This document shows, piece after piece, positions 1 through 64,000 of a DNA stretch of 64,000 nucleotides; the first letter of the stretch is position 1, and each line of letters begins with the position of its first letter. Location: the NCBI GenBank assembly GCA_017410455.1, contig JAFQQT010000017.1:62001-126000 (forward strand), read 5' to 3'. Origin of the DNA: Clostridia bacterium (GTDB lineage Bacteria; Bacillota; Clostridia; Christensenellales; Aristaeellaceae). The notes under the pieces were generated by a model. The model was not told the origin of the DNA, did not search any database, and was given only the letters and a program-made list of their open reading frames with translations. Position numbers and translations under genes: made by a program.

Positions 1-364
1 GGGCATCGGCCTGGGCCATCAGCTGATCGCCATCAGCCAGGGCGCGGCCATCCGCAAGCTGCCCTATGGTCACCGCGGCGGCAATCAGCCCATTGAGGAT
101 CTGAAAACCGGCGTGTGCGGCATCACCAGCCAGAACCATGGCTACGAGGTGGATAAGGAAAGTCTGCCGGAAAATGTCTCCCTGCGCTATATCAACCGCA
201 ACGACGGCTCCTGCGAGGGCATTGATTATCTGGACATGCCCGTGTTCTCCGTGCAGTTCCAGCCCGCCATGACCGGCGGTATCCATAATGGGGTCAAAAT
301 TGGCACCCACACCCTGTTCGACCGCTTTATTGCGCTGATGGGAGGTAACAAGGAATGCCGCTGA
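1..364 (+). CDS. carA: Carbamoyl-phosphate synthase small subunit, C-terminal part, glutaminase triad lost
   Basis: This is the 3' end of carA; the gene begins before the window and reads from base 2. The 120 visible residues are the second half of the class I glutamine amidotransferase domain, which normally hydrolyses glutamine and feeds ammonia to CarB. The family is clear from GHQ (14-22), GHRGGNQP (68-91) and TSQNHGY (125-145). All three catalytic positions differ from the family: the nucleophile elbow reads GIGLGHQ instead of GICLGHQ (Gly codon at 8-10), and the HPE motif reads QPA (260-268). Established knowledge: Cys, His and Glu form the triad, and loss of the Cys leaves only ammonia-dependent synthesis. 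I infer a structural or regulatory subunit. It overlaps the next gene by 10 bases, so the two are translated together. Confidence 0.9.
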   Translation, partial: GIGLGHQLIAISQGAAIRKLPYGHRGGNQPIEDLKTGVCGITSQNHGYEVDKESLPENVSLRYINRNDGSCEGIDYLDMPVFSVQFQPAMTGGIHNGVKIGTHTLFDRFIALMGGNKECR

Positions 365-3300
365 ATCCTTCGCTCAAGAAAGTTATGATCATCGGCTCCG
401 GCCCCATCGTCATCGGTCAGGCGGCGGAGTTCGACTACGCGGGCTCCCAGGCCTGTAAGGCCCTGAAGGCCGCGGGCCTGGAGGTGGTGCTGGTCAATCC
501 CAACCCCGCCACCATCATGACCGACCACACTTCCGCCGACCAGATCTACATCGAGCCCCTGACCCTGGAGACCCTGCGCCGCATCATCATCAAGGAAAAG
601 CCTGACTCCCTGCTGTCCACCCTGGGCGGCCAGAGCGGCCTGACCCTTTCCATGCAGCTGGCCAAGGAGGGCTTCCTGGATCAGCACGGCGTGAAGCTTC
701 TGGGCGCCAAGTGCGAGACCATTGAGAAGGCCGAGGATCGCCTGCTGTTCAAGCAGACCATGGAATCCATCGGCCAGCCCTGCATCCCCTCCGATGTGGT
801 GGAGAACCTGCCTGACGCCATCAAGCTGGCCGCGAAGATCGGCTATCCCGTTATCGTGCGCCCGGCCTTCACCATGGGCGGCGAGGGCGGCGGCATCTGC
901 CAGAACGAGGAGGAGCTGCGCGAGATCGCCGCGAACGGCCTGCGCCTTTCTCCCATCACCCAGGTGCTGATCGAGAAGTGCGTCTCCGGCTGGAAGGAGA
1001 TCGAGTTCGAGGTCATGCGCGACGCCAAGGGCAACGTCATCGCCGTCTGCTCGATGGAGAACATCGACCCCGTGGGCGTGCACACCGGCGACTCCATCGT
1101 CGTGGCCCCTGCGCTGACCCTGTCCAATGACGAGTATCAGATGCTCCGCCGCGCTGCGCTGGACATGGTGTCCGCCCTGGAGGTGGAGGGCGGCTGTAAC
1201 TGCCAGTTTGCGCTCAAGCCTGACAGCTTTGAGTACGCCGTCATCGAGGTCAACCCCCGCGTGAGCCGTTCCTCCGCCCTGGCCTCCAAGGCCACCGGCT
1301 ATCCCATCGCCAAGACCGCCGCGATGATCGCCATCGGCTACACGCTGGACGAAATTCCCAACGCCATGACCGGCAAACCCCTGGCGGGCTTTGAGCCCAC
1401 GGTGGACTACATCGTGGCCAAGGTGCCCAAGTGGCCCTTCGACAAGTTCGTTTACGGCAAGCGCACCCTGGGCACCCAGATGAAGGCGACGGGCGAGGTG
1501 ATGTCCATCGGCGTGAGCGTGGAGCAGGCGCTGATGAAGGCTGTGCGCGGCGCGGAGATCGGCTGCGACACCCTGCGCATGAAGTCCCTGCTGGAGCTGA
1601 CGGACGAGGAGCTGCTCGACCTGATCGGCCGCTGCACCGACCAGCGCATGTATGCCGTTTATGAGGCCATTGCCCGCGGCGTGAGCCTGGAAACGCTGCA
1701 TGACATCACCAGGATCGACTACTACTTCCTGAGCAAGTTCCAGAACCTGTGGAACATGGAAGCCCGCCTGATGCAGGGCAATGTCGATTGCGACCTGTAC
1801 ATGAAAGCCAAGAAGATGGGCTTCCCGGACAAGGTGATCGAGCGCCTGTCCGGCGAGAAGGTGCCCATGCACCGTGACCCCGTCTACAAGATGGTGGACA
1901 CCTGCGCGGGCGAATTCGAGGCCCAGCGCCCCTACTTCTACGCCACCTACGATGAGGAGAACGAGGCTGCGGACTTCCTCGCCAAGCGCGAGAAGAAGCC
2001 CTGTGTGATGGTGCTGGGCTCCGGCCCCATCCGCATCGGCCAGGGCATCGAGTTCGACTATGCCTCCGTTCACTGCGTGTGGATGCTCAAGAACGCCGGT
2101 TACGATGTGGTCATGGTCAACAACAACCCCGAGACCGTCTCCACCGACTTCGACACCGCTGACCGCCTGTACTTCGAGCCCCTGACCCCCGAGGACGTGC
2201 TGGGCATCATCGCCACGGAGAAGCCTGTGGGCGTGGTCGCGGCCTTTGGCGGCCAGACCGCCATCAAGCTGACCCATGCGCTGGAGAACGCGGGCGTCAG
2301 GATCCTTGGCACCTCCGCCGACATGATCGACGCTGCCGAGGACCGCGAGCGCTTCGACGCGGCGATGGAGAAGTACGGCATCAAGCGCCCCCAGGGTACC
2401 ACGGTCATGACCACCGAGGAGGCGCTGGAGGCCGCCAACAACCTCGGCTACCCCGTACTGGTGCGTCCCTCCTACGTGCTGGGCGGCCAGAACATGATCA
2501 TCGCCTATCAGGACTCCGACATCGTGGAGTACATGAAGATCATCCTGGCCCAGGGCATCGAGAACCCCATCCTGATCGACCAGTACCTCAAGGGCATCGA
2601 GGCCGAGGCCGACGCCATCTGCGACGGCGAGGATGTTCTCATTCCCGGCATCATGGAGCACATCGAGTCCTCCGGCGTCCACTCCGGCGACTCCATCGCG
2701 GTGTACCCCGCCTGGAACCTGACCGGCGCGATGTACCAGCGCCTGGTGGAGGTCACCAAGCAGATCGCCCTCGAATTGGGCACGCTGGGCCTGATCAACA
2801 TCCAGTACATCGTCTACCACAATGAGGTGTACGTCATCGAGGCGAATCCCCGTGCTTCCCGTACGGTTCCCTACATCAGCAAGGTGACGGGCGTGCCCAT
2901 GGTCGATCTGGCCGTGCGCGCCATGCTGGGCGAGAAGATCAAGGACATGGGCTACGGCACGGGCCTGTACCGCCAGAGCCCCTACTTCGCCGTCAAGGTA
3001 CCCTGCTTCTCCTTCGAGAAGCTGGCTGACGTCGACACCCACCTGGGCCCGGAGATGAAGTCCACGGGCGAGGTGCTGGGTCTGGGCACCAACCTGCAGG
3101 AGGCCATCTACAAGGGCCTGGTCGCTGCGGGCTACAAGATGCGCCACAACGGCGGCGGCGTGCTGATCACCGTACGCGACAAGGACAAGCTGGAAGTGGT
3201 CGACGTGGCGCGCAAGTTCGCGCAGCTGGGCTTTACCATCTTCGCCTCCACCGGCACCGCCCGCGTGCTGCTGCAGCACGGCGTGTACTCCGCCGTCGTC

Positions 3301-4383
3301 AAGCATGACTCCATGGTGGGCATGCTGGAAAAGGGCCAGGTGCAGTACGTCATTTCCACCTCCGTCAAGGGCCGCGACCCGCTGCTGGATTCCGTCCGCC
3401 TGCGCCGCAAGGCCGTGGAGCGCGGCATCCCGCTGTTCACCTCCCTGGACACCGCCTCCGCCCTGGCCAATGCGCTGACCAGCCGCTACACCCAGGACAA
3501 CGTGGAGCTGGTGGACATCAACAACATGCGCAAGGCCCCCAAGAAGCTGAGTTTCGTCAAGATGCGCGGCACGGGCAACGATTTCCTCTACTTCGACTGC
3601 TTCGAGCAGCAGGTGGACAGCCCCGAATCCCTGGCGGTGCGCCTGAGCAACCGCCGCACCGGCGTGGGCGCGGACGGCATCGTCCTCATCATGCCCTCCG
3701 CCAAGGCGGATTGCCGCATGCGCATGTTCAATGCTGACGGCTCCGAGGGTACCGTGGCCGGCAACGCCACCCGCTGCGTGTGCAAGTACCTGTACGAGTC
3801 CGGCCGCGTGGTGAAGAATGAGATGACCATCGAAACCGGCAGCGGCGTGAAGAAGGCCAAGCTCTTCATCCGCGAGGACACGGTGTATTCCGTGCTGGTG
3901 GACATGGGCTGCCCGGCCTTTGAGCCTGCGCAGGTGCCGGTCAAGCTGGACGGCGAGCGCGTGATGAAGCGCCGCGTGTTCCTGGCGGGCGAGATGCGCG
4001 AGATCAGCTGCATCTCCATGGGCAACCCCCATGTGGTGATGTTCGTGCTGGACGTGAACCGCATCAACTTGGAGCAGGTCGGCCCGATGATCGAGCAGGA
4101 TCCCATGTTCCCGGAGCGCGTGAACGTTTCCTTCGCGCAGATTGTGGACAAGAACAACATTGTGATGCGCGTATGGGAGCGCGGCATTGGCGAAACCGCT
4201 GCCTGCGGCACCGGCGCCTGCGCGGTGGCCGTGGCGGCCGTCGAGAACGGCCTGTGCAAGCGCGGCACCGACATCGACGTCCAGATGCCCGGCGGCACCC
4301 TGGTGGTTCGCTACCAGAAGGACGGCCAGGTCTGGCTCACCGGCGACGCGGTGATGGACTTCGAAGGCACCATCCGCATCTAA
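355..4383 (+). CDS. carB: Carbamoyl-phosphate synthase large subunit fused to a DapF-like domain
   Basis: This 1342-residue protein joins two enzymes. Residues 1-1057 are a full CarB: a first ATP-grasp half beginning IIGSGPIVIGQ, a second half beginning VLGSGPIRIGQ near residue 548, and a C-terminal MGS-like allosteric domain from about residue 935. CarB makes carbamoyl phosphate for pyrimidines and arginine. Residues about 1063-1342 are a full-length diaminopimelate epimerase fold: KMRGTGNDF, GVGADG, GNPHVV, ERVNVSF and GETAACGTGACA. There is no stop or frameshift at the joint, and the internal ATG at 3526 has no good ribosome binding site, so this is a real fusion. DapF normally uses two cysteines. 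Cys1284 is kept, but the one in CGNG is Ala1135 (VAGNATRC), so ordinary epimerase activity is doubtful. The start at 355 has GGAGGT at 341. Confidence 0.95.
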   Translation: MPLNPSLKKVMIIGSGPIVIGQAAEFDYAGSQACKALKAAGLEVVLVNPNPATIMTDHTSADQIYIEPLTLETLRRIIIKEKPDSLLSTLGGQSGLTLSMQLAKEGFLDQHGVKLLGAKCETIEKAEDRLLFKQTMESIGQPCIPSDVVENLPDAIKLAAKIGYPVIVRPAFTMGGEGGGICQNEEELREIAANGLRLSPITQVLIEKCVSGWKEIEFEVMRDAKGNVIAVCSMENIDPVGVHTGDSIVVAPALTLSNDEYQMLRRAALDMVSALEVEGGCNCQFALKPDSFEYAVIEVNPRVSRSSALASKATGYPIAKTAAMIAIGYTLDEIPNAMTGKPLAGFEPTVDYIVAKVPKWPFDKFVYGKRTLGTQMKATGEVMSIGVSVEQALMKAVRGAEIGCDTLRMKSLLELTDEELLDLIGRCTDQRMYAVYEAIARGVSLETLHDITRIDYYFLSKFQNLWNMEARLMQGNVDCDLYMKAKKMGFPDKVIERLSGEKVPMHRDPVYKMVDTCAGEFEAQRPYFYATYDEENEAADFLAKREKKPCVMVLGSGPIRIGQGIEFDYASVHCVWMLKNAGYDVVMVNNNPETVSTDFDTADRLYFEPLTPEDVLGIIATEKPVGVVAAFGGQTAIKLTHALENAGVRILGTSADMIDAAEDRERFDAAMEKYGIKRPQGTTVMTTEEALEAANNLGYPVLVRPSYVLGGQNMIIAYQDSDIVEYMKIILAQGIENPILIDQYLKGIEAEADAICDGEDVLIPGIMEHIESSGVHSGDSIAVYPAWNLTGAMYQRLVEVTKQIALELGTLGLINIQYIVYHNEVYVIEANPRASRTVPYISKVTGVPMVDLAVRAMLGEKIKDMGYGTGLYRQSPYFAVKVPCFSFEKLADVDTHLGPEMKSTGEVLGLGTNLQEAIYKGLVAAGYKMRHNGGGVLITVRDKDKLEVVDVARKFAQLGFTIFASTGTARVLLQHGVYSAVVKHDSMVGMLEKGQVQYVISTSVKGRDPLLDSVRLRRKAVERGIPLFTSLDTASALANALTSRYTQDNVELVDINNMRKAPKKLSFVKMRGTGNDFLYFDCFEQQVDSPESLAVRLSNRRTGVGADGIVLIMPSAKADCRMRMFNADGSEGTVAGNATRCVCKYLYESGRVVKNEMTIETGSGVKKAKLFIREDTVYSVLVDMGCPAFEPAQVPVKLDGERVMKRRVFLAGEMREISCISMGNPHVVMFVLDVNRINLEQVGPMIEQDPMFPERVNVSFAQIVDKNNIVMRVWERGIGETAACGTGACAVAVAAVENGLCKRGTDIDVQMPGGTLVVRYQKDGQVWLTGDAVMDFEGTIRI

Positions 4384-4395
4384 ACAAACAGAAGG

Positions 4396-4422
4396 GGAGA
4401 GTCGCGAGGCTCTCTCCTTTTT
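4396..4422 (+). terminator. Terminator after carAB-dapF
   Basis: GGAGAG (4396-4401) pairs with CTCTCC (4412-4417) and is followed by five T residues, a standard intrinsic terminator 12 bases after the fusion gene. Confidence 0.8.
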
Positions 4423-4423
4423 G

Positions 4424-4453
4424 TTGACTTTGTGTGCGGCTTTATGATATCCT
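4424..4453 (+). promoter_or_regulatory. Promoter of the antitoxin-toxin unit
   Basis: TTGACT (4424-4429) and TATCCT (4448-4453) with an 18-base spacer. The overlapping TATGATATCCTATCA tract could also be the antitoxin operator (inference). Confidence 0.5.
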
Positions 4454-4473
4454 ATCATTGGAGGTGAATGTCC

Positions 4474-4713
4474 ATGACGGCTGTTTCTATCGTGAATTTC
4501 AGCAAGAATGCGGCAGAATATCTGACCCATGCAGTGAAAAACCAGGACGTGATCAGTGTAACGACCGAGAACGGCACAGCGGTGATCATCAGCGAGGAGG
4601 AGTTCCGGGGCATGCTGGAAACGATCGCGCTTCTCAGGGCTGCGGGTATGCCGGAGCGCGTTGAGGAGGCAAGAAGCACCCCTGTGGAGGAGAGTGACGA
4701 CTTTGCCTGGTGA
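4474..4713 (+). CDS. Phd/YefM family antitoxin
   Basis: A 79-residue protein with the Phd/YefM pattern: an N-terminal DNA-binding part (VNFSKNAAEYLTHAV), then TTENGTAVIISEEEFRGMLET and a short acidic tail that would bind the toxin. Such proteins repress their own operon and neutralise a RelE/YoeB-type ribonuclease. The start at 4474 is preferred over the ATG at 4468 because GGAGGT at 4460 is 8 bases upstream. Its stop lies inside the beginning of the toxin reading frame (4703), the usual overlap in these pairs. The gene is intact although its partner is interrupted. Confidence 0.85.
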   Translation: MTAVSIVNFSKNAAEYLTHAVKNQDVISVTTENGTAVIISEEEFRGMLETIALLRAAGMPERVEEARSTPVEESDDFAW

Positions 4714-4981
4714 GCCGAATTATGTGCTGAAAATTTTGAAGGGCGCACAGAAGGATAAAGAGAAAATATAGCAGATACCGGCGCTGCGTCGGAATGTTGA
4801 GGAGCTGCTGGCGATCATCCGCGTGAATCCGTATCAGAATCCCCCGCCATATGAGAAGCTGGTAGGAAGCATGCATGGGATGTATTCGAGGCGCATCAAT
4901 AAGCAGCATCGCCTTGTCTACGAGGTTGATGAAGCCGCAAAGATCATCCGTATCGTATCCATGTGGACACATTATGAATAA
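4703..4981 (+). pseudogene. Txe/YoeB-type toxin with an in-frame amber codon
   Basis: Reading from TTG at 4703 gives a 92-codon frame that matches Txe/YoeB ribonuclease toxins nearly end to end, including NPPPYEKLVG, YSRRINKQHRLVYEV and the C-terminal MWTHYE. The frame is broken by a single TAG at 4769-4771, in the context EKI-stop-QIPALRR; relatives often have Lys there, so one AAG-to-TAG change explains it. The remaining 70 codons are undamaged. Under the standard code no functional toxin is made: the first piece is 22 residues and no ribosome binding site precedes an internal start. Either this is a recent inactivation or TAG is read as sense. Confidence 0.8.
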
Positions 4982-5025
4982 ACAAAACAGCCGCTTGACC
5001 TTGCGCATCGAGGTTCAGGCGGCTG

Positions 5026-5265
5026 TTATGTGGTCTGGTAGATATTGTGTCCGGCCAGCGGGGCAGGAGTGTTGCTGAGTTCGGCGATGTAGTCAATGCT
5101 GACGTTGTAGAACTGCGCCAGGCGGATGACCAGGGCGAAGGGGATTTCGCGCTTGCCCTGCTCGTAGTTGGTGTAGGTGGTCTTGTTGAGGCCGAGGGCT
5201 GCGACGAGCTGATCCTGTGTCATGTCGTGATCCTCTCGCAGGTCGCGTAGGCGTCGGTAGTGCAT
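5026..5265 (-). CDS. XRE family transcriptional regulator
   Basis: A 79-residue single-domain helix-turn-helix protein. MTQDQLVAALGLNKTTYTNYEQGKREIP is the XRE (Cro/C1) motif, followed by a short tail (NVSIDYIAELSN). I start it at 5265 (MHYRRLRD) rather than 5283 because AAGGGAGG sits 7 bases upstream. It is divergent from the gene at 5364, and the space between holds a promoter with two matching inverted repeats, so it most likely represses that promoter and perhaps its own. It resembles orphan phage- or plasmid-type repressors. Confidence 0.85.
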   Translation of the reverse strand: MHYRRLRDLREDHDMTQDQLVAALGLNKTTYTNYEQGKREIPFALVIRLAQFYNVSIDYIAELSNTPAPLAGHNIYQTT

Positions 5266-5291
5266 GGCGTCTCCTCCCTTCACTTTAACTA

Positions 5292-5346
5292 TTGACAGAA
5301 TACAACAAATGATGTATTATGTTCGTAGAATACCACGAATGTGGTA
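5292..5346 (+). promoter_or_regulatory. Promoter with twin operators for the XRE regulator
   Basis: TTGACA (5292-5297), a 17-base spacer and TATTAT (5315-5320). Two related inverted repeats with 4-base centres lie 30 bases apart: TACAACaaatGATGTA (5301-5316, over the spacer and -10) and TACCACgaatGTGGTA (5331-5346, perfect, downstream of the start point). Both are preceded by AGAA. This is the expected layout of a dimeric repressor blocking the promoter. Confidence 0.75.
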
Positions 5347-5363
5347 GAATGGAGGGAGCAAAT

Positions 5364-5855
5364 ATGTCAAGAGATTGTCCGTTCCTGAAATGGGACAACG
5401 ACATCGGGTTCTTTGGTGGCTATCGTTGCCTCAGAACGCGCGAGAAAATCGTGGAGGGCGATTCCCTGTACAAGAATTACTGTCATGATTATGAGAGCAG
5501 CTATTCGAAATGCCCGCATTTTAAAGATGATACTTCCAGCGGCAGCTGTTTCTTGACAACCGCTTGTGTGGAGCGTAGAGGTTTGCCGGATGACTGCCAT
5601 GAACTGACAATGATGCGAAAAATGCGTGATGAATGGCTTGTGAACCAGCCCGGTGGCCGCGAGGAAATTGCGGAATACTACGCCATTGCGCCGTGCATTG
5701 TGGCGCACATCAACGCGCGTCCCGACGCGGCCGACGTGTGGGAGAAGCTCTATCAGGAGTATATCCTGCCCTGCGTGGCAGCGGCTGATGCGGGGGAGTT
5801 TAAGCGGGCGCATGGGGTGTATCGGGAGATGATAAAGGAGGTAAGTGACAGGTGA
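5364..5855 (+). CDS. Cys-rich protein with a CFI-box-like C-terminal motif
   Basis: A 163-residue protein of unknown function. The N-terminal part has scattered cysteines (CPFLKW, CLRT, CHDYE, CPHF) that could bind a metal. Residues about 70-100 contain CFLTTACVERRGLPDDC followed by ELTMMRKMRDEWL. That pattern recalls the CFI-box family (C-F/Y-I/L-x-T-A, then an L-R-x-F-R-D helix) seen at the ends of many uncharacterised bacterial proteins. The start at 5364 has GGAGGG 8 bases upstream. The promoter and twin operators before it suggest control by the divergent XRE gene. It overlaps the next gene by 4 bases. Confidence 0.75.
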   Translation: MSRDCPFLKWDNDIGFFGGYRCLRTREKIVEGDSLYKNYCHDYESSYSKCPHFKDDTSSGSCFLTTACVERRGLPDDCHELTMMRKMRDEWLVNQPGGREEIAEYYAIAPCIVAHINARPDAADVWEKLYQEYILPCVAAADAGEFKRAHGVYREMIKEVSDR

Positions 5856-6310
5856 TTTGGTTCTGGCTGTTTGTGATGGTGATTCCCATATCAAACTTGC
5901 TTATAGGTGCGGAACTGAGTGCGCACTATTGCATTTGGATTGCTGTTGGTGCAATAGGGACAAGCTTTGAAATATACAGGTTAGTAAAGAGAGAGAGGAT
6001 GAAGTCACAGTACAGGAAGAGGAACGGCTATACAAATCTGCCAAATAACTTAGGTGGGGGAACTCCTTACATGAGTGGCGGGTTACGAAGGAAAGCCGAT
6101 GAGAAGCGGGAATACATGTATACAATGCTCAATCTGTTGAACGAAGAGAAAGCAAAGTTGGATAGACTTGAGCAAAACAGAGCATCAATGACTCAGGATG
6201 ATTTTGATAGAGAGTTTAGATATCAGTACAACGTTGTTGCTCGAAGGGAACAATACTATAATCAGGCAGTTGAGGAATATCGTGCAGCTGAGTTGGAAGC
6301 CCCGTTATGA
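5852..6310 (+). CDS. Small membrane protein of unknown function
   Basis: A 152-residue protein beginning with GTG (GTGA overlap with the previous stop; AAGGAGG at 5835). Residues 1-43 form two hydrophobic segments (IWFWLFVMVIPISNLLIG and a second about residues 22-40). A basic stretch and a charged, probably helical cytoplasmic region (ADEKREYMYTMLNLL onward) follow. Base composition is clearly more AT-rich than the flanking genes, which suggests recent acquisition. It is co-transcribed with the Cys-rich gene; no function is recognised. Confidence 0.7.
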   Translation: MIWFWLFVMVIPISNLLIGAELSAHYCIWIAVGAIGTSFEIYRLVKRERMKSQYRKRNGYTNLPNNLGGGTPYMSGGLRRKADEKREYMYTMLNLLNEEKAKLDRLEQNRASMTQDDFDREFRYQYNVVARREQYYNQAVEEYRAAELEAPL

Positions 6311-6311
6311 G

Positions 6312-6351
6312 AATGCCCCCGCTGATGTAGCGTCAGCGGGGGCATTGTTGT
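6312..6351. terminator. Bidirectional terminator
   Basis: AATGCCCCCGCTGA (6312-6325) and TCAGCGGGGGCATT (6333-6346) form a perfect 14-bp stem with a 7-base loop. It lies between convergent genes and overlaps the end of the potD side. Confidence 0.85.
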
Positions 6352-7491
6352 TTACTTCGTATTCTTAACCTCCATCCACATGGCCTCATAGACCGGGAGG
6401 AAGTCGGGGGAGATGTCGTGGAAGAACTGGCACTTGTCCAGCACAGCCTGGTCGGGGTTCTGGACGTGGTTGGCGGTGTATTCCTCACCCATCAGGTCGA
6501 TGGCGCCCTGGTTGGGGGTGGAGTAGCAGATGTATTCGCAGTTCATGCGGGCGATCTCGGGGCGGCAGAGGAAGTTGATGAACAGCTCCGCGTTCTCCGG
6601 GTTCTTGGCTGTGGCGGGGATGACCGCGCCGTCCACCCAGACGTTGGAGCCCTCGGCAGGCACGAAGTAGTCCAGGTTCTCGTTCAGGTCGATGGCGTAC
6701 ATCGCGTCGCCGGACCACATCACCGCCAGTGCGGCCTCGCCGGCGACCATCTTGTCCTTGGTTTCATCCACCTGGTAGGCCTTGACAACGCCGCTCTTCT
6801 TCTGCTCGATCAGCTTCTCCTTGGCGGCCATCAGCTCGGGCACGTTGGTGGTGTTCAGGTCGTATCCCAGGTACTTGAGGGTCACGCCCATGCTGTCGCG
6901 GATGGAGTCCAGCATGAAGACCTGCTTCTGGTACTGGGTATCCCACAGGATGGACCAGGACTGGACGGGATCGGGGATCATGGTCTTGTTGTAGAGGATG
7001 CCCACGGTGCCCCACATGTAGGGCACGGAGTACTTGTTCTCCGGGTCGTAGGCGGGGTTCTGCAGGTAGGGGATGGTCTGCGCGGCGTTGGGGACGTTCT
7101 CAAAGTTGATCTCGCGCAGCATATTGCCCGCGATCATGCGCTCGATGATGTAATCGGAGGGGAAGCACACGTCGAAGGCGCCGGGGTTGGCCTCCACCTG
7201 CACGATCATGTCCTCCACGGTGGTGAAGCACATGTAGTTGACCTTGATGCCGTATTCCTGCTCGAACAGGGTGATGACGGCGGGGTCGATGTAGTCCTCC
7301 CAGTTGTAGACGTTGACGACCTTGCCGGTCTGCGCGGGGACGGTGGTGGCCTCGGGCATGGCGGTCTCCTCGGTAACAGCGGGCACGTCCGTGACGGCGG
7401 GCTCGTCAGCCGGCTTGTCGGAGCCGCAGCCCGCCAGCAGCAGGGCGCAGAGGGTGACAACGATGAGCAGAGCAATCTTGCGGAGCTTCAT
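6352..7491 (-). CDS. potD: Spermidine/putrescine-binding lipoprotein PotD
   Basis: A 379-residue extracellular substrate-binding protein of a polyamine ABC importer. It has a lipoprotein signal with lipobox LLAGC (Cys22), then a low-complexity Pro/Glu/Thr linker. The mature protein begins VNVYNWEDYIDPAVI, the hallmark of PotD/PotF, with YSVPYMWGTVGILYNK and a C-terminal NFLCRPEIA block. It is the last gene of the regulator-potABCD operon, after potC with a 36-base gap. Whether spermidine or putrescine is preferred cannot be told from motifs alone. Confidence 0.93.
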   Translation of the reverse strand: MKLRKIALLIVVTLCALLLAGCGSDKPADEPAVTDVPAVTEETAMPEATTVPAQTGKVVNVYNWEDYIDPAVITLFEQEYGIKVNYMCFTTVEDMIVQVEANPGAFDVCFPSDYIIERMIAGNMLREINFENVPNAAQTIPYLQNPAYDPENKYSVPYMWGTVGILYNKTMIPDPVQSWSILWDTQYQKQVFMLDSIRDSMGVTLKYLGYDLNTTNVPELMAAKEKLIEQKKSGVVKAYQVDETKDKMVAGEAALAVMWSGDAMYAIDLNENLDYFVPAEGSNVWVDGAVIPATAKNPENAELFINFLCRPEIARMNCEYICYSTPNQGAIDLMGEEYTANHVQNPDQAVLDKCQFFHDISPDFLPVYEAMWMEVKNTK

Positions 7492-7527
7492 GGCGGTTCA
7501 TCCTTTCATGCATTCAGTTTTGGGGGA

Positions 7528-8295
7528 TTACTTATCCTCGGCGGTGCGGCGGTTGACGATCAGCAGCAGCACCAGCAGGGCGACAAACATCAGCGCGGAG
7601 AGCGCGTTCAGCGAGGGGTCAATGCCCTTGCGGGCGGAGGAGTAGATCAGCGTGGACAGGTTCTGCACCAGGGGAGAGGTGGTGAAGTAGGAGATGGTGA
7701 AGTCATCAAGGGACAGGGTGAAGGCCAGCATCGCGCCGGTGATGATGCCCTGCTTGCACTGGGGGATGATGACGTGGAACAGCGCGTACATGGGCGTTGC
7801 GCCCAAATCGAGGGCCGCCTCGTAGGTGTGGCGGTTCATCTGCTTCAGCTTCGGCAGCACCGACAGGATGACATACGGCGTATCAAAGGTGATGTGCGCC
7901 AGCAGCATCGTCACATAGCCGCGCTCCACCTTGGTGAAGATGAACAGCAGCATCAGCGAAATGCCGGTGACGATGTCAGGCATGGTGTTGGGGAGGTTCG
8001 TCAGCGTCATCATCAGGGCCTGGGGGCGCTTCTTCATCGCGTGGATGCCGATGGCGGCCAGGGTGCCCAGGACGGTGGAGACGATCATCGCCAGCACGGC
8101 GATGGACAGCGTGACGAAGAGCGCCTGCAGCGTGCGTTCATCCTGGAAGAGCTCGATGTACCAGCGCAGGGAGAAGCCCTCCCACTTCGCGCGGGACTTG
8201 CCGGCGTTGAAGCTCTGCACGATCAGCACGATGATCGGCACATACAGGAAGATCAGCACCAGAGCGAGGTAGCACTTTTTCAGCCACTTCATCAT
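7528..8295 (-). CDS. potC: Spermidine/putrescine ABC transporter permease PotC
   Basis: A 255-residue inner-membrane permease with six predicted transmembrane segments, starting [21 protein letters not shown]. The cytoplasmic EAA loop that docks on the ATPase reads EAALDLGATPMYALFHVIIPQ. The length is normal for PotC. Its ATG overlaps the potB stop by 3 bases (ATGA), which points to coupled translation. It pairs with PotB to form the channel. Confidence 0.92.
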   Translation of the reverse strand: MMKWLKKCYLALVLIFLYVPIIVLIVQSFNAGKSRAKWEGFSLRWYIELFQDERTLQALFVTLSIAVLAMIVSTVLGTLAAIGIHAMKKRPQALMMTLTNLPNTMPDIVTGISLMLLFIFTKVERGYVTMLLAHITFDTPYVILSVLPKLKQMNRHTYEAALDLGATPMYALFHVIIPQCKQGIITGAMLAFTLSLDDFTISYFTTSPLVQNLSTLIYSSARKGIDPSLNALSALMFVALLVLLLIVNRRTAEDK

Positions 8296-9293
8296 GCGAT
8301 ACCGCCTCCTTCGCCGTTGGGATCCGCCTTGCGCAGGATGGAGAGGCTGACCAGGATCAGCAGCATCATGATCAGCGACAGGGCGGAACCGACGTTCCAG
8401 TTGCCCTCGGTGAGGAACTTGGCCTCAATCAGGTCGCCGAACATCATCGTGTTGCCGCCGCCCAGCACGCGGGGGATGAAGAAGGTGGTGACGCTGGGCA
8501 TGAACACCATCGTGATGCCGCTCACGATACCGGGGATGGACAGGGGCATGGTGACCTTGTACAGCGTCTGCCAGCTGTTGCAGCCCAGGTCGGCCGCGGC
8601 TTCGCTCAGGCGGAAGTCCATCTTGGAAAGCGCCGTGTAGATCGGGAAGACCATGAAGGGCAGGAAGTTGTACACCATGCCCAGCAGCACGGCTTCGGAG
8701 TTATACATCAGCTGCACGCCCTCAAAGCCCAGCCATTTCAGGAAGGTGTTGATCAGGCCGGAATCCTCCAGCAGGCTCATCCAGGCGATGGTGCGCAGGA
8801 GGAAGTTCATCCACATGGGGATGATGAAGAGCACCACCAGCGTGGGGCCCAGCTTCATCTTGCGGTCGGCCATGATCAGCGCGGCGGGGTAGCCCAGCAG
8901 CAGGCAGATGACCGTGCAGAGGAAGGCCATCCACAGCGAGTAGACCAGCGTATCCACATTGACGGTGCCGCGGGTGATGTAGGCGGAGTAGTCCTGCCCG
9001 ACCGCCTCGCCGGCAGCCAGGATGGACTTGTTGGCGTTGAAGTTGGAGTCCCAGAAATTCTTGAAGTTATCCAGCGTGAAGGCGCCATTGGCGTCGGTGA
9101 AGGCGTAGTAGCCGATCAGGATCACCGGCACGACGGTGAAGATGATCATCCACAGCGTGTAGGGGGAGGCGAAGAGGGAGCGGTGTATGCCGCGGTTGCG
9201 CCGGATGGTGACGCCCACCATCGCCGCGAATGCAACAAGACCCACGCCCATCGCCGCCCAGGCCCACCAGGGCAGCGACATGTCAGATCTCAT
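8292..9293 (-). CDS. potB: Spermidine/putrescine ABC transporter permease PotB
   Basis: A 333-residue permease. The EAA loop is [21 protein letters not shown], and the typical PotB N-terminal segment [17 protein letters not shown] is preceded by an extra transmembrane helix ([20 protein letters not shown]), making it about 50 residues longer than E. coli PotB. An insert at about residues 85-110 ([19 protein letters not shown]) lies in the first extracellular loop. The start at 9293 has GGAGGAGG at 9303-9310; an ATG at 9281 is the alternative. It overlaps potA. Confidence 0.9.
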
Positions 9294-10386
9294 TGCTGGC
9301 AACCTCCTCCATCGGCTTCATGATGTGGATGTTGAAGGGCACGATATTGAGGCCGACCTTGCTGCCCTGGGGCTGCATGGTGGTGGAGTGCACCTTGAAG
9401 GTGTATTCGCCGGCGTCGATCATCATCTCGTAATGCACGCCCTTGAACAGCACGGACTTGATGGTGCCCACGATCTGGCCCACATCCTCGCCCACCAGCA
9501 TGATGTCCTCGGGGCGGATGACCACGTCCACCGGGGCGTTCTCGCCAAAGCCGAAGTCCACGCAGGGGAAGTTTGCCCCGGCGAAGCGCACCAGCTCATC
9601 CTGCACCATGGTGCCGCGCAGGATGTTGGATTCGCCGATGAAGTCGGCCACGAAGGCGTTGGCGGGTTCATCGTAGATGGACTTGGGGTCGCCGATCTGC
9701 TGGATGGTGCCGTCCTTCATCACCACGATGGTGTCGGACATGGTCAGGGCTTCCTCCTGGTCATGGGTGACGTAGATGAAGGTGATGCCCAGGCGCTGCT
9801 GCATGTTCTTCAGCTCCAGCTGCATTTCCTTGCGGAGCTTGAGGTCCAGAGCACCCAGGGGCTCGTCCAGCAGGAGAACCTCCGGCTCATTGACAAGGCT
9901 GCGGGCGATGGCCACGCGTTGCTGCTGGCCGCCGGAGAGGGCCTCCACGTGGCGCCTGGCGTAGCCCTTGAGGTTCACCAGCTCCAGCATCTGCTCCACC
10001 TTTTCGTCAATGACCTTCTTAGGGAGTTTCTTGAGCTTCAGGCCGAAGGCGATGTTGTCATACACATTCAGGTGGGGGAACAGCGCGTATTTCTGGAACA
10101 CGGTGTTCACGCGGCGCTTGTAGGGCGGCAGGGCGGCGATATCCTGCCCCTCAAAGAGCAGCGCGCCCTCCGTGGCGGTTTCGAAGCCGCCGATGATGCG
10201 CAGGGTCGTGGTTTTGCCGCAGCCGGAGGGGCCCAGCAGGGTCACGAACTCCTTCTTGCGGATGTACAGGTCGATGCCGCGCAGAACCGGCGTGCCGTCA
10301 AACTCCTTGGTGATGCCAATCAGGTCGATCAGGTGATCCTTGGTTCGGGCAAGAGCGATGCGTTCGCTGAGCTGTTCAGGCGTCAT
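9283..10386 (-). CDS. potA: Spermidine/putrescine ABC transporter ATPase PotA
   Basis: A 367-residue cytoplasmic ATPase that powers the PotBC channel. Walker A is GPSGCGKTT, the signature is [15 protein letters not shown], Walker B is [12 protein letters not shown] and the switch histidine is in YVTHDQEEA. The region after about residue 250 is the TOBE regulatory domain ([11 protein letters not shown]). I start it at 10386 ([12 protein letters not shown]), with GGGAG upstream. The N-terminal extension of about 20 residues before IGITKEFDG is slightly longer than in E. coli. Confidence 0.94.
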
Positions 10387-10442
10387 AGGGAGGCTCCCTT
10401 CAATAATTAATTCGGAATGCGGATGCTGCATTCTGCGATTGA

Positions 10443-10985
10443 TCAGAAAATCGGCGGGTTGGAGACCCAGAGCACCCGGGCGCGGGTCTTGCCGGCGTTG
10501 ATGAGGTAGTGGGTCTGCCGGGGATGGATGCAGAAGCTGCAGCCGGTGCGCACGCGGGTCTTCTTGTCCCCGGTGACCAGGTGGACCGAGCCGGAGAGGA
10601 CGTAGCCGAATTCCTCGCCTTCGTGGGGCGGCAGGGGATAGCTCTCGCCGCCCTCGTCCATTTCGATGAGGATGGGCTCCATGGCGTTCTTCTGTGCGTC
10701 GGGCACCAGCCATGTGATGGAGCCGTGCAGAACCTCCGCGTCCTCCTTGACGAACATGTCCTGCGGGGCGTAGACGGTCTTTTCGTCCTTCGCCTCGGAG
10801 AAGAACTGGCTCAGCGACGAGCCCAGGCACTCCAGCATGTCCGTCAGCGTTGCAATGGAGGGGGAGGCGAGGTTGCGCTCCACCTGGGAGATGAAGCCCT
10901 TTGACAGCTCGCACCTGTCCGCCATGTCCTCCTGCGTCAGCCCGCGCTGCAGCCTCAGCTGGCGGAGCCGTTCACCGATATCCAT
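10443..10985 (-). CDS. XRE-cupin regulator of the polyamine operon
   Basis: A 180-residue regulator of the PuuR type. Residues 1-65 are an XRE helix-turn-helix ([18 protein letters not shown], then [12 protein letters not shown]). Residues about 110-180 are a cupin_2 effector domain ([26 protein letters not shown]). Regulators of this build commonly sense polyamines and sit directly upstream of potABCD, as here. The start at 10985 has AAGGAGGG upstream. A perfect inverted repeat 46 bases upstream suggests autoregulation of the whole operon. Confidence 0.9.
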
Positions 10986-11030
10986 ATGCGTTTCCCTCCT
11001 TGCGCGTGTATCTTTATTCTGTGTTCTGAA

Positions 11031-11091
11031 GTTTAGCAAAACTAAACCTGCAAACGATATACATTAAACCATACCCCCCGCCCCCTGTCAA
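11031..11091 (-). promoter_or_regulatory. Promoter and operator of the regulator-potABCD operon
   Basis: On the minus strand TTGACA (11091-11086), a 17-base spacer and TTTAAT (11068-11063). Just downstream of the predicted start point is GTTTAG-5-CTAAAC (11031-11047), a perfect inverted repeat suited to the XRE-cupin protein encoded next. Confidence 0.75.
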
Positions 11092-11195
11092 GAGGTTTCG
11101 ACAAATTTCTGTGTTCCAGGATTGTATTTTTTGCGCAGAAGTCGGGGATGACGCAGCTTTGCAGCGAACGCGGCGCGAAAGGCGGCGCCGGGGAC

Positions 11196-11226
11196 AAAAA
11201 AAGCACCCCGCGACGCGCGCGGGATG
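11196..11226 (-). terminator. Terminator of the SH3 gene at 11248
   Basis: On the minus strand GCATCCCGCG (11226-11217) pairs with CGCGGGGTGC (11212-11203), followed by seven T residues. Confidence 0.85.
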
Positions 11227-11247
11227 CAGCAGGACTAAACAGCGGGT

Positions 11248-12219
11248 TTACTCCAGGTAGTCGGATCTGACCCAGCCATGCCAGCCGTCGATCTCAATTT
11301 CGGACCAGCTGCTGCCCTGGGTCAGCACCACAACCTCGTTGCCGACGCGCCACTGCCTGATCTTGCGGCTGGCGCTGCGGGTGCTGTAGACGGAGATGGT
11401 GGCGGAGGTGTCGGTGCGGCCCTTGTAGGCCAGCTCGGCGGTGGAGAAATCCTCCTCAGGCACAGCGCCGTAGAAGGTCAGCGCGGCGGTGAGGACGCAG
11501 CCCTCCTTGCCATCGTAGAGGATGCGGGTGAAGGTGGAGCCGACCTTGAGCACCACCACGATGCGGCCGTCGGTACACTGGCCCAGGCTCCTGGCCTTGG
11601 AGGAGGCGGAGGCGCGCAGGGTGGCCTGACCGGTCTTGGGGGCGTAGATAACCGCCAGGCGGTGATCATCATCCGCCTCGGTTTCCCACTGGAGATCCTC
11701 GGTGAGGACGGTCTGCATCTTCGAGCCGTCCCACACGACGCACTGCGCGGTGCCCAGCTCCTGCAGGGACACGGACTTCGACTCGCCATCGCCCAGGTCG
11801 AGCGTCACATCCAGCGCGTCCCAGGTATCGGAAACCTGCACGCCAGTCTTGCCGGAACCGGTGCCGCCGGTGCTGTCCGATGAAGTGTCAGAAGCGCCGC
11901 CGGCCCAGCGCACGGCGGAATCCTCCACCCAGGCCGAGCGCTTGCCGTTGTTCCAGTAGTTGATTTCGCGGTAGCCCGAGGAGGAGGAGCGGATGGTCAC
12001 GCGCTCGCCGGCGGCGATGGTGCCGAAGGGCGTGAAGTTGTACAGATCGGTACCGGTGGTCACGTCATCCTTGAACGAAGCGGAATACAGCTTCGTATCG
12101 CGGGCGATGACCCAGTTGCAGCTGGCGTCCCACTCCTCCTTGGTGGAGGCGGCCAGGGCGGGGATGGTCATCATCAGCGCGGCGATGAGCAGCAGAAAGG
12201 CGTACAGGCGCTTTTTCAT
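11248..12219 (-). CDS. Secreted protein with bacterial SH3-type repeats
   Basis: A 323-residue exported protein. A Sec signal peptide (MKKRLYAFLLLIAALMMTIPALA) is followed by an SH3-like domain (about 30-105), a Ser/Gly/Thr linker, and two more SH3-like domains (about 195-255 and 265-323, ending IEIDGWHGWVRSDYLE). Such domains bind cell wall or peptides. No catalytic domain is seen. It is a single-gene unit with its own promoter (12256-12284) and terminator. Similar exported SH3 proteins recur at 42.4-46.1 kb. Confidence 0.8.
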   Translation of the reverse strand: MKKRLYAFLLLIAALMMTIPALAASTKEEWDASCNWVIARDTKLYSASFKDDVTTGTDLYNFTPFGTIAAGERVTIRSSSSGYREINYWNNGKRSAWVEDSAVRWAGGASDTSSDSTGGTGSGKTGVQVSDTWDALDVTLDLGDGESKSVSLQELGTAQCVVWDGSKMQTVLTEDLQWETEADDDHRLAVIYAPKTGQATLRASASSKARSLGQCTDGRIVVVLKVGSTFTRILYDGKEGCVLTAALTFYGAVPEEDFSTAELAYKGRTDTSATISVYSTRSASRKIRQWRVGNEVVVLTQGSSWSEIEIDGWHGWVRSDYLE

Positions 12220-12255
12220 GATGTGGTCCTCCTTAACGAACAGAATTCTACTTGA

Positions 12256-12284
12256 AATATAGCATACAGGCCAGCAAATGTCAA
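12256..12284 (-). promoter_or_regulatory. Promoter of the SH3 gene
   Basis: Minus strand TTGACA (12284-12279), 17-base spacer, TATATT (12261-12256). Confidence 0.75.
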
Positions 12285-12349
12285 TCTTATTGGGCGAGCG
12301 AATTGTAAATTCCAGGCGGGAATATGCGGCAGAAAATTGGTGCGGGGGC

Positions 12350-12378
12350 TTGCCAAAGCGGCGATTATGTACTATAAT
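12350..12378 (+). promoter_or_regulatory. Promoter of trpS
   Basis: TTGCCA (12350-12355), 17-base spacer, TATAAT (12373-12378); the T-box leader starts a few bases downstream. Confidence 0.85.
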
Positions 12379-12384
12379 AACAGA

Positions 12385-12636
12385 AACTGATGAGGAGCAG
12401 CGGAATCGTCAGGTCACCCACAGCGAGCCGGGGGCGGTGCAAGCCCGGCGGCGGACGGCGAGGACATTGGGGCTCCGAGGGCGCGGGGGAAGGGCGCAAC
12501 GCCTGTGTATCCCGCGACGGCTTCCACCGTTAGCAGGGTCGAGAGGAATGTCCACGGGCTGCGTGCCGGGGCGTTCAATTGGGGTGGCACCGCAGTCATC
12601 TGTCCCCATGTGGAGGGAAGATGGGCTGCTTTTTTA
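12385..12636 (+). promoter_or_regulatory. T-box leader (tRNA-Trp sensing) with terminator
   Basis: The T-box sequence GGGGTGGCACCGCAG (12581-12595) is the conserved site that pairs with the acceptor end of uncharged tRNA. Stem I closes with GGAGC (12394-12398) and GCTCC (12472-12476). A TGG codon at 12468-12470, just before the 3' strand, is the likely specifier and fits the downstream gene, trpS. A terminator follows: CAGTCATCTGTCCC (12593-12606) with GGGAAGATGGGCTG (12614-12627) and a T run. Uncharged tRNA-Trp should prevent its formation and switch trpS on. Confidence 0.92.
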
Positions 12637-12689
12637 TTTCACATGACGCGCTGGCGTGGGCGTCCCCGGTCACAGGTCAGCCAATAAGG

Positions 12690-12768
12690 TCGGACAAAGT
12701 CCGGCTAACGAGAGCGATTGCTTGCAATCGCAGAGTGTAGCCAGCCCTCCCGGAATTGGGAGGGATGG
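12690..12768 (+). repeat. Three short hairpins between the T-box terminator and trpS
   Basis: GTCGGACaaaGTCCGGC (about 12690-12706), GCGATTGCttGCAATCGC (about 12714-12731) and CCCTCCCggaatTGGGAGGG (about 12748-12767) follow one another in the trpS leader. They are not part of the T-box. They look like an inserted dispersed palindromic repeat, but a second copy is not present in this window. Confidence 0.5.
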
Positions 12769-12791
12769 CCTAATTTGAGGAGGAATCCCCC

Positions 12792-13811
12792 ATGTCCGAG
12801 ACCATCGTCAAGCCCGAGAAGAAGCCCATCATCTTTTCCGGCATCCAGCCCACCGGCACGCTGACCCTGGGCAACTACATCGGCGCGCTGAGCCGCTTCT
12901 CCAAGCTCCAGGACGACTACGACTGCATTTACTCCATCGTGGACATGCATGCCATCACCGTCCGCCAGAACCCCGCCGAGCTCCGCCGCCGGTGCCTCGA
13001 ACTGGCCGCGCTCTACATCGCCAGCGGCATCGACCCCAAGAAGGCGCTGATCTACTGCCAGAGCCATGTGCCCCAGCACGCCGAGCTGGCCTGGATCCTC
13101 AACTGCTTCACCTACATGGGCGAGATGAGCCGCATGACCCAGTTCAAGGACAAGTCTGCCAAGCATGCGGACAACATCAACGTCGGCTTGTTCACCTACC
13201 CCGTGCTGATGGCTGCCGACATCCTGCTGTACCAGACCAACCTGGTGCCCGTGGGCCACGACCAGAAGCAGCACCTGGAAATCTGCCGCGACATCGCCCA
13301 GCGCTTCAACGGCATCTACGGCGACGTCTTCACCATCCCCGAGGGCTATATCCCCAAGGTCGGTGCCCGCGTGATGAGCCTGCAGGAGCCCACCCGCAAG
13401 ATGAGCAAATCCGACCCGGAGGACACCTTCATCGCCCTGCTGGACGACGCGGACACCATCCGCCGCAAGATCAAGCGCGCCGTGACCGACTCTGACGGCG
13501 AGATCCGCTTTGACCCGGAGAACAAGCCCGGCGTCAGCAATCTGCTGACCATCATGAGCGCCCTGGGCGCGGGCGACATCGACTCCCTCGTGGCGGAGAT
13601 GAGCGGCCAGGGCTACGGCGCGCTGAAGGCCCGCGTGGCGGACTGCGTCATCGCGGCGCTGGAGCCCCTGCAGGCGGAGTTCCGCCGCCTGATTGCCGAC
13701 AAGGCCTACCTGCAGGGCGTGCTGGACGAGAACGCGAAGACCGCGTCCTACCTGGCCACCAGGACCCTGCGCAAGGTGCAGAAGAAGGTTGGCTTCGCGG
13801 CCCGCGGGTAA
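12792..13811 (+). CDS. trpS: Tryptophanyl-tRNA synthetase
   Basis: A 339-residue class Ic synthetase that charges tRNA-Trp in the cytoplasm. The HIGH-equivalent is [13 protein letters not shown] and the KMSKS loop is [22 protein letters not shown] is also typical. The length is normal. GAGGAGG lies about 10 bases before the ATG. Expression should respond to tryptophan supply through the T-box leader. A terminator follows directly (13823-13852). Confidence 0.96.
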
Positions 13812-13822
13812 TCACGGAATCT

Positions 13823-13852
13823 GCGGCGGACGCCTGTGCGTCTGCCGCGTTT
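13823..13852 (+). terminator. Terminator of trpS
   Basis: GCGGCGGACG (13823-13832) pairs with CGTCTGCCGC (13839-13848), followed by GTTTT. Confidence 0.8.
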
Positions 13853-13862
13853 TCGTGACTGC

Positions 13863-13891
13863 TGGACAGATGGCGCCAGATGTGCTATGAT
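13863..13891 (+). promoter_or_regulatory. Promoter of the 13925/14398 pair
   Basis: TGGACA (13863-13868), 17-base spacer, TATGAT (13886-13891). Confidence 0.7.
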
Positions 13892-13924
13892 GAACGCATG
13901 AAGGCCTGACAGGAGCGTGATCAC

Positions 13925-14395
13925 ATGGAAAAATATCTCACGGAAAAGGCGCGGCCCGGCAAGGCCGTCAGGCTGCTGGAGAACCTGACGCTGATGCTGC
14001 TGATGGGGCTGTTGGCGCTGTGCATCTGGTTCCTGGTCGCGACGGCGATGACAGCTTACGAATTGAGGATGTTCAACCTGAAACTCCTGCTGCCGGTGAT
14101 CCCGGTCGTGCTGGTGGCGCTGCTGATGAACCCCGTTACCGAGCGTATCCGCGCGCGACACCATGCACGGGTGATCGTGCAGGCGTTGCTGGCCAGCGAC
14201 GGCAGGATCCCGGCGGATGAGGTGGATGACAGGACGGGCATGCGCCGGGGTGCGGACTACGCCCTGCAGCTGGTGCAGAAGGGCTATATGAGGGATGTCC
14301 GCCTCGTGCGGGGCTTCCTGTGCCTGGCGGAGGCGGCGGATGATATCCCCCCGGCGGAGGAGGTCAAGCCGCTGTTCCGGGATGCGGAGGTGTGA
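13925..14395 (+). CDS. Two-helix membrane protein, paralogue of the next gene
   Basis: A 156-residue protein of unknown function. It starts MEKYLTEKARPGK, has two hydrophobic helices (about 20-45 and 58-75) and a cytoplasmic domain of about 80 residues (RVIVQALLASDGRIPADEV onward) that looks like a small winged-helix fold. The next gene has the same plan (MERFLTKKARP, two helices, similar C-terminal domain), so they arose by duplication. They form a two-gene operon with a promoter at 13863 and a terminator at 14940. Confidence 0.7.
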   Translation: MEKYLTEKARPGKAVRLLENLTLMLLMGLLALCIWFLVATAMTAYELRMFNLKLLLPVIPVVLVALLMNPVTERIRARHHARVIVQALLASDGRIPADEVDDRTGMRRGADYALQLVQKGYMRDVRLVRGFLCLAEAADDIPPAEEVKPLFRDAEV

Positions 14396-14397
14396 TG

Positions 14398-14919
14398 ATG
14401 GAGCGTTTTCTGACGAAAAAGGCCAGGCCGCATTGGCTCCGGGTGCTGCTGGAGGTGCTGCTGGCGCTGCCGATTCTGGTGTGGACCGCGGCGGGCGTGA
14501 GCGTGATGCTGGACGAGATCCCTCGCGGGCCGGGTGCGGCGAGGATTTTTGCCTATGTGATCGTGACGGGCCTGCCGCTGTTTCTGCTGCTGCACCTCCT
14601 GCGGACCTGGCGCCGCAGGAACCTGGCCCGGAAGATCGCCAGGGTGCTGGCGGTGCAGACGCAGGACATGATCAACTGGGAGACCCTGCGCTTCTGCTGC
14701 CCCATGGCCCGGCTGGAGGAAACCCTGGAAACGCTGCTGGACAAGGGCTACCTGTGCGACGTCACCGCCGGGCAGGAGGGCGTGAGCGTCCTGCGCGGCG
14801 CTGTGCCGGAATGGCCCGGCATGCAGGAGATCCGCTGCAGCGTGTGCGGCGAAATGATGGAAAAGCGCACTGGCGGCGACTGGGCCTGCAGGCGTTGCGG
14901 CAATGTCATCAGCAAGTGA
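14398..14919 (+). CDS. Two-helix membrane protein with a C-terminal zinc ribbon
   Basis: A 173-residue paralogue of the preceding protein. After MERFLTKKARPHW and two membrane helices comes a domain containing QTQDMINWETLRFCCP and LETLLDKGYLCDV. It also has a C-terminal zinc ribbon absent from its partner: CSVC, then 14 residues later CRRC. I choose the ATG at 14398 because it aligns with the paralogue's start and has GGAGG 7 bases upstream; the ATG at 14395 overlaps the previous stop. Function unknown; a membrane-bound sensor or regulator is possible (inference). Confidence 0.7.
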   Translation: MERFLTKKARPHWLRVLLEVLLALPILVWTAAGVSVMLDEIPRGPGAARIFAYVIVTGLPLFLLLHLLRTWRRRNLARKIARVLAVQTQDMINWETLRFCCPMARLEETLETLLDKGYLCDVTAGQEGVSVLRGAVPEWPGMQEIRCSVCGEMMEKRTGGDWACRRCGNVISK

Positions 14920-14939
14920 GGCAGATGGATGACTTCGAA

Positions 14940-14966
14940 CAGATGACTGCGGTCGTCTGTTTTTTT
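14940..14966 (+). terminator. Terminator of the membrane protein pair
   Basis: CAGATGAC (14940-14947) pairs with GTCGTCTG (14952-14959), followed by seven T residues. Confidence 0.85.
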
Positions 14967-15067
14967 GTTGTACATGCTGGGCAAATACAGAACCAAAACA
15001 ACACAAAAGCGGTCAGGTGTGTTAAGATGTCATCAGACCATTATCAGAAAAGGAGACCCTTCTGCTT

Positions 15068-16339
15068 ATGGAAATGACATTTTCCCCCGCACACCTGCAG
15101 GGCACGGCGGCAGCGCCGGCATCCAAATCCGAGGCGCACCGCCTGATGATCTGCGCCGGACTTACAGCTGGTAAGACGACGCTGACCGGCTATATGGACT
15201 CATCGGACATGGCGGCCACCCGCCGCTGCCTGCGGGCGCTGGGCGCTGCCACCGAGCGCGGCGAGGACTGGCTGACCCTGCATGGTCAGGCCCGCAAGCC
15301 CGCGAAGCTCCCCGTGCTGGACTGTGGTGAGAGCGGCTCAACGCTGCGCTTCTTCGTGCCCATCGCACTGGCTGTGGCCGGGGGCGGCGTGTTCCGCATG
15401 CATGGCAGGCTGGGGCAGCGCCCGATGGACGTGTACCGCGACCTGTTTGTCCCCCGGGGCGTGCGCTGGCGTATGGGCGTGGGCTGCGATGGCGCGGCGG
15501 AACTGACAGTCCAGGGCCGTCTGGAGGCGGGGAATTACGTCCTTCCGGGCAATGTGTCCAGCCAGTTCGTGTCAGGACTGCTCTTTGCCCTGCCCATGCT
15601 GGAGGAGGACAGCATCCTTGCTGTGCAGCCGCCGGTGGAGAGCGCGGGCTATATCCGCATGACCGTGGAGGCCATCACGCGCAGCGGCGTGGTGATGGAC
15701 GAGGTCGCGCCCTTCAAGTGGCGCATCCCCGGCAAGCAGGCCTACAAGGCGGAGAACGGCTGCCTGAGCGGCGATTATTCTCAGGCGGCGGTGCTGCTGT
15801 GCGCCTCAGCGCTGGGGCATGACGTGACTGTCACCGGCCTGGCGCAGCAGACCACCCAGGGCGACAGGGCGGTGCTGGCGCATCTGATGGCGCTGGGCGC
15901 GCAGGTTGAGGAGACGGACGCGGCCATCACCATCCGGGCGGATAAGCTGCACGGCGCGACCCTCGACATGTCTGACTGCCCGGACATAGCGCCCATCCTG
16001 GCGCTGACCTGCCAGCTGGCGGAGGGCGAAAGCCGCCTGACGGGCTGCGGCCGGCTGCGCATCAAGGAATGCGACCGTCTCGCGGCGACCGTGGAGATCC
16101 TGAACCTCCTGGGCGGCAGCGCCCGCGCCGAGGGCAATGACATCGTCATTCGGGGCGTGAAGCAGCTGCGCGGCGGCGTGTCCATCCCGGACTACAACGA
16201 TCACCGCATGGTGATGCTGGCCGCCGTGGCCGCGCTGGACGCGCAGGAGCCCGTCGTCATCGCCGGGACGAATGCGCTGAACAAGTCCTGGCCGGAGTTC
16301 CTGAACGTGTACCGTGACCTTGGGGGGAAGGCGGAATGA
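15068..16339 (+). CDS. aroA: 3-Phosphoshikimate 1-carboxyvinyltransferase (EPSP synthase)
   Basis: A 423-residue shikimate pathway enzyme that joins phosphoenolpyruvate to shikimate 3-phosphate. Visible signatures are SKSEAHRLMICAGL near the N-terminus, DCGESGSTLRFF (family LDAGNSGTTMR region), GDYSQAAVLL with the catalytic Asp, IKECDRLAAT and DHRMVML. The length is normal. AGGAGA lies 11 bases before the ATG at 15068. It is first in aroA-aroC-pheA; the aroC start overlaps its stop by 4 bases. Confidence 0.95.
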   Translation: MEMTFSPAHLQGTAAAPASKSEAHRLMICAGLTAGKTTLTGYMDSSDMAATRRCLRALGAATERGEDWLTLHGQARKPAKLPVLDCGESGSTLRFFVPIALAVAGGGVFRMHGRLGQRPMDVYRDLFVPRGVRWRMGVGCDGAAELTVQGRLEAGNYVLPGNVSSQFVSGLLFALPMLEEDSILAVQPPVESAGYIRMTVEAITRSGVVMDEVAPFKWRIPGKQAYKAENGCLSGDYSQAAVLLCASALGHDVTVTGLAQQTTQGDRAVLAHLMALGAQVEETDAAITIRADKLHGATLDMSDCPDIAPILALTCQLAEGESRLTGCGRLRIKECDRLAATVEILNLLGGSARAEGNDIVIRGVKQLRGGVSIPDYNDHRMVMLAAVAALDAQEPVVIAGTNALNKSWPEFLNVYRDLGGKAE

Positions 16340-17427
16340 GCAGCACCTGTGGGCAGTGCTTGAAGCTGTCCATCTTCGGGCAGAGCCATGGCGAGGCCAT
16401 CGGCGTGACGCTGGACGGCTTTCCGGCGGGCATGGAGATCGACATGGATCGCCTGCTGGCCGAGATGGCCCGCCGCGCCCCCGGGCAGAGCGCCCTGACG
16501 ACTTCCCGCAAGGAAGCCGACGCGCCGGAATTCCTCTCCGGCGTGCTGGGTGGCCGCACCACCGGGCAGCCCATCTGCATCGTCATCCGCAACACCAACC
16601 AGCACAGCCGGGATTATGGCGACGGGGTCGACCTCGTCCGCCCCGGCCATGCCGATTACACCGGCCATGTGCGCTACTTCGGCTTTGAGGACTGGCGGGG
16701 CGGCGGCAGCTTCTCCGGCAGGCTCACCGCGCCCATTGTGGCGGCGGGCGCGCTGTGCAGCCAGTGGCTGGAGGCGCAGGGCGTCAGTATTGCCTGCCAC
16801 GTGCAGCAGCTGGGCAGCGTGCGGGACGCTTCCTTCATGGATGCGGACCCTGCAGCCGACTATACCTATATGAAGAAAATGCACCTGCCCACGCTGACGG
16901 CGGGCCTCGAAAAGCAGATGGAAGCCGAGGCCATGGCAGCCCGCGAGGACGGCGACTCCATCGGCGGCATGCTGGAGTGCATGATCACCGGCCTGCCCGC
17001 CGGGCTGGGTGCGCCCTTCTTTGACAGCATGGAGAGCGTGGTGAGCCACCTGCTGTTCTCCGTGCCGGCGGTCAAGGGCGTTGAGTTCGGTGCGGGCTTC
17101 GGCTTCGCGTCCATGCGCGGAAGCCAGGCCAACGACCCCTTCCGCATGGCGGACGGGAAGGTTGTTACCACCACGAACCACTCCGGCGGCGTCAACGGCG
17201 GCATCACCAATGGCATGCCGGTCATCTTCCGCTGCGTCATCCGGCCCACGCCCTCCATCGGGCAGGCGCAGCAGACCGTGTCGCTCAAGTCCGGCGAGAA
17301 CGCCGAGCTGGCCGTCAGGGGCCGCCACGACCCCTGCATCCTGCCCCGGGCGGTGCCGGTGATCGAGGCGATAGCGGCCATCGCCGTGATGGACCTGTGG
17401 AAGGAGCGTGCGGCATGCCTTATGTGA
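16336..17427 (+). CDS. aroC: Chorismate synthase
   Basis: A 363-residue flavin-dependent enzyme that turns EPSP into chorismate. Typical motifs are FGQSHGEAIGV at the start, GRTTGQPI, RPGHADYT, GGGSFSGRLTAPIVAAG and TNHSGGVNGGITNG. The ATG overlaps the aroA stop (ATGA) and the 3' end runs 13 bases past the pheA start, so the three genes are tightly coupled. Confidence 0.96.
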   Translation: MSSTCGQCLKLSIFGQSHGEAIGVTLDGFPAGMEIDMDRLLAEMARRAPGQSALTTSRKEADAPEFLSGVLGGRTTGQPICIVIRNTNQHSRDYGDGVDLVRPGHADYTGHVRYFGFEDWRGGGSFSGRLTAPIVAAGALCSQWLEAQGVSIACHVQQLGSVRDASFMDADPAADYTYMKKMHLPTLTAGLEKQMEAEAMAAREDGDSIGGMLECMITGLPAGLGAPFFDSMESVVSHLLFSVPAVKGVEFGAGFGFASMRGSQANDPFRMADGKVVTTTNHSGGVNGGITNGMPVIFRCVIRPTPSIGQAQQTVSLKSGENAELAVRGRHDPCILPRAVPVIEAIAAIAVMDLWKERAACLM

Positions 17428-18242
17428 TCGCTTATCCGGGCACGGCGGGGAGCTTCTCCCACGGCGCGGCGCAGGACGCCTTCCCGGGCAGCGCCTGCGT
17501 GGGCTACGCCACCTTCCCGGAAGCCGCGCAGGCCGTTGTGGACGGTCAGGCGGACTACGCGATGCTGCCGGTGGAGAACTCCTTTGCGGGCGCTGTGCTG
17601 CCGACATACTCCCTGCTGGAGAAGCTGCCCCTGCACATCGTGGGCGAAACGATGAAGCCCGTGCGGCATCAGCTGCTGGGCGTGCCGGGGGCGACGCTGG
17701 CGGACATCCGCGTGATCGCCAGCCATCCGCAGGCCATCGCCCAGTGCGACGAGTTCCTGCAGACGCTGCCGGGGGTGCAGATCGTCCCCTCGGGCAACAC
17801 GGCGATCTCCGCCCGCGAGGTGGCTGCGCTGGGGGAGAAGTCCCGCGCGGCCATCGCCAGCGCCGAGGCGGCGAAGGAGTACGGCCTCGTGCCCCTGGCG
17901 GAGAACATCCAGACCTCCGCCACCAACACGACCCGCTTCTTCATCCTCTCCATGAGCGCCATCCCGCTGGACACGCCCTGCAAGGCCACCGTCACCTTCA
18001 CGGTGAACAACGAGGTGGGTGCGCTGGTGCGGGTGCTGTCCTCCTTCGCTGAGAGCGGGCTGAACATGAGCCGCATCGAGAGCCGCCCCATGCCGGAGAC
18101 GCCTTTCCGGTATTTCTTCTCGGCGGATTTCGAGGGCGAGATGGACGCGGCGCACCTGTCCCGCGCCATGGCGGCGGCCCGGCCCTCCACCTGCCAGCTG
18201 CGGCTGCTGGGCGTGTATCCCAAGGCCGCGATGCCCTGCTGA
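17415..18242 (+). CDS. pheA: Prephenate dehydratase
   Basis: A 275-residue monofunctional enzyme that makes phenylpyruvate for phenylalanine. The catalytic domain begins YPGTAGSFSHGAAQDAF and contains PVENSFAGAV and TNTTRFFIL (TRF motif). The C-terminal ACT domain (residues about 195-270, with ESRPMP) gives phenylalanine feedback inhibition. The start at 17415 is preferred over GTG at 17397 because AAGGAG sits 8 bases upstream. No chorismate mutase domain is attached. Confidence 0.94.
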   Translation: MPYVIAYPGTAGSFSHGAAQDAFPGSACVGYATFPEAAQAVVDGQADYAMLPVENSFAGAVLPTYSLLEKLPLHIVGETMKPVRHQLLGVPGATLADIRVIASHPQAIAQCDEFLQTLPGVQIVPSGNTAISAREVAALGEKSRAAIASAEAAKEYGLVPLAENIQTSATNTTRFFILSMSAIPLDTPCKATVTFTVNNEVGALVRVLSSFAESGLNMSRIESRPMPETPFRYFFSADFEGEMDAAHLSRAMAAARPSTCQLRLLGVYPKAAMPC

Positions 18243-18250
18243 TGCAATGC

Positions 18251-18289
18251 CAGCGCGGTATGTCCCGATAGCAGGGGCATGCCGCGCTG
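18251..18289 (+). terminator. Hairpin after pheA
   Basis: CAGCGCGGTATGTCCC (18251-18266) and GGGGCATGCCGCGCTG (18274-18289) form a long stem. No T run follows, so it may stabilise the 3' end rather than terminate alone. Confidence 0.55.
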
Positions 18290-18335
18290 CGGTTGGGACG
18301 GGCTGAAGAATTTTGAGAAAATTTCAAAAAAACGC

Positions 18336-18364
18336 TTGACATTCTCCCTGAAGTGCGATATACT
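18336..18364 (+). promoter_or_regulatory. Promoter of the tRNA-Arg genes
   Basis: TTGACA (18336-18341), 17-base spacer, TATACT (18359-18364), about 50 bases before the first tRNA. Confidence 0.85.
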
Positions 18365-18415
18365 GATAGAGCTGTCAGGGAATGCCGGGTAACAGCGGCA
18401 GGCAGCACAGGATGT

Positions 18416-18492
18416 GGTCTCGTAGCTCAGCTGGATAGAGTGTTTGACTACGAATCAAAAGGTCGCAGGTTCGAGTCCTGCCGGGATCACCA
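18416..18492 (+). tRNA. tRNA-Arg (ACG)
   Basis: A full cloverleaf: acceptor GGTCTCG/CGGGATC (two wobble pairs), D arm GCTCAGCTGGATAGAGT, anticodon arm TTTGA-CTACGAA-TCAAA with anticodon ACG, T arm GCAGG-TTCGAGT-CCTGC, discriminator A and an encoded CCA. It reads CGN arginine codons after A34 is changed to inosine. Confidence 0.93.
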
Positions 18493-18502
18493 AATTTCAT
18501 AT

Positions 18503-18576
18503 GGTTCCGTAGCTCAACTGGATAGAGCGTCTGCCTACGGAGCAGAAGGTTGCAGGTTCGAGCCCTGCCGGGATCA
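18503..18576 (+). tRNA. tRNA-Arg (ACG), second copy without encoded CCA
   Basis: Acceptor GGTTCCG/CGGGATC, D arm GCTCAACTGGATAGAGC, anticodon arm TCTGC-CTACGGA-GCAGA with anticodon ACG, T arm GCAGG-TTCGAGC-CCTGC, discriminator A. The next bases are CGA, so CCA must be added by an enzyme. Same anticodon as the copy 10 bases upstream but a different anticodon stem and base 37 (G rather than A). Confidence 0.92.
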
Positions 18577-18581
18577 CGAAG

Positions 18582-18608
18582 ACCTCATCGCACAGCGGTG
18601 AGGTTTTT
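18582..18608 (+). terminator. Terminator of the tRNA operon
   Basis: ACCTCATCGC (18582-18591) pairs with GCGGTGAGGT (18595-18604), followed by a T run. Confidence 0.8.
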
Positions 18609-18624
18609 CTTTGCGTCTGCGCAT

Positions 18625-18653
18625 TTGACGCGCGCCATTGCTTGTGGTAAAAT
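18625..18653 (+). promoter_or_regulatory. Promoter of the Gfo/Idh gene pair
   Basis: TTGACG (18625-18630), 17-base spacer, TAAAAT (18648-18653). Confidence 0.75.
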
Positions 18654-18692
18654 GAGTGAAAACGACGTTTTCAGGCAGGGGAGGATGCACGG

Positions 18693-19679
18693 ATGAGGAT
18701 TGCAATTCTGGGTGCGGGTGCCATCGCGCGGACGATGTGCGCCACGGTTCGCGGAATGGCCGCGCAGGGACGGAATGTGGAGCTGTACGCTGTGGGCAGC
18801 CGCGACCTCGAACGGGCCGAAGCTTTCGCGCGGGAGGAGGACGTCCACCGTGCCTATGGCTCCTACGAGGCGATGCTGGATGACCCGGCGGTGGATCTGG
18901 TCTACATCGCCACGCCCCACAGCCACCATGCCGAGCAGATGAAGATGTGCATCCACGCCGGCAAGCCCGTGCTCTGCGAGAAGGCCTTCACGCCCAACCT
19001 CCGGCAGGCCGAGGAGGTGCTGGCGCTGGCGGCGGAGAATCGCGTCTATGTCGCCGACGCCCTCTGGCCGCGCTACATGCCCTCCCGCTGGATCATCAAC
19101 GACCTGCTGGCGGAGGACGCCATCGGCGAGCCCTGCATGCTCTACTCGAACCTCTGCTATTCCATCGAGCACAAGGCCCGCATCACCGATCCCGCGCTGG
19201 CTGGCGGCGCGCTGCTGGACGTGGGCATCTATCCGCTGAACTTCGCCTCGATGGTGTTCGGCGACGACATCGTGCGCATCAACAGCACGGTTGAGCTGAT
19301 GGACACCGGTGTGGACCGCACGGAGACCATCACCATCAAGTACCGGGGCGGCCGCATGTCCCAGCTGATGGCCTCCACGGCCTTCAACAGCGACCGACGC
19401 GCCGTCGTGTACGGCACGAAGGGCTTCATGATCGTGGACAACGTGAACAATCCGCACCGGATCGAGATCTACGACCGGGACGAGCGGCGCATCCCCAAGC
19501 GCATCGTGGGTGTGCCGCCGCAGATCACCGGCTATGAATACGAGGTGGAGGCCTGCCTGCGCGACCTGCAGGAGGGGAACCTGGAACCTCGGGAGATGCC
19601 CCATGAGCAGACGCGGATGATGCTCCGGCAGACAGACGCCCTGCGCGCGATCTGGCGGGTGAAGTACCCCTTTGAATGA
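18693..19679 (+). CDS. Gfo/Idh/MocA family oxidoreductase (first of a tandem pair)
   Basis: A 328-residue NAD(P)-dependent sugar oxidoreductase. The Rossmann motif is ILGAGAIARTMC at the N-terminus, the cofactor/active-site motif is GKPVLCEKAF (Lys of the EKP-type motif), and LAGGALLDVGIYPLNFA belongs to the C-terminal fold. The substrate is not known; similarity is to dimeric dihydrodiol/xylose dehydrogenase-like members. It shares long identical stretches with the gene at 19732. Position ahead of pectin/xylan genes suggests a sugar or uronate substrate (inference). Confidence 0.88.
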   Translation: MRIAILGAGAIARTMCATVRGMAAQGRNVELYAVGSRDLERAEAFAREEDVHRAYGSYEAMLDDPAVDLVYIATPHSHHAEQMKMCIHAGKPVLCEKAFTPNLRQAEEVLALAAENRVYVADALWPRYMPSRWIINDLLAEDAIGEPCMLYSNLCYSIEHKARITDPALAGGALLDVGIYPLNFASMVFGDDIVRINSTVELMDTGVDRTETITIKYRGGRMSQLMASTAFNSDRRAVVYGTKGFMIVDNVNNPHRIEIYDRDERRIPKRIVGVPPQITGYEYEVEACLRDLQEGNLEPREMPHEQTRMMLRQTDALRAIWRVKYPFE

Positions 19680-19681
19680 TG

Positions 19682-19716
19682 CCTGAAATATACCCCGAAA
19701 TCCCGAAAACTACCCT
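19682..19716 (-). repeat. Paired intergenic motif, copy A
   Basis: On the plus strand CCTGAAATATACCC (19682-19695) and CCCGAAAACTACCC (19702-19715), start to start 20 bases. This is one of six intergenic sites with a motif near GGGTATATTTCGGG (minus-strand sense here). Confidence 0.6.
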
Positions 19717-19731
19717 GACGGAGGATTCGCT

Positions 19732-20718
19732 ATGAAGATCGGCATTCTGGGCGCGGGGAACATCTCCCGCAGCATGTGCGCCACCATCCGCGGCATGAAG
19801 GAGGCGGGCCGTCTGGTGGAGCTGTACGCGGTGGCCTCCCGCAACGTGGATAAGGCTGTCCGTTTCGCCAGGGAGCAGGGCGTGGGCCGGGCCTATGGCA
19901 GCTATGAGGAGATGCTGACCGACCCGGCGGTGGAGCTGGTCTACATCGCCACGCCCCACAGCCACCATGCCGAGCAGATGAAGCAGTGCATCCTGGCCGG
20001 CAAGCCCGTGCTGTGCGAGAAGAGCTTCACGGCCACGGCGGCTCAGGCGGAGGAGGTGCTGCAGCTGGCCAGGGAGCGCGGCGTGTACGTCGCCGAGGCC
20101 ATCTGGACGCGCTACATGCCTGCGCGGCGCATGATCAACGGGCTGATCGCCAGCGGCGCCATCGGCGAACCGCTGCTGCTGACGGCAAACCTCTGCTACA
20201 CCATCGAGCACATCGACCGCATCCGCCTGCCGGAGCTGGCGGGCGGCGCGCTGCTGGACGTGGGCGTGTATGTGCTCAACTTCGCCTCCATGGTCTTCGG
20301 CGACGACATCGCCTCCATGGAGAGCCACGTGGAGATGCTGCCCACGGGCGTGGACCGCACGGAGAACATCACCCTGCGCTATGCGGATGGCCGCACGGCG
20401 ATGCTGATGGCATCCGCTGCCTTCAACAGCGACCGCCGCTGCGTGGTGTATGGCACGAAGGGCTATCTGACCGTCGACAACGTGAACAACCCGGCCTTCA
20501 TCGAGGTGTTTGACAAGGACGAGCGCATTCACCCCGTGCAGCACATCGACGTGCCCGTGCAGATCACCGGCTATGAGTACGAGGTGGAGGCCTGCCTGCG
20601 GGATATCCCCCTGGGGCGTATCGAGCCGGAGGAGATGCCTCACAGCGAGGTGCTGACCATCATGCGCCAGATGGACGCGCTCCGGGCGCAGTGGGGCATG
20701 AAGTACCCTTTTAAATGA
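19732..20718 (+). CDS. Gfo/Idh/MocA family oxidoreductase (second of a tandem pair)
   Basis: A 328-residue paralogue of the previous gene with the same length and motif order: ILGAGNISRSMC, GKPVLCEKSF, LAGGALLDVGVYVLNFA. Several DNA stretches are identical between the two, for example the roughly 45 bases around 18900-18944 and 19939-19983. That suggests recent duplication or gene conversion. It has its own ribosome binding site (GGAGG) after a 52-base gap. Confidence 0.88.
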   Translation: MKIGILGAGNISRSMCATIRGMKEAGRLVELYAVASRNVDKAVRFAREQGVGRAYGSYEEMLTDPAVELVYIATPHSHHAEQMKQCILAGKPVLCEKSFTATAAQAEEVLQLARERGVYVAEAIWTRYMPARRMINGLIASGAIGEPLLLTANLCYTIEHIDRIRLPELAGGALLDVGVYVLNFASMVFGDDIASMESHVEMLPTGVDRTENITLRYADGRTAMLMASAAFNSDRRCVVYGTKGYLTVDNVNNPAFIEVFDKDERIHPVQHIDVPVQITGYEYEVEACLRDIPLGRIEPEEMPHSEVLTIMRQMDALRAQWGMKYPFK

Positions 20719-20759
20719 GGTATATAACGGGAATGCGATGCAATGAGGTGGATATCGGG
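20718..20759 (+). repeat. Paired intergenic motif, copy B
   Basis: AGGTATATAACGGG (20718-20731) and AGGTGGATATCGGG (20746-20759), 28 bases apart, in the gap after the second Gfo/Idh gene. Confidence 0.55.
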
Positions 20760-20867
20760 AGAAATCCTGCCGCCTGAAAAAGTGCATGCCTGCCGCTGGA
20801 TGAATTGGCGATGCGCTGGCGTTGACAAAGCACCGCCGCTGTGCCATCATGGAGGCAGGCAGACTAC

Positions 20868-20901
20868 CGCCGCAGCCGGTCCGCCGGAGTGCGGCGTTTT
20901 T
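20868..20901 (+). terminator. Terminator or attenuator before the esterase gene
   Basis: CGCCGCA (20868-20874) pairs with TGCGGCG (20890-20896), then five T residues. It lies 31 bases before the esterase start, so it ends upstream transcripts or could attenuate the esterase-GH43 unit. Confidence 0.65.
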
Positions 20902-20931
20902 CGTTCACGGAGCATGAAAGGGGAGAGCATC

Positions 20932-21681
20932 ATGATCACCATCTTCTGGGCGGGGGATTCCACTGTCAAGCAGAATTCCATCGTCAACTTCCCGCAGACG
21001 GGTATCGGCCAGGCCTTCACGCGCTACATCGACCGCGAGCGCGTGCGGGTGGAGAACCACGCGGAGAATGGCCGCTCCACGAAGTCCTTCATCGACGAGG
21101 GCCGCATGGCGCCCATCTACGACCGCATCACCCGGGGGGATTTCCTCTTCGTGCAGTTCGGCCACAACGACGAGAAGGTGAACGATCCCCGGCGCTACAC
21201 CGACCCGGACACGGCCTTCCAGGAGAACCTGGAGAAGTTCGTGAACGTGGCCCGGAACAAGGGCGCCACACCCGTGTTCATCACGCCCGTGACGCGCTTC
21301 CATCTGGGTGAGGCCGGCGAGGATTACCGCCATCTCCGCTGGGCAGCGGCGGTGAAGGCGGCAGGCGCGCGGCTGGGCGTGGCCGTCATCGATCTGACGA
21401 GCCTGTCCGAAAGGCTTGTGCAGGCCACGGGCGAGGCTGCGCGCACCACCTTCTACATGAACCTCCCCGCGCGCACATATCCCCATTTCCCCTGTGGTCA
21501 GCGGGACAACACCCACCTGCAGCCCGCAGGCGCGCTGGCCTTTGCGGGCCTGATCGCCCGGGAGCTGCGCAGCATGGGCGGCGAATATGCCGCGCTGCTC
21601 TGCCAGGATTTCGACAAGTATGTGGCTGAGGCGGATGGCGCCTCCAGGGTGGACAACGCGGCTCAGGAGGTGGAACTGTGA
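20932..21681 (+). CDS. SGNH-type esterase, rhamnogalacturonan acetylesterase-like
   Basis: A 249-residue serine esterase of the SGNH hydrolase type. Block I is WAGDSTVKQ (Ser), the Asn block is FVQFGHNDEK, and the C-terminal catalytic pair lies in DNTHLQPAGA (Asp and His). The order and spacing fit rhamnogalacturonan acetylesterases (YesT-like), which remove acetyl groups from pectin. The ATG at 20932 follows a GGGGAG site. There is no signal peptide, so it acts in the cytoplasm on imported oligomers. It overlaps the GH43 gene by 4 bases. Confidence 0.82.
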   Translation: MITIFWAGDSTVKQNSIVNFPQTGIGQAFTRYIDRERVRVENHAENGRSTKSFIDEGRMAPIYDRITRGDFLFVQFGHNDEKVNDPRRYTDPDTAFQENLEKFVNVARNKGATPVFITPVTRFHLGEAGEDYRHLRWAAAVKAAGARLGVAVIDLTSLSERLVQATGEAARTTFYMNLPARTYPHFPCGQRDNTHLQPAGALAFAGLIARELRSMGGEYAALLCQDFDKYVAEADGASRVDNAAQEVEL

Positions 21682-23303
21682 GCGAGTACCTGTACCTGCC
21701 CGACAACGGCGACGGCACCTATCAGAACCCGGTGATCTTCTGCGATTACTCCGACCCGGACTGCATCTGCGTGGATGGCGTGTACTACATGACGGCCTCC
21801 ACCTTCAACTATGTGCCGGGCCTGCCCATCCTCGTCAGCCGCGACCTGATCAACTGGAAGCTGGTCAACTACGCGCTGAAAAACATCCCGGTGGCGCGCT
21901 TTGCCGCCCCCTGCCACGCCCATGGCGTCTGGGCGCCGGCCATCCGCCATCATGACGGCATGTTCTACATCTATTACGGTCAGCCCGACGAGGGCATCTA
22001 CATGGTGCGCACGGCGGATCCCCTGGGCGAATGGGACGAGCCGGTGCTCGTCCTGCCCGGCAAGGGTCTGATCGACCCCTGCCCCTTCTGGGACGACGAC
22101 GGCCGTGCCTGGGTCATCCACGGATACGCCAAGAGCCGCATCGGCTTCAAGAGCTGGCTGGGCATCTTCCCCATGACGGCGGATGGCAAGCGTGCCATCG
22201 GCGACGACAGGCTGCTCTTCGACGGCACGGCCGATCATCCCACCATCGAGGGCCCCAAGGTGCACAAGCGGGACGGCTGGTACTACATCTTCGCCCCTGC
22301 CGGCGGCGTGGCAACGGGCTGGCAGACGGTGCTGCGCAGCCGCGAGCTGCACGGCCCCTATGAGGATCGCGTCGTGCTCAAGCAGGGCTCCAGCGACACC
22401 AACGGCCCTCATCAGGGCGCGTGGATCGAGACACCCCACGGGGAGCACTGGTTCATGCACTTCCAGAGCCGCGGCCTCTACGGGCGCATCACCCACCTGC
22501 AGCCCATGCGCTGGGGGGAGGACGGTTGGCCTTACATCGGTCAGGCGGACGAGAACCCCGTGGACGCGGCGGACGTCCCTGCGGGCGACGACGCGGCGCA
22601 GGCGGCGCTCAAGGCCAACGCGGCGGACTGCGGCATCCCTGTGGACGTGTGGGAGAAGCCCATCAGCCCGGACTGCGAGCGCACGGGCGAGATCGGCTCG
22701 GACGATTTCACCGGCCCGATGGGGCTGCAGTGGCAGTTCATGGGCAACTGGCGCGGGGACTTCTACGACTGCGGCGAGGGTCGGCTGCGGCTGTACGCCC
22801 GCGAGCTGCCCTGCGGCGGCACGAAGCTCTGGGAATGTCCGCAGACCTGCACGCAGAAGATCGCCGCCCCGGCCTTCTGCGCCACGACGACGGTGGATGT
22901 GTCCGGCCTGAAGCCCGGCGAGCAGGCGGGCGTGGGCCTTGTGGGCGGCCAGTACGCCTACGCGGCCCTGCGGCGCACGGCGGACGGGCTGTCGCTGGTG
23001 TATGTGGTCAGCGAGGGCAAGGAGCACACCGAGCAGGTCACTGACGAGATCGTCGGCCTGCCCGAGGCGCCCGTGACCTTCCGCATGATGCTGCTGCCCA
23101 CGGGCTACGACCAGGCGGTGATGACCCTCGAATACGCTGTGGACGGCGTGTTCCGTCAGGTTGGTCAGCCCTTCGCCCCGGCGCGGCACACCTGGGTTGG
23201 CGCGCGCGTGGCACTCTTCGCCATGCCTCTTGACGGTGGCGCGGACAAGGGCGGCTACGCGGACTTCGGCGCGGTGACCGTGGAACCTGTGGAGACACTG
23301 TAA
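21678..23303 (+). CDS. Glycoside hydrolase family 43, beta-xylosidase/arabinofuranosidase-like
   Basis: A 541-residue enzyme. Residues 1-320 form a five-bladed GH43 propeller. The likely catalytic acids are Asp in DYSDPDCI, Asp in LIDPCPFWDDDG and Glu in TIEGPKVHKRDG. Residues about 330-541 are the C-terminal beta-sandwich common in GH43 xylosidases. It starts with GTG (GTGA overlap, AGGAGG upstream). There is no signal peptide, so side chains are trimmed inside the cell. Xylose versus arabinose release cannot be decided by eye. Confidence 0.9.
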   Translation: MSEYLYLPDNGDGTYQNPVIFCDYSDPDCICVDGVYYMTASTFNYVPGLPILVSRDLINWKLVNYALKNIPVARFAAPCHAHGVWAPAIRHHDGMFYIYYGQPDEGIYMVRTADPLGEWDEPVLVLPGKGLIDPCPFWDDDGRAWVIHGYAKSRIGFKSWLGIFPMTADGKRAIGDDRLLFDGTADHPTIEGPKVHKRDGWYYIFAPAGGVATGWQTVLRSRELHGPYEDRVVLKQGSSDTNGPHQGAWIETPHGEHWFMHFQSRGLYGRITHLQPMRWGEDGWPYIGQADENPVDAADVPAGDDAAQAALKANAADCGIPVDVWEKPISPDCERTGEIGSDDFTGPMGLQWQFMGNWRGDFYDCGEGRLRLYARELPCGGTKLWECPQTCTQKIAAPAFCATTTVDVSGLKPGEQAGVGLVGGQYAYAALRRTADGLSLVYVVSEGKEHTEQVTDEIVGLPEAPVTFRMMLLPTGYDQAVMTLEYAVDGVFRQVGQPFAPARHTWVGARVALFAMPLDGGADKGGYADFGAVTVEPVETL

Positions 23304-23311
23304 AACAAATC

Positions 23312-23346
23312 GGGCTGCTCCTGCGCTTTGGCGGGGGCAGCCCTTT
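23312..23346. terminator. Terminator between GH43 and the sigma factor gene
   Basis: GGGCTGC (23312-23318) pairs with GCAGCCC (23337-23343), followed by TTT, between convergent genes. Confidence 0.7.
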
Positions 23347-23350
23347 GCGC

Positions 23351-24952
23351 TTACGGGGTGAGGATGAGAGCATGCAGGCTCCGCCGCTCCTCCGGGGTGG
23401 GGAGGGGAAGGACGCCATCCTGCACGAGCTGGTGCAGGCAGTGGAGGATGAACCGGTCAGCGCTGAAGACGGTCTGCAGCGTGTACTCCCGCAGCAGGCG
23501 CAGGTGGGGCGGCGTGTCTGCCATGAGGGCGGAGGCGTATGGCTCAAGCAGGGCCTGGAGGACGTCGCGGTGGGCTGCATAGACGCTGCGGGCTGCGTCC
23601 AGCAGCTGCTGCTGCACGGCCTGCCCCTTCACCCAGACGGGCAGGAGCGTGGCGCAGCAGCGGCCCTGTTCGTCGCGGAAGGAGCGCATCACGCCCCGGC
23701 GCACCAGCACGGCGGTTTCCTCCTCGTTCAGCCGCTCGTGCCGGATGAACAGGCGGCGCAGGAGGCTGATGATCCGCACCTCGGTGGCGTGCATGATTTC
23801 GCCAATGCGCTCCTCTGACCAGATGGTGTCGATCTGCCACAGGGTCAGGCCCTCGCATTCGTTCCAGCAGGGGCCGCTGAAGCGTTCCATGCCCTGGGCC
23901 AGGGCGGGCTCCTTCGTGCCGGGCGGGATGATGGCGGCACAGCAGAGGTTCTGCCCGCCATCGGGGCGGAGGGTGGCCGCCTGCTGGAAGGTGACGCTGC
24001 CGCCCCCCTGGCTGGCGATCATCCACGGGACGAGCGCCCACAGCGCGTATGCCCGCCCATGTCCGGCGGGGATGCCGATGCGATCTTCCCGGAGCATATC
24101 CGGGGTGACGGCCTGGGCCAGGGCCGGGGCGAGCAGGGCGGCGGCCCGTGTGTGCAGCGCGTCGGAGAGGCGGATGAGCTCGGGCGTCCACTCGGTCAGC
24201 AGGATGGCGCAGCGGTAGCGGCCGTGCTCCTCGCAGAGGTAGCCCTGGCTGGCGAGGCGGGCGGCCTCGTCCTCGACATAGGCGGGGGAAACGCCAAGGC
24301 TGTCGGCGATTTCAGCGGCAGAGCGGGCCTCGCGCCAGCAGGCGTAGGCGATGTTCTGCGCGAGCGTGCCGCGGAAGGCGCGCCAGGGGCTGCCCTCCGG
24401 GCCGATGCTTCCCTCGGTGTGGAAGCCGGAAAAACGGATGGGGTCGAATTTCAGTCGTGCAGCGTCGTGGGGATGGGTCATTGTCTGCTTCAGCTCCTTC
24501 CTTGCTTCGTGCAGGTGCCACTTGACGGTGCCGGCGGGGATGCCGAGCTCGCGGGCGATCTCCGCGATGCGCAGGCCGTGGAAGTAATGCAGCGACACGA
24601 TCTGCCGCTGTTGCCGCCCCAGGCGGGCGACGCCCTCGTGCAGCTGGCAGATCTCCTCCCGGGCCAGCAGCGCGGCGGGCAGGTCGCTGTCATCGGCGGC
24701 GTCCGGCGGCACGCCCACCGTGCAGCGGGCGCGGGTTCGGTGATGATTGGCCAGCGTGTTGCGGGCGATGGTCCACAGGTAGCGCGTGGGGTCGGGAATG
24801 TCATCGCGCTGCACCAGCGCGGCCAGCGTCCGCAGCAGGATCTCCTGCGCCGTGTCCTCGGCGTCCTGCACGCTGGCGCAGCGGCGCAGGCAGTAGCCGT
24901 ACACGGGCTGCATCTGCGCCTGCGTAAAGGCGGCGGCGGTCTCTCTGTCCAT
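23351..24952 (-). CDS. ECF-type sigma factor with a 365-residue C-terminal extension
   Basis: A 533-residue protein, far longer than a normal ECF sigma factor (about 170-200). Residues 1-75 are region 2 (YGYCLRRCASVQDAEDTAQEIL), and residues about 110-160 are region 4 with its helix-turn-helix (LRIAEIARELGIPAGTVKWHLHEAR). The rest is an extension containing a second helix-turn-helix at about 205-235 (AAEIADSLGVSPAYVEDEAARL) and mixed helical segments with WSEERIGEIMHATEV. No anti-sigma gene is adjacent. The extension may sense a signal or bind DNA directly (inference). The start at 24952 has GGAGG 7 bases upstream. Confidence 0.82.
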   Translation of the reverse strand: MDRETAAAFTQAQMQPVYGYCLRRCASVQDAEDTAQEILLRTLAALVQRDDIPDPTRYLWTIARNTLANHHRTRARCTVGVPPDAADDSDLPAALLAREEICQLHEGVARLGRQQRQIVSLHYFHGLRIAEIARELGIPAGTVKWHLHEARKELKQTMTHPHDAARLKFDPIRFSGFHTEGSIGPEGSPWRAFRGTLAQNIAYACWREARSAAEIADSLGVSPAYVEDEAARLASQGYLCEEHGRYRCAILLTEWTPELIRLSDALHTRAAALLAPALAQAVTPDMLREDRIGIPAGHGRAYALWALVPWMIASQGGGSVTFQQAATLRPDGGQNLCCAAIIPPGTKEPALAQGMERFSGPCWNECEGLTLWQIDTIWSEERIGEIMHATEVRIISLLRRLFIRHERLNEEETAVLVRRGVMRSFRDEQGRCCATLLPVWVKGQAVQQQLLDAARSVYAAHRDVLQALLEPYASALMADTPPHLRLLREYTLQTVFSADRFILHCLHQLVQDGVLPLPTPEERRSLHALILTP

Positions 24953-25041
24953 GGGGCACCTCCGGGAATGAACGCGTTCACCCATACAGACGGGCGTGGA
25001 GCCAAAAGGTTGGATAATGCGGAAACTTTCTGCGCGGATGA

Positions 25042-25070
25042 TTGACTTCCCTGCCTGCATCCGGTATAAT
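25042..25070 (+). promoter_or_regulatory. Promoter of the GH105-like/GH28 operon
   Basis: TTGACT (25042-25047), 17-base spacer, TATAAT (25065-25070). Confidence 0.85.
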
Positions 25071-25117
25071 GGTGGAGGCATGGAAATGCTTACGTGAAAC
25101 GATAGGAGCAATGCTGA

Positions 25118-25879
25118 ATGGATATCAAGGCATGGTTCAGGATATATCTGGATGAACACCGGCCTGACGGGAACTGGAGCCTGCAGGCGGACTGGGCGGC
25201 GCGCTGCTGCCTGCAGCAGTATGCCGTTACGGGGGATGAAGCCTGCCGGGCGTACGTGATCGCCTGGGCGGACAGCCTGGTCGCGGCGGACGCCTGCCAG
25301 CCGGAGTGCGGCAAGGCGCTGTTCTTCGCCCTGGCACAGACGGGGGAGGAGAAGTACCGCGACGCCATCGAGAGCGTGATGGCGAAGCTGGGCCGTGCGC
25401 CCAGCGCGGCGGTGCTGCCGGCGGAGACGCTCTATGCCGAGCTGCCCTTTCGCATGGCGTATGAAATGAAGCTGGGTGGCATGGAGAAGGTCGGCCTGTG
25501 CGCGGGCAAGTTCGTGCAGAGCTTCAAGGCCCTGTGGGACGCGGAGCGCGGGCTCATCAGCGGCGGGCGGTATCAGACGGCAGCCATGCTGCTGGCGCTG
25601 GCGGACTGCATCGACCTGTGCGCCGACCAGCTTTACGAGCACTGGCGGGCGATGGTGGATGTGTACCGGGTGGCGCTGCGGGGCCTGCTGGCGGCGGAAA
25701 CGCCCGATAACCCCGAAACGGCCGGGACGCTGCTGACGGCCCTGTTCGCGGGCGTGCGCATGAACCTCATCGATCCGGAGCGCTATCTGCCCATCGCCGG
25801 CAAGCGGATCGACGCGCTGGCTGCGGCCGGTCATGCGCATGCGGCTGAAATGCTGAAGCTGGAAGGCGGTGTCCTGTGA
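25118..25879 (+). CDS. GH105/GH88-like alpha-barrel protein, short and possibly inactive
   Basis: A 253-residue, all-helical protein. The spacing of GKALFFALAQTGEEKYRDAIE, ETLYAELPFRMAYEMKLGG and LWDAERGLI follows unsaturated rhamnogalacturonyl hydrolases (GH105), but it is about 100 residues shorter. The WLDGLYM motif with the catalytic Asp reads LPAETLYAE, and the PRT/HxxW blocks are missing. It may be a degenerate enzyme, a binding protein or a different activity. It is translationally coupled to the GH28 gene (TGATG overlap), which supports a role in pectin use. Confidence 0.55.
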   Translation: MDIKAWFRIYLDEHRPDGNWSLQADWAARCCLQQYAVTGDEACRAYVIAWADSLVAADACQPECGKALFFALAQTGEEKYRDAIESVMAKLGRAPSAAVLPAETLYAELPFRMAYEMKLGGMEKVGLCAGKFVQSFKALWDAERGLISGGRYQTAAMLLALADCIDLCADQLYEHWRAMVDVYRVALRGLLAAETPDNPETAGTLLTALFAGVRMNLIDPERYLPIAGKRIDALAAAGHAHAAEMLKLEGGVL

Positions 25880-27432
25880 TGTTTGAAGTGAAGAAGCTGT
25901 TTACCTCCGCCCGCAGCTGTACGATCGAAATGCCTGACGGCGGCCTGTACAACACGAAGAAACCCTATCGCCTGACCCTGAACGGCGAGGACTGGGGCAC
26001 GGCGGAGACCGTCGTTCACACCCTCTACGGCCTGTGGCCGGACACGAAGTACACCCTGAAGGTCTGGGATGGCGACAGGGAAGTGGGCCGCGTGAACATC
26101 CACACCAGGGAGGAGTCCTACACCCTCAATGTCCGTCGCTTCGGCGCGGTGGGCGACGGCGTGCATGACGACACCCCGGCCATCCAGGCGGCCATCAACG
26201 TCTGTCCGAAGAACGGCCGCGTGCTGATTCCGGCGGGCACGTACCGCGTGCTGCCGCTGTTCATGAAGAGCCACACGCGCATCGAGCTCCGGAAGGGCGC
26301 GACCCTCCTGCTGGAGACCGACCGCACGAAGTTCCCCATCCTGCCGGGCATGATCCGCTCCACCGACGAGACGACTGACCTGAACCTCGGCTCCTGGGAG
26401 GGCAACCCGCTGGACATGTTCGCCGCCTTCATCAGCGGCAACGGCGTGGAGGACGTGGTCATCTACGGCGAAGGCGTGCTGGACGGCCAGGGCAGCAAGT
26501 CCGACTGGTGGATCAACCACCGCACCATGCGCGGCGCATGGCGTCCCCGCATGCTGTTCCTGAACGACTGCGAGAACGTGACCGTGCAGGGCGTCACCTT
26601 CTGCAACAGCCCCGCTTGGAATCTGCAGCCCTATTTCAGCCGGGAGCTGAAGTTCCTCAATGTCCACGTCATCGCCCCGGCGGACAGCCCCAACACCGAC
26701 GGCTTCGACCCGGAGAGCTGCACGGATATCCTGCTGGCGGGCATGCACTTCTCCACCGGCGACGACTGCATCGCCATCAAGGCCGGCAAGCTCTACATGG
26801 GCGCGACCTACAAGACGCCCACCTCCCGCATGGAGGTCAGCCACTGCCTGATGGAGAACGGCCACGGCGGCATGACCTGCGGCAGCGAAATGGCCGGTGG
26901 CGTGAACCACGTCTACTGCCACGACTGCGTGATGCGCAACACTGACCGCGGCCTTCGCATCAAGACCCGCCGGGGCCGCGGTGAGCAGGGCGTGATCGAC
27001 GAGATCGTGTTCGAAAACGTGCTGATGGAGAACGTGGGCACGCCTTACGTGGTCAACTGCCTGTACTTCTGCGACCCCGACGGCCGCACCGAGTATGTGC
27101 AGAGCCGCGAGAAGCAGCCCGTTGACGAGCGTACGCCCCGTATCGGCCGCATCGCCTTCCGGAACGTGACGGCAACCGGCTGCGCCTGCGCGGGCTATTT
27201 CCTGGGCCTGCCGGAGAAGCCCATCGAGTGCGTGGAGATGCAGAACGTGTCCATCACCTGCGGTGCGGACGCAGCGCCCATGTCGCCCGCGATGGCAAAC
27301 GGCGTGCCCCGCGTGAACCGCAAGGGCCTGGTGGCCATCAATGTGGACAGGATCGTCATGAAGAACGTGACCATCTCCGGCCAGGACGGCGTGAAGCTGG
27401 AATGCGAGAACGTCAAGGAAGTCGAGGAATAA
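25879..27432 (+). CDS. Glycoside hydrolase family 28 (polygalacturonase-like)
   Basis: A 517-residue right-handed beta-helix enzyme that cuts galacturonan. An N-terminal fibronectin-like segment (about 1-80) precedes VRRFGAVGDGVHDDTPAIQAA. The four GH28 motifs are present as NTDGFDPES, TGDDCIAIK (two catalytic Asp), GHGGMTCGSE (His) and RGLRIKT. There is no signal peptide, which is typical of intracellular exo-acting clostridial enzymes that work on oligogalacturonides. The start at 25879 overlaps the previous stop by one base. Confidence 0.93.
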   Translation: MFEVKKLFTSARSCTIEMPDGGLYNTKKPYRLTLNGEDWGTAETVVHTLYGLWPDTKYTLKVWDGDREVGRVNIHTREESYTLNVRRFGAVGDGVHDDTPAIQAAINVCPKNGRVLIPAGTYRVLPLFMKSHTRIELRKGATLLLETDRTKFPILPGMIRSTDETTDLNLGSWEGNPLDMFAAFISGNGVEDVVIYGEGVLDGQGSKSDWWINHRTMRGAWRPRMLFLNDCENVTVQGVTFCNSPAWNLQPYFSRELKFLNVHVIAPADSPNTDGFDPESCTDILLAGMHFSTGDDCIAIKAGKLYMGATYKTPTSRMEVSHCLMENGHGGMTCGSEMAGGVNHVYCHDCVMRNTDRGLRIKTRRGRGEQGVIDEIVFENVLMENVGTPYVVNCLYFCDPDGRTEYVQSREKQPVDERTPRIGRIAFRNVTATGCACAGYFLGLPEKPIECVEMQNVSITCGADAAPMSPAMANGVPRVNRKGLVAINVDRIVMKNVTISGQDGVKLECENVKEVEE

Positions 27433-27446
27433 TCGCATATGAAAAG

Positions 27447-27478
27447 GGCGGACGGCTCCGATGGTGGAGTCGTCCGCC
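27447..27478. terminator. Hairpin between GH28 and tldE
   Basis: GGCGGACG (27447-27454) pairs with CGTCCGCC (27471-27478) with an inner GCTCC/GGAGT stem, between convergent genes. The T-rich tail is weak. Confidence 0.6.
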
Positions 27479-27497
27479 TCTGTATTCATTTGTGAAA

Positions 27498-28838
27498 TCA
27501 GCCAGACACCTTCAGCGTGCCCACATCAACGGACGGGCTGACGATGTTGCCCATGGAGAAGTCCAGGTCATTGGCGAAGGCGACGATGTTCTTGAGCACC
27601 TCGTAGAAGTTGCCGGCGATGGTGATCTGCTCCACGGCGCGGCCACGCTTGCCGCCTTCGATGGTGTAGCCCTTCGACAGCAGGGAGAAGTCGCCGCTGG
27701 TGGGGTTCGCGCCGGAGTGCAGGCCCGCCAGGTCGGTGATGACCAGGCCTTCACCCACGTCCGCCATCAGCTCCTCCAGGGACTTGTCGCCCGCGTGGAA
27801 GAACAGGTTCGTGGGGGCCACGCGCACGGGCGCGGTGTAGGACATGCGGCTGGCGTTGCCGGTGGAGGCCACACCCTGCCTGCGGGCGGTCTTGCGGGAA
27901 TGCAGGAGGGTGGTCAGCACGCCCTTGTCGATGACGGCCTTGGTCTTGCTGGCGGAGCCCTCTGCGTCAAAGCGCTGGGAGCCGAAGCCGCCGGGCAGCA
28001 GGGGATCGTCCATCAGCGTCACGGCGGGAGAGGCGATCACTTCACCCTCCTTGCCCCCCAGCAGGCTCAGGTTCTGCTGCGCGTTCTCGGCGGAGAACAC
28101 GCCGGAGAAGGTCTGCAGAATGGACTGCATCGCGTCAAAGCGCAGGATGATGCGGTACTCGCCCGCAGGTACGGGGCTGCCGCCCAGCTGGCAGACGGTC
28201 TCCTCGGTGGCCTTCGTGCCGATGGCGACGGGGTCGAGGTCGGCAAAGCGGCTGCCTGCGGCCATCCAGCCGCCAGTGGCGGTCTTGTCGCCGTCCTTGG
28301 CGATGGGGGCGGCGTAAGCCATGCACATGGCGCCGGAGTCGGTCAGGTCCAGGCCGTAGCTGTTGCGGATACGCACGGTGTTGCTGCTGGTGGAGACCAT
28401 CGCGCGCTGCACCTTCCAGACGCGGGGGTCGGCCTCCCTGGCGGCCTTCTCCATGGCCAGGCACATGCTGAGCTTCTGCTCGGGGGTAACGTCCTTCAGG
28501 TCGCTTTCGGTTTCGGGGATCTCGGGGTAGCTCTCGTCGCCGGCGAAGATCTCGTCCTGCTCCTCGGCTTCCACCAGGGCGGCGGATTCGCGCACGCCCT
28601 CGATCAGCTGGGTGATGGCCGCCTCGTCAAAGGCCTGGGTGGCGGAGTAGCCCATGCGGCCATCCACCGTGCCGCGCAGGGACAGACCCGCGCTGGCGGA
28701 CACCTGGTACTGGTTGATCTCGCCGTCCATCGCGGAGGCGCGGAAGTTCTCGCCCGTGACGCAGTAGACCTCGGCGGTTTCGATGCCGGCGGCCTTTGCG
28801 GCCTCCAGCACGCGGTCGATAAACAGATTCATATCCAT
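27498..28838 (-). CDS. tldE: TldE/PmbA family protein (partner of TldD)
   Basis: A 446-residue non-catalytic partner of the TldD metalloprotease. MDMNLFIDRVLEAAKAAGIETAEVY, GYSATQAFDE and the C-terminal VSGVFSAENAQQNLSLLGGK-like block followed by NPTSGDFSLLSKGYTIE are typical of PmbA. TldD/TldE heterodimers degrade unfolded peptides or mature modified peptides. The start has GGAGG 7 bases upstream. It lies 12 bases after tldD, so the two are co-expressed. Confidence 0.92.
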   Translation of the reverse strand: MDMNLFIDRVLEAAKAAGIETAEVYCVTGENFRASAMDGEINQYQVSASAGLSLRGTVDGRMGYSATQAFDEAAITQLIEGVRESAALVEAEEQDEIFAGDESYPEIPETESDLKDVTPEQKLSMCLAMEKAAREADPRVWKVQRAMVSTSSNTVRIRNSYGLDLTDSGAMCMAYAAPIAKDGDKTATGGWMAAGSRFADLDPVAIGTKATEETVCQLGGSPVPAGEYRIILRFDAMQSILQTFSGVFSAENAQQNLSLLGGKEGEVIASPAVTLMDDPLLPGGFGSQRFDAEGSASKTKAVIDKGVLTTLLHSRKTARRQGVASTGNASRMSYTAPVRVAPTNLFFHAGDKSLEELMADVGEGLVITDLAGLHSGANPTSGDFSLLSKGYTIEGGKRGRAVEQITIAGNFYEVLKNIVAFANDLDFSMGNIVSPSVDVGTLKVSG

Positions 28839-28850
28839 AACGCTACCTCC

Positions 28851-30236
28851 TTAACGACCGCCGACGGTCAGGCCGCTGACGCGGATCATCGGCTGGCCCA
28901 CGTCCGTGGGAACGCTGCCGCTCATGGAGCCGCACATGCCCTGCGCCAGCTGCAGATCCTTGCCCACGCGGTCGATCTTCAGCAGCACCTCGCTGCCGCG
29001 GCCGATCAGGCTCGCGCCGCGCACGGGGTGGGCGATCTTGCCGTCCTTGACGAGGTAACCCTCGTTGACGGCGAAGTTGAATTCGCCGGTTGCCGGGTTG
29101 ACGGAGCCGCCGCCCATCTTCTTGGCGTACAGGCCGTCGCCCATGGTGGCGATCATCTCGGCCTCGTCATCGTTGCCGGGGGCGATGAAGGTGGAGCGCA
29201 TGCGGCTGGTGGGCGCAAAGGCGTAGGACTGGCGGCGGCTGGAGCCGGTGATGGGCATGCCCATGCGGCGGGAGCCGAGCCGGTCGATCATGTAGTTGGT
29301 GAGGATGCCGTTCTCCACCAGCACCGTGCGCTGGGCGGGGGTGCCCTCGTCGTCCACGTGGATCTGGCCCCAGGCGTTCATGATGGTGCCATCGTCGATG
29401 GCGGTGACGCAGTCGCTGGCGATCTTCTGGCCCAGCTTGCCGGCGAACTCACTCACGCCGATGGATACGCTGGTGGCTTCCAGCGAGTGGCCGCAGGCCT
29501 CGTGGAAGATCACGCCGCCAAAGCCGTTGTCGATCACCACGGGCATGAAGCCGGCGGGGCAGATGGGCGCGTGCAGCATGGTGATGGCCTGCCTGGCGGC
29601 GGTTTCGCCCACGCGGGCGGGATCGATCAGGTTATCGAAGATCTCAAAGCCCATGGAGGCGCCGGGGTTGTCCGCGCCGGTCTGGTTCTCGGTGCCGTTG
29701 GAGGCGATGGCGTTGACGGACAGGCGCGTGCGCACGCGGCGGTCGGTGACGAACACGCCCTCGGTGTTGCAGATGCACACGTCCTGCACATGGTCGATGT
29801 AGTTGGCCACGACCTGCACGATCTCAGGCGAGATGGCGCGGGCAGCGGCCTCAGCGGCGCGGAGCTTCTCGGCCTTGCGGGCGGCCTTCACGTCCGTGGG
29901 CAGGAGGAGGATTTCCTCGGGCCGGGCGGCGCTGACGGCATTGAAGGGCTCGATAACGCAGCCCTTGCCGCCGGCCTTCACAGCAGCCGCCGCCTGGCGC
30001 GCGCAGGCCATCAGGCCCTCGCGGGAGGTGTCGTTGGTGTGGACGTAGACGGCGTTGGTGCCGGAGAAAACGCGCACGCCAGCGCCGTGCAGACGGCCGG
30101 TGTTGACGGTTTCGATCCGGCGGGAGCGCATCATCAGCGTGTTGTCGATGCGGTCTTCGACGAAGATCTCGGCGAAGTCGCCGCCCGTGCGGACTGCTTC
30201 CTGCAGCACCTCGCGGGCAATGTTCTGGTCCAGCAT
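28851..30236 (-). CDS. tldD: TldD family metalloprotease
   Basis: A 461-residue protease with the HExxxH zinc motif HEACGHSLE and the C-terminal NPATGEFNFAVNEGYLVKDGK block of the TldD/PmbA family. It works with TldE as a heterodimer. I start it at 30236 (MLDQNIAREVLQ), where AAAGGATG lies 4-11 bases upstream and the length fits. No precursor peptide gene is seen nearby, so a housekeeping peptidase role is more likely than peptide antibiotic maturation. Confidence 0.93.
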   Translation of the reverse strand: MLDQNIAREVLQEAVRTGGDFAEIFVEDRIDNTLMMRSRRIETVNTGRLHGAGVRVFSGTNAVYVHTNDTSREGLMACARQAAAAVKAGGKGCVIEPFNAVSAARPEEILLLPTDVKAARKAEKLRAAEAAARAISPEIVQVVANYIDHVQDVCICNTEGVFVTDRRVRTRLSVNAIASNGTENQTGADNPGASMGFEIFDNLIDPARVGETAARQAITMLHAPICPAGFMPVVIDNGFGGVIFHEACGHSLEATSVSIGVSEFAGKLGQKIASDCVTAIDDGTIMNAWGQIHVDDEGTPAQRTVLVENGILTNYMIDRLGSRRMGMPITGSSRRQSYAFAPTSRMRSTFIAPGNDDEAEMIATMGDGLYAKKMGGGSVNPATGEFNFAVNEGYLVKDGKIAHPVRGASLIGRGSEVLLKIDRVGKDLQLAQGMCGSMSGSVPTDVGQPMIRVSGLTVGGR

Positions 30237-30289
30237 GGTATCATCCTTTCGAGGGTCGTTTCTTGTTGCGATGTTTCGCATTGCTTTAC

Positions 30290-30318
30290 ATTATAGCAGA
30301 TCGGACGAGGTTTGTCCA
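30290..30318 (-). promoter_or_regulatory. Promoter of tldD-tldE
   Basis: Minus strand TGGACA (30318-30313), 17-base spacer, TATAAT (30295-30290). Confidence 0.7.
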
Positions 30319-30362
30319 GCAAAGGGCGGTTGAGGCAGAGGACGGTCGATAAAGAGGTGCAA

Positions 30363-30393
30363 GAACTCCCGAAAACCACCAATTTGGGAGTTC
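30363..30393. repeat. Hairpin with one copy of the intergenic motif, copy C
   Basis: GAACTCCC (30363-30370) and GGGAGTTC (30386-30393) form a perfect stem around a loop that carries GAAAACCACC, matching the minus-strand form of the motif. It may also terminate the amidohydrolase-Imm5 transcript and it overlaps the stop codon of that unit. Confidence 0.55.
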
Positions 30394-30928
30394 AGCAGCC
30401 CCAATCGACCCGGACGGGGTTCGGCTCCTCCGGCACGCAGACGGCCTCCAGCGCGGCGATGATGCGCTCCAGTTCCTGCGTGGCGAGGTCGTCGTGGACG
30501 GCCCTGTCTGCAACCGTTCCGGCGGCATGGTATGCGAAGGCGGCCGCGCCGTAGAAGGCGAAGCCCAGCGCGTTTGTGGGTGTGGTGGCAACGGCGCAGG
30601 CGGTGGCGATGGCGCGGGCGGCTGCCTGTGCCACGGGGGCGTGGCTCAGGGACTGAGCGGCAGCGCGGGCGTCCCTCACGGCGGCTTTGACGACGGACAG
30701 GGGCGCGCCGTCCATGTGGGCGCGAACAGCGTCGATGGCGGCGCGCAGGCGGGGCTCATCGGGGAGGAGCGCATCGGTGATGGGCAGGTAGTGCTGCGCG
30801 ACATACTCCGCCGCAAAGCGGGTCAGCGTGTCCTTCGATTGCGTTTCGATCAGCCGCATCAGCCGGATGATTGCCGGGAGGTCGGGGCTGCCGAGCATCT
30901 TGCGCAGAGCCGTGTCAGACACCTCCAT
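30392..30928 (-). CDS. Imm5-like putative immunity protein
   Basis: A 178-residue, Ala-rich helical protein. The pattern LRAAIDAVRAHMDG, VKAAVRDARAAAQSL and AARAIATACAVATTPTNALGFAFYGAAA resembles the Imm-5-like domain of putative immunity proteins from polymorphic toxin systems. No toxin gene is adjacent. Many members are orphans next to ordinary genes, and their real role is not settled. It overlaps the end of the amidohydrolase gene by 14 bases and is probably co-transcribed with it. Confidence 0.55.
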   Translation of the reverse strand: MEVSDTALRKMLGSPDLPAIIRLMRLIETQSKDTLTRFAAEYVAQHYLPITDALLPDEPRLRAAIDAVRAHMDGAPLSVVKAAVRDARAAAQSLSHAPVAQAAARAIATACAVATTPTNALGFAFYGAAAFAYHAAGTVADRAVHDDLATQELERIIAALEAVCVPEEPNPVRVDWGC

Positions 30929-32540
30929 TCACATAGACAGTCTCGCCGCCCAGCACGGTCTGCACAGCGTGGATGCGGGCGATCCCGCTGGCGGGCACGG
31001 CGAAGGGGTCGCCGGAGAGGATGGCGAAATCCGCCGCCAAGCCGGGGGCGATGCGGCCCTTGAAGCCCTCCTCAAAGGAAGCGTACGCCCCCTCAGCGGT
31101 GTAGCTGTGCAGGGCCTCGGCGACGGTCATGGCTTCCTCCGGGCGGTAGGGCGGCAGGCTCCCATCCAGCGGCTGGCGGGTGACGGCGCACTGGATGCCG
31201 CGCATGGGGTCGGGGGCTTCCACCGGGCAGTCGGTGCCGTTGGAAACGTGCAGGCCGAGGGTCTGCATGGTGTGGAAGGCATAGGACGTGCCAGCCAGAG
31301 CCTCACCGGCGCGGGCATGGACAATATGGCTGTCGTAATCGAGGAACACCGTCTGCGCATAGGCGTGCAGGCTCAGGCGTTTCATGGCGCGGAGCTGATC
31401 TGGGCGGGTCAGTTGAACATGGACGATTCCGCTTCGGTGATTCTTGCGGGGCGCGCGGGCGAAGGCCTTTCGGTACGCCTTGATGAGCATGTCCAGCATG
31501 CCGTCGCCGATGGCGTGGACGGCGATCTGCATGCCGCTGATGTGCGCCAGGGTGATCATGGCCTCCAGCTCTGCCTGGCTGAAAATGGCGATGCCGCGCT
31601 CACCGGGTGCGTCGGCGTACTCGCCGCAGAGGCGGGCTGTGCGGGCGCCGAGGGAGCCGTCGCCCAGCAGCTTCAGCGGGCCGATACGGAAAAGAGGCGA
31701 CCCATTGCCCGTGCGGTGGCCGGATTCGAGGAAGTCCATCAGGCTGGCGATGTCGGTGAACTGGCACTGCTCATACACCCGGATGGTCATCCCGCCCTCG
31801 GCTTCCAGCTCGCGGAAGGCGGCGAGCACCTCCGTCCAGGGGATGTTCGCGAAGCAGCACAGGTCGTCGGTCTGGCATGAGGTCACGCCCACGGCGTTCA
31901 GGGCCTGCATGGCGGTACGGAGCATATTCTTGAGCGCGGCGCGGTCGGGGGCGGGCAGGCGTGCCTGGACGAGCGTCATCGCCGCGTCGCGGAAAACGCC
32001 GGTCAGCCGGCCCGATGCGTCCCGGTCGATGGCACCACCGGGCGGGCAGGGCGTGGATTCGTCAATGCCCAGCAGTTCCAGCGCACGGCTGTTGACCGCC
32101 AGGCAATGCCCGCAGCAACGCACGATGCAGATGGGCATTTCCGTCGATACGGCGTCGAGGTCTCCTCGGGTGGGGATACCTGTTGCGGGTGTGAACCGGT
32201 CCTGATTCCAGCCGCGGCCCAGGAGCCAGCTTTCGCCGGTGAGGGCGTGTTCTGCCGCGAAGGTGCGCAGGCGATCCTGCATGCCGGCCAGCGAAGTGGC
32301 CTCCGCCAGGGCGCATTGGGTCAACACATTGCCGAAGTTGAGCAGGTGCATGTGGCTGTCGTTGAAGCCGGGGCATACGAAGCGGCCCTGCAGCGGCACG
32401 ATGCGATCCTCCGGTGCGGCAAGGGCAAGCATGTCCGCGTCCGTGCCGATGGCGGTGAAGCGGCCGTCAGCCACGATAAAGGCTTCCTGCAGCGGCTCAT
32501 CGCCGGTGAAGACGCGGCCGCCGGTGTAGATCGTTCGCAT
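30915..32540 (-). CDS. Amidohydrolase of the YtcJ type
   Basis: A 541-residue amidohydrolase (Amidohydro_3, YtcJ-like). Metal-binding signatures are FVCPGFNDSHMHLLNFG near residue 65 and IAVHAIGDGMLDMLI in the second half, with NGTDCPVEAPDP near the C-terminus providing the last Asp. The substrate of this family is usually unknown. The start at 32540 (MRTIYTGGRVF) has GGAGG 5 bases upstream. Promoter at 32569-32597. Confidence 0.88.
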   Translation of the reverse strand: MRTIYTGGRVFTGDEPLQEAFIVADGRFTAIGTDADMLALAAPEDRIVPLQGRFVCPGFNDSHMHLLNFGNVLTQCALAEATSLAGMQDRLRTFAAEHALTGESWLLGRGWNQDRFTPATGIPTRGDLDAVSTEMPICIVRCCGHCLAVNSRALELLGIDESTPCPPGGAIDRDASGRLTGVFRDAAMTLVQARLPAPDRAALKNMLRTAMQALNAVGVTSCQTDDLCCFANIPWTEVLAAFRELEAEGGMTIRVYEQCQFTDIASLMDFLESGHRTGNGSPLFRIGPLKLLGDGSLGARTARLCGEYADAPGERGIAIFSQAELEAMITLAHISGMQIAVHAIGDGMLDMLIKAYRKAFARAPRKNHRSGIVHVQLTRPDQLRAMKRLSLHAYAQTVFLDYDSHIVHARAGEALAGTSYAFHTMQTLGLHVSNGTDCPVEAPDPMRGIQCAVTRQPLDGSLPPYRPEEAMTVAEALHSYTAEGAYASFEEGFKGRIAPGLAADFAILSGDPFAVPASGIARIHAVQTVLGGETVYVNGGV

Positions 32541-32568
32541 GGGAACCTCCATTCATTTCGCTATCGCC

Positions 32569-32597
32569 ATGATACAGGGCATGGGGACTTCTGTCAA
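32569..32597 (-). promoter_or_regulatory. Promoter of the amidohydrolase gene
   Basis: Minus strand TTGACA (32597-32592), 17-base spacer, TATCAT (32574-32569). Confidence 0.8.
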
Positions 32598-32612
32598 GTG
32601 CGGCAGAGAACT

Positions 32613-32655
32613 CCCGAAATACACCTCGGAAATTGTATATCCTGTAATATACCCT
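32613..32655 (-). repeat. Paired intergenic motif, copy D
   Basis: On the plus strand CCCGAAATACACC (32613-32625) and CCTGTAATATACCCT (32641-32655), 28 bases apart, between the divergent amidohydrolase and aminopeptidase genes. Confidence 0.6.
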
Positions 32656-32703
32656 GTATTGCGCATGCGCGCGCTGAAATCCCGACAAAATCCGCCGTTC
32701 CCC

Positions 32704-32732
32704 TTGCCAAGCGTGGGCGTTAGCGGTATAAT
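32704..32732 (+). promoter_or_regulatory. Promoter of the M18 aminopeptidase gene
   Basis: TTGCCA (32704-32709), 17-base spacer, TATAAT (32727-32732). Confidence 0.85.
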
Positions 32733-32779
32733 ATCAGAAGTGCCAAACGGCGAACAAAGTATGTTAGGAGAGATCTGAT

Positions 32780-34180
32780 ATGTATCGCAAGAATGCATGG
32801 GAGCATCTGGCCGAGGGCGAGCGCGCGCAGGTGATGGCTTTTGCTGAGAAGTACATGGCTTACCTGGACGCGGGCAAAACCGAGCGCGAGTGCGTTACCG
32901 AAGCAGTCCGCCTGGCAAAGGCGGCCGGCTTTGTCAACCTCGACGACGTCCTGCGCGAGGGTACCGCCCTCAAGGCCGGCGACCGTGTCTATCAGGCCTG
33001 GATGGGCAAGTGCATCATGCTGTTCATCATCGGCGAGAAGGACATCGAGTGCGGCATGAACATCCTGGGCGCGCACATCGACAGCCCCCGCATCGACATC
33101 AAGCAGAACCCCCTCTACGAAGATACCGGCATTGCCTACCTCGACACCCATTACTACGGCGGCATTAAGAAGTACCAGTGGGTCGCCACGCCCCTGGCGC
33201 TGCACGGCGTGGTGTGCCTGAAGGACGGCTCCACCGTGACCATCTCCATCGGCGAGAACGAGGGCGACCCCGTCTTCTACATCTCCGACCTGCTGATTCA
33301 TCTGGCAGCGGATCAGATGGGCAAGCCCGCCGGCAAGGTGATCGAGGGCGAGCAGCTGAACATCATCATCGGCTCCGAGCCCGTGTGCGAGGAGGACAAG
33401 TGGACGGTCAAGGCCAACGTGCTCAAGATCCTCAAGGCGCAGTACGGCATTGAGGAGGAGGACTTCGTGTCCGCTGAGATCGAGGCTGTGCCCGCCGGCA
33501 AGAGCCGCGACGTGGGCTTCGACCGCAGCCTCATTGCCGGTTATGGCCATGACGACCGCGTCTGCGCATACCCCTCCATGGCGGCTCTGCTGGACTTCGA
33601 GGGCACCCCGGCCTACACCCTGTGCGCCCTGCTGACGGACAAGGAAGAGATCGGCTCCGTGGGCGCCACCGGCATGAACGCGCGCTACTTCGAGAACGCC
33701 CTGGCGGAGATCATCCTGAATATCAAGGGCGTTGACAGCCCCATCGCCCTGCGCCGCTGCCTGCGCAACAGCCGCATGCTGTCCAGCGATGTGTCTGCGG
33801 GCTACGACCCCAACTTTGCCGGCGTGTTTGAGAAGAAGAACGCCTCCATCGTGGGCAACGGCGTGACCTTCAACAAGTTCACCGGCAGCCGCGGCAAGGG
33901 CGGCTCCAACGACTGCAACGCCGAGTTTGTCGCCATGGTGCGCCGCATCTGCGAGGATGCGGGCGTCTGCTGGCAGACCGCCGAGCTGGGTGCGGTGGAC
34001 GTGGGCGGCGGCGGCACCATCGCCTACATCTGCGCCAACTACGGCATGAACGTCATCGACGCCGGTCTGCCGGTGCTGAGCATGCATGCCCCCTGGGAGC
34101 TGATCAGCAAGGTTGACCTGTGGATGGAGTACAAGTGCTACTGCGCCTTCATCAAGGCGGCTGAGGAGATCAGCTACTGA
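32780..34180 (+). CDS. M18 family aminopeptidase
   Basis: A 466-residue cytoplasmic zinc aminopeptidase. The family motifs are NILGAHIDSPRIDIK (metal His/Asp), TDKEEIGSVGATGM (catalytic Glu pair), GYDPNFAGVF and the C-terminal PVLSMHAPWELISKVD with the last metal His. It trims N-terminal, often acidic, residues from peptides. GTTAGGAGAG precedes the ATG. It is a single-gene unit with its own promoter and terminator. Confidence 0.95.
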   Translation: MYRKNAWEHLAEGERAQVMAFAEKYMAYLDAGKTERECVTEAVRLAKAAGFVNLDDVLREGTALKAGDRVYQAWMGKCIMLFIIGEKDIECGMNILGAHIDSPRIDIKQNPLYEDTGIAYLDTHYYGGIKKYQWVATPLALHGVVCLKDGSTVTISIGENEGDPVFYISDLLIHLAADQMGKPAGKVIEGEQLNIIIGSEPVCEEDKWTVKANVLKILKAQYGIEEEDFVSAEIEAVPAGKSRDVGFDRSLIAGYGHDDRVCAYPSMAALLDFEGTPAYTLCALLTDKEEIGSVGATGMNARYFENALAEIILNIKGVDSPIALRRCLRNSRMLSSDVSAGYDPNFAGVFEKKNASIVGNGVTFNKFTGSRGKGGSNDCNAEFVAMVRRICEDAGVCWQTAELGAVDVGGGGTIAYICANYGMNVIDAGLPVLSMHAPWELISKVDLWMEYKCYCAFIKAAEEISY

Positions 34181-34184
34181 AATG

Positions 34185-34215
34185 AGGTGAATAACAGGAA
34201 TCCTGAAAGATACCC
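34185..34215. repeat. Paired intergenic motif, copy E (inverted arrangement)
   Basis: AGGTGAATAACAGG (34185-34198) faces CCTGAAAGATACCC (34202-34215), the same motif in opposite orientation, just after the aminopeptidase stop. Confidence 0.5.
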
Positions 34216-34226
34216 AGAATACAAGA

Positions 34227-34258
34227 ACACCCGGCGGGATCAGCGTCCCGTCGGGTGT
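34227..34258. terminator. Bidirectional terminator
   Basis: ACACCCGGCGGGA (34227-34239) pairs with TCCCGTCGGGTGT (34246-34258), then GTTTTG, between convergent aminopeptidase and uxaA. Confidence 0.85.
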
Positions 34259-34270
34259 GTTTTGTGTGGA

Positions 34271-35755
34271 TCAAAGCGTCACGCCGGTCTTGAAGATGGC
34301 CAGGTCGTGGAAGCCGTTCCGCTCGGAGCAGACCTTTTCGCCAGAGGCCACGGCCAGGACATAGTCCATCAGCTCCTTAGAGAGCTGGGGCAGGGTTTTG
34401 CCGTCCGTCAGCAGCTGGCCGGCGTTGAAGTCGATCCAGCCATGCTTGCGGGTGGCCAGGGGCGTGTTGGTGGAGATTTTGACCGTGGGCACCGGGCAGG
34501 CGAAGGGCGTACCGCGGCCGGTGGAGAAGAGCACGATCTGCGCGCCGGAGGCGGCCAGGGCCGTGGCGGCCACCAGGTCGTTGCCGGGGGCGGAGAGCAG
34601 GTTCAGGCCGGGGGCGGACACCTTCTCGCCATAGGCCAGCACGCCCTTGACGGGGGCGAAGCCGCTCTTCTGGGTGCAGCCCAGGGCCTTGTCTTCCAGG
34701 GTGGAGATGCCGCCGGCCTTGTTGCCGGGGCTGGGGTTCTCGTAGATGGTCTGATGGTGCTCCTCGAAATAGCGCTTGAAGTCGTTGATCAGGCGCACTG
34801 TGCGCTGGAACAGCTCCTCGGTTTCGCAGCGGTCCATCAGGATGGTCTCCGCGCCGAACATCTCGGGCACCTCGGTGAGGATGGTGGTACCGCCCTGGGC
34901 CACCAGCATGTCGCTGAAGCCGCCGATGACGGGGTTGGCCGTGATGCCGCTGAAGCCGTCGGAGCCGCCGCACTTCAGGCCGATGACCAGCTTCGAAGCC
35001 GGGCAGGGGACGCGCACCTCGCCGCGCATGTTATCCGCCAGCTCGCCCAGCAGCTTCATCGCCTCGGCGAACTCGTCCTCCACCTGCTGGCAGACGAGGA
35101 AGCGCACGCGGGACCTGTCATAATCGCCCATGTGCTCCTCGATGATGGCGGCGGAGCTGTTTTCGCACCCCAGGCCCAGCACCAGCACGCCGCCCACGTT
35201 GGGGTGGGTGGCCAGGTTGGCCAGAATCTGCCGGGTGTTCTCCTGATCGTCGCCCATCTGGCTGCAGCCGTAGGGGTGGGGGAATGCGTAAACCGTCTCC
35301 ACGCCGCCGCCCACAAGGCTTTGTGCCTCGCGCTCGAGGGCCCTGGCAATGTCGTTCACGCAGCCGACGGTGGGCAGGATCCACAGCTCGTTCCGCACGC
35401 CGACGCGGCCATCTGCCCGGGGGTAGCCCATGAAGGTGGCAGGCTCGGCGGTCTCGTTGGCGGGGAAGGTGGGCGTCCAGGCATACTCCAGCTCGCCGGA
35501 GAGGCAGGTGTGCAGGTTGTGCACGTGGATGTGCTCGCCGGCGGCCACGTCGGCCTTGGCGTAGCCGATGGGAAAGCCGTACTTGATGACCTTCTCGCCT
35601 GCGGGGATGGCCGTCAGGGCGATCTTGTGCCCCGCGGGGATCTCGCTGGCAGCGACGAGGGAGACGCCGTCCACTGCGATGGCCTCGCCAGCCCCGATGG
35701 CGCACAGGGCGACGGCCACGTTGTCCTTGGGGGTGATGCGGAGCAGATTGTTCAT
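34271..35755 (-). CDS. uxaA: Altronate dehydratase
   Basis: A 494-residue dehydratase that converts D-altronate to 2-keto-3-deoxygluconate. The N-terminal SAF-like domain (VALCAIGAGEAIAVDG, GHKIALTAIPAGEKVIKYG) and the large C-terminal domain with GYPRADGRVGVRNELW, KCGGSDGFSGITANPVIG and FSTGRGTPFACPVPTVKIS are characteristic. The single polypeptide length is that of UxaA. It is the second gene of the uxaB-uxaA unit, 55 bases downstream of uxaB. Confidence 0.95.
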   Translation of the reverse strand: MNNLLRITPKDNVAVALCAIGAGEAIAVDGVSLVAASEIPAGHKIALTAIPAGEKVIKYGFPIGYAKADVAAGEHIHVHNLHTCLSGELEYAWTPTFPANETAEPATFMGYPRADGRVGVRNELWILPTVGCVNDIARALEREAQSLVGGGVETVYAFPHPYGCSQMGDDQENTRQILANLATHPNVGGVLVLGLGCENSSAAIIEEHMGDYDRSRVRFLVCQQVEDEFAEAMKLLGELADNMRGEVRVPCPASKLVIGLKCGGSDGFSGITANPVIGGFSDMLVAQGGTTILTEVPEMFGAETILMDRCETEELFQRTVRLINDFKRYFEEHHQTIYENPSPGNKAGGISTLEDKALGCTQKSGFAPVKGVLAYGEKVSAPGLNLLSAPGNDLVAATALAASGAQIVLFSTGRGTPFACPVPTVKISTNTPLATRKHGWIDFNAGQLLTDGKTLPQLSKELMDYVLAVASGEKVCSERNGFHDLAIFKTGVTL

Positions 35756-35772
35756 GCAGATGAACCTCCGTA

Positions 35773-35807
35773 GGGTATGTATTGGGAGAATGGGGTGTAT
35801 TACGGGA
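35773..35807 (+). repeat. Paired intergenic motif, copy F
   Basis: GGGTATGTATTGGGA (35773-35787) and GGGTGTATTACGGGA (35793-35807), 20 bases apart, in the 55-base gap between uxaB and uxaA. Confidence 0.6.
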
Positions 35808-35810
35808 GAA

Positions 35811-37277
35811 TCAGCAGCCGAACTTCTCTTCCATCACGGCGCGCATGCCCTTGTCGATGATGGCCTCCAGGGACGCGGTGACGCTCTCGACCAGGCCGGG
35901 CACCATGCACAGGTCGGGGCCGAAGAAGTCCTCATTGGAGAGGAAGGCACGCACCTGGTTGGCGGTGGTCATCATGTGGGAGTCGGCGAAGAAGGCCAGC
36001 ACCGCCGCGTCATCCTGCAGGGTGTAGGTTTCGTCACCGCGCTTGCACTGGAGCTTGCCGTCCACCAGCACGCCGCCGCGGTACAGGCTCATCAGGCTCG
36101 CCAGGGAGAAGGTGAGGCGCTCAGGCAGCTCGCCGGTCTTCTCCACATAGCCCAGCAGAGAGGGCATGCAGCGGGCGCGCCACTTGGATACGCTGTTGAG
36201 GCAGATGGAGAGCAGCGCGTGCTTGATGAAGGGATTCTTGAAGCGGCCGGTGACCGCCTCGGCAAAGGCCATCAGGTCGGCCTTGGGCAGGGCCAGGGTG
36301 GGGATGACCTCGTCGTACAGCGTCTTCTGCATGAAGTTCAGGATGAGCTCGTCATTCATGGCCTCAAGCACGATGTCGTGGCCGCACTGGAAGGCGGCGG
36401 GCACGAAGGAGGTGTGGGCGCCGTTGAGGATGCGCACCTTGCGCTGCTTGTAGGGCTTCTGGTTGTCAGTGTAGATGACGGGCAGGCCGCACTGGGGCAG
36501 GGGCAGCTCAGCGCTGATGTCCTTGTCGGACTCGATGACCCACAGGCCGAAGGGCTCGGCGGTGACGAGAATCCGGTCCTCGTAGCCGAGCTTTTCCCAG
36601 ATGGCCTGCGCCTCATCGCGGGGGTAGCCGGTGACGATGCGGTCCACCAGCGTGGAGGTCCACACGCAGGCCGTGTCCAGCCACTGCTCGAACTTCTCGC
36701 CCAGGTTCCAGATCTTCGCCAGGGCCATGACGCACTTGCGGAGCATCACGCCGTTGTCGTCAATCAGCTCCACCGGCAGCATGACGAGGCCCTTGTCCTG
36801 GGCATAGTCGAAGTGCACCGCGCGCTCGTAGAGGAACTTGCAGAGCTTGGCGGGGAAGGAAACCGGCGGGCAGGCGGCAAAATCGTCATCTTCCTTCAGG
36901 ACGATGCCGGCCTCGGTGGTGTTGCTGACGATGAAGCGCAGCGTTTCGCAGCGGGCGTAGGCGGCGTACTTCTCATACTCGCCATAGGCGTCCACGGCGT
37001 CGGAAACGGAGGTGATCAGGCGGCTCTGCTCGACAGCTTCACCATCCACCAGACCCCGCAGCATCACCGTGTAGCGGCAGTCCTGCTCGTGGAACATGTC
37101 CAGATTGCCGAAGGTGATGGGCTTCACCAGCACGACGGAACCGTCGAAGCCGGCCTTCTCGTTGGCGATGTCGATGAAGTAGTCCACGAAGGCGCGCAGG
37201 AAATTGCCTTCGCCGAATTGCAGCACCTTCACGGGGCGGGCGGCGGCGGGCGCGTTGGCGGCGGTCAGTCGGTTCAT
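35811..37277 (-). CDS. uxaB: Tagaturonate reductase (altronate oxidoreductase)
   Basis: A 488-residue NADH-dependent enzyme of the mannitol dehydrogenase family that reduces tagaturonate to altronate. The N-terminal VLQFGEGNFLRAFVDYFID is the UxaB cofactor motif, and NGAHTSFVPAAFQCG, NPFIKHALLSICLNSVSKW mark the C-terminal domain. I start it at 37277 (MNRLTAAN), with AAAGGAGAG upstream. It heads the uxaB-uxaA operon, driven from the promoter at 37336-37364. Confidence 0.94.
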   Translation of the reverse strand: MNRLTAANAPAAARPVKVLQFGEGNFLRAFVDYFIDIANEKAGFDGSVVLVKPITFGNLDMFHEQDCRYTVMLRGLVDGEAVEQSRLITSVSDAVDAYGEYEKYAAYARCETLRFIVSNTTEAGIVLKEDDDFAACPPVSFPAKLCKFLYERAVHFDYAQDKGLVMLPVELIDDNGVMLRKCVMALAKIWNLGEKFEQWLDTACVWTSTLVDRIVTGYPRDEAQAIWEKLGYEDRILVTAEPFGLWVIESDKDISAELPLPQCGLPVIYTDNQKPYKQRKVRILNGAHTSFVPAAFQCGHDIVLEAMNDELILNFMQKTLYDEVIPTLALPKADLMAFAEAVTGRFKNPFIKHALLSICLNSVSKWRARCMPSLLGYVEKTGELPERLTFSLASLMSLYRGGVLVDGKLQCKRGDETYTLQDDAAVLAFFADSHMMTTANQVRAFLSNEDFFGPDLCMVPGLVESVTASLEAIIDKGMRAVMEEKFGC

Positions 37278-37307
37278 GGTCAGACTCTCCTTTATCATCA
37301 GTTGGCG

Positions 37308-37321
37308 TGTAAATGGTTACA
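37308..37321 (-). promoter_or_regulatory. LacI-type operator before uxaB
   Basis: TGTAA-4-TTACA, a palindrome just downstream of the uxaB start point; likely target of the LacI protein encoded divergently. Confidence 0.65.
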
Positions 37322-37335
37322 AAGGACACTCTCAC

Positions 37336-37364
37336 ATTGTACTCTCTTTTTTCTGTTCCGTCAA
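37336..37364 (-). promoter_or_regulatory. Promoter of uxaB-uxaA
   Basis: Minus strand TTGACG (37364-37359), 17-base spacer, TACAAT (37341-37336). Confidence 0.8.
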
Positions 37365-37428
37365 TGGGGAAAGCAGCGCAGAATTGCGTTTTCACGGCGC
37401 GAAATGCGGAAATGTGCGAAAAATCCTG

Positions 37429-37457
37429 TTGCCAAATCGTATGAAAACGTGTATAAT
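37429..37457 (+). promoter_or_regulatory. Promoter of the LacI-type regulator
   Basis: TTGCCA (37429-37434), 17-base spacer, TATAAT (37452-37457). Confidence 0.85.
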
Positions 37458-37509
37458 ATGCTTGAAAGAAATGCTGAAAACACTTACACCCCAGGAAGGA
37501 GCGGATGCT

Positions 37510-38523
37510 ATGGCGATGAACATCTACGACATCTCACGGCGTGCCGGGGTCTCCATCGCGACGGTTTCCCGCGTACTGAACAACAGTCCGCACGTGTCGG
37601 AGGCGACGCGCAAGAAGGTCATGGCGGTCATCGAAGGCACGGGCTATGTCCCCAATGCCTTCGCCCGGGGCCTGGGCCTGAACACGATGAAGACCATCGG
37701 CCTGCTCTGCCCGGATGCGTCCGACCCCTATCTGGCCCAGGCGCTGACCTGCCTGGAGCACAACTTCCGCCAGAAGGGCTACGACTGCCTGCTGTCCTGC
37801 ACGGGGCGCGAGCTGGCCGCCCGTCAGCAGGGTGTGGAGCTGCTCAAGTCCCGCCATGTGGACGGCATGGTGCTCATGGGTTCCACCTTCATCGAGGATT
37901 CCAGCCAGGATAACGACTACATCCGCGACGCTGCCCGATCCATGCCGGTGATCCTGCTCAATGGCGCCTTTGCCTGCGAGAACGTGTTCTGCGTGCTCTG
38001 CGATGACAGGCAGGCCATGGCGGAGGCGACCGGGATGCTGCTGGATTCCGGGTGCCGGAGGATCCTCTGCCTGTATCACAGCAACAACTATTCCGGCCGC
38101 AGGAAGCTCGCGGGCTACCGGGAGGCTCATCGTGAGCGGGGCCTGAGCGTGGATGAGAAGCTCATGTGCTACTTCACGCAGGATAAGTCCAGCGTGCATC
38201 AGGTGCGCGACACCCTCCTGCAGCTCGAGCGGGACGGGCTGACGTTTGACGCGGTGCTCACCAGCGAGGACATCCTCTCCGTCGGCGCGCTCAAGTACGC
38301 CCGGGCGGCGGGGAGGCGCGTGCCCGAGGATCTGTGCGTCGTGGGCTACAACAACTCCTCCCTCTGCCCTTGTACCCAGCCGGAGCTGACCAGCGTGGAC
38401 AACAAGCTCCAGGCCATCTGCGACCACATCGTCACCACGATGCTGGGCGTGCTGGAAGGCAAGGAAATGCCGCAGAAGACCGTCTTCACCGGTGAAGTGG
38501 TGAGGCGGGAAACCACCAGGTGA
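37510..38523 (+). CDS. LacI family regulator of hexuronate genes
   Basis: A 337-residue repressor. The N-terminal helix-turn-helix and hinge are NIYDISRRAGVSIATVSRVL and GYVPNAFARGL, followed by a periplasmic-binding-protein-like effector domain (about 62-337). It lies between uxaBA (divergent) and uxaC (same direction), so it most likely senses a hexuronate or derivative and represses these genes (inference). The start at 37510 has GGAAGGAG 8 bases upstream; ATG at 37516 is also possible. Confidence 0.9.
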   Translation: MAMNIYDISRRAGVSIATVSRVLNNSPHVSEATRKKVMAVIEGTGYVPNAFARGLGLNTMKTIGLLCPDASDPYLAQALTCLEHNFRQKGYDCLLSCTGRELAARQQGVELLKSRHVDGMVLMGSTFIEDSSQDNDYIRDAARSMPVILLNGAFACENVFCVLCDDRQAMAEATGMLLDSGCRRILCLYHSNNYSGRRKLAGYREAHRERGLSVDEKLMCYFTQDKSSVHQVRDTLLQLERDGLTFDAVLTSEDILSVGALKYARAAGRRVPEDLCVVGYNNSSLCPCTQPELTSVDNKLQAICDHIVTTMLGVLEGKEMPQKTVFTGEVVRRETTR

Positions 38524-38538
38524 GGTTTTGTTTATATT

Positions 38539-38651
38539 ATGAATGATGAATGATGAATTGAGTGCGTGTCCCGTGTGAAATCCGGCAGGATTGGCAACGA
38601 GCCGTCCCACAAACCAAATTCATAATTCATAATTCCTAATTCCTAATTCCC
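38539..38651. repeat. Short element with inverted heptamer repeats
   Basis: Three ATGAAT(G/T) heptamers (38539-38559) face five inverted heptamers (AATTCAT twice, AATTCCT twice, AATTCCC; 38617-38651) across a 57-base centre. The arrangement resembles a small non-coding mobile or repetitive element lying between lacI and uxaC. Confidence 0.55.
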
Positions 38652-38714
38652 AATGCTCTTCCCCCGTTCCCTCGCCCTTTAGGGGGCTGACGATATCAAA
38701 TGGAGGTAATGACC

Positions 38715-40124
38715 ATGCAGGCTTTCATGGACAAGGATTTTCTGCTGAGCACCGAGACTGCGCGGGTGCTGTACCACGAGTATGCCGCCAAGTGCCCCAT
38801 CATTGACTACCACTGCCACCTGGCGCCCCAGCAGATCTGGGACGACGTGCGCTACGAGAACATCACCCAGGTGTGGCTGGGTGGCGATCACTACAAGTGG
38901 CGCCTGATGCGCTGCGCGGGCGTGGATGAGTACTACATCACCGGCGGCGCGTCCGATTACGAGAAGTTCTGCAAGTGGGCTTCCGTCGTGGGCAAGGGCA
39001 TCGGCAATCCCCTGTACCACTGGACGCACCTCGAACTGCAGCGCTTCTTCGGCTACCACGGCGTGCTGAACGCCAGGACTGCTGACGAGGTCTGGAACCT
39101 GTGCAACGAGAAGCTGGCCCAGGCTGGCTACTCCGCCCGCGGCCTGATCGAGATGAGCAATGTCGAAACCATCTGCACCACCGACGACCCCATCGATGAC
39201 CTGCACTGGCATCAGCTCCTGCTGGCGGACGCCTCCTTCAAGGTCAATGTCCTGCCTGCCTGGCGCCCCGACAAGGCCGTCAACATCGAAAAGCCTGACT
39301 TCGTGGACTACATCGCCAGGCTGGCCGCGGCGGCGGAGATGGAGATCAAGTCCTTCGCCGACGTGAAGGCTGCGCTGGTCAAGCGCATGGCCTACTTCCA
39401 CGAAAACAACTGCCGCCTGTCCGACCACGGCCTGAACTACGTCGTTTACACCCCCGCCACCGAGGAAGAGGTCGAGGCCATCTTCCAGAAGAAGGTCGCC
39501 GGTCAGGAGGTCACTGCCCTGGAGGTCGCCCAGTACAAGACTGCCTGCATGCTCTTCTTCGGCGAGCAGTACAAGAAGTTCGACTGGACCATGCAGCTGC
39601 ACTATGGCTGCCGCCGCGACAACAACCAGCGCCAGTACGCCATCCTCGGCCCGGACACCGGCTATGACACCATCAACAACTTCGCCCCCGTGGACGAGAT
39701 GGCTGCCTACCTGGGCGCGGTGGAGGTCGCCTGCGGCCTGCCCCGTACCATCCTGTACAGCCTCAACCCCGTGGATGACGCCGCCATCGACACCCTGTGC
39801 GGCTGCTTCCAGGGCCCGGAGGCCGTGGGCAAGATGCAGCACGGCTCCGCCTGGTGGTTCAACGATCACTTCGAGGGCATGACCAACCAGCTCAAGTCCC
39901 TGGCCTCCCTGGGCTACCTGGCGGGCTTTGTGGGCATGCTGACGGACAGCCGCTCCTTCCTGAGCTACCCCCGCCACGAGTACTTCCGCCGCATCCTCTG
40001 CCGCCTGCTGGGCGAATGGGTGGAGGACGGCCGCTTCCCGCAGGATTACGACATCCTGGGCGAGATTGTGACCGGCATTTCCTGCGTCAACGCCCGCAAC
40101 TATTTCGGGTTCCCCACCAAGTAA
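38715..40124 (+). CDS. uxaC: Glucuronate/galacturonate isomerase
   Basis: A 469-residue isomerase that turns D-galacturonate into tagaturonate and D-glucuronate into fructuronate. The N-terminal PIIDYHCHLAPQQIWDD holds the metal-binding HxH, with MQLHYGCRRDNN and YPRHEYFRRILCRLLGEWVEDG near the C-terminus as in all UxaC. The ATG at 38715 has GGAGGT 7 bases upstream. It completes the UxaC-UxaB-UxaA route; kdgK and kdgA are not in the window. Confidence 0.95.
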   Translation: MQAFMDKDFLLSTETARVLYHEYAAKCPIIDYHCHLAPQQIWDDVRYENITQVWLGGDHYKWRLMRCAGVDEYYITGGASDYEKFCKWASVVGKGIGNPLYHWTHLELQRFFGYHGVLNARTADEVWNLCNEKLAQAGYSARGLIEMSNVETICTTDDPIDDLHWHQLLLADASFKVNVLPAWRPDKAVNIEKPDFVDYIARLAAAAEMEIKSFADVKAALVKRMAYFHENNCRLSDHGLNYVVYTPATEEEVEAIFQKKVAGQEVTALEVAQYKTACMLFFGEQYKKFDWTMQLHYGCRRDNNQRQYAILGPDTGYDTINNFAPVDEMAAYLGAVEVACGLPRTILYSLNPVDDAAIDTLCGCFQGPEAVGKMQHGSAWWFNDHFEGMTNQLKSLASLGYLAGFVGMLTDSRSFLSYPRHEYFRRILCRLLGEWVEDGRFPQDYDILGEIVTGISCVNARNYFGFPTK

Positions 40125-40138
40125 GCGATGAAAAAAAC

Positions 40139-40169
40139 GGAGCCATGGCCGATGCGGCTGTGGCTCCGC
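40139..40169 (+). terminator. Terminator of uxaC
   Basis: CGGAGCCA (40139-40146) pairs with TGGCTCCG (40162-40169), followed by CTTGCGTTTT. Its tail overlaps the next promoter. Confidence 0.75.
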
Positions 40170-40170
40170 T

Positions 40171-40199
40171 TGCGTTTTGGGCGCGTTTTTGCTATAATG
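40171..40199 (+). promoter_or_regulatory. Promoter of the ArsR-family gene
   Basis: TTGCGT (40171-40176), 17-base spacer, TATAAT (40194-40199). Confidence 0.75.
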
Positions 40200-40232
40200 C
40201 CAGAAGAAATAACGATGGAGGTGGCTGACGTG

Positions 40233-40595
40233 ATGGAGCGCAACGGGATCGAGACCTGCGGATTCCTACATGTCCATGAGGAGCTGGCGGAGCGGGTGCA
40301 GCGCGAGCTGCCGGAAACGGAGCAGCTGCTGCGCCTGGCAGATCTGTTCAAGGTGTTCGGCGACGGCACGCGGGTGCGCATCCTCTATGTGCTGCTGACG
40401 GCGGAGGTCTGCGTGTGTGACATCGCCCGCCTCCTGGGCATGACCCAGAGCGCGGTGAGCCATCAGCTGCGCATCCTCAAGCAGGCACACCTGATCCGCG
40501 CCCGCAGGGATGGCAAGACCATCTTCTACTCCCTGGCGGACGACCATGTAGCCACGCTCCTCAAACAGGGCATGGAGCATGTCTGCGAGGAGTGA
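40233..40595 (+). CDS. ArsR/SmtB family regulator
   Basis: A 120-residue winged-helix repressor, metal-sensor type. The core is LADLFKVFGDGTRVRILYVL, then EVCVCDIARLLGMTQSAVSHQLRIL and RRDGKTIFYSLAD. The ELCVCDL-like motif can bind metals (CadC/ArsR sites), and it has extra Cys and His residues at the N-terminus (CGFLHVH) and C-terminus (HVATLL, HVCEE), as in zinc/cadmium sensors. No transporter gene follows, so the target lies elsewhere. ATG 40233 has GGAGGT 9 bases upstream. Confidence 0.88.
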   Translation: MERNGIETCGFLHVHEELAERVQRELPETEQLLRLADLFKVFGDGTRVRILYVLLTAEVCVCDIARLLGMTQSAVSHQLRILKQAHLIRARRDGKTIFYSLADDHVATLLKQGMEHVCEE

Positions 40596-40611
40596 ACCAC
40601 ACATGACACAA

Positions 40612-40659
40612 AGCCCGGCGCATCCTCCTTGAGAAGGACGGACGCGCCGGGCTCTTTTT
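40612..40659. terminator. Bidirectional terminator
   Basis: AGCCCGGCGC (40612-40621) pairs with GCGCCGGGCT (40644-40653), followed by CTTTTT, between convergent genes. Confidence 0.85.
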
Positions 40660-40668
40660 GATGCTGGC

Positions 40669-42150
40669 TCAGCTGCGGGGTTCGATCCAGATAACCAGGT
40701 CGGTGTCGGTGGCCGGAGGTGTGTCGGGCACGATGAACTCCGGATAGTTGGGGTCGGTGGGCGCCGAGAGGGCGGGGTTGCGGGGCGCAGCGTCGCTGAA
40801 TAGGAGGAAGAGCGTGTCCGCGTCGGCATAGCCGGTGTCCTCCAGCATGTAGCCGGCGGCGGCCTGGAAGGCGATGATGGCCTGGGTGGTGATGGGGCCG
40901 TACTTGCCGTCGACTTCCTCTTCTTCGTCCGTGCCGAGGTACCCCAGGTCGAACAGGGCCTTCTGCATGAGCTTCACGTCGGTGCCCTTGTCGCCCTCGC
41001 GCAGGGGGGAGTAGGGGTCATACTGGGGGGCGGAGCGGCTGTAGAGCTTCTCCTGCATGGCGGAGGAGGCGTAGTCCCGCTCCGTCCAGCCCAGCGCGCA
41101 CTGGAAGAGGTTCACCGCCAGCTGGGTGTTCTCACCCCAGACGCCGTCCACCTTGCCCACCGGGTAGCCCAGGGCGTTCAGGCGGCGCTGCAGATTGCGC
41201 ACGGCGGTGCCACGGTCGCCATACTCCAGGCGGGGATAGGCTTCCTCCGGGGTGGGGGTGGCGGTGGGCTTGGGGGTGGCAGTGGCCCGGCGGGTCGGCG
41301 TGGGGCTGGGGGTGGCGATGGGCCGCAGCGTGGCCGTGGGCGTGGCGGTGGAAACGTAGGAAGAACCGGGCTCGCGGTTGGCGGCGGTGCTGACGGAGGG
41401 ATCCACCAGCGTCAGGGTGGGCAGGTCGGTATCCGCCTGCAGGAGCCACCAGCCCTGCTCGTTGCGGGCATAGCGCAGCACATCCGTGCCGATGCACACC
41501 ACGCGGGCCGTGTCCGCGCTGGTGGCGGGATGCGTGCTGCGGCTCATGTCGATCAGGCTGATGACGGTGATGCTGCCATCCGCAGCGATGACGCCCAGAG
41601 CGTCCTCCGAGGCGGTCATGCTGGCGGCGTCCTCCACGCCCATACCCAGCAGCGTGGGCAGGATCGTGGTATTGGTACCGGCGATGCTGTCGCGGGTGAG
41701 GGCCTTCAGGCTGGTCACGCCCGTGATGGTCTGGGTGATGAAGAAGATGCGGTCCGTGTTGGCGGCGGCTGCGGTGACGGAGGTGGCGAGCAGCTGGCGG
41801 GAGCCGTCCGCGCGCAGGGCATAGAGCGCGCCATCCGCCAGGACAAAGGGCGCGGCGACGATGTCTGCGCCGCTCTGGCCGGCGCTCAGCTCGATGGTCT
41901 GCGAGCCGTCCAGCCGGATGGCGAACTCGCGCCCGTCCTGGGCCAGGACGTAGACGCTGCCGTCCGCGATGCCGTGGATATCGGCAATGGGGTAGCGCAG
42001 CACCTTCGTTGCGCCGGCGGGATCGAGCAGGTACATGTGGCTGTTTTCGCCCAGCCAGGCGGTGTAGCCGTCCGCGGCCACCATCGGTTCGGCCAGGGCG
42101 GGCAGGGTCAGCGCCAGCAGCAGCGCAAGGGTCAGCAGCAGTTTCTTCAT
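40669..42150 (-). CDS. Exported protein with two peptidoglycan-binding domains
   Basis: A 493-residue exported protein. A signal peptide (MKKLLLTLALLLALTLPALA) precedes a 260-residue beta-rich, WD/propeller-like sensor region. A Thr/Pro linker follows (about 285-320), then two PG_binding_1 domains (GDRGTAVRNLQRRLNALGY and GDKGTDVKLMQKALFDLGY). It should sit on the cell wall. No catalytic domain is seen. The start at 42150 has AAAGGAGG upstream. Confidence 0.85.
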   Translation of the reverse strand: MKKLLLTLALLLALTLPALAEPMVAADGYTAWLGENSHMYLLDPAGATKVLRYPIADIHGIADGSVYVLAQDGREFAIRLDGSQTIELSAGQSGADIVAAPFVLADGALYALRADGSRQLLATSVTAAAANTDRIFFITQTITGVTSLKALTRDSIAGTNTTILPTLLGMGVEDAASMTASEDALGVIAADGSITVISLIDMSRSTHPATSADTARVVCIGTDVLRYARNEQGWWLLQADTDLPTLTLVDPSVSTAANREPGSSYVSTATPTATLRPIATPSPTPTRRATATPKPTATPTPEEAYPRLEYGDRGTAVRNLQRRLNALGYPVGKVDGVWGENTQLAVNLFQCALGWTERDYASSAMQEKLYSRSAPQYDPYSPLREGDKGTDVKLMQKALFDLGYLGTDEEEEVDGKYGPITTQAIIAFQAAAGYMLEDTGYADADTLFLLFSDAAPRNPALSAPTDPNYPEFIVPDTPPATDTDLVIWIEPRS

Positions 42151-42220
42151 GGGGATGCCTCCTTTGGGTGTGTGCGTCACCTAATAGACGAATGAAAAAG
42201 GGAAAATGTTGCCGCATGGA

Positions 42221-42248
42221 TTGCTTTTTCTGAAATCAGGCGTATAAT
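42221..42248 (+). promoter_or_regulatory. Promoter of the SH3 repeat gene
   Basis: TTGCTT (42221-42226), 16-base spacer, TATAAT (42243-42248). Confidence 0.65.
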
Positions 42249-42357
42249 ATTATTGGGATATTTTTGCTGGCGGGGTGGAAATCCTGCCTGCCAGCGTCAT
42301 CTATATGATAGAATGATCCGCTGCAGCACATACCTGCGGCATGAAGGAGGAACGGGA

Positions 42358-43530
42358 ATGATCAAGAGCAGGAAATGGCTCGTCGCCCTTGTGATGGCGC
42401 TGGTCATGATGCTGCTGGCCGGCGCAGCCATGGCGGACACGCTGCGCTTTGGCACGGTGTCGGGCGGCAAGTCCGTCAACCTGCGCGGCACGCCCTCCAC
42501 CAGCGGCCAGTGGCTCGGCTCTTACCAGACGGGCACCTGGATGCGCATCCTGGGCGAGAGCGGCAACTTCTACCGCGTCAAGACCCCTGACGGCAAGACC
42601 GGCTACATGCACATGGATTATGTGGCGGTCACCTCTGTGGCCAAGGGAACCATCGGTGTTGTGGATAACTCCGGTTACCTCAACCTGCGCAAGTCTCCCA
42701 GCAGCTCCGCCCAGATCCTGGGCCAGTATGACGATGGCGTGCCCTGCATCCTGCTGAGCGAGTCGAACGGCTGGTACCATGTCAAGGTGGATGGCGTGCT
42801 GGGCTATTTCTCCGCGTCCTACATTGACAAGGTGTACACCACCTACTCCAGCGAAGTGGCGACGGTAACGACGAAGAACGGCGGCTCCCTGCGCCTCCGC
42901 CAGGGCCCTGGCACCGGCTACAGCACCATCAAGTCCGTCAAAAATGGCACATACGTCATGCTCCTGCAGAAGGGCGACGGCTGGTGGAAGGTCACCGTGG
43001 ATGGCAAGGTGGGCTTCATGGATTCGTCCTACCTCACCGACGGCATCGTCCGCAAGAGCGGCAGTTCCACGGGCAGCAGCGGCTCTTCCGGCAGCACCTC
43101 CTCGGGCAGCAGTTCCAGCAGCGGCGCTTACGCCGTGGTCAGCAACCCCGGCAAGAATCAGAAGCTCTACCTGCGCCAGTCCGCCTCCAAGTCCAGCAAG
43201 ACCCTGGGGGCTTACGGCAACGGCACGAAGGTGACCGTTCTGGAATACGGCGCCCAGTGGTGCAAGGTGAAGGTGGATGGCAAGACCGGCTTCATGATGA
43301 CCGACTACCTGACGGTTTACAACGTGTCCTCCAACCCCACCATGACCGTGACCCACCCCGACAGGACCTTCGTTTACCTGCGCAGCACCGCCGCCCAGAC
43401 CTCGGGCAACATCCTCGTCAAGGTGCCCCACGGCAAGGAAGTGACCGTGCTTGTCCCCGGCAAGACCTGGACCAAGGTGCGCTACAACGGCTATACCGGC
43501 TACATGATGACCCGCTTCCTCAAGGACTGA
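42358..43530 (+). CDS. Secreted protein with five SH3-type repeats
   Basis: A 390-residue exported protein. The signal peptide is MIKSRKWLVALVMALVMMLL followed by AGAAMA. Five SH3_3 repeats follow, each with VNLRGTPS-like, YLNLRKSPS, SLRLRQGPG, KLYLRQSAS and FVYLRSTAA starts and a GYM/GFM end. A Ser/Gly linker of about 25 residues separates repeats 3 and 4. It probably binds the cell wall or a surface partner. The ribosome binding site is GAAGGAGG. Confidence 0.88.
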   Translation: MIKSRKWLVALVMALVMMLLAGAAMADTLRFGTVSGGKSVNLRGTPSTSGQWLGSYQTGTWMRILGESGNFYRVKTPDGKTGYMHMDYVAVTSVAKGTIGVVDNSGYLNLRKSPSSSAQILGQYDDGVPCILLSESNGWYHVKVDGVLGYFSASYIDKVYTTYSSEVATVTTKNGGSLRLRQGPGTGYSTIKSVKNGTYVMLLQKGDGWWKVTVDGKVGFMDSSYLTDGIVRKSGSSTGSSGSSGSTSSGSSSSSGAYAVVSNPGKNQKLYLRQSASKSSKTLGAYGNGTKVTVLEYGAQWCKVKVDGKTGFMMTDYLTVYNVSSNPTMTVTHPDRTFVYLRSTAAQTSGNILVKVPHGKEVTVLVPGKTWTKVRYNGYTGYMMTRFLKD

Positions 43531-43541
43531 CAACATATCTT

Positions 43542-43571
43542 CGCCTCCCTGCATGCCGGGGAGGCGTTTTT
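43542..43571 (+). terminator. Terminator of the SH3 repeat gene
   Basis: CGCCTCCC (43542-43549) pairs with GGGAGGCG (43559-43566), then TTTTT. Confidence 0.85.
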
Positions 43572-43668
43572 GTTACAAGTGTAAACAATGCAGAACCGGG
43601 AAGGAAGCCCCTTCCAGCTCCGTTTTGATGGATGACAGCTGCCAAACAACAAAACGAGGTGGAAGAAC

Positions 43669-44808
43669 ATGAAGAAGATGCTGACCCTGATCCTGGCCCT
43701 GATGCTGACGATGACGATGCTGCCTGCGCTGGCGGAAGCCACCGGGGTGCAGCAGCTGCCGGCGGAGATCGCCGCCCTCTTTGATGCGCCTGCCTGGGAG
43801 GGCTACGACGTGCCGTACACCACCGAACGCCCCGGGCAGCTGGCCTATGTGTGGGATGAGTACGGCGACTGCGGCCTGGTGCTGATGACCAACGGCAAGG
43901 TGGATGTGCTGTGCCTGATCGAACGCACCAGCACGGGCGGAATGCGCATCACCGGCCGGAATTACTACGCCATTCGCGGCGATTACGTTCCCGGCTTCGA
44001 CACCACGCCGGATCAGCCCAACAGCTCTGTCACCCTGGAGGTGTACGGCGACGACTACCTGCTGTGCTTCTCCAAAGCCAGCGGCGAGTGGCGCATTGTG
44101 TCCCTGTACGACTACGGCGCCAGCTACATGGCTTACATCAGCAGCAGCCGCATCCGCTATATCCCCGGCAAGGCCACGGGCAGCGAGCCCCGCATGATCT
44201 TCGATGACGCGGCGGCCAGGAATGTCTATGGCGTGTACGACAACCGCTTCGCCGCCTTCAGCTGGCACAGCTTCCCCGCCAGCGTCAGCGAGGCCCGCGC
44301 AAAGCTGAGCAACCCGCCGGACACCCCCAGCGATTTCTACAGCCCTGTGCAGGTCACTCTGCGCGCGAACGAGCAGTATGACGTTTACTCCGCCCCCGGC
44401 CGCGACAGCTACCGCCCCGCCAATGGCAAGGCCGTCATGTCCACCAACGACTGGGTGCAGATCTTCGGCGTCGAGGACGGCTGGGCGCTGGTGCAGTACG
44501 ATATCTCCTCGGATCAGATGCGCTTCGGCTATGTGGACGCGTCCGTCCTGCCTGCCGGAACCCGCGTGCAGCAGCTGACCTGGTATGACCTGCCGCAGCA
44601 GACCATCCTGCGGGACGTGACCGTTACCGACGACCCGCTGGAAAGCGGCAGCAGCCTGATCCGCCTGAGCGCGGGCGTGCAGGTGCAGGTGCTGTCCTCC
44701 TTCGGACAGTGGTACTACATCCAGACCAGCGACCTGTACGGCAGAGCACTACGCGGCTTCGTGCCACAGAGCTGCATTGACCTGGTTACCTGGAGCGACG
44801 GGAAATAA
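43669..44808 (+). CDS. Exported SH3-domain protein, first of a tandem pair
   Basis: A 379-residue exported protein: signal peptide MKKMLTLILALMLTMTMLPALA, an unclassified N-terminal domain (about 25-225), then two SH3-like segments. The block SAPGRDSYRPANGKAVMS followed by DWVQIFGVEDGWALVQYDIS is almost identical in the next gene. No catalytic motif is recognised. The pair and the neighbouring SH3 genes form a cluster of surface proteins. Confidence 0.78.
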   Translation: MKKMLTLILALMLTMTMLPALAEATGVQQLPAEIAALFDAPAWEGYDVPYTTERPGQLAYVWDEYGDCGLVLMTNGKVDVLCLIERTSTGGMRITGRNYYAIRGDYVPGFDTTPDQPNSSVTLEVYGDDYLLCFSKASGEWRIVSLYDYGASYMAYISSSRIRYIPGKATGSEPRMIFDDAAARNVYGVYDNRFAAFSWHSFPASVSEARAKLSNPPDTPSDFYSPVQVTLRANEQYDVYSAPGRDSYRPANGKAVMSTNDWVQIFGVEDGWALVQYDISSDQMRFGYVDASVLPAGTRVQQLTWYDLPQQTILRDVTVTDDPLESGSSLIRLSAGVQVQVLSSFGQWYYIQTSDLYGRALRGFVPQSCIDLVTWSDGK

Positions 44809-44988
44809 GCGATTTTTCATCGGAGCGGTCTCCTGCAGGGGAGTCCGCTCCTTTCAGTTCACATCAGGCTTGCCAGTATATTGGAGATCATCTGTTGAGA
44901 AAAAACACCTGGCCGGGAAGATTTTCCCTGCGCCGTGCGTTCTGTAGGTGACAGCTGTTCCCGAAGAAAATGAAATGAGGTGTCCGAC

Positions 44989-46146
44989 ATGAAAAAGCTC
45001 CTTCTGCTGCTGACCCTGCTCATGACCCTGTGCGCGGCCTCTGCCCTGGCGGATGAGATCCCGGCGGAGATCGAGAAGCTGTTTTCCGTTGCTACCTGGG
45101 AGGACTATACCTTCGCCCGTGTCAGCGCGAATCCGGAGGAATATGCCTTCTTCCTCTGCGATGAGGGCGTGATCATCGGCGGCGAGCCCCTGGGTATGGT
45201 TATCATGAAAAAGGGCGACCGCAATGTGCTGTGCGTGCTGCAGAAGCGCAGCGGACAGTGGCGCATCACCGGCCGCAGTCATACCGCCCTGCCCGAGGGC
45301 GATGTGATCCCCCAGCTGCACTTTGACCTGCAGGACGATATCGACCTCATCTACGGCAGCACGCCCGTGCGCGGGATTCACACCATCAGCCTGAAGTACA
45401 ACGGGCGGACGGTGCGCTTCTCCGGCATGGTGGTGGGCGAAGGCCTCGATACGACGGAGGCGATTGTTCTGGAAGAGGGCATCCGCTATGTCTTCAGCCA
45501 TGACCTGGCCTATGCCGGTTCGCAGACGGTCTACGGCGTGTTTGATGCGTCCTTCGAGGCCTTCAATTACCGCGATTTCCCCAAATCCCCGGCGGAGGCG
45601 GACGCGGTGCTGACCTTCGCGCCGGACATTCCGCGCAATTCCGGCGACCCCAATGCCCTGCCCAGCCCGCAGGAACCGGCCCTGCGCTCGGGCGAGAAGT
45701 ATGATGTGTTTTCCGCCCCGGGCCGCGACAGTTACCGCCCTGCCAATGGCAAGGCCGTGATGTCCACCAACGACTGGGTGCAGGTTTTCGGCGTCGAGGA
45801 CGGCTGGGTGCTGGTGCAGTACGATATCTCCTCCGGGCAGATGCGCTTCGGCTACGTGGACGCCTCCGTCCTGCCCAGGGGCGTGCAGGTGCCCCAGCTG
45901 ACCTGGGCGGAGATCCCCTATGAGATCACCGCTGCGACCTGCCTCACGGATGATCCGCTCAACTCCTGCAAGGTGCTCATGCAGCTGCAGCCGGGCGAGC
46001 AGGTGACGGTGCTGGCCACCATGGGTCAGTGGCTCTACGTGGAAACGACGCTCTCGGGCAAGGATGTGCGCGGGTTCATCCCGATGGAGGCCGCGACTCC
46101 GTTGGAACCGGAGGACGGCTGGGATGCGCTGTATCCCAACGGCTGA
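44989..46146 (+). CDS. Exported SH3-domain protein, second of a tandem pair
   Basis: A 385-residue paralogue of the previous protein with the same order: signal peptide MKKLLLLLTLLMTLCAASALA, N-terminal domain beginning DEIPAEIEKLFSVATWEDY, and C-terminal SH3-like segments. The N-terminal halves have diverged while the SH3 block (about residues 230-300) is nearly unchanged. The start at 44989 follows a GAGGTG site. Confidence 0.78.
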   Translation: MKKLLLLLTLLMTLCAASALADEIPAEIEKLFSVATWEDYTFARVSANPEEYAFFLCDEGVIIGGEPLGMVIMKKGDRNVLCVLQKRSGQWRITGRSHTALPEGDVIPQLHFDLQDDIDLIYGSTPVRGIHTISLKYNGRTVRFSGMVVGEGLDTTEAIVLEEGIRYVFSHDLAYAGSQTVYGVFDASFEAFNYRDFPKSPAEADAVLTFAPDIPRNSGDPNALPSPQEPALRSGEKYDVFSAPGRDSYRPANGKAVMSTNDWVQVFGVEDGWVLVQYDISSGQMRFGYVDASVLPRGVQVPQLTWAEIPYEITAATCLTDDPLNSCKVLMQLQPGEQVTVLATMGQWLYVETTLSGKDVRGFIPMEAATPLEPEDGWDALYPNG

Positions 46147-46159
46147 AAAGTGAATGAAA

Positions 46160-46197
46160 AAGAGCGGCGACCTCCTGTATGGGAGATCGCCGCTCTT
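46160..46197. terminator. Strong bidirectional terminator
   Basis: AAGAGCGGCGA (46160-46170) pairs with TCGCCGCTCTT (46187-46197), with an inner CTCC/GGGAG stem, between convergent genes. Confidence 0.88.
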
Positions 46198-46204
46198 GCG
46201 TGTG

Positions 46205-46687
46205 TCATTTGACTGTTGTCTTGATGGAGAAGGGGATGCCCCACATGTAGTACGTCACCGTCACCTCGCGCACGGAATGCATGCCGGCCTGGGTGAGGAT
46301 GACGGCGGTGAGGTCGGTGGTGCTGCCGGGCGCCACGGTGCCGAAGGGCGCGCCGCCGACCTGCAGCACGTCGCCTGCCATGGGGGAGATCTGCACCTCC
46401 ACCATCTCCGCAGGGATGCGGCAGTCGTTCTTCAGGCGGATGGTGTAGATGCAGAACTGGTACGCCTCCGCGCCCTCCAGGGAGGTGCTGCTGGTGAAGG
46501 GCGTGCCCACCACGGCATTCAGGCGCACCTGCTCGGCCAGGCTGTCGAAGGTTTCCTGCTTGGCGGTGGCTTCCATGGTGACCACGCCGCAGGCGTCCAC
46601 ATAGATGTTGGCAGTCATGTAGAGGCTGCCAACGCCCACCAGCGTCAGCAGCAGCACAAGCACGGAGAGAATGGCGAAAATCTTCAT
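46205..46687 (-). CDS. Signal-anchored extracellular protein next to the motor pair
   Basis: A 160-residue protein with one N-terminal membrane helix (IFAILSVLVLLLTLVGVGSLYM) and an extracellular domain of about 130 residues that looks beta-rich (YQFCIYTIRLKNDCRIPAEMVEVQ). It is the last gene after the ZorA/ZorB-like pair, with a 67-base gap and the same strand, and could be a third component or an accessory. Function unknown. A weak AAGGTGA site precedes the ATG. Confidence 0.65.
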   Translation of the reverse strand: MKIFAILSVLVLLLTLVGVGSLYMTANIYVDACGVVTMEATAKQETFDSLAEQVRLNAVVGTPFTSSTSLEGAEAYQFCIYTIRLKNDCRIPAEMVEVQISPMAGDVLQVGGAPFGTVAPGSTTDLTAVILTQAGMHSVREVTVTYYMWGIPFSIKTTVK

Positions 46688-46754
46688 AGCGTCACCTTTC
46701 GGATAGAAGTCGGAAAGGGAGGGAGCCCTGTGCGGACTCCCTCGCCCTGGTGGA

Positions 46755-47819
46755 TCAGTAGCCGTTGATGATGCGGTTGAGCTCCTCGATCATCTCCGCG
46801 TCGCGCAGGGTGAACTTGAACTCCACGCGGCGGGATGCGTCCTGATCGACGTAGCCATAGGCGTTGTAGACCGGGTCGGAATAGCCCTTGCCGGTGCACA
46901 CGAGGATGGCGTCGAGCTTGCTGAGCATGCGGGAATCGTTGGCATACATGCTGCGGATGTAGAGGAGCACCGAGAGCGCACGCTCCTGGGAGAGCTCCAT
47001 GTTGCGCTCATAGGTGCCGGACCTGTCCGTGTGGCCCTCGATGGTGATGGTGCCCATGTAGTCGCTGTAAGCGGAGGAGAGCAGAACATCCAGGTACACC
47101 GGCACGAAGGAATCCAGGAAGGCCTTCGAACTGGCGGTCAGCTCGGCGGAGTTGGTCTCGAAGGTCAGCATGTAGGAGGGAATCACGATGTCGCCGGTGT
47201 TGGGGTCGACCGCTGCGGAAACGCCCCTGCGCTGCAGTGCGCTGGACACTTCGCTGATGATCTCCGCGCGCACGCCCACCATGCTGCCCAGCTGGCCCAC
47301 CTGCAGGCTGAAGGCGGTCTTCTGGTCGTTGAGCTCCTTCTGGGCGGCGGACAGGGCGATCTGGGCGGTCTTGAGGTCGGCCTCCTGTTGGGCGAGGATG
47401 ATGTAGGCCTGCGCCAGCTCCTCCTGGGAGATGGCGAGGTTCTGCTGTGCGGCGATCAGCTCGGCTTCCTTGTCGTCCAGTTCGGCCTGCTTACCGGCGA
47501 TCTCGCCCTGCATGATGATGATCATGGCACTCTGGTTGTCCATGGTCACCTGCTGGGAGGCCAGCTGCAGGGTCTGCTGATCCAGCTGGCTCTGCTGGTC
47601 CAGGAGGATGATCTGCTGTGCGTCCAGCTGCGCCTGCTGCTGTTCCAGCTCGGCCTGCGTGCTCTCCAGCATGGTGAAGTACTGGTACAGGCTGACCGAC
47701 AGGATCAGCACGAACACCAGCAGCAGCGCAGCCATCAGGTCGGAGTAGCTGATCCAGCTGGCGCCGGCGTTGCCTGCGCCCGTGCCGCTGCGGCTGTTAT
47801 GGATGCGTTGACGGGCCAT
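46755..47819 (-). CDS. ZorB-like motor subunit (MotB/OmpA type) with a long coiled coil
   Basis: A 354-residue protein. One membrane helix begins SYSDLMAALLLVFVLILS; Asp27 is the proton-binding residue expected in MotB/ZorB. Next is a Gln-rich coiled coil of about 140 residues (repeats such as QQQAQLDAQQ and LASQQVTMDNQ), then an OmpA-like peptidoglycan-binding domain (about 210-350: LTFETNSAELTASSKAFLD, ITIEGHTDRSG, DASRRVEFKF). It should anchor to the wall and form a stator with the ZorA-like protein. ATG 47819 is 2 bases after the upstream stop, with GGAGGG upstream. Confidence 0.85.
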   Translation of the reverse strand: MARQRIHNSRSGTGAGNAGASWISYSDLMAALLLVFVLILSVSLYQYFTMLESTQAELEQQQAQLDAQQIILLDQQSQLDQQTLQLASQQVTMDNQSAMIIIMQGEIAGKQAELDDKEAELIAAQQNLAISQEELAQAYIILAQQEADLKTAQIALSAAQKELNDQKTAFSLQVGQLGSMVGVRAEIISEVSSALQRRGVSAAVDPNTGDIVIPSYMLTFETNSAELTASSKAFLDSFVPVYLDVLLSSAYSDYMGTITIEGHTDRSGTYERNMELSQERALSVLLYIRSMYANDSRMLSKLDAILVCTGKGYSDPVYNAYGYVDQDASRRVEFKFTLRDAEMIEELNRIINGY

Positions 47820-47821
47820 GA

Positions 47822-49366
47822 TCAACCCTCCTCGCTCAGGGCGCCGGGTGCGGAGGCTGCATCGACAATCTGGCGCAGCTGCGTGAGCAGGCGCTGGAGC
47901 TCTGCGGCGGTATCGGTGGTGTCCGCGCTGCCGCCATCGCTGCTCAGGCGGTCGATCTTCTCCGTCAGCAGGGTCATCAGCGACGTCATGTTCTGGTCGA
48001 ACATGCCCAGGGACTGGCTCAGGCCGGTCACAACGCTGGTGACGAAGCCCTGGCAGGAGGCGGAAAGCTCCGCGGAGGCGTTCTGCATGGCGGTGGTGGC
48101 CTCCTGCAGCTGCTGGGCGTCGGTGCGGGCGGCGCTCTGGAGGGTTTCGGCGGCGGTGGCGTTCTGCTGGGCGTACTGGTTGATGCAGCCCAGCAGCGCG
48201 CGGTGGCTCTCGCCCAGCGCCTGCAGGGACTGGGCCTGCCCCTCGCTCATGCGCTGCATGTTGGACAGGAGCTGAGCCGCAGACAGCTCGAAGCGCTCAT
48301 CCCGCGCACGGGAGGCGGAAAGCTCCTGCATGTACTGCGAGAAGCGGTCCATCACGTCCTGGGAGATGCTGCGCAGCTGCTGCGCGTCGGCAACGATGGC
48401 CGTGGCCGCCTGCATGGAGGCGGTCACCTGCGTCATGGCGACCTGCTGGTTCTGGTTGATCTCCGTCATCGTGCGGCCCAGCTGGATGAACTGGTCGTTG
48501 AGGGAGGTGTTCATCTGCTGCACGAAGCTGCCCACGATGCGGGATACGCCATCCACCTGTGCGCGGGTGGCGCCGATGAGGAAGTTGTCCATCGCCTGCG
48601 CCACGGGGGTCATCACGCGGGAAACGCTGCTTTCCATCACCTGCGCCAGCGTGCCGGGCAGCACCTCCGTCAGGCCGGAGAGCATGTGGTTGCTGTCCTG
48701 GTTCTGGCAGATGAGCTGCACATCGTTATCCAGCGGACGGCTCATGGCCAGGGAGGTGAAGCACTCCACAAAATCGTCGATGGCGCGGTAGCCCGAGCCC
48801 TGCAGGACGCGGTTGATCATGTTGAAGCAGATCGAGCAGCTCACGCCCGCCACCGAGGTGCCGAAGGCGAACTTCATGCCGTCCAGCAGGGTCGGGATGG
48901 AGTTGATGATGTTGGCCGAATCGCTGAAGTCGAGGCCGGAAAGGCCGCTCATCATGCCCATGAAGGTGCCCAGAATGCCCAGGGAGGTCAGCAGACTCGG
49001 CACCAGCTCCGCCAGCTGCGCGTTGCCCGGGCCGTGTACGACGGTGTCATCGTTGATGTAGTCCTCCACGTTGCAGGGGAGGCCGCGGCGGTCCAGCTGC
49101 TCGGCGTTCTGCAGGAAGCGCAGCCAGGTGCCCTTCAGACGGACGCCCACGAAGCGCTTCTCCTGCCACACGGGCGTGCCCTGACGGGTGCCTGCGTCCT
49201 GCTGCAGCTTGCGGATGGCGCGGCGCAGCGCCCGACGGGTGCCCACCAGGGGCAGCAGGCACTTGAACACGCCGATGATGGTCACGCCGGCAATGGCTGC
49301 GTAGACAATGTAGTCTATGAGGTTTTCCATAAGGGCGTTGGCGAACTGGTTCAGGGCGTCGAGCAT
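47822..49366 (-). CDS. ZorA-like motor subunit (MotA/TolQ/ExbB type) with a long helical tail
   Basis: A 514-residue protein. Three membrane helices are seen: about 18-42, 115-140 (LLTSLGILGTFMGMMSGLSG) and 160-185 (KFAFGTSVAGVSCSICFNMI), the order of MotA/TolQ/ExbB channel subunits. Residues about 230-514 are a helical cytoplasmic tail (QVTASMQAATAIVADAQQL and similar), a feature of ZorA rather than of flagellar MotA. No flagellar, chemotaxis, Tol or Zorya effector genes lie nearby. It is first in a three-gene unit with promoter 49458-49486; AGGAGG precedes the ATG. Confidence 0.85.
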   Translation of the reverse strand: MLDALNQFANALMENLIDYIVYAAIAGVTIIGVFKCLLPLVGTRRALRRAIRKLQQDAGTRQGTPVWQEKRFVGVRLKGTWLRFLQNAEQLDRRGLPCNVEDYINDDTVVHGPGNAQLAELVPSLLTSLGILGTFMGMMSGLSGLDFSDSANIINSIPTLLDGMKFAFGTSVAGVSCSICFNMINRVLQGSGYRAIDDFVECFTSLAMSRPLDNDVQLICQNQDSNHMLSGLTEVLPGTLAQVMESSVSRVMTPVAQAMDNFLIGATRAQVDGVSRIVGSFVQQMNTSLNDQFIQLGRTMTEINQNQQVAMTQVTASMQAATAIVADAQQLRSISQDVMDRFSQYMQELSASRARDERFELSAAQLLSNMQRMSEGQAQSLQALGESHRALLGCINQYAQQNATAAETLQSAARTDAQQLQEATTAMQNASAELSASCQGFVTSVVTGLSQSLGMFDQNMTSLMTLLTEKIDRLSSDGGSADTTDTAAELQRLLTQLRQIVDAASAPGALSEEG

Positions 49367-49457
49367 GGCAGAATCCTCCTGTATATCAGCCTGTGAGGCA
49401 GCGTATGCTTGTTTGAGCGGGAAGTGGGCGTGGCAACGGGAACATTACACCCATTCT

Positions 49458-49486
49458 ATTCTACACGATTTTGCCGCGCTTGTAAA
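49458..49486 (-). promoter_or_regulatory. Promoter of the motor operon
   Basis: Minus strand TTTACA (49486-49481), 17-base spacer, TAGAAT (49463-49458). Confidence 0.7.
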
Positions 49487-49605
49487 TGGATGATGATGAA
49501 CCTTCACAACATTACAACGCAGGAGGGGGCGGAAATCCTCCCGGATGGCGCATGAAAGTTTCCCCGCAGCATATAATGCAGCAGCACAGGCGGGGAGGGA
49601 GCGCG

Positions 49606-49806
49606 ATGGGCAGGGGATGCCGGAGGCGGATACGCCCGGGGCGGCGGTGGCGCGTCATGCCATGCGTGCGCCTGCTGGGGGTGTTTCTGCTGGCGATGGG
49701 GATGGCGCTGTTGTTCCTGTGCGTGCCCGGGTGGGCCTGGGCGGCGCTGACGGGCGCGTCCCTGGTGGCCTGCGGGCTGTTCCTGGCCACCTCGGGCACC
49801 TGGTGA
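49606..49806 (+). CDS. Small basic membrane protein upstream of spoVM
   Basis: A 66-residue protein with a very basic N-terminus (MGRGCRRRIRPGRRWRV) and two hydrophobic helices (LLGVFLLAMGMALLFL and a second to the C-terminus). GGGAGGGAG lies about 8 bases before the ATG. It is 24 bases before spoVM and may be co-expressed with it during sporulation (inference). No family is recognised. Confidence 0.55.
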   Translation: MGRGCRRRIRPGRRWRVMPCVRLLGVFLLAMGMALLFLCVPGWAWAALTGASLVACGLFLATSGTW

Positions 49807-49830
49807 GAATATGGAGAAGGAGGATGGACG

Positions 49831-49914
49831 ATGCGGTTCAGGATGGTATGCATCCGCCTGCCCAGGGTGCTGGGCGGTCTGGTCCGGCGCATGGCGCTGC
49901 GCAGGGCGCGGTGA
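49831..49914 (+). CDS. spoVM: Stage V sporulation protein M (27 residues)
   Basis: A 27-codon gene: ATG at 49831, TGA at 49912-49914, GGAGG 7 bases upstream. The core IRLPRVLGGLVRRM matches IKLPKFLGGIVRAM of B. subtilis SpoVM almost position for position, including the key Pro and the LGG-x-VR helix. SpoVM is an amphipathic helix that marks the convex forespore membrane and anchors SpoIVA of the spore coat. The N-terminus is two residues longer than in Bacillus. Its presence implies an endospore-forming lineage. Confidence 0.82.
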   Translation: MRFRMVCIRLPRVLGGLVRRMALRRAR

Positions 49915-49945
49915 GGAGGGCGATTGTCTTTTCATTGCACATGCA

Positions 49946-49974
49946 TTGACAAGGGGCGTGCAACGTGGTATCAT
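49946..49974 (+). promoter_or_regulatory. Promoter of the asd-dapA-dapB operon
   Basis: TTGACA (49946-49951), 17-base spacer, TATCAT (49969-49974). Confidence 0.85.
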
Positions 49975-50059
49975 GATTCCGGTATCCGCAAGGAGATCGG
50001 GGCAATACCCGACCAGTGCCCGGCCCGGAGCCGGGGATTGCCTGAATTGAAGATTTGCT

Positions 50060-50210
50060 GATGGGATCAGAGGTGCGCGGCGCGGCGTACCGCGGCGGAG
50101 GATGGGCAATCCGGTGAGGCCGCGGGAAGGGGCGCAGCGCCGAAAGGCAGGAGGGAGCCACGCTCCTGCGCTTGGCTGCAGGCCGCACAGGTCTGTGACT
50201 GTCATCGGGC
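50060..50210 (+). promoter_or_regulatory. Lysine riboswitch (L box)
   Basis: The conserved blocks appear in order: AGAGGTGCG (about 50070-50078), GGAAGGGGCGCAGCGCCGAA (about 50124-50144), GGCTGCAGGCCGCACAGG and GTGACTGTCA near the 3' strand, with GATG/CATC closing P1. Lysine binding should turn down the downstream asd-dapA-dapB genes. The 170 bases after it contain several short stems and no clear T-run terminator, so the expression platform is not resolved. Confidence 0.88.
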
Positions 50211-50384
50211 GCGTTGCCCGGCGGAGTGCTGGTTCGGGTTCAGGCGGGGGTGCTGTGCGCCCGCGTCTGCCGCATGTACACCGCAGGCTGTGCTTGGGGT
50301 GGATTTTTGATTTCCGGACAGGCATGTCCGATGTGGTCAGAATCGGGCCATCGGCGCATAATGCAGTTGAGGAGGACAAAGGAA

Positions 50385-51467
50385 ATGGAGAAGTATCGCG
50401 TTGGTATCGTGGGCGCGACCGGCATGGTCGGTCAGCGTTTTGTGTCCCTTCTGAAGGATCATCCCTGGTTTGAGGTGACGGCTCTGGCGGCCTCTGCCCG
50501 CTCTGCCGGCAAGACCTATGCCGAGGCCGTGGGCGACCGCTGGGCCTTTGACTGGGAGATCCCCGCGAACGTGAAGGACATGGTCATCATGGATGCGGCG
50601 GACATCGACGCCGTGGGTGAGAAGGTCGATTTCGTTTTCTGCGCCGTGGACATGAAGAAGGACGAGATCCGCGCGCTGGAGGAGGCCTACGCGAAGCACG
50701 AGATTCCCGTGGTTTCCAACAACAGCGCCTGCCGCGGCGTGGAGGACGTGCCCATGGTGGTGCCGGAGATCAACGCGGCCCATCTGGACGTCATCCCTGC
50801 CCAACGCAAGCGTCTGGGCACCCAGCGCGGCTTCATCGCTGTGAAGCCCAACTGCTCCATCCAGAGCTATGTGCCCGCCCTGACCCCCCTGATGGACTTC
50901 GGTCCCGAGAAGGTGAGCGTCTGCACCTACCAGGCCATTTCCGGCGCGGGCAAGACCTTCAAGTCCTGGCCCGAAATGGTGGACAACGTGATCCCCTACA
51001 TCGGCGGCGAGGACGAGAAGAGCGAGAACGAGCCCCTGAAGCTGTGGGGCAAGGTCGAGGACGGCAAGATCGTCAACGCGACCCTGCCCGTCATCAGTGC
51101 CCAGTGCCTGCGCGTGGCCTGTGCTGACGGCCACATGGCGGCGGTGTCCGTTTCTTTCAAAAAGAAGCCGACCATGGAGGAAATCAAGGCCCGTTGGGCG
51201 AATTATGAGACTGAGGCGCAGCGTCTGGGTCTGCCCAGCGCGCCCAAGCCCTTCCTGCAGTACTTTGAGGATCCCACCCGTCCGCAGACCCGCCTGGACC
51301 GCGACTTCCAGAACGGCTTCGGCGTGTCCATCGGCCGCCTGCGCGAGGACAAGCTCTTCGATTACCGCTTCGTGTGCCTGAGCCACAACACCGTGCGCGG
51401 CGCGGCCGGCGGCGCGATGCTGACGGCGGAGCTGCTTTGTGCCAAGGGCTGGATCACCCGCAAGTAA
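50385..51467 (+). CDS. asd: Aspartate-semialdehyde dehydrogenase, archaeal/fungal-type
   Basis: A 360-residue NADPH-dependent enzyme that reduces aspartyl phosphate to aspartate semialdehyde. It starts VGIVGATGMVGQRFVSLL and has the catalytic Cys in VKPNCSIQSYVPAL. The length and features such as GAGKTFKSW fit the archaeal/fungal branch rather than the usual bacterial Asd. The start at 50385 follows GAGGAGG; longer upstream reading runs through the riboswitch and is not real. First gene of the operon. Confidence 0.93.
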   Translation: MEKYRVGIVGATGMVGQRFVSLLKDHPWFEVTALAASARSAGKTYAEAVGDRWAFDWEIPANVKDMVIMDAADIDAVGEKVDFVFCAVDMKKDEIRALEEAYAKHEIPVVSNNSACRGVEDVPMVVPEINAAHLDVIPAQRKRLGTQRGFIAVKPNCSIQSYVPALTPLMDFGPEKVSVCTYQAISGAGKTFKSWPEMVDNVIPYIGGEDEKSENEPLKLWGKVEDGKIVNATLPVISAQCLRVACADGHMAAVSVSFKKKPTMEEIKARWANYETEAQRLGLPSAPKPFLQYFEDPTRPQTRLDRDFQNGFGVSIGRLREDKLFDYRFVCLSHNTVRGAAGGAMLTAELLCAKGWITRK

Positions 51468-51500
51468 CACAACCGACCCTCTGAAGGAGGTTTTCATCGT

Positions 51501-52385
51501 ATGAAGCCCCTGTTTCTTGGCACCGGCACGGCGCTGGTGACGCCCTTCCGCAACGATGAGGTGGACTGGGAGGCTTTTGAGCAGCTGATCGAAGAGCAGA
51601 TCGCAGGCGGCGTGACCGCGCTGATCGCCGCCGGTACCACGGGCGAGCCTTCCACCATGACCTGGGAGGAGCAGCTGAAGGTGATTCGCTTCGTGTGCGA
51701 CAAGGCGGCGGATCGCGCCTGCGTCATCGCAGGTACGGGCAGCAACTGCACCCGCGAGGCCATCGAGGCCGCCAAGGCTGTGCGTGATTTCGGCGCCCAG
51801 GCGCAGCTGTGCGTCACCCCCTACTACAACAAGACCACCCAAGCGGGTCTGGTGGCGCACTACCACGCCATCGCCGACAGCGACACCCTGCCGGTGATCG
51901 TCTACAACGTGCCCAGCCGCACGGGCCTGAACATCCTGCCCGAAACCCTGCAGAAGATCACCGCCCACGAGAACGTGGTGGCCGTGAAGGAAGCCAACGA
52001 CAATTTCGTGCAGGCGATGGAGAAGATCCGCCTCTGCGGCCATCAGGCCACCTTCTATTCCGGCATGGACGAGATGATCGTGCCGCTGATGAACCTGGGC
52101 TTCAAGGGCATCATTTCCGTGCTGTCCAACGTGATGCCCCGGGAAACCGCCGACATGACCGCCCTGGCCCTCGCCGGTGAGTGGGAGAAGGCCAACGCCC
52201 TGCAGCTGAAGTACCTGCCCTTTGTGCATGCGCTGTTCTCCGATACCAACCCCATCCCCGCCAAGACGGCCCTGGCCCTGATGGGCAAGATGTCCGACGA
52301 GGTGCGCCTGCCCCTGGTGCCCATGGGCGAAGCCAACAAGCAGAAGATGGCTGCCATCATGCGCGACCTGGGTCTGATCAAGTAA
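51501..52385 (+). CDS. dapA: 4-Hydroxy-tetrahydrodipicolinate synthase
   Basis: A 294-residue aldolase that condenses pyruvate with aspartate semialdehyde. Motifs are GTGTALVTPF, AAGTTGEPSTM, YYNKTTQAGLVAHY (Tyr), YNVPSRTGLNI and VVAVKEAN with the Schiff-base Lys. AAGGAGG lies 11 bases before the ATG. It is 33 bases after asd and is under the same lysine riboswitch. Confidence 0.96.
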   Translation: MKPLFLGTGTALVTPFRNDEVDWEAFEQLIEEQIAGGVTALIAAGTTGEPSTMTWEEQLKVIRFVCDKAADRACVIAGTGSNCTREAIEAAKAVRDFGAQAQLCVTPYYNKTTQAGLVAHYHAIADSDTLPVIVYNVPSRTGLNILPETLQKITAHENVVAVKEANDNFVQAMEKIRLCGHQATFYSGMDEMIVPLMNLGFKGIISVLSNVMPRETADMTALALAGEWEKANALQLKYLPFVHALFSDTNPIPAKTALALMGKMSDEVRLPLVPMGEANKQKMAAIMRDLGLIK

Positions 52386-52446
52386 AAAAACCCATCGGGA
52401 CGCGGCGTGCTTGTCGCGTCCCTGTCTGTATAAGGAGATGTGTGAT

Positions 52447-53193
52447 ATGAAGATTCTGATTGCGGGCGCGCTGGGCTTCATGGGCCGTGAGGTGGCCCGT
52501 CAGGCGGAGGCGCTGGGCTTTGAGGTGGCCTGCGGCGTGGACATCGTGTCCGGCAATGCGGATTTCCCTCTGTACACCAGCTTTGAGGACTGCCCGCCGG
52601 TGGATGTGATCGTCGACTTCTCCACCTGGAAGCCCGGCGCGGATCTGCTGACCTATGCGCTCAAGCACCGCATCCCCGCCGTCATCGCCACCACCGGCCT
52701 GAGCGAGGAGCAGCTGGCCGCCATCGACGAGGCGGCGAAGGTGATCCCCATCTTCCGCAGCGGCAACATGTCCCTGGGCATCGCGCTCCTGCGCGCCCTG
52801 GCGAAGAAGGCTGCGGCGGTGCTGGGCGAGACCTTCGACATCGAGATCGTCGAAGCGCATCACAACCGCAAGATGGACGCGCCCAGCGGCACGGCGCTGA
52901 TGCTGCTGGACGCGGTGAAGGCGGGCTGCGAGAGCCCCCGCGAGGGCAAGTTCGGCCGCCATGGCCGCGACGCAAAGCGCCAGAAGCCGGAGATCGGCGT
53001 CCACGCCTTGCGCGGCGGTACGGTGACCGGCGAGCATGAGGTGTGCTTCTTCGGCACCTCCGAGCGCATCCGCATCGCCCACAGCGCCGAGAACCGCAGC
53101 GTCTTTGCCGCCGGTGCGCTGAAGGCCGCGGCCTTCCTGGCGGATCAGCAGCCGGGCCTGTATACCATGGATGACGTGGTGGGCAAGCTGTAA
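52447..53193 (+). CDS. dapB: 4-Hydroxy-tetrahydrodipicolinate reductase
   Basis: A 248-residue NAD(P)H-dependent reductase. ILIAGALGFMGREV is the cofactor site, VDFSTWKPG and ATTGLSEEQ are typical, and EAHHNRKMDAPSGTA holds the catalytic His and Lys. The start at 52447 follows AAGGAG. The operon ends here with a UUCG-loop terminator; the later lysine genes (dapL, ddh or dapD route, lysA) are not in the window. Confidence 0.95.
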   Translation: MKILIAGALGFMGREVARQAEALGFEVACGVDIVSGNADFPLYTSFEDCPPVDVIVDFSTWKPGADLLTYALKHRIPAVIATTGLSEEQLAAIDEAAKVIPIFRSGNMSLGIALLRALAKKAAAVLGETFDIEIVEAHHNRKMDAPSGTALMLLDAVKAGCESPREGKFGRHGRDAKRQKPEIGVHALRGGTVTGEHEVCFFGTSERIRIAHSAENRSVFAAGALKAAAFLADQQPGLYTMDDVVGKL

Positions 53194-53202
53194 GCAACAC
53201 AG

Positions 53203-53228
53203 AGCGTTCCCTTCGGGGGACGCTTTTC
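53203..53228 (+). terminator. Terminator of asd-dapA-dapB
   Basis: AGCGTTCCC (53203-53211), TTCG loop, GGGGACGCT (53216-53224), then a T run. Confidence 0.88.
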
Positions 53229-53313
53229 TGATGCGCAGATTCACGCCGAATTGATATGAAGTTGGTTTCCGGTTCATAATAGCAGCGTATATTTTGCTCC
53301 GGGAGGGATTGAT

Positions 53314-53853
53314 GTGGATAAGATCCGTGACTGTTTCAAGGGGCGCGTGGGCGGCTTTGTGCTCTGCGTGCTGGAGATCATCGTTGGCGTGCTGCTGCTC
53401 ATCAACCCCACGGGATTCACCAGCGGCATCATCATCGGTGCTGGCGTGGTGGCTGCGCTCATCGGTGTGGTGAATGTCATCCGCTATTTCTGCACCCAGG
53501 CTGAGGCCGCCGCCCAGGGGCAGCTGCTCTTCCGTGGCCTGGTGATGCTGATCGCGGGCGTGCTGTGCATCACCCAGTACGGCTGGTTCCTCACGGCGTT
53601 CCCGCTGCTGACGGTGCTCTATGCCCTGTGGATGCTGCTGCTGGCGGCCATGAAGCTGCAGCAGATGGCGGACATGCTGCGCCTGAAGGCGGGCCGGTGG
53701 TACATGCCGGCCATCGCGGCGGGGATGGCGGTGCTGCTGGCGGCCGTGATCCTGTGGAACCCCTTCGGCGCGGTCAACGTGGTGTGGACCTTCGTTGCCA
53801 TCTCGCTGATTGCCCAGGCCATTGTGGAGATGGTCGGCGCGTTCCTCAACTGA
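53314..53853 (+). CDS. HdeD/DUF308 family membrane protein
   Basis: A 179-residue protein with six predicted membrane helices arranged as three repeated hairpins (LCVLEIIVGVLLLINPTGF, LFRGLVMLIAGVLCITQYG, AAGMAVLLAAVILWNPFG), the HdeD/DUF308 pattern. These proteins are linked to acid or stress responses in other bacteria; here the role is unknown. It starts with GTG after GGGAGGG, in a single-gene unit. Confidence 0.82.
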   Translation: MDKIRDCFKGRVGGFVLCVLEIIVGVLLLINPTGFTSGIIIGAGVVAALIGVVNVIRYFCTQAEAAAQGQLLFRGLVMLIAGVLCITQYGWFLTAFPLLTVLYALWMLLLAAMKLQQMADMLRLKAGRWYMPAIAAGMAVLLAAVILWNPFGAVNVVWTFVAISLIAQAIVEMVGAFLN

Positions 53854-53889
53854 GCCGAAGGCAGCGGTTGTATTTCTGCGGTACATGCC

Positions 53890-53918
53890 TTGCTTTTTGT
53901 TGCAAAACAGGGTACAAT
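53890..53918 (+). promoter_or_regulatory. Promoter of folT-nth
   Basis: TTGCTT (53890-53895), 17-base spacer, TACAAT (53913-53918). Confidence 0.75.
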
Positions 53919-53945
53919 GCCTCTGTAAGCTGCGATTCGTATCAG

Positions 53946-54061
53946 GCAGAGTAGCTTCTGGCGCGTCAAGTGCTTGTGAACGGGGAGTTGTCACAAGACG
54001 AAGGGGCCTGTTCCGGATTTCCGGATGAAGTCCCCGCGGTGCCAGCGGCGCATCCCGCTGC
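53946..54061 (+). promoter_or_regulatory. Tetrahydrofolate riboswitch
   Basis: The THF (folT) aptamer pattern is present in order: GCAGAGTAG (53946-53954), GCGTCAAGTG (about 53963-53972), GTGAACGGGG, GTTGTCACAAGACGAA (about 53987-54002), GCGGTGCCAG (about 54036-54045) and a closing CTGC (54058-54061). P2 pairs CTGGC with GCCAG. It should repress the folate transporter gene when reduced folate is plentiful. Confidence 0.9.
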
Positions 54062-54075
54062 TATGGTGCAAACTG

Positions 54076-54121
54076 CCTCCTGCGGATCGGTTTCCTTGTC
54101 GACCCGTGAAGGAGGTTTTTT
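54076..54121 (+). terminator. Riboswitch terminator that also hides the folT ribosome binding site
   Basis: CCTCC (54076-54080) with inner CGG/TCG pairs closes on GGAGG (54111-54115), then six T residues. AAGGAGG in its 3' arm is the only ribosome binding site of folT (ATG 54125). Confidence 0.85.
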
Positions 54122-54124
54122 CGT

Positions 54125-54685
54125 ATGCAGAAGGATCGGATGGCATTTTCCATCCAGGTGCTCACGTTCACGGCCATGCTGACTGCGCTGCAGATCGTGC
54201 TGGCGAATCTGTTGCAGATCCCGCTGCTGGGCAAGCAGTACAGCCTGTGGCTGCTGCCCATCGCGGCGGCGGGCGCGCTGCTGGGGCCGGTTCCGGCGAT
54301 GATTGTTGGTGCGCTGGGCGACCTGATCGGCGCGAATCTGTTCCCTCAGGGCGCGTACTTCCCGGGATTCACGCTGACCAATGCGCTGGCGGGGCTGGTG
54401 TGCGGCCTGGTGCTGCACCGGCGCAGGCCCCATGTGCTGCGGGTGATCATCGCCGTGGCGGTGTCGCTGCTGATCGCCTGGCTGCTCAACTCCTTCTGGC
54501 TGAGCCTGCTGGGCTTTGTGCCGGGGCGCAGCTTCTGGGCGTGGGCGGCGGTGCGCGCGGTGAACTACCCCATCGAACTGGTGGTGAACGTCGGCCTGAC
54601 GTTCCTGACGCTGGTGCTGCTGGGGCGTGCCACCCATGTGCTGCCATCACAGATGCGCCTGACGCGCGGGAAGGGGGAGATGTGA
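54125..54685 (+). CDS. folT: Folate-specific ECF transporter substrate-binding component
   Basis: A 186-residue integral membrane S component with about six helices, starting MAFSIQVLTFTAMLTALQIVL. IPLLGKQYSLWLLPIAAAG, GALGDLIGANLFPQG and FTLTNALAGLVCGL are typical of the folate family. It binds folate and works with the shared energy-coupling module EcfAA'T encoded elsewhere. The THF riboswitch upstream confirms the substrate. Its stop overlaps the nth start (TGATG). Confidence 0.92.
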   Translation: MQKDRMAFSIQVLTFTAMLTALQIVLANLLQIPLLGKQYSLWLLPIAAAGALLGPVPAMIVGALGDLIGANLFPQGAYFPGFTLTNALAGLVCGLVLHRRRPHVLRVIIAVAVSLLIAWLLNSFWLSLLGFVPGRSFWAWAAVRAVNYPIELVVNVGLTFLTLVLLGRATHVLPSQMRLTRGKGEM

Positions 54686-55323
54686 TGCGTTTCTCCAAGA
54701 AGGCGATTCTTGCCGAGCTGACCCGGCTGTACCCCGACGCCGGGCCGGAGCTGAACTTCCGAAATCCCTACGAAACGCTGGTGGCGGTGATGCTCTCCGC
54801 CCAGTGTACCGACAAGATGGTCAACCGCGTGACCCCGGCGGTCTTCGAGCGCTACCCCGACGTGGCGGCCATGGCTGCGGCCACCGTGGAGGACCTGCAC
54901 CCGATGGTGAAGAGCTGCGGCTTCAAGTCCAAGGCGGTCAACATCATTGAAAGCTGCAAGCTGATCATGCTCCGCCACGGGGGCGAGATTCCCCGCACCA
55001 TGGAGGAGCTGATGGCCCTGCCCGGCGTGGGGCGCAAGACGGCCAATGTCGTCATGTCCAATGCCTTTGGCGTGCCCGCCATCGCCGTGGACACCCATGT
55101 GTTCCGCGTCAGCAACCGCCTGGGCCTTGCCGAGGCGGAGGACGTGCTGAAAACCGAGCTGCAGCTGCAGCGCGCCATCCCGAAGAAGGACTGGCTGGAC
55201 ATGCACCACCGCATCATCTTCCACGGGCGGCGGGTCTGCAAGGCGCAGCGGCCGCTGTGCGGCGAGTGTACGCTGCGGGAGATGTGCAGGCAGGAGCGGG
55301 CACGGCAGAAGGAAGCCAAATGA
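54685..55323 (+). CDS. nth: Endonuclease III
   Basis: A 212-residue DNA glycosylase/AP lyase for oxidised pyrimidines. The helix-hairpin-helix is LPGVGRKTANVV with catalytic Lys (AQCTDK-MVN region) and Asp (VDTHVFRVSNRL). The iron-sulfur cluster cysteines are at the C-terminus (C-x6-C-x2-C-x5-C in CKAQRPLCGECTLREMC). Normal length. It is co-transcribed with folT, so it is also under the THF riboswitch. Confidence 0.95.
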   Translation: MRFSKKAILAELTRLYPDAGPELNFRNPYETLVAVMLSAQCTDKMVNRVTPAVFERYPDVAAMAAATVEDLHPMVKSCGFKSKAVNIIESCKLIMLRHGGEIPRTMEELMALPGVGRKTANVVMSNAFGVPAIAVDTHVFRVSNRLGLAEAEDVLKTELQLQRAIPKKDWLDMHHRIIFHGRRVCKAQRPLCGECTLREMCRQERARQKEAK

Positions 55324-55331
55324 ATATGAAA

Positions 55332-55366
55332 TCCGGCGGCTGACGCTTCGTGCACCAGTCGCCGGA
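55332..55366. terminator. Terminator of nth
   Basis: TCCGGCGGCTG pairs with CAGTCGCCGGA around a short loop, followed by ACTTTTG and a T-rich tract, between convergent genes. Confidence 0.75.
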
Positions 55367-55391
55367 ACTTTTGTGTGTTTTTGCTGTGGGG

Positions 55392-56918
55392 TTACTCCAT
55401 CCACTGCAGGTCGAAATAGGGGAGGAGTTCGGAGCCATCATCGCCGATGTACTCATAGGAGTCGATGCAGCGCAGGTAGAGCTTGACCTTGTCGCCAGCG
55501 GCGAACTCGGGGGCATCGGTGGAGCGGATGACCACCAGGTTGCTGATGACGCCCGCCTTCGACTTGCTCATGCCGGCGAAGATGAGGTAGCCGGTGGGCG
55601 TGGGCTCCACGGAGCGGATGTGCAGCGTGTAGACCATGTAATCACCCTTGTAGCCCGAGAGCTTGCTGGTGAGGGTCTTGTAGGCGGGGGACACGGCGGA
55701 ATCGCGGATCATGGCGCGCCGGTCGGCCTCGGTGTAGGTGCGGGTGGCGGTGGACTGGAAGCGGCGGGCGGCGTAGCCCTTCTTTTCGAACACGAGGGTG
55801 AAGGTGTACTCGCCCTCGGCGCTGGTATCGATCTTGAAGGAGAATTCGCCGGAGTTGCCGGTGGTGATGGTCTTGTTGTAGCGGCCATCGACGATGCACT
55901 GCACGATGGTCTTGGCCGAGGTGACGCCGGAGATGACGATCTCGTTGCCCGTCAGGCTGGTGGGCAGGGGGCTGGAGAGGGTGATGGGCAGCAGATCCTT
56001 CTGGTAGGTGATGGCGTCGAACACGCCCTCCTCCACCACAACGCCCGCGTTCTCCACCACATAGGTCATCAGCCACACGCCCTCGCGGGGGAGCGTCACG
56101 CTGATGGAGAACTTGCCATCCTTGCCGATGGTGGTTTCATACTGCTCCACGTCGCTGGTGGACATGCGCATCACCACGCCGATGACGCGAAGGCCCGCCG
56201 TGCCGGTGCCCTTGATGGTGAACTTGCCGGTATCGGTCTCCACGGGGGGATGGGCGGTGATGGCCAGCCTGGAAACGCTGGTGATCGGGCGGGGCCAGAT
56301 CTCCAGGAACTCCCAGGTCTTCATCACCTTGTCCAGCGCGCTGCGGTCAGAGGACTTGGCGCTGCGGCCGTAGACCTGGTACTCCAGGTGGATCGTCCAG
56401 CCGTTGCGGATGGACTTGCGCGCATACCCGCGGTAACTTTCGCCATCCACGGTGCGGGTGTATTCCAGCTGAAGGAAGCGACCGGTGTTGTCCATGTTTT
56501 TCCACTCGGCGGATGTGTAGTCGTAGCCCTGAGCGCGGTAAAAGCCGTCCTTATCGGAGGAATGGCCGAGGCGGAAATCCTTGCGGTCATCCGAGGAGAC
56601 CTGGTTGATATCGTAGTACTGGGAGGCGAAGGCGTCCTGCACGGCGGAGATCTCCAGGCACGCGTCGCCCGATTCCGTCCAGGCCTGCAGATACACGCCG
56701 CGTTCGTTCCAGTCGGCCAGAACGCCCTCCACTGTCAGCCCGCGGGCGGAAAGCCAGTCCGCATGATCGGCGAGGTTGTCGGGCGTCAGTATGGTATACT
56801 TGTCCGTGTCGATTTCGCACGATGCGCTGAAATCGTCGAACACAAAGGTCTCCGCCTGCGCGGTGGCGCACAGGCACAGGCCCAGCAGGAGCAGGAGCGT
56901 CAGCGCGAGTTTACGCAT
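55392..56918 (-). CDS. Exported protein with Ig-like domains
   Basis: A 508-residue exported protein: signal peptide MRKLALTLLLLLGLCLCATAQA, an N-terminal domain of about 170 residues (FVFDDFSASCEIDTDKY), then two Ig-like beta domains (about 200-285 and 288-370, with SLTGNEIVISGVT and NSGEFSFKI), and a C-terminal mixed domain. No enzyme motif is recognised. The signal peptide has no lipobox-to-Cys cleavage site, so it is probably secreted or wall-associated. The start at 56918 fits the signal peptide. Confidence 0.75.
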   Translation of the reverse strand: MRKLALTLLLLLGLCLCATAQAETFVFDDFSASCEIDTDKYTILTPDNLADHADWLSARGLTVEGVLADWNERGVYLQAWTESGDACLEISAVQDAFASQYYDINQVSSDDRKDFRLGHSSDKDGFYRAQGYDYTSAEWKNMDNTGRFLQLEYTRTVDGESYRGYARKSIRNGWTIHLEYQVYGRSAKSSDRSALDKVMKTWEFLEIWPRPITSVSRLAITAHPPVETDTGKFTIKGTGTAGLRVIGVVMRMSTSDVEQYETTIGKDGKFSISVTLPREGVWLMTYVVENAGVVVEEGVFDAITYQKDLLPITLSSPLPTSLTGNEIVISGVTSAKTIVQCIVDGRYNKTITTGNSGEFSFKIDTSAEGEYTFTLVFEKKGYAARRFQSTATRTYTEADRRAMIRDSAVSPAYKTLTSKLSGYKGDYMVYTLHIRSVEPTPTGYLIFAGMSKSKAGVISNLVVIRSTDAPEFAAGDKVKLYLRCIDSYEYIGDDGSELLPYFDLQWME

Positions 56919-56963
56919 GGGGGTCACCAGCCTTCCTGATAGAGTCAGAGTTGCATCATTCCA

Positions 56964-56992
56964 ATTATATCACAGTTGCCGGAGACGCGCAA
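56964..56992 (-). promoter_or_regulatory. Promoter of the Ig-like protein gene
   Basis: Minus strand TTGCGC (56992-56987), 17-base spacer, TATAAT (56969-56964). Confidence 0.75.
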
Positions 56993-57009
56993 GGAATCTG
57001 TGTAACAAA

Positions 57010-57522
57010 TCAGCGCAGGCGGCGGGGCGGCCAGAGGGTGAAGGGTACGCGGCCGATGATGGCGCGGCGGTGCAGGGGCCCCACGCGGCGGCTGTCGTTG
57101 GAGGCGTCGCGGTTGTCGCCCAGGACGTAGTACTCCTCCGGCCCGAGGATCACAGGCGGCCGGCTGCGGAAGAAGCGTCTGCGGGCCGGGTCGAGGAATT
57201 CCTCCGGCAGGGGCTTGCCGTCCACATGCAGCACGCCATCGATGACCTCCAGCGTTTCGCCGGGGAGGCCCACAACGCGCTTGACAAAGCGCTGCCTGAG
57301 GAAAGGCAGACGCTTCACCCGCCGGCCTGGAAAATGGCAGATGACCACGTCGAAGCGGCGGGGACGGCCAATCAGATATGGCAGATGCCAGACGAAGGCC
57401 CAGTCGCCGTCGCGCAGGGTGGGCAGCATGCTGCTTCCCTTGATCCGCGACAGCGAAAGCACGAAGGTGCGCAGCAGAAGGGCCAGCATAGTGGCGGCCA
57501 GACAGAAGAGTACGTCGCTCAT
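57010..57522 (-). CDS. lepB: Signal peptidase I
   Basis: A 170-residue serine/lysine peptidase that cuts signal peptides outside the membrane. One N-terminal helix is followed by the catalytic Ser in KGSSMLPTL, the Lys in RFVKRVVGLPG, and the C-terminal box YYVLGDNRDASNDSR. Normal length for the Gram-positive form. Its ATG overlaps the DUF951 stop (ATGA), so the two are co-translated. Confidence 0.95.
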   Translation of the reverse strand: MSDVLFCLAATMLALLLRTFVLSLSRIKGSSMLPTLRDGDWAFVWHLPYLIGRPRRFDVVICHFPGRRVKRLPFLRQRFVKRVVGLPGETLEVIDGVLHVDGKPLPEEFLDPARRRFFRSRPPVILGPEEYYVLGDNRDASNDSRRVGPLHRRAIIGRVPFTLWPPRRLR

Positions 57523-57740
57523 ACGCCGGAAGAGGCAGGGTCAGGCCCCTGCAGCAGCAGCTTCTTGCGGCGCTTGAGGAAGTCCTCGCGGGTGAGCATC
57601 ACGATGCGGCCGCAGCCGGAGCAGCGCATCTTGATGTCCGCGCCGGTGCGGGTCACAGTCCACTCGCTGGCGCCGCAGGGGTGGGGTTTGCGGGTCTGGA
57701 TCAGGTCGCCGATGCGGATCTCCTGAGCGGTGTCGATCAT
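57519..57740 (-). CDS. DUF951 family small protein
   Basis: A 73-residue cytoplasmic protein conserved in Firmicutes: IRIGDLIQTRKPHPCGASEW, then TRTGADIKMRCSGCGRIVMLTR. The CxxC and the Cys in HPCG suggest zinc binding. Its function is unknown. The start at 57740 follows AAGGAGG. It is translationally coupled to lepB. Promoter at 57772-57800. Confidence 0.9.
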   Translation of the reverse strand: MIDTAQEIRIGDLIQTRKPHPCGASEWTVTRTGADIKMRCSGCGRIVMLTREDFLKRRKKLLLQGPDPASSGV

Positions 57741-57771
57741 CGGGGGTTCCTCCTTGGGATGTGTTGTGGAT

Positions 57772-57800
57772 ATTATACCGCATGCAGGCGAATTGCGCAA
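57772..57800 (-). promoter_or_regulatory. Promoter of DUF951-lepB
   Basis: Minus strand TTGCGC (57800-57795), 17-base spacer, TATAAT (57777-57772); four bases from the divergent murI promoter. Confidence 0.8.
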
Positions 57801-57804
57801 GAAG

Positions 57805-57833
57805 TTGCATTTCATTCGTGAAAGGGGTATAAT
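57805..57833 (+). promoter_or_regulatory. Promoter of the murI operon
   Basis: TTGCAT (57805-57810), 17-base spacer, TATAAT (57828-57833). Confidence 0.8.
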
Positions 57834-57864
57834 AGGGGCAGTACAGAGCAAAGGAGGCGGCGGC

Positions 57865-58617
57865 ATGGCGGACGGAAGGCCCATCGGCGTGTTTGACTCG
57901 GGCGTGGGCGGCATTGGCACGCTGGCGGCGCTGATGCGTGAGCTGCCGCAGGAGCGCTTCATCTTCTATGGCGACACGGCCAACGCGCCCTACGGCACCA
58001 AGACCCGCGAGGACTGCATGGCCTGCATCGAGCGGGTGATGGCGCAGCTGCTGGCGCAGGACGTGAAGGCGGTGGTCATCGCCTGCAACACGGCCACGGC
58101 GGTGGCGGCGGCGGAGCTGCGCGCGCGGCACACGCTGCCCATCATCGGCATCGAGCCGGCGCTCAAGCCTGCCCACGAGCTGCGGCACGGCGGCAGCATC
58201 CTCGTGCTGGCCACGCCCATGACGCTCCGGCTGGAGAAGTTCCGCGCCCTCTACGAACGCTACGGCGAGGGGGCCATTCCGCTGCCCTGCCCGGGGCTGA
58301 TGGAGCTGGTGGAGCGCGAGGCCCACGACGAGGCGCGGGCGTACCTGCAGCAGCTGCTTTCGCCCTACGACCTGAACGCGGTGGATGCGGTGGTGCTGGG
58401 CTGCACGCACTATGTGTTCCTGCGGCCGATTCTGGCAGAACTCCTGCCGGAGCGGGTGAAGGTGCTGGATGGCAACGCCGGCACGGCCCGTCAGCTGCGG
58501 CGGGTGCTGGAGGAGCGCGGCCTGCTGGCGGTAGGCCCCGGCGGCGTGTCCCTGCACACCAGCGGCGATGCGCGGGTGGTGCTGCCGGTGATGCGGCGGC
58601 TGCTGGAGAGGGCGTGA
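57865..58617 (+). CDS. murI: Glutamate racemase
   Basis: A 250-residue cofactor-free racemase that supplies D-glutamate for peptidoglycan. Motifs are IGVFDSGVGGIGTLAAL, FYGDTANAPYG, IACNTATAVAA (first catalytic Cys) and VLGCTHYVFL (second catalytic Cys), both intact. AAAGGAGG precedes the ATG. It heads a tightly packed operon with a methyltransferase, a P-loop kinase-like protein and a VOC protein. Confidence 0.95.
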   Translation: MADGRPIGVFDSGVGGIGTLAALMRELPQERFIFYGDTANAPYGTKTREDCMACIERVMAQLLAQDVKAVVIACNTATAVAAAELRARHTLPIIGIEPALKPAHELRHGGSILVLATPMTLRLEKFRALYERYGEGAIPLPCPGLMELVEREAHDEARAYLQQLLSPYDLNAVDAVVLGCTHYVFLRPILAELLPERVKVLDGNAGTARQLRRVLEERGLLAVGPGGVSLHTSGDARVVLPVMRRLLERA

Positions 58618-59228
58618 GCGTGGTGAACGAGGTCGCACGGCATTATGACCTGCTCATCGACGAGGGCAACGACCCCGTCCTGGACTCGCCGGAGCTGGCT
58701 GCCTACATGGACGGCTGGGACGGCGCGGCGCTGCTGAACGCCCTGGCGCTGGACGGCACGCAGGACGTGCTGGAGATCGGCGTGGGCACGGGCCGGCTGG
58801 CGCTGCGCGTGGCGCCCCTGAGCCGCAGCTTCACGGGGATCGACATATCGGAGAAGACCATAGCCCGTGCGGCAGAGCATCTGGCGGGGCTTGCGCAGGT
58901 GCGGCTGATCCGCGCGGATTTCATGGCGTGGGAAACGCAGGCGCGCTTTCACGTGATCTACTCCTCGCTGACCTTCCTGCACCTGGCGGACAAGCCCGGC
59001 GCGGCGCAGGGGGTTGCGCGGCTGCTTGCGCCCGGAGGACGGGCGGTGATCTCGCTGGACAAGGCGACGGACGCCATCCTGGACTACGGCACGCGGCGGC
59101 TGACCATCCATCCGGACAACCCGGAAGCCATGGCTGCGCACCTGCGGGCCGCCGGGCTGACGATACTGTCCGTGCAGGAGACGGCGCAGGCGCATATCAT
59201 CACAGCGGTGAAAGGGGAGGACAGCTGA
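58614..59228 (+). CDS. SAM-dependent methyltransferase
   Basis: A 204-residue class I methyltransferase. Motif I is VLEIGVGTGRLALRV, followed by SFTGIDISEKTI and ADFMAWET; IYSSLTFLHLADK and the LAPGGRAVISLDK block are typical of the Methyltransf_11/25 group. The substrate cannot be predicted. It begins with GTG (58614, or 58620) overlapping the murI stop. Confidence 0.85.
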   Translation: MSVVNEVARHYDLLIDEGNDPVLDSPELAAYMDGWDGAALLNALALDGTQDVLEIGVGTGRLALRVAPLSRSFTGIDISEKTIARAAEHLAGLAQVRLIRADFMAWETQARFHVIYSSLTFLHLADKPGAAQGVARLLAPGGRAVISLDKATDAILDYGTRRLTIHPDNPEAMAAHLRAAGLTILSVQETAQAHIITAVKGEDS

Positions 59229-59755
59229 TGGGAATCATTCTCTGCGGCCTCAACGGCAGCGGTAAGTCCACGCTGGGCCACGCCCTGGCGGAGGCCCTGG
59301 GCTGGCGGTTCATTGACAACGAGGACCTCTACTTCCCAAAGGACGATCCGGACTACCTCTACGGTCATCAGCGGACGCAGGAGGAGGTCGAGTGCCTGCT
59401 GCTGCAGGAAGTGCAGCGGGATGACCGCTTCGTGTTCGCTGCCGTGAAGGGGAACTATGGCGAGGCGGTGCTGCCGTACTACGGGCGGGCCGTGCTGGTG
59501 GAGGTGCCCCGGGAAACGCGGCTGCAGCGCGTGCAGCAACGCTCGCTGGACAAGTTCGGCGAGCGCGCCCTGCCCGGCGGCGACCTGCACGAGCGGGAGA
59601 AGTGGTTCTTCGACCACATCAGCGCAAGGCCTGAAGACTACGCCTCGCGCTGGCTGGCGGAGGTCGATATCCCCGTGCTGCGTGTGGACGGGACAAGGCC
59701 GGTGGGGGAGAATGTCAGCGCCATCATGGCGTGGATGGGGGAGGTTCAGCGATGA
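59228..59755 (+). CDS. P-loop kinase-like protein
   Basis: A 175-residue nucleotide-binding protein of the shikimate/gluconate/adenylate kinase fold. Walker A is GLNGSGKSTLGHALAEAL, followed by FIDNEDLYFP (Asp-containing substrate motif) and a lid-like RVQQRSLDKFG. The substrate is unknown. Its ATG overlaps the methyltransferase stop by one base and its stop overlaps the next start. Confidence 0.82.
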   Translation: MGIILCGLNGSGKSTLGHALAEALGWRFIDNEDLYFPKDDPDYLYGHQRTQEEVECLLLQEVQRDDRFVFAAVKGNYGEAVLPYYGRAVLVEVPRETRLQRVQQRSLDKFGERALPGGDLHEREKWFFDHISARPEDYASRWLAEVDIPVLRVDGTRPVGENVSAIMAWMGEVQR

Positions 59756-60138
59756 AAAACTACACCCAGGTGTATGTGAAAAACAGCGTGGAGGCCGCGC
59801 AGCACTACTGCGACGCCTTCGGTGCGGAAATTACCTGCGAGTACTGGAATCCCGACCATACCGAGTATGAGCACTGCGAGCTGTCGGTGGGCGGCGAGGG
59901 CTTTCTGGCGTTGTCTGAGGCGCAGAACCCCTGTGACGTGGCGCTGGTGCACCGGCTGAAATGGGAAACGATGACCTTCAACTGCTTTGAGATGGGGAGC
60001 GAGGAGGTCGTCCGCCATGCGTTCGACGTGCTGTCGGACGGCGGCGTGGTGCTGCAGCCCCTGGGGCCGCTGCCGTGGAATGCATACAACGCAACGGTGA
60101 TCGACAAGTACGGCGTGTGCTGGTGGATTGCCATCTGA
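59752..60138 (+). CDS. VOC family protein, PhnB-like
   Basis: A 128-residue protein of the glyoxalase/dioxygenase (VOC) superfamily: YVKNSVEAAQHYCDAFGAEI at the start, EHCELSVGGEGFLALSE in the middle, and LGPLPWNAYNATVIDKYGVCWWI at the end, the PhnB/3-demethylubiquinone-like pattern. The activity is unknown. ATGA overlap with the previous gene; last gene of the murI operon. Confidence 0.85.
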   Translation: MKNYTQVYVKNSVEAAQHYCDAFGAEITCEYWNPDHTEYEHCELSVGGEGFLALSEAQNPCDVALVHRLKWETMTFNCFEMGSEEVVRHAFDVLSDGGVVLQPLGPLPWNAYNATVIDKYGVCWWIAI

Positions 60139-60146
60139 CACAGGAG

Positions 60147-60186
60147 AAGCCCTCCGTGCGGCGCAATCAGCGTCTGCGGAGGGCTT
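60147..60186. terminator. Bidirectional terminator
   Basis: AAGCCCTCCG (60147-60156) pairs with CGGAGGGCTT (60177-60186), between the convergent VOC and acetyltransferase genes. Confidence 0.85.
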
Positions 60187-60200
60187 TCATAATGCGATTT

Positions 60201-60662
60201 TCACTGCGGCCAGCGGACGTGGGCGGCCATGAAGATATTGTTGTCCAGCGCGATAAAGCCGTTCTTCTCGTAGAAGCCGACGGAGGGGAAGCCTCGCTCG
60301 GTGTTCAGGCACAGGTGGCCGATTGCGGGGGTCTCCTTCTTCAGCTCCTCGCGCATGAAAGCCAGCATCCGGCTGCCGACGCCCTGACGCTGCCAGGCAG
60401 GGTGGACGCTGAATTCATCAATGAAGAGCTGCTTCCAGTCCTGGTAGGTCATGATGCGCCCGCAGAGCATGCTCACGCACCTCTGGCCATCCATGCAGAC
60501 ATAGCCGCGGGATACCCGGGCGGACATGATCTCATCGATCCGCTCAAAGGCCTGCTGATACGTCCAGACCTCGTTCCACGGAGGCTCGGCGAAGGCGGCG
60601 ATCAGCTCATGGGCGCAGGCGGGGAAGTCGGCGGGGGTCATCGGGCGGAATGTCAGCGGCAT
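60201..60662 (-). CDS. GNAT family N-acetyltransferase
   Basis: A 153-residue acetyltransferase. The acetyl-CoA site is EFSVHPAWQRQGVGSRML, with the C-terminal RGFPSVGFYEKNGFIALDNNIFM. The substrate is unknown. The start at 60662 has GGAGG upstream. Single-gene unit with promoter 60692-60720. Confidence 0.87.
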   Translation of the reverse strand: MPLTFRPMTPADFPACAHELIAAFAEPPWNEVWTYQQAFERIDEIMSARVSRGYVCMDGQRCVSMLCGRIMTYQDWKQLFIDEFSVHPAWQRQGVGSRMLAFMREELKKETPAIGHLCLNTERGFPSVGFYEKNGFIALDNNIFMAAHVRWPQ

Positions 60663-60691
60663 GGGGGAGTCCTCCTGTCCGGTCTGCATCC

Positions 60692-60720
60692 AGTATAGCG
60701 CAGGCGGGCCTGTCTGTCAA
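60692..60720 (-). promoter_or_regulatory. Promoter of the acetyltransferase gene
   Basis: Minus strand TTGACA (60720-60715), 17-base spacer, TATACT (60697-60692). Confidence 0.8.
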
Positions 60721-60845
60721 TGGAGCGCCGGGGTACAGAAAAAATACAATTTGCGCGTGCCAAAAAGCCCGTATCGGATTTAGAAAATATTCATAAAGTT
60801 GAAAAATCACGAAAAACCCCTCTTTCTTTTTTGCACAATGTATGA

Positions 60846-60954
60846 TATAATCAATTCAACATTGTGCGATATCGTCCGGGAGGCAGCACCCGTTCCCCGT
60901 GGCCGCCCGGTCGGGATAGATGACACAAGACATTATTCAAGGAGGAATTCTATC
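60846..60954 (+). promoter_or_regulatory. -10 element and leader of the EF-G2 gene
   Basis: TATAAT at 60846-60851 without a good -35 match, then a leader of about 100 bases with GC-rich self-complementary stretches near 60875-60915. No known riboswitch is recognised. The ribosome binding site is AAGGAGGAA. Confidence 0.5.
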
Positions 60955-63045
60955 ATGGCTGCTGAGTACATCACGACCAATATCCGGAACATCGCCTTCA
61001 TGGGACATGGCGGCGAGGGCAAGACCACGCTGACTGAGGCCATGCTCTACGCCGCTGGCATCATCGATCGTCAGGGCAAGGTGGAAGACGGTACCACCAC
61101 CACTGACTACGAAGCTGAAGAGATCAAGCGCGGCTGTTCCCTGACCGCGGCGACCGCTCCCATCGACTGGGCGGGCAAGATGCTCAACATCATCGACGTG
61201 CCCGGCTACTTCGACTTTATCGGCGAGCAGGTTGGTCCGCTGCGCGTTGTGGAAACGGTCGGCATCGTTGTGTCTGCCGTGACGGGTCTGTCCGTCGGCG
61301 CGGAGAAGGCTTTCACCAACGCCATCAAGCACCAGGTGGGCCGCATGTTCATCATCAACCAGATGGACCGCGAGCACGCCTCCTTTGACAAGGTTATCCA
61401 GCAGCTGCGCGAGCGTCACGGCTCCTGCGTGGTGCCCGTGCTGATGCCCATCGGCGAGGGTGCCGGCTTCCGCGGCGTGGTCAACGTCCTGGAGAAGAAG
61501 GCCTACGAGGGCGCTTACAAGAAGTCCACGGAGATCCCGATCCCCGACAGCCTGGTGGACAAGGTGGATCGCGCCTTTGAGTACCTGACCGAGCAGGCTG
61601 CCGCCGCCGACGAGGACCTGATGATGAAGTACCTCGAGGGCGAGGAGCTCACCTACGAGGACATCCTGGTTGGCTTCCACAAGGGCATGAAGGACGGCTC
61701 CATCGTTCCCGTTGTGGCCCTGTCCGCCCTGACTGGCGTGGGCATCGCCCGCACGATGGACCTGATGGCCAAGTACCTGCCCTCTCCTGCGCATCAGGGC
61801 ATCGAGCACACCGGCTTCAACCCCCGCACGGGCGAGGCGGCTGTCCGCGTCTGCAAGGACGACGAGCCCTTCTCCGCCTTCGTGTACAAGACCGTGGCTG
61901 ATCCCTTCGTGGGCAAGCTGAGCCTGATCCGCATCTTCTCCGGCACCATCACCCCCCAGACCATCCTGTACAACGTCAACAAGGACAAGACCGAGAAGTC
62001 CTCTGGCCTGTACATCATGCGCGGCAAGAAGCAGGTGCCCAAGACCACCCTGCATGCCGGCGACCTGGGCGCGCTGGCCAAGCTCCAGTACACCTCCACC
62101 GGCGATACCCTGGCCGATTATCAGAACCCCATCCAGTACCCCGGCATGGTGTTCCCCACTCCCTGCATGCACAAGGCTGTGTACGCCTCCAAGCAGGGTG
62201 AGGAAGACAAGATCTTCTCCGGCCTGGGCCGCCTGATGGAAGAGGATCCCTCCATCGTCATCATGAAGAACCCCGATACCACCGAGACCTGGCTGTCCGG
62301 TCAGGGCGAGATGCACCTGGAGGTCATCAAGAATCGTCTGCAGGCCAAGTTCGGCGCTGTCGCCATCCTGCAGGATCCCAAGATCCCCTACCGTGAGACC
62401 ATCCGCAAGGCCGTGAAGGTTCAGGGCCGCCACAAGAAGCAGACCGGCGGTCACGGCCAGTTCGGCGATGTGTGGATCGAGTTCAGCCCCGTGCTGGATG
62501 GCTCCACCGAGATGGTGTTCGAAGATGCGGTCGTGGGCGGCGTCGTCCCGCGCAACTTCATCCCCTCCGTTGAGAAGGGCCTGCGTGAGTGCATGGTTCG
62601 CGGCGTGCTGGCTGGCTACCCCATGGTTTCCGTCCGCGCGAAGCTGTACGATGGCTCCTACCATCCCGTCGACTCCTCCGAAATGGCGTTCAAGACCGCT
62701 GCCCGCATCGCCTACAAGAAGGGCTGTGCCGAGGCTTCCCCTGTGCTGCTGGAGCCCATCATGCACGTTGAGGTCATGGTGCCCGACGAGTACATGGGCG
62801 ACATCATGGGCGACATGAACAAGCGCCGTGGCCGCATCATCGGCATGGAGCAGGTTGGCGGCATGCAGCAGGTTGTTGCCGAGTGCCCCCAGAGCGAAAT
62901 GTTCAAGTACGCCACCGATCTGCGCTCCATGACCCAGGCCCGCGGCTCCTTCACCATGACCTTCGAGCGTTATGAGGAAGTGCCCGCTGACGTGGCCAAG
63001 AAGGTCATCGCCGCCGCCGACAAGGTCGAGGACGACGAGGAGTAA
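60955..63045 (+). CDS. Elongation factor G-like GTPase (EF-G2 type)
   Basis: A 696-residue, five-domain translational GTPase. The P-loop is GHGGEGKTTL (AHIDAGKTT in canonical EF-G), switch II reads IIDVPGYFDF, so the catalytic His of DTPGH is Tyr, and G4 is NQMDRE. The C-terminal domains are complete (HGQFGDVWIEF, EPIMHVEVMVP, RRGRIIGMEQ). These changes define the EF-G2 paralogue group, whose cellular role is unclear; the main EF-G should be elsewhere. ATG 60955 follows GGAGGAA. Confidence 0.92.
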   Translation: MAAEYITTNIRNIAFMGHGGEGKTTLTEAMLYAAGIIDRQGKVEDGTTTTDYEAEEIKRGCSLTAATAPIDWAGKMLNIIDVPGYFDFIGEQVGPLRVVETVGIVVSAVTGLSVGAEKAFTNAIKHQVGRMFIINQMDREHASFDKVIQQLRERHGSCVVPVLMPIGEGAGFRGVVNVLEKKAYEGAYKKSTEIPIPDSLVDKVDRAFEYLTEQAAAADEDLMMKYLEGEELTYEDILVGFHKGMKDGSIVPVVALSALTGVGIARTMDLMAKYLPSPAHQGIEHTGFNPRTGEAAVRVCKDDEPFSAFVYKTVADPFVGKLSLIRIFSGTITPQTILYNVNKDKTEKSSGLYIMRGKKQVPKTTLHAGDLGALAKLQYTSTGDTLADYQNPIQYPGMVFPTPCMHKAVYASKQGEEDKIFSGLGRLMEEDPSIVIMKNPDTTETWLSGQGEMHLEVIKNRLQAKFGAVAILQDPKIPYRETIRKAVKVQGRHKKQTGGHGQFGDVWIEFSPVLDGSTEMVFEDAVVGGVVPRNFIPSVEKGLRECMVRGVLAGYPMVSVRAKLYDGSYHPVDSSEMAFKTAARIAYKKGCAEASPVLLEPIMHVEVMVPDEYMGDIMGDMNKRRGRIIGMEQVGGMQQVVAECPQSEMFKYATDLRSMTQARGSFTMTFERYEEVPADVAKKVIAAADKVEDDEE

Positions 63046-63069
63046 TCCCCGGCGGACGCAAGTCCCCAA

Positions 63070-63114
63070 AGAAACAGACCATCCAGGGAGAGGTTCGCGC
63101 CTCTTCCTGTTTCT
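63070..63114 (+). terminator. Terminator of the EF-G2 gene
   Basis: AGAAACAG (63070-63077) pairs with CTGTTTCT (63107-63114) with an inner AGAGG/CCTCT stem; the T tract is weak. Confidence 0.6.
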
Positions 63115-63125
63115 GTTCTGTGTGG

Positions 63126-63154
63126 TTGACAGCGTCGCCAGCGAGGTGTATACT
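63126..63154 (+). promoter_or_regulatory. Promoter of the GyrI-like gene
   Basis: TTGACA (63126-63131), 17-base spacer, TATACT (63149-63154). Confidence 0.85.
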
Positions 63155-63189
63155 TAATACAATATAATACGTCTTACGGGAGGGATGTT

Positions 63190-63699
63190 ATGGCGATTGA
63201 AATCATCCGTGCATACCTCGAGGAATGCCCTGCCTGCCGCTTCATCGGCAAGCGCTACACCCCTGCGGACAGCGTGAATGGCAGCTACGGCCACAAGTGG
63301 GGCGAGTGGTGGCAGAACGACTGGTTCAGCCCGCTGGAGCAGCTGCCCCGCATGCCCATCGTGGGGGACAGCACCATGGCGGCCATGCGGGTGGTGGAGG
63401 GCGCGCTGGAATACTGGATCGGCTTCTTCTGCGAGGCGGGCACGGAGGCGCCCCAGGGCTACGAAGCCGTTGACATCGGCCCGCGCCGGTATGCCGTCCT
63501 TTGGAAGAAGGGTGACGAGCACAACGGCGAGCTCTACGGCCTTGAATCCCATAACATCGCCCTGGCAGAGCTGAAGCGTCAGGGCTGGATGCGCGTGGAG
63601 GACGACTGGTGCTTCGAGCGCTACAGCTGCCCGCGCTTCACCACGCCGGACGCGGAGGGGCGGGTTATCCTCGATTACGGCATCTCCGTGGAGGCATGA
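63190..63699 (+). CDS. GyrI-like small-molecule-binding protein
   Basis: A 169-residue stand-alone effector domain of the GyrI/AraC C-terminal (SRPBCC-like) type: IEIIRAYLEECPACRFIGKRY, YWIGFFCEAGTEAPQGYEAVDIGPRRYAVLW and a C-terminal FERYSCPRF block. Such domains bind small amphipathic molecules and sometimes hydrolyse them. GGGAGGG precedes the ATG. The next gene follows after 3 bases. Confidence 0.8.
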   Translation: MAIEIIRAYLEECPACRFIGKRYTPADSVNGSYGHKWGEWWQNDWFSPLEQLPRMPIVGDSTMAAMRVVEGALEYWIGFFCEAGTEAPQGYEAVDIGPRRYAVLWKKGDEHNGELYGLESHNIALAELKRQGWMRVEDDWCFERYSCPRFTTPDAEGRVILDYGISVEA

Positions 63700-63702
63700 G
63701 GA

Positions 63703-64000
63703 ATGAAAGCATTCATCTTTGACATGGACGGCCTGATGTTCGACACCGAGCGGGTGTTCATCGGCGCGTGGGATTATGCGGGCGAGAAGATGGGCTTCGG
63801 CAAGGCGGGCTACATGTGCCTGCGGACGCTGGGGATGAACACCCCTGCCTGCGAGCAGGCCTGGCGGGACGAATTCGGCCCGGACGTGGATATCAGGGCC
63901 CTGTGGGACTATTCACGGGAGTACCTGGAAGACTATTACGCCAGGAACCGCGTCGCTGTCAAGCCGGGCCTGTACGAGCTGCTGGCGTATCTGAAGGAAA
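63703..64000 (+). CDS. HAD family hydrolase, N-terminal part
   Basis: The first 99 residues of a haloacid dehalogenase-like phosphatase; the gene runs past the window. Motif I is IFDMDGLMFDTE with the nucleophilic Asp, followed by a helical cap domain (LRTLGMNTPACEQAWRDEF) and VKPGLYELLAYLKE. This order is typical of beta-phosphoglucomutase-like phosphatases. Co-transcribed with the GyrI-like gene. Confidence 0.88.
   Translation, partial: MKAFIFDMDGLMFDTERVFIGAWDYAGEKMGFGKAGYMCLRTLGMNTPACEQAWRDEFGPDVDIRALWDYSREYLEDYYARNRVAVKPGLYELLAYLKE

Follow-up and report, generated by a model that had tools for sequence, protein, structure and literature searches.

Why would the large subunit of carbamoyl-phosphate synthase (CPSase, CarB) end in the fold of a diaminopimelate epimerase (DapF), and what could such a domain do there? 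The question is raised by the window, i.e. the whole stretch of 64,000 nucleotides of a Clostridia genome analysed here, in which both parts lie in a single forward-strand frame running from the ATG at 355 to the TAA at 4383 (1342 amino acids). We read this frame through without any internal stop, as a preliminary description of the sequence had stated. The features of the locus are as follows:

2..364, + strand: 3' part of carA (CPSase small subunit), truncated by the window start
355..4383, + strand: carB::dapF fusion gene, 1342 aa
355..3489, + strand: CarB part, residues 1-1045 (model matches and E. coli CarB alignment)
3193..3441, + strand: MGS allosteric domain, residues 947-1029 (Pfam)
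3490..3549, + strand: linker between CarB and DapF, alike in length and motif in fused relatives
3550..4380, + strand: DapF-fold domain, TIGR00652 match over residues 1066-1340
3757..3759, + strand: Ala codon at the place of the first catalytic cysteine, residue 1135
4204..4206, + strand: second catalytic cysteine, kept, residue 1284

The CarB part, also described beforehand as complete, proved to be so: residues 1-1045 scored above the cut-offs of two CarB models (NF003671, 1432 bits; TIGR01369, 1387 bits), E. coli CarB (PDB 1bxr) aligned to residues 1-1050, and the two ATP-grasp halves, the oligomerisation domain and the MGS domain were all present. The glutaminase partner is encoded beside it by carA, whose end overlaps the start of carB by 10 bases and whose whole gene scores above the NCBIfam cut-offs. 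Upstream of carA lies argF (ornithine carbamoyltransferase; TIGR00658, 413 bits, above cut-off), and the cluster therefore reads argF-carA-carB::dapF. Since no other full carB was found in the genome (92% complete), the CarB part of the fusion is probably active in making carbamoyl phosphate. The effector residues of the MGS domain were compared by eye through a weak alignment with the E. coli chain 1a9x (41 bits), in which the positions of Thr977 and Thr1042 are occupied by Thr and a 2-residue gap falls near Lys993 (residue roles as given in an excerpt of PMC6245113).

The window's genome is a draft of 93 contigs, which leaves room for the reading that the frame is an assembly error, or that an internal start or a cleavage delivers separate CarB and DapF proteins. 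Against this reading, the same junction was found in many genomes, including the single-contig G598, G622 and G192 and a cultured isolate (Sporotomaculum syntrophicum FB), and the open frames of relatives not cut by a contig end mostly measured 1314-1395 aa, with a few reaching 1594. Near the joint of the window, the preliminary description had seen no convincing internal ribosome binding site and neither did we, the ATG at 3526 having no Shine-Dalgarno-like word and a GTG having one of 4 nt. Across fused rows, a word of at least 4 nt preceded some in-frame start codon in 33/195 cases and one of at least 5 nt in 13/195, far more rarely than ahead of stand-alone dapF genes (29/34 and 22/34, respectively), for which a shorter span was searched. 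Two separate proteins are thus scarcely credible: the recurring junction and the scarcity of ribosome-site-like words rule out an artefact, an internal start and a chance join. The CarB-DapF fusion is real, one protein in which a DapF-fold domain follows a CPSase large subunit.

Fused frames were recovered from 16 of the 18 genomes of the genus, the window's own included (15/17 relatives), the two genomes devoid of fusion (G012 and G014) being 71% and 87% complete. They were also found in at least 71 of 150 genomes of the family (counted as open frames longer than 600 aa among the matches listed), in 24/81 genomes of the order and 24/148 of the class (own genome included in both, and the class count leaving out G258, which is cut by a contig end and may be one more fusion), and in 15/299 genomes of the phylum, these five samples overlapping and each containing the window's genome. 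Scanning named genomes with the junction alignment gave at least 474 confirmed stretches, some of them maybe unfused relatives; the best 80 of these at least 474 all matched across the whole 105-residue junction, with titles including Clostridia, Clostridiales, Oscillospiraceae, Ruminococcus, Saccharofermentans, Syntrophomonadaceae, Desulfoscipio, Bacillota and the cultured S. syntrophicum FB. The database search suggested with the preliminary description thus established that the junction is conserved in relatives of the genus, family, order and class, and a fusion peculiar to this genus is ruled out by its occurrence across family, order, class, phylum and named genomes.

Directly upstream of the fusion, carA was found in 100 of the 106 loci with enough flank (not all from distinct genomes). 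In two genomes (G340 and G278), carA, carB and dapF are neighbouring but unfused genes, an arrangement expected of a forerunner or of a later split. A quickly built tree of 230 rows required just 2 changes to separate fused from stand-alone domains, compatible with a single old fusion. Because many relatives keep both catalytic cysteines, the fusion probably began as a plain bifunctional enzyme, which would have arisen early in clostridial evolution, probably when neighbouring genes of a carA-carB-dapF operon were joined.

The two catalytic cysteines in question are Cys73 and Cys217 in the H. influenzae DapF numbering used below (Cys83 and Cys221 in C. glutamicum DapF). The DapF part of the window reached 280 bits with TIGR00652 (whole protein; 284 bits for the domain alone; cut-off 114.65) and matched 17 distinct PDB sequences, with 2otn on top. 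It had been described as a complete DapF fold, which is right for the fold and the family and wrong for the enzyme: its motifs, SEGTVAGNA and GETAACGTGA, place Ala at Cys73 and keep the second cysteine only, so that family models score the protein as DapF despite the missing catalytic base, which calls for caution. The second, stand-alone dapF that the preliminary description had proposed to look for does exist in the same genome (G000:C90:86068-86880); it is canonical, with both cysteines (motifs SEMCGNG and GETLACGTGA), and 48% identical to the fused domain. A meso-DAP dehydrogenase (Ddh, TIGR01921) is present as well, and a search for DapL with TIGR03540 and TIGR03542 gave no match above cut-off in this genome.

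All eight DAP-contact residues are present in the window's domain (N15, N74, N85, N159, N194, E212, R213 and T223 in CgDapF, from the list in an excerpt of PMC5296763). According to the same excerpt, C83A and C221A each nearly abolish the activity of C. glutamicum DapF, and Ala mutants of the eight contact residues also lose activity almost completely. With Ala at Cys73, a nearly inactive C83A mutant and eight contact residues kept, the window's fused domain is expected to be a pocket without epimerase catalysis. We reject a plain bifunctional enzyme as leading reading for the window's genome, where Cys73 is replaced by Ala and a canonical DapF is encoded separately; for relatives that have both cysteines we keep that reading. 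The idea of a moonlighting or regulatory domain placed after MGS, raised in the preliminary description, gains indirect support in this lineage, since a catalytic cysteine was lost while the DAP pocket residues were kept.

This division extends to the relatives. Among 196 distinct fused domains, 84 have both cysteines, 111 are devoid of Cys73 and a single one (L100) has Cys73 only (identical domains counted once, pieces below 180 residues dropped, and a domain called fused when at least 300 residues lie ahead of it; L173, which a contig end truncates, was reassigned to fused). Cys73 is replaced by Ala in 76 of the 111 domains, by Ser in 18, Gly in 16 and Pro in 1. The eight contact residues are all present in 84/84 fused domains with both cysteines, 95/111 Cys73-less domains and 34/34 stand-alone domains, and in 0/1 for L100; the other 16/111 Cys73-less domains have lost at least one. 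In L100 (genome G194), Cys73 is present, Ser replaces Cys217 and several contact residues are missing; Ddh but no stand-alone DapF was found in that genome, and the domain is perhaps decaying.

In a tree built by quick search from the C-terminal part of CarB (92 of the 189 fused rows), the state of Cys73 changes about 11 times by parsimony, and well-supported branches force at least 3 changes; such counts do not distinguish gain from loss, and we read the changes as losses because 34/34 stand-alone domains have both cysteines. In the window's own family (f1), many fused proteins (e.g. L048-L055, L106-L125) carry the MGS motif YTG in place of STS; those included in this tree group in a wholly Cys73-less clade, apart from the window's genus, perhaps through transfer or paralogy.

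Loss of Cys73 tends to go along with a second copy of the enzyme. Stand-alone DapF was found in 8 of 48 Cys73-keeping genomes, 41 of 55 Cys73-less genomes and 0/1 odd genome (104 tabulated genomes), with a Fisher p of 4e-9 that ignores ancestry; the 3 usable phylogenetically independent pairs lean in the expected direction, not significantly. The figure of 41/55 includes G165 (51% complete), scored as having a stand-alone DapF on pieces below cut-off, and is 40/55 without it. Restricting the comparison to genomes at least 90% complete gives 3/19 Cys73-keeping against 21/25 Cys73-less. The table leaves out G278 of the 53-genome set (not fused), four genomes of the 42-genome set (G393, which repeats the contig and position of G240, and G419-G421, which repeat the positions of G011, G016 and G010) and, from the 18 genus genomes, G012 and G014 (no fused match), G010 being taken from the 53-genome set; in the genus genomes the stand-alone copy was called by protein search and not by TIGR00652. 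Contig G221:C4 carries both kinds of gene (L066, L079), a fusion without Cys73 and, about 12-15 kb away, an unfused dapF encoding both cysteines.

Meso-DAP dehydrogenase makes meso-DAP without DapF. We sought it (TIGR01921) in 43 chosen genomes, made up of the full set of 15 in which the fused domain misses a cysteine and no stand-alone DapF was found, plus 28 others. Among the 14 Cys73-less genomes without stand-alone DapF, Ddh scored above cut-off in 6 (G339, G346, G286, G381, G407 and G410) and was not found in the other 8 (G095, G096, G020, G010, G116, G093, G332 and G363; 65-92% complete), two of which, G095 (92%) and G096 (91%), are more than 90% complete. In genomes at least 95% complete, where G264, absent from the 104-genome table as a duplicate row, is included, 16/16 Cys73-less genomes had stand-alone DapF or Ddh. 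Of 13 Cys73-keeping genomes of that completeness, 2 had a stand-alone DapF and 9 of the other 11 were tested for Ddh, which was detected in 6. In G191, G236 and G359 the fused domain was the sole DapF or Ddh found, indicating that it can be the only DapF of a cell. Cys73 thus tends to be gone where it is unneeded, yet Ddh is common either way, and the 8/48 Cys73-keeping genomes that also have a stand-alone DapF indicate that redundancy does not always lead to loss.

Did the Cys73-less domains then simply decay? In 12 pairs of Cys73-less fused proteins, pairwise dN/dS of the DapF domain ranged from 0.05 to 0.19 and that of the 480 CarB residues ahead of it from 0.02 to 0.11, against 0.03 and 0.04 for the DapF domain of two Cys73-keeping pairs and 0.01-0.19 in four stand-alone DapF pairs. 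The Cys73-less domain is, by these estimates, under purifying selection and not decaying, though freer than CarB. It combines the marks of a pseudoenzyme domain, i.e. a lost catalytic residue, a kept pocket and purifying selection.

Such constraint could come from a passive structural role, the fold, stability or oligomer of CarB needing the DapF fold and the pocket residues being relics or serving folding. This is the chief rival of a sensor function, though we hold it to be unlikely. The lost catalytic cysteine agrees with it, as do the loss of Cys217 too in 7 of 110 readable Cys73-less domains and a dN/dS above that of CarB in 11/12 pairs, but the eight contact residues kept in 95/111 Cys73-less domains go beyond the needs of a scaffold.

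The fate of the second cysteine bears on another alternative, in which Cys217 alone would carry out a slow epimerisation, an exchange or some other conversion of DAP or of a related amino acid. In the 111 Cys73-less domains, Cys217 is kept in 103 and replaced by Ala in 4 (S. syntrophicum among these) and Ser in 3, with a gap in 1, and its retention along with the contact residues is what such an enzyme would display. This alternative is nevertheless improbable, given that either Cys-to-Ala change nearly abolishes CgDapF activity (in the excerpt of PMC5296763) and that S. syntrophicum and three related rows keep the domain without both cysteines. The rows lacking both, with Ser and Ala in their place, are L138, L140, L143 and L196, i.e. 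S. syntrophicum FB, a Desulfoscipio MAG, a Syntrophomonadaceae MAG and Firmicutes UBA5766.

DapF is a dimer, and live and dead copies occur together in 41 of the 55 tabulated Cys73-less genomes. The fused domain could then pair with the stand-alone DapF, steering it or bringing it to CPSase, much as a prozyme steers S-adenosylmethionine decarboxylase (excerpt of PMC5201418). Such a partnership is very unlikely considering that fused and stand-alone copies are only 46-50% identical within the genus and that no stand-alone partner was seen in 14/55 Cys73-less genomes.

The reading that we favour, by a modest margin of belief over doubt, is that of an ancient and originally bifunctional CarB-DapF, in which the DapF half has ceased to catalyse and now serves as a DAP-binding regulatory domain next to MGS. 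Where a binding pocket outlives the catalytic residue and sits on the same polypeptide as an allosteric enzyme, a sensor is the best explanation. In E. coli CPSase, UMP inhibits while ornithine and IMP activate, all binding the C-terminal allosteric domain (excerpt of PMC6245113), and it is directly behind this MGS domain that the DapF domain is placed. According to this scenario, catalysis would have been lost mostly where the DapF half was redundant; in the window's lineage, as in others, meso-DAP would be supplied by a separate DapF, and in the window's genome also by Ddh. With its first catalytic base lost and its DAP pocket kept, the fused domain should no longer epimerise and would bind DAP (L,L or meso), a signal that may be passed to the neighbouring MGS domain and set the output of carbamoyl phosphate; we infer this loss of activity, this binding and this effect on CPSase from sequence comparison.

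Carbamoyl phosphate is a precursor of arginine and, by way of UMP, of UDP-MurNAc, to which peptidoglycan synthesis attaches meso-DAP. Since the UMP/UDP-MurNAc route meets meso-DAP, one signal could match two precursor streams. More tentatively, and with less confidence than for the window's own lineage, many Clostridia may possess a CPSase with a built-in DAP sensor, the fused DapF having turned allosteric several times independently by loss of the same cysteine, tying the supply of carbamoyl phosphate (arginine, pyrimidine, UDP-sugar) to that of the peptidoglycan/lysine precursor.

Enzyme fusions and dead enzymes acting as regulators are already known kinds. Compared with E. coli CarB (1bxr), the whole architecture is shared, including the C-terminal MGS domain and the carA partner, and the fusion extends beyond MGS by a DapF domain of some 280 residues. 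With DapF (TIGR00652), the window's domain shares a score above the equivalog cut-off, the eight DAP-contact residues and Cys217, but it differs by the Ala at Cys73, the fused CarB and a separate canonical DapF in the genome. HisZ, a histidyl-tRNA synthetase paralogue that activates HisG, is likewise an enzyme-derived regulator beside a live paralogue. The likeness lies in an enzyme-derived partner of a biosynthetic enzyme, control of CPSase by the DapF domain being only putative; HisZ is, by contrast, a separate subunit, of another fold and in another pathway. In the switch of human CPS1, the effector binds the C-terminal end of the CPSase (excerpt of PMC4655335), as proposed for the fusion, but the ligand is N-acetyl-L-glutamate and there is no DapF domain.

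No publication on such a fusion turned up when an open-licence PMC library was searched; as far as searched, neither this pairing nor the repeated reduction from two cysteines to one has been described, and domain databases may well list the architecture. CPSase is a classic allosteric enzyme under the control of UMP, IMP and ornithine. An additional arm responding to DAP would, if true, link nucleotide and arginine synthesis directly to that of the cell wall across a large bacterial group found in the gut and the environment. The natural fusions with both cysteines and those without the first provide a comparison set for the change from enzyme to sensor.

Additional observations concern the surroundings of the fusion gene. 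Opposite the fusion gene and spanning its full length lies an antisense open frame of 1434 codons (226-4530, minus strand), most likely a by-product of GC-rich codon use. Directly after the fusion gene lies a Phd/YefM-type antitoxin gene (4468-4713, plus strand; PF02604, 44 bits); no plus-strand ORF of at least 80 aa follows it before 5319, hence no toxin partner of that size was seen. Upstream of argF in the window's genome (L126, 5844-9266, minus strand), a NAD synthase gene (PF02540) is accompanied by genes that by eye resemble nicotinate phosphoribosyltransferase and nicotinamidase. Further along the window (6352-9302, minus strand) lie ABC transporter genes, of spermidine/putrescine type by look, with a solute-binding protein and one permease recognised by Pfam and a second permease by eye.
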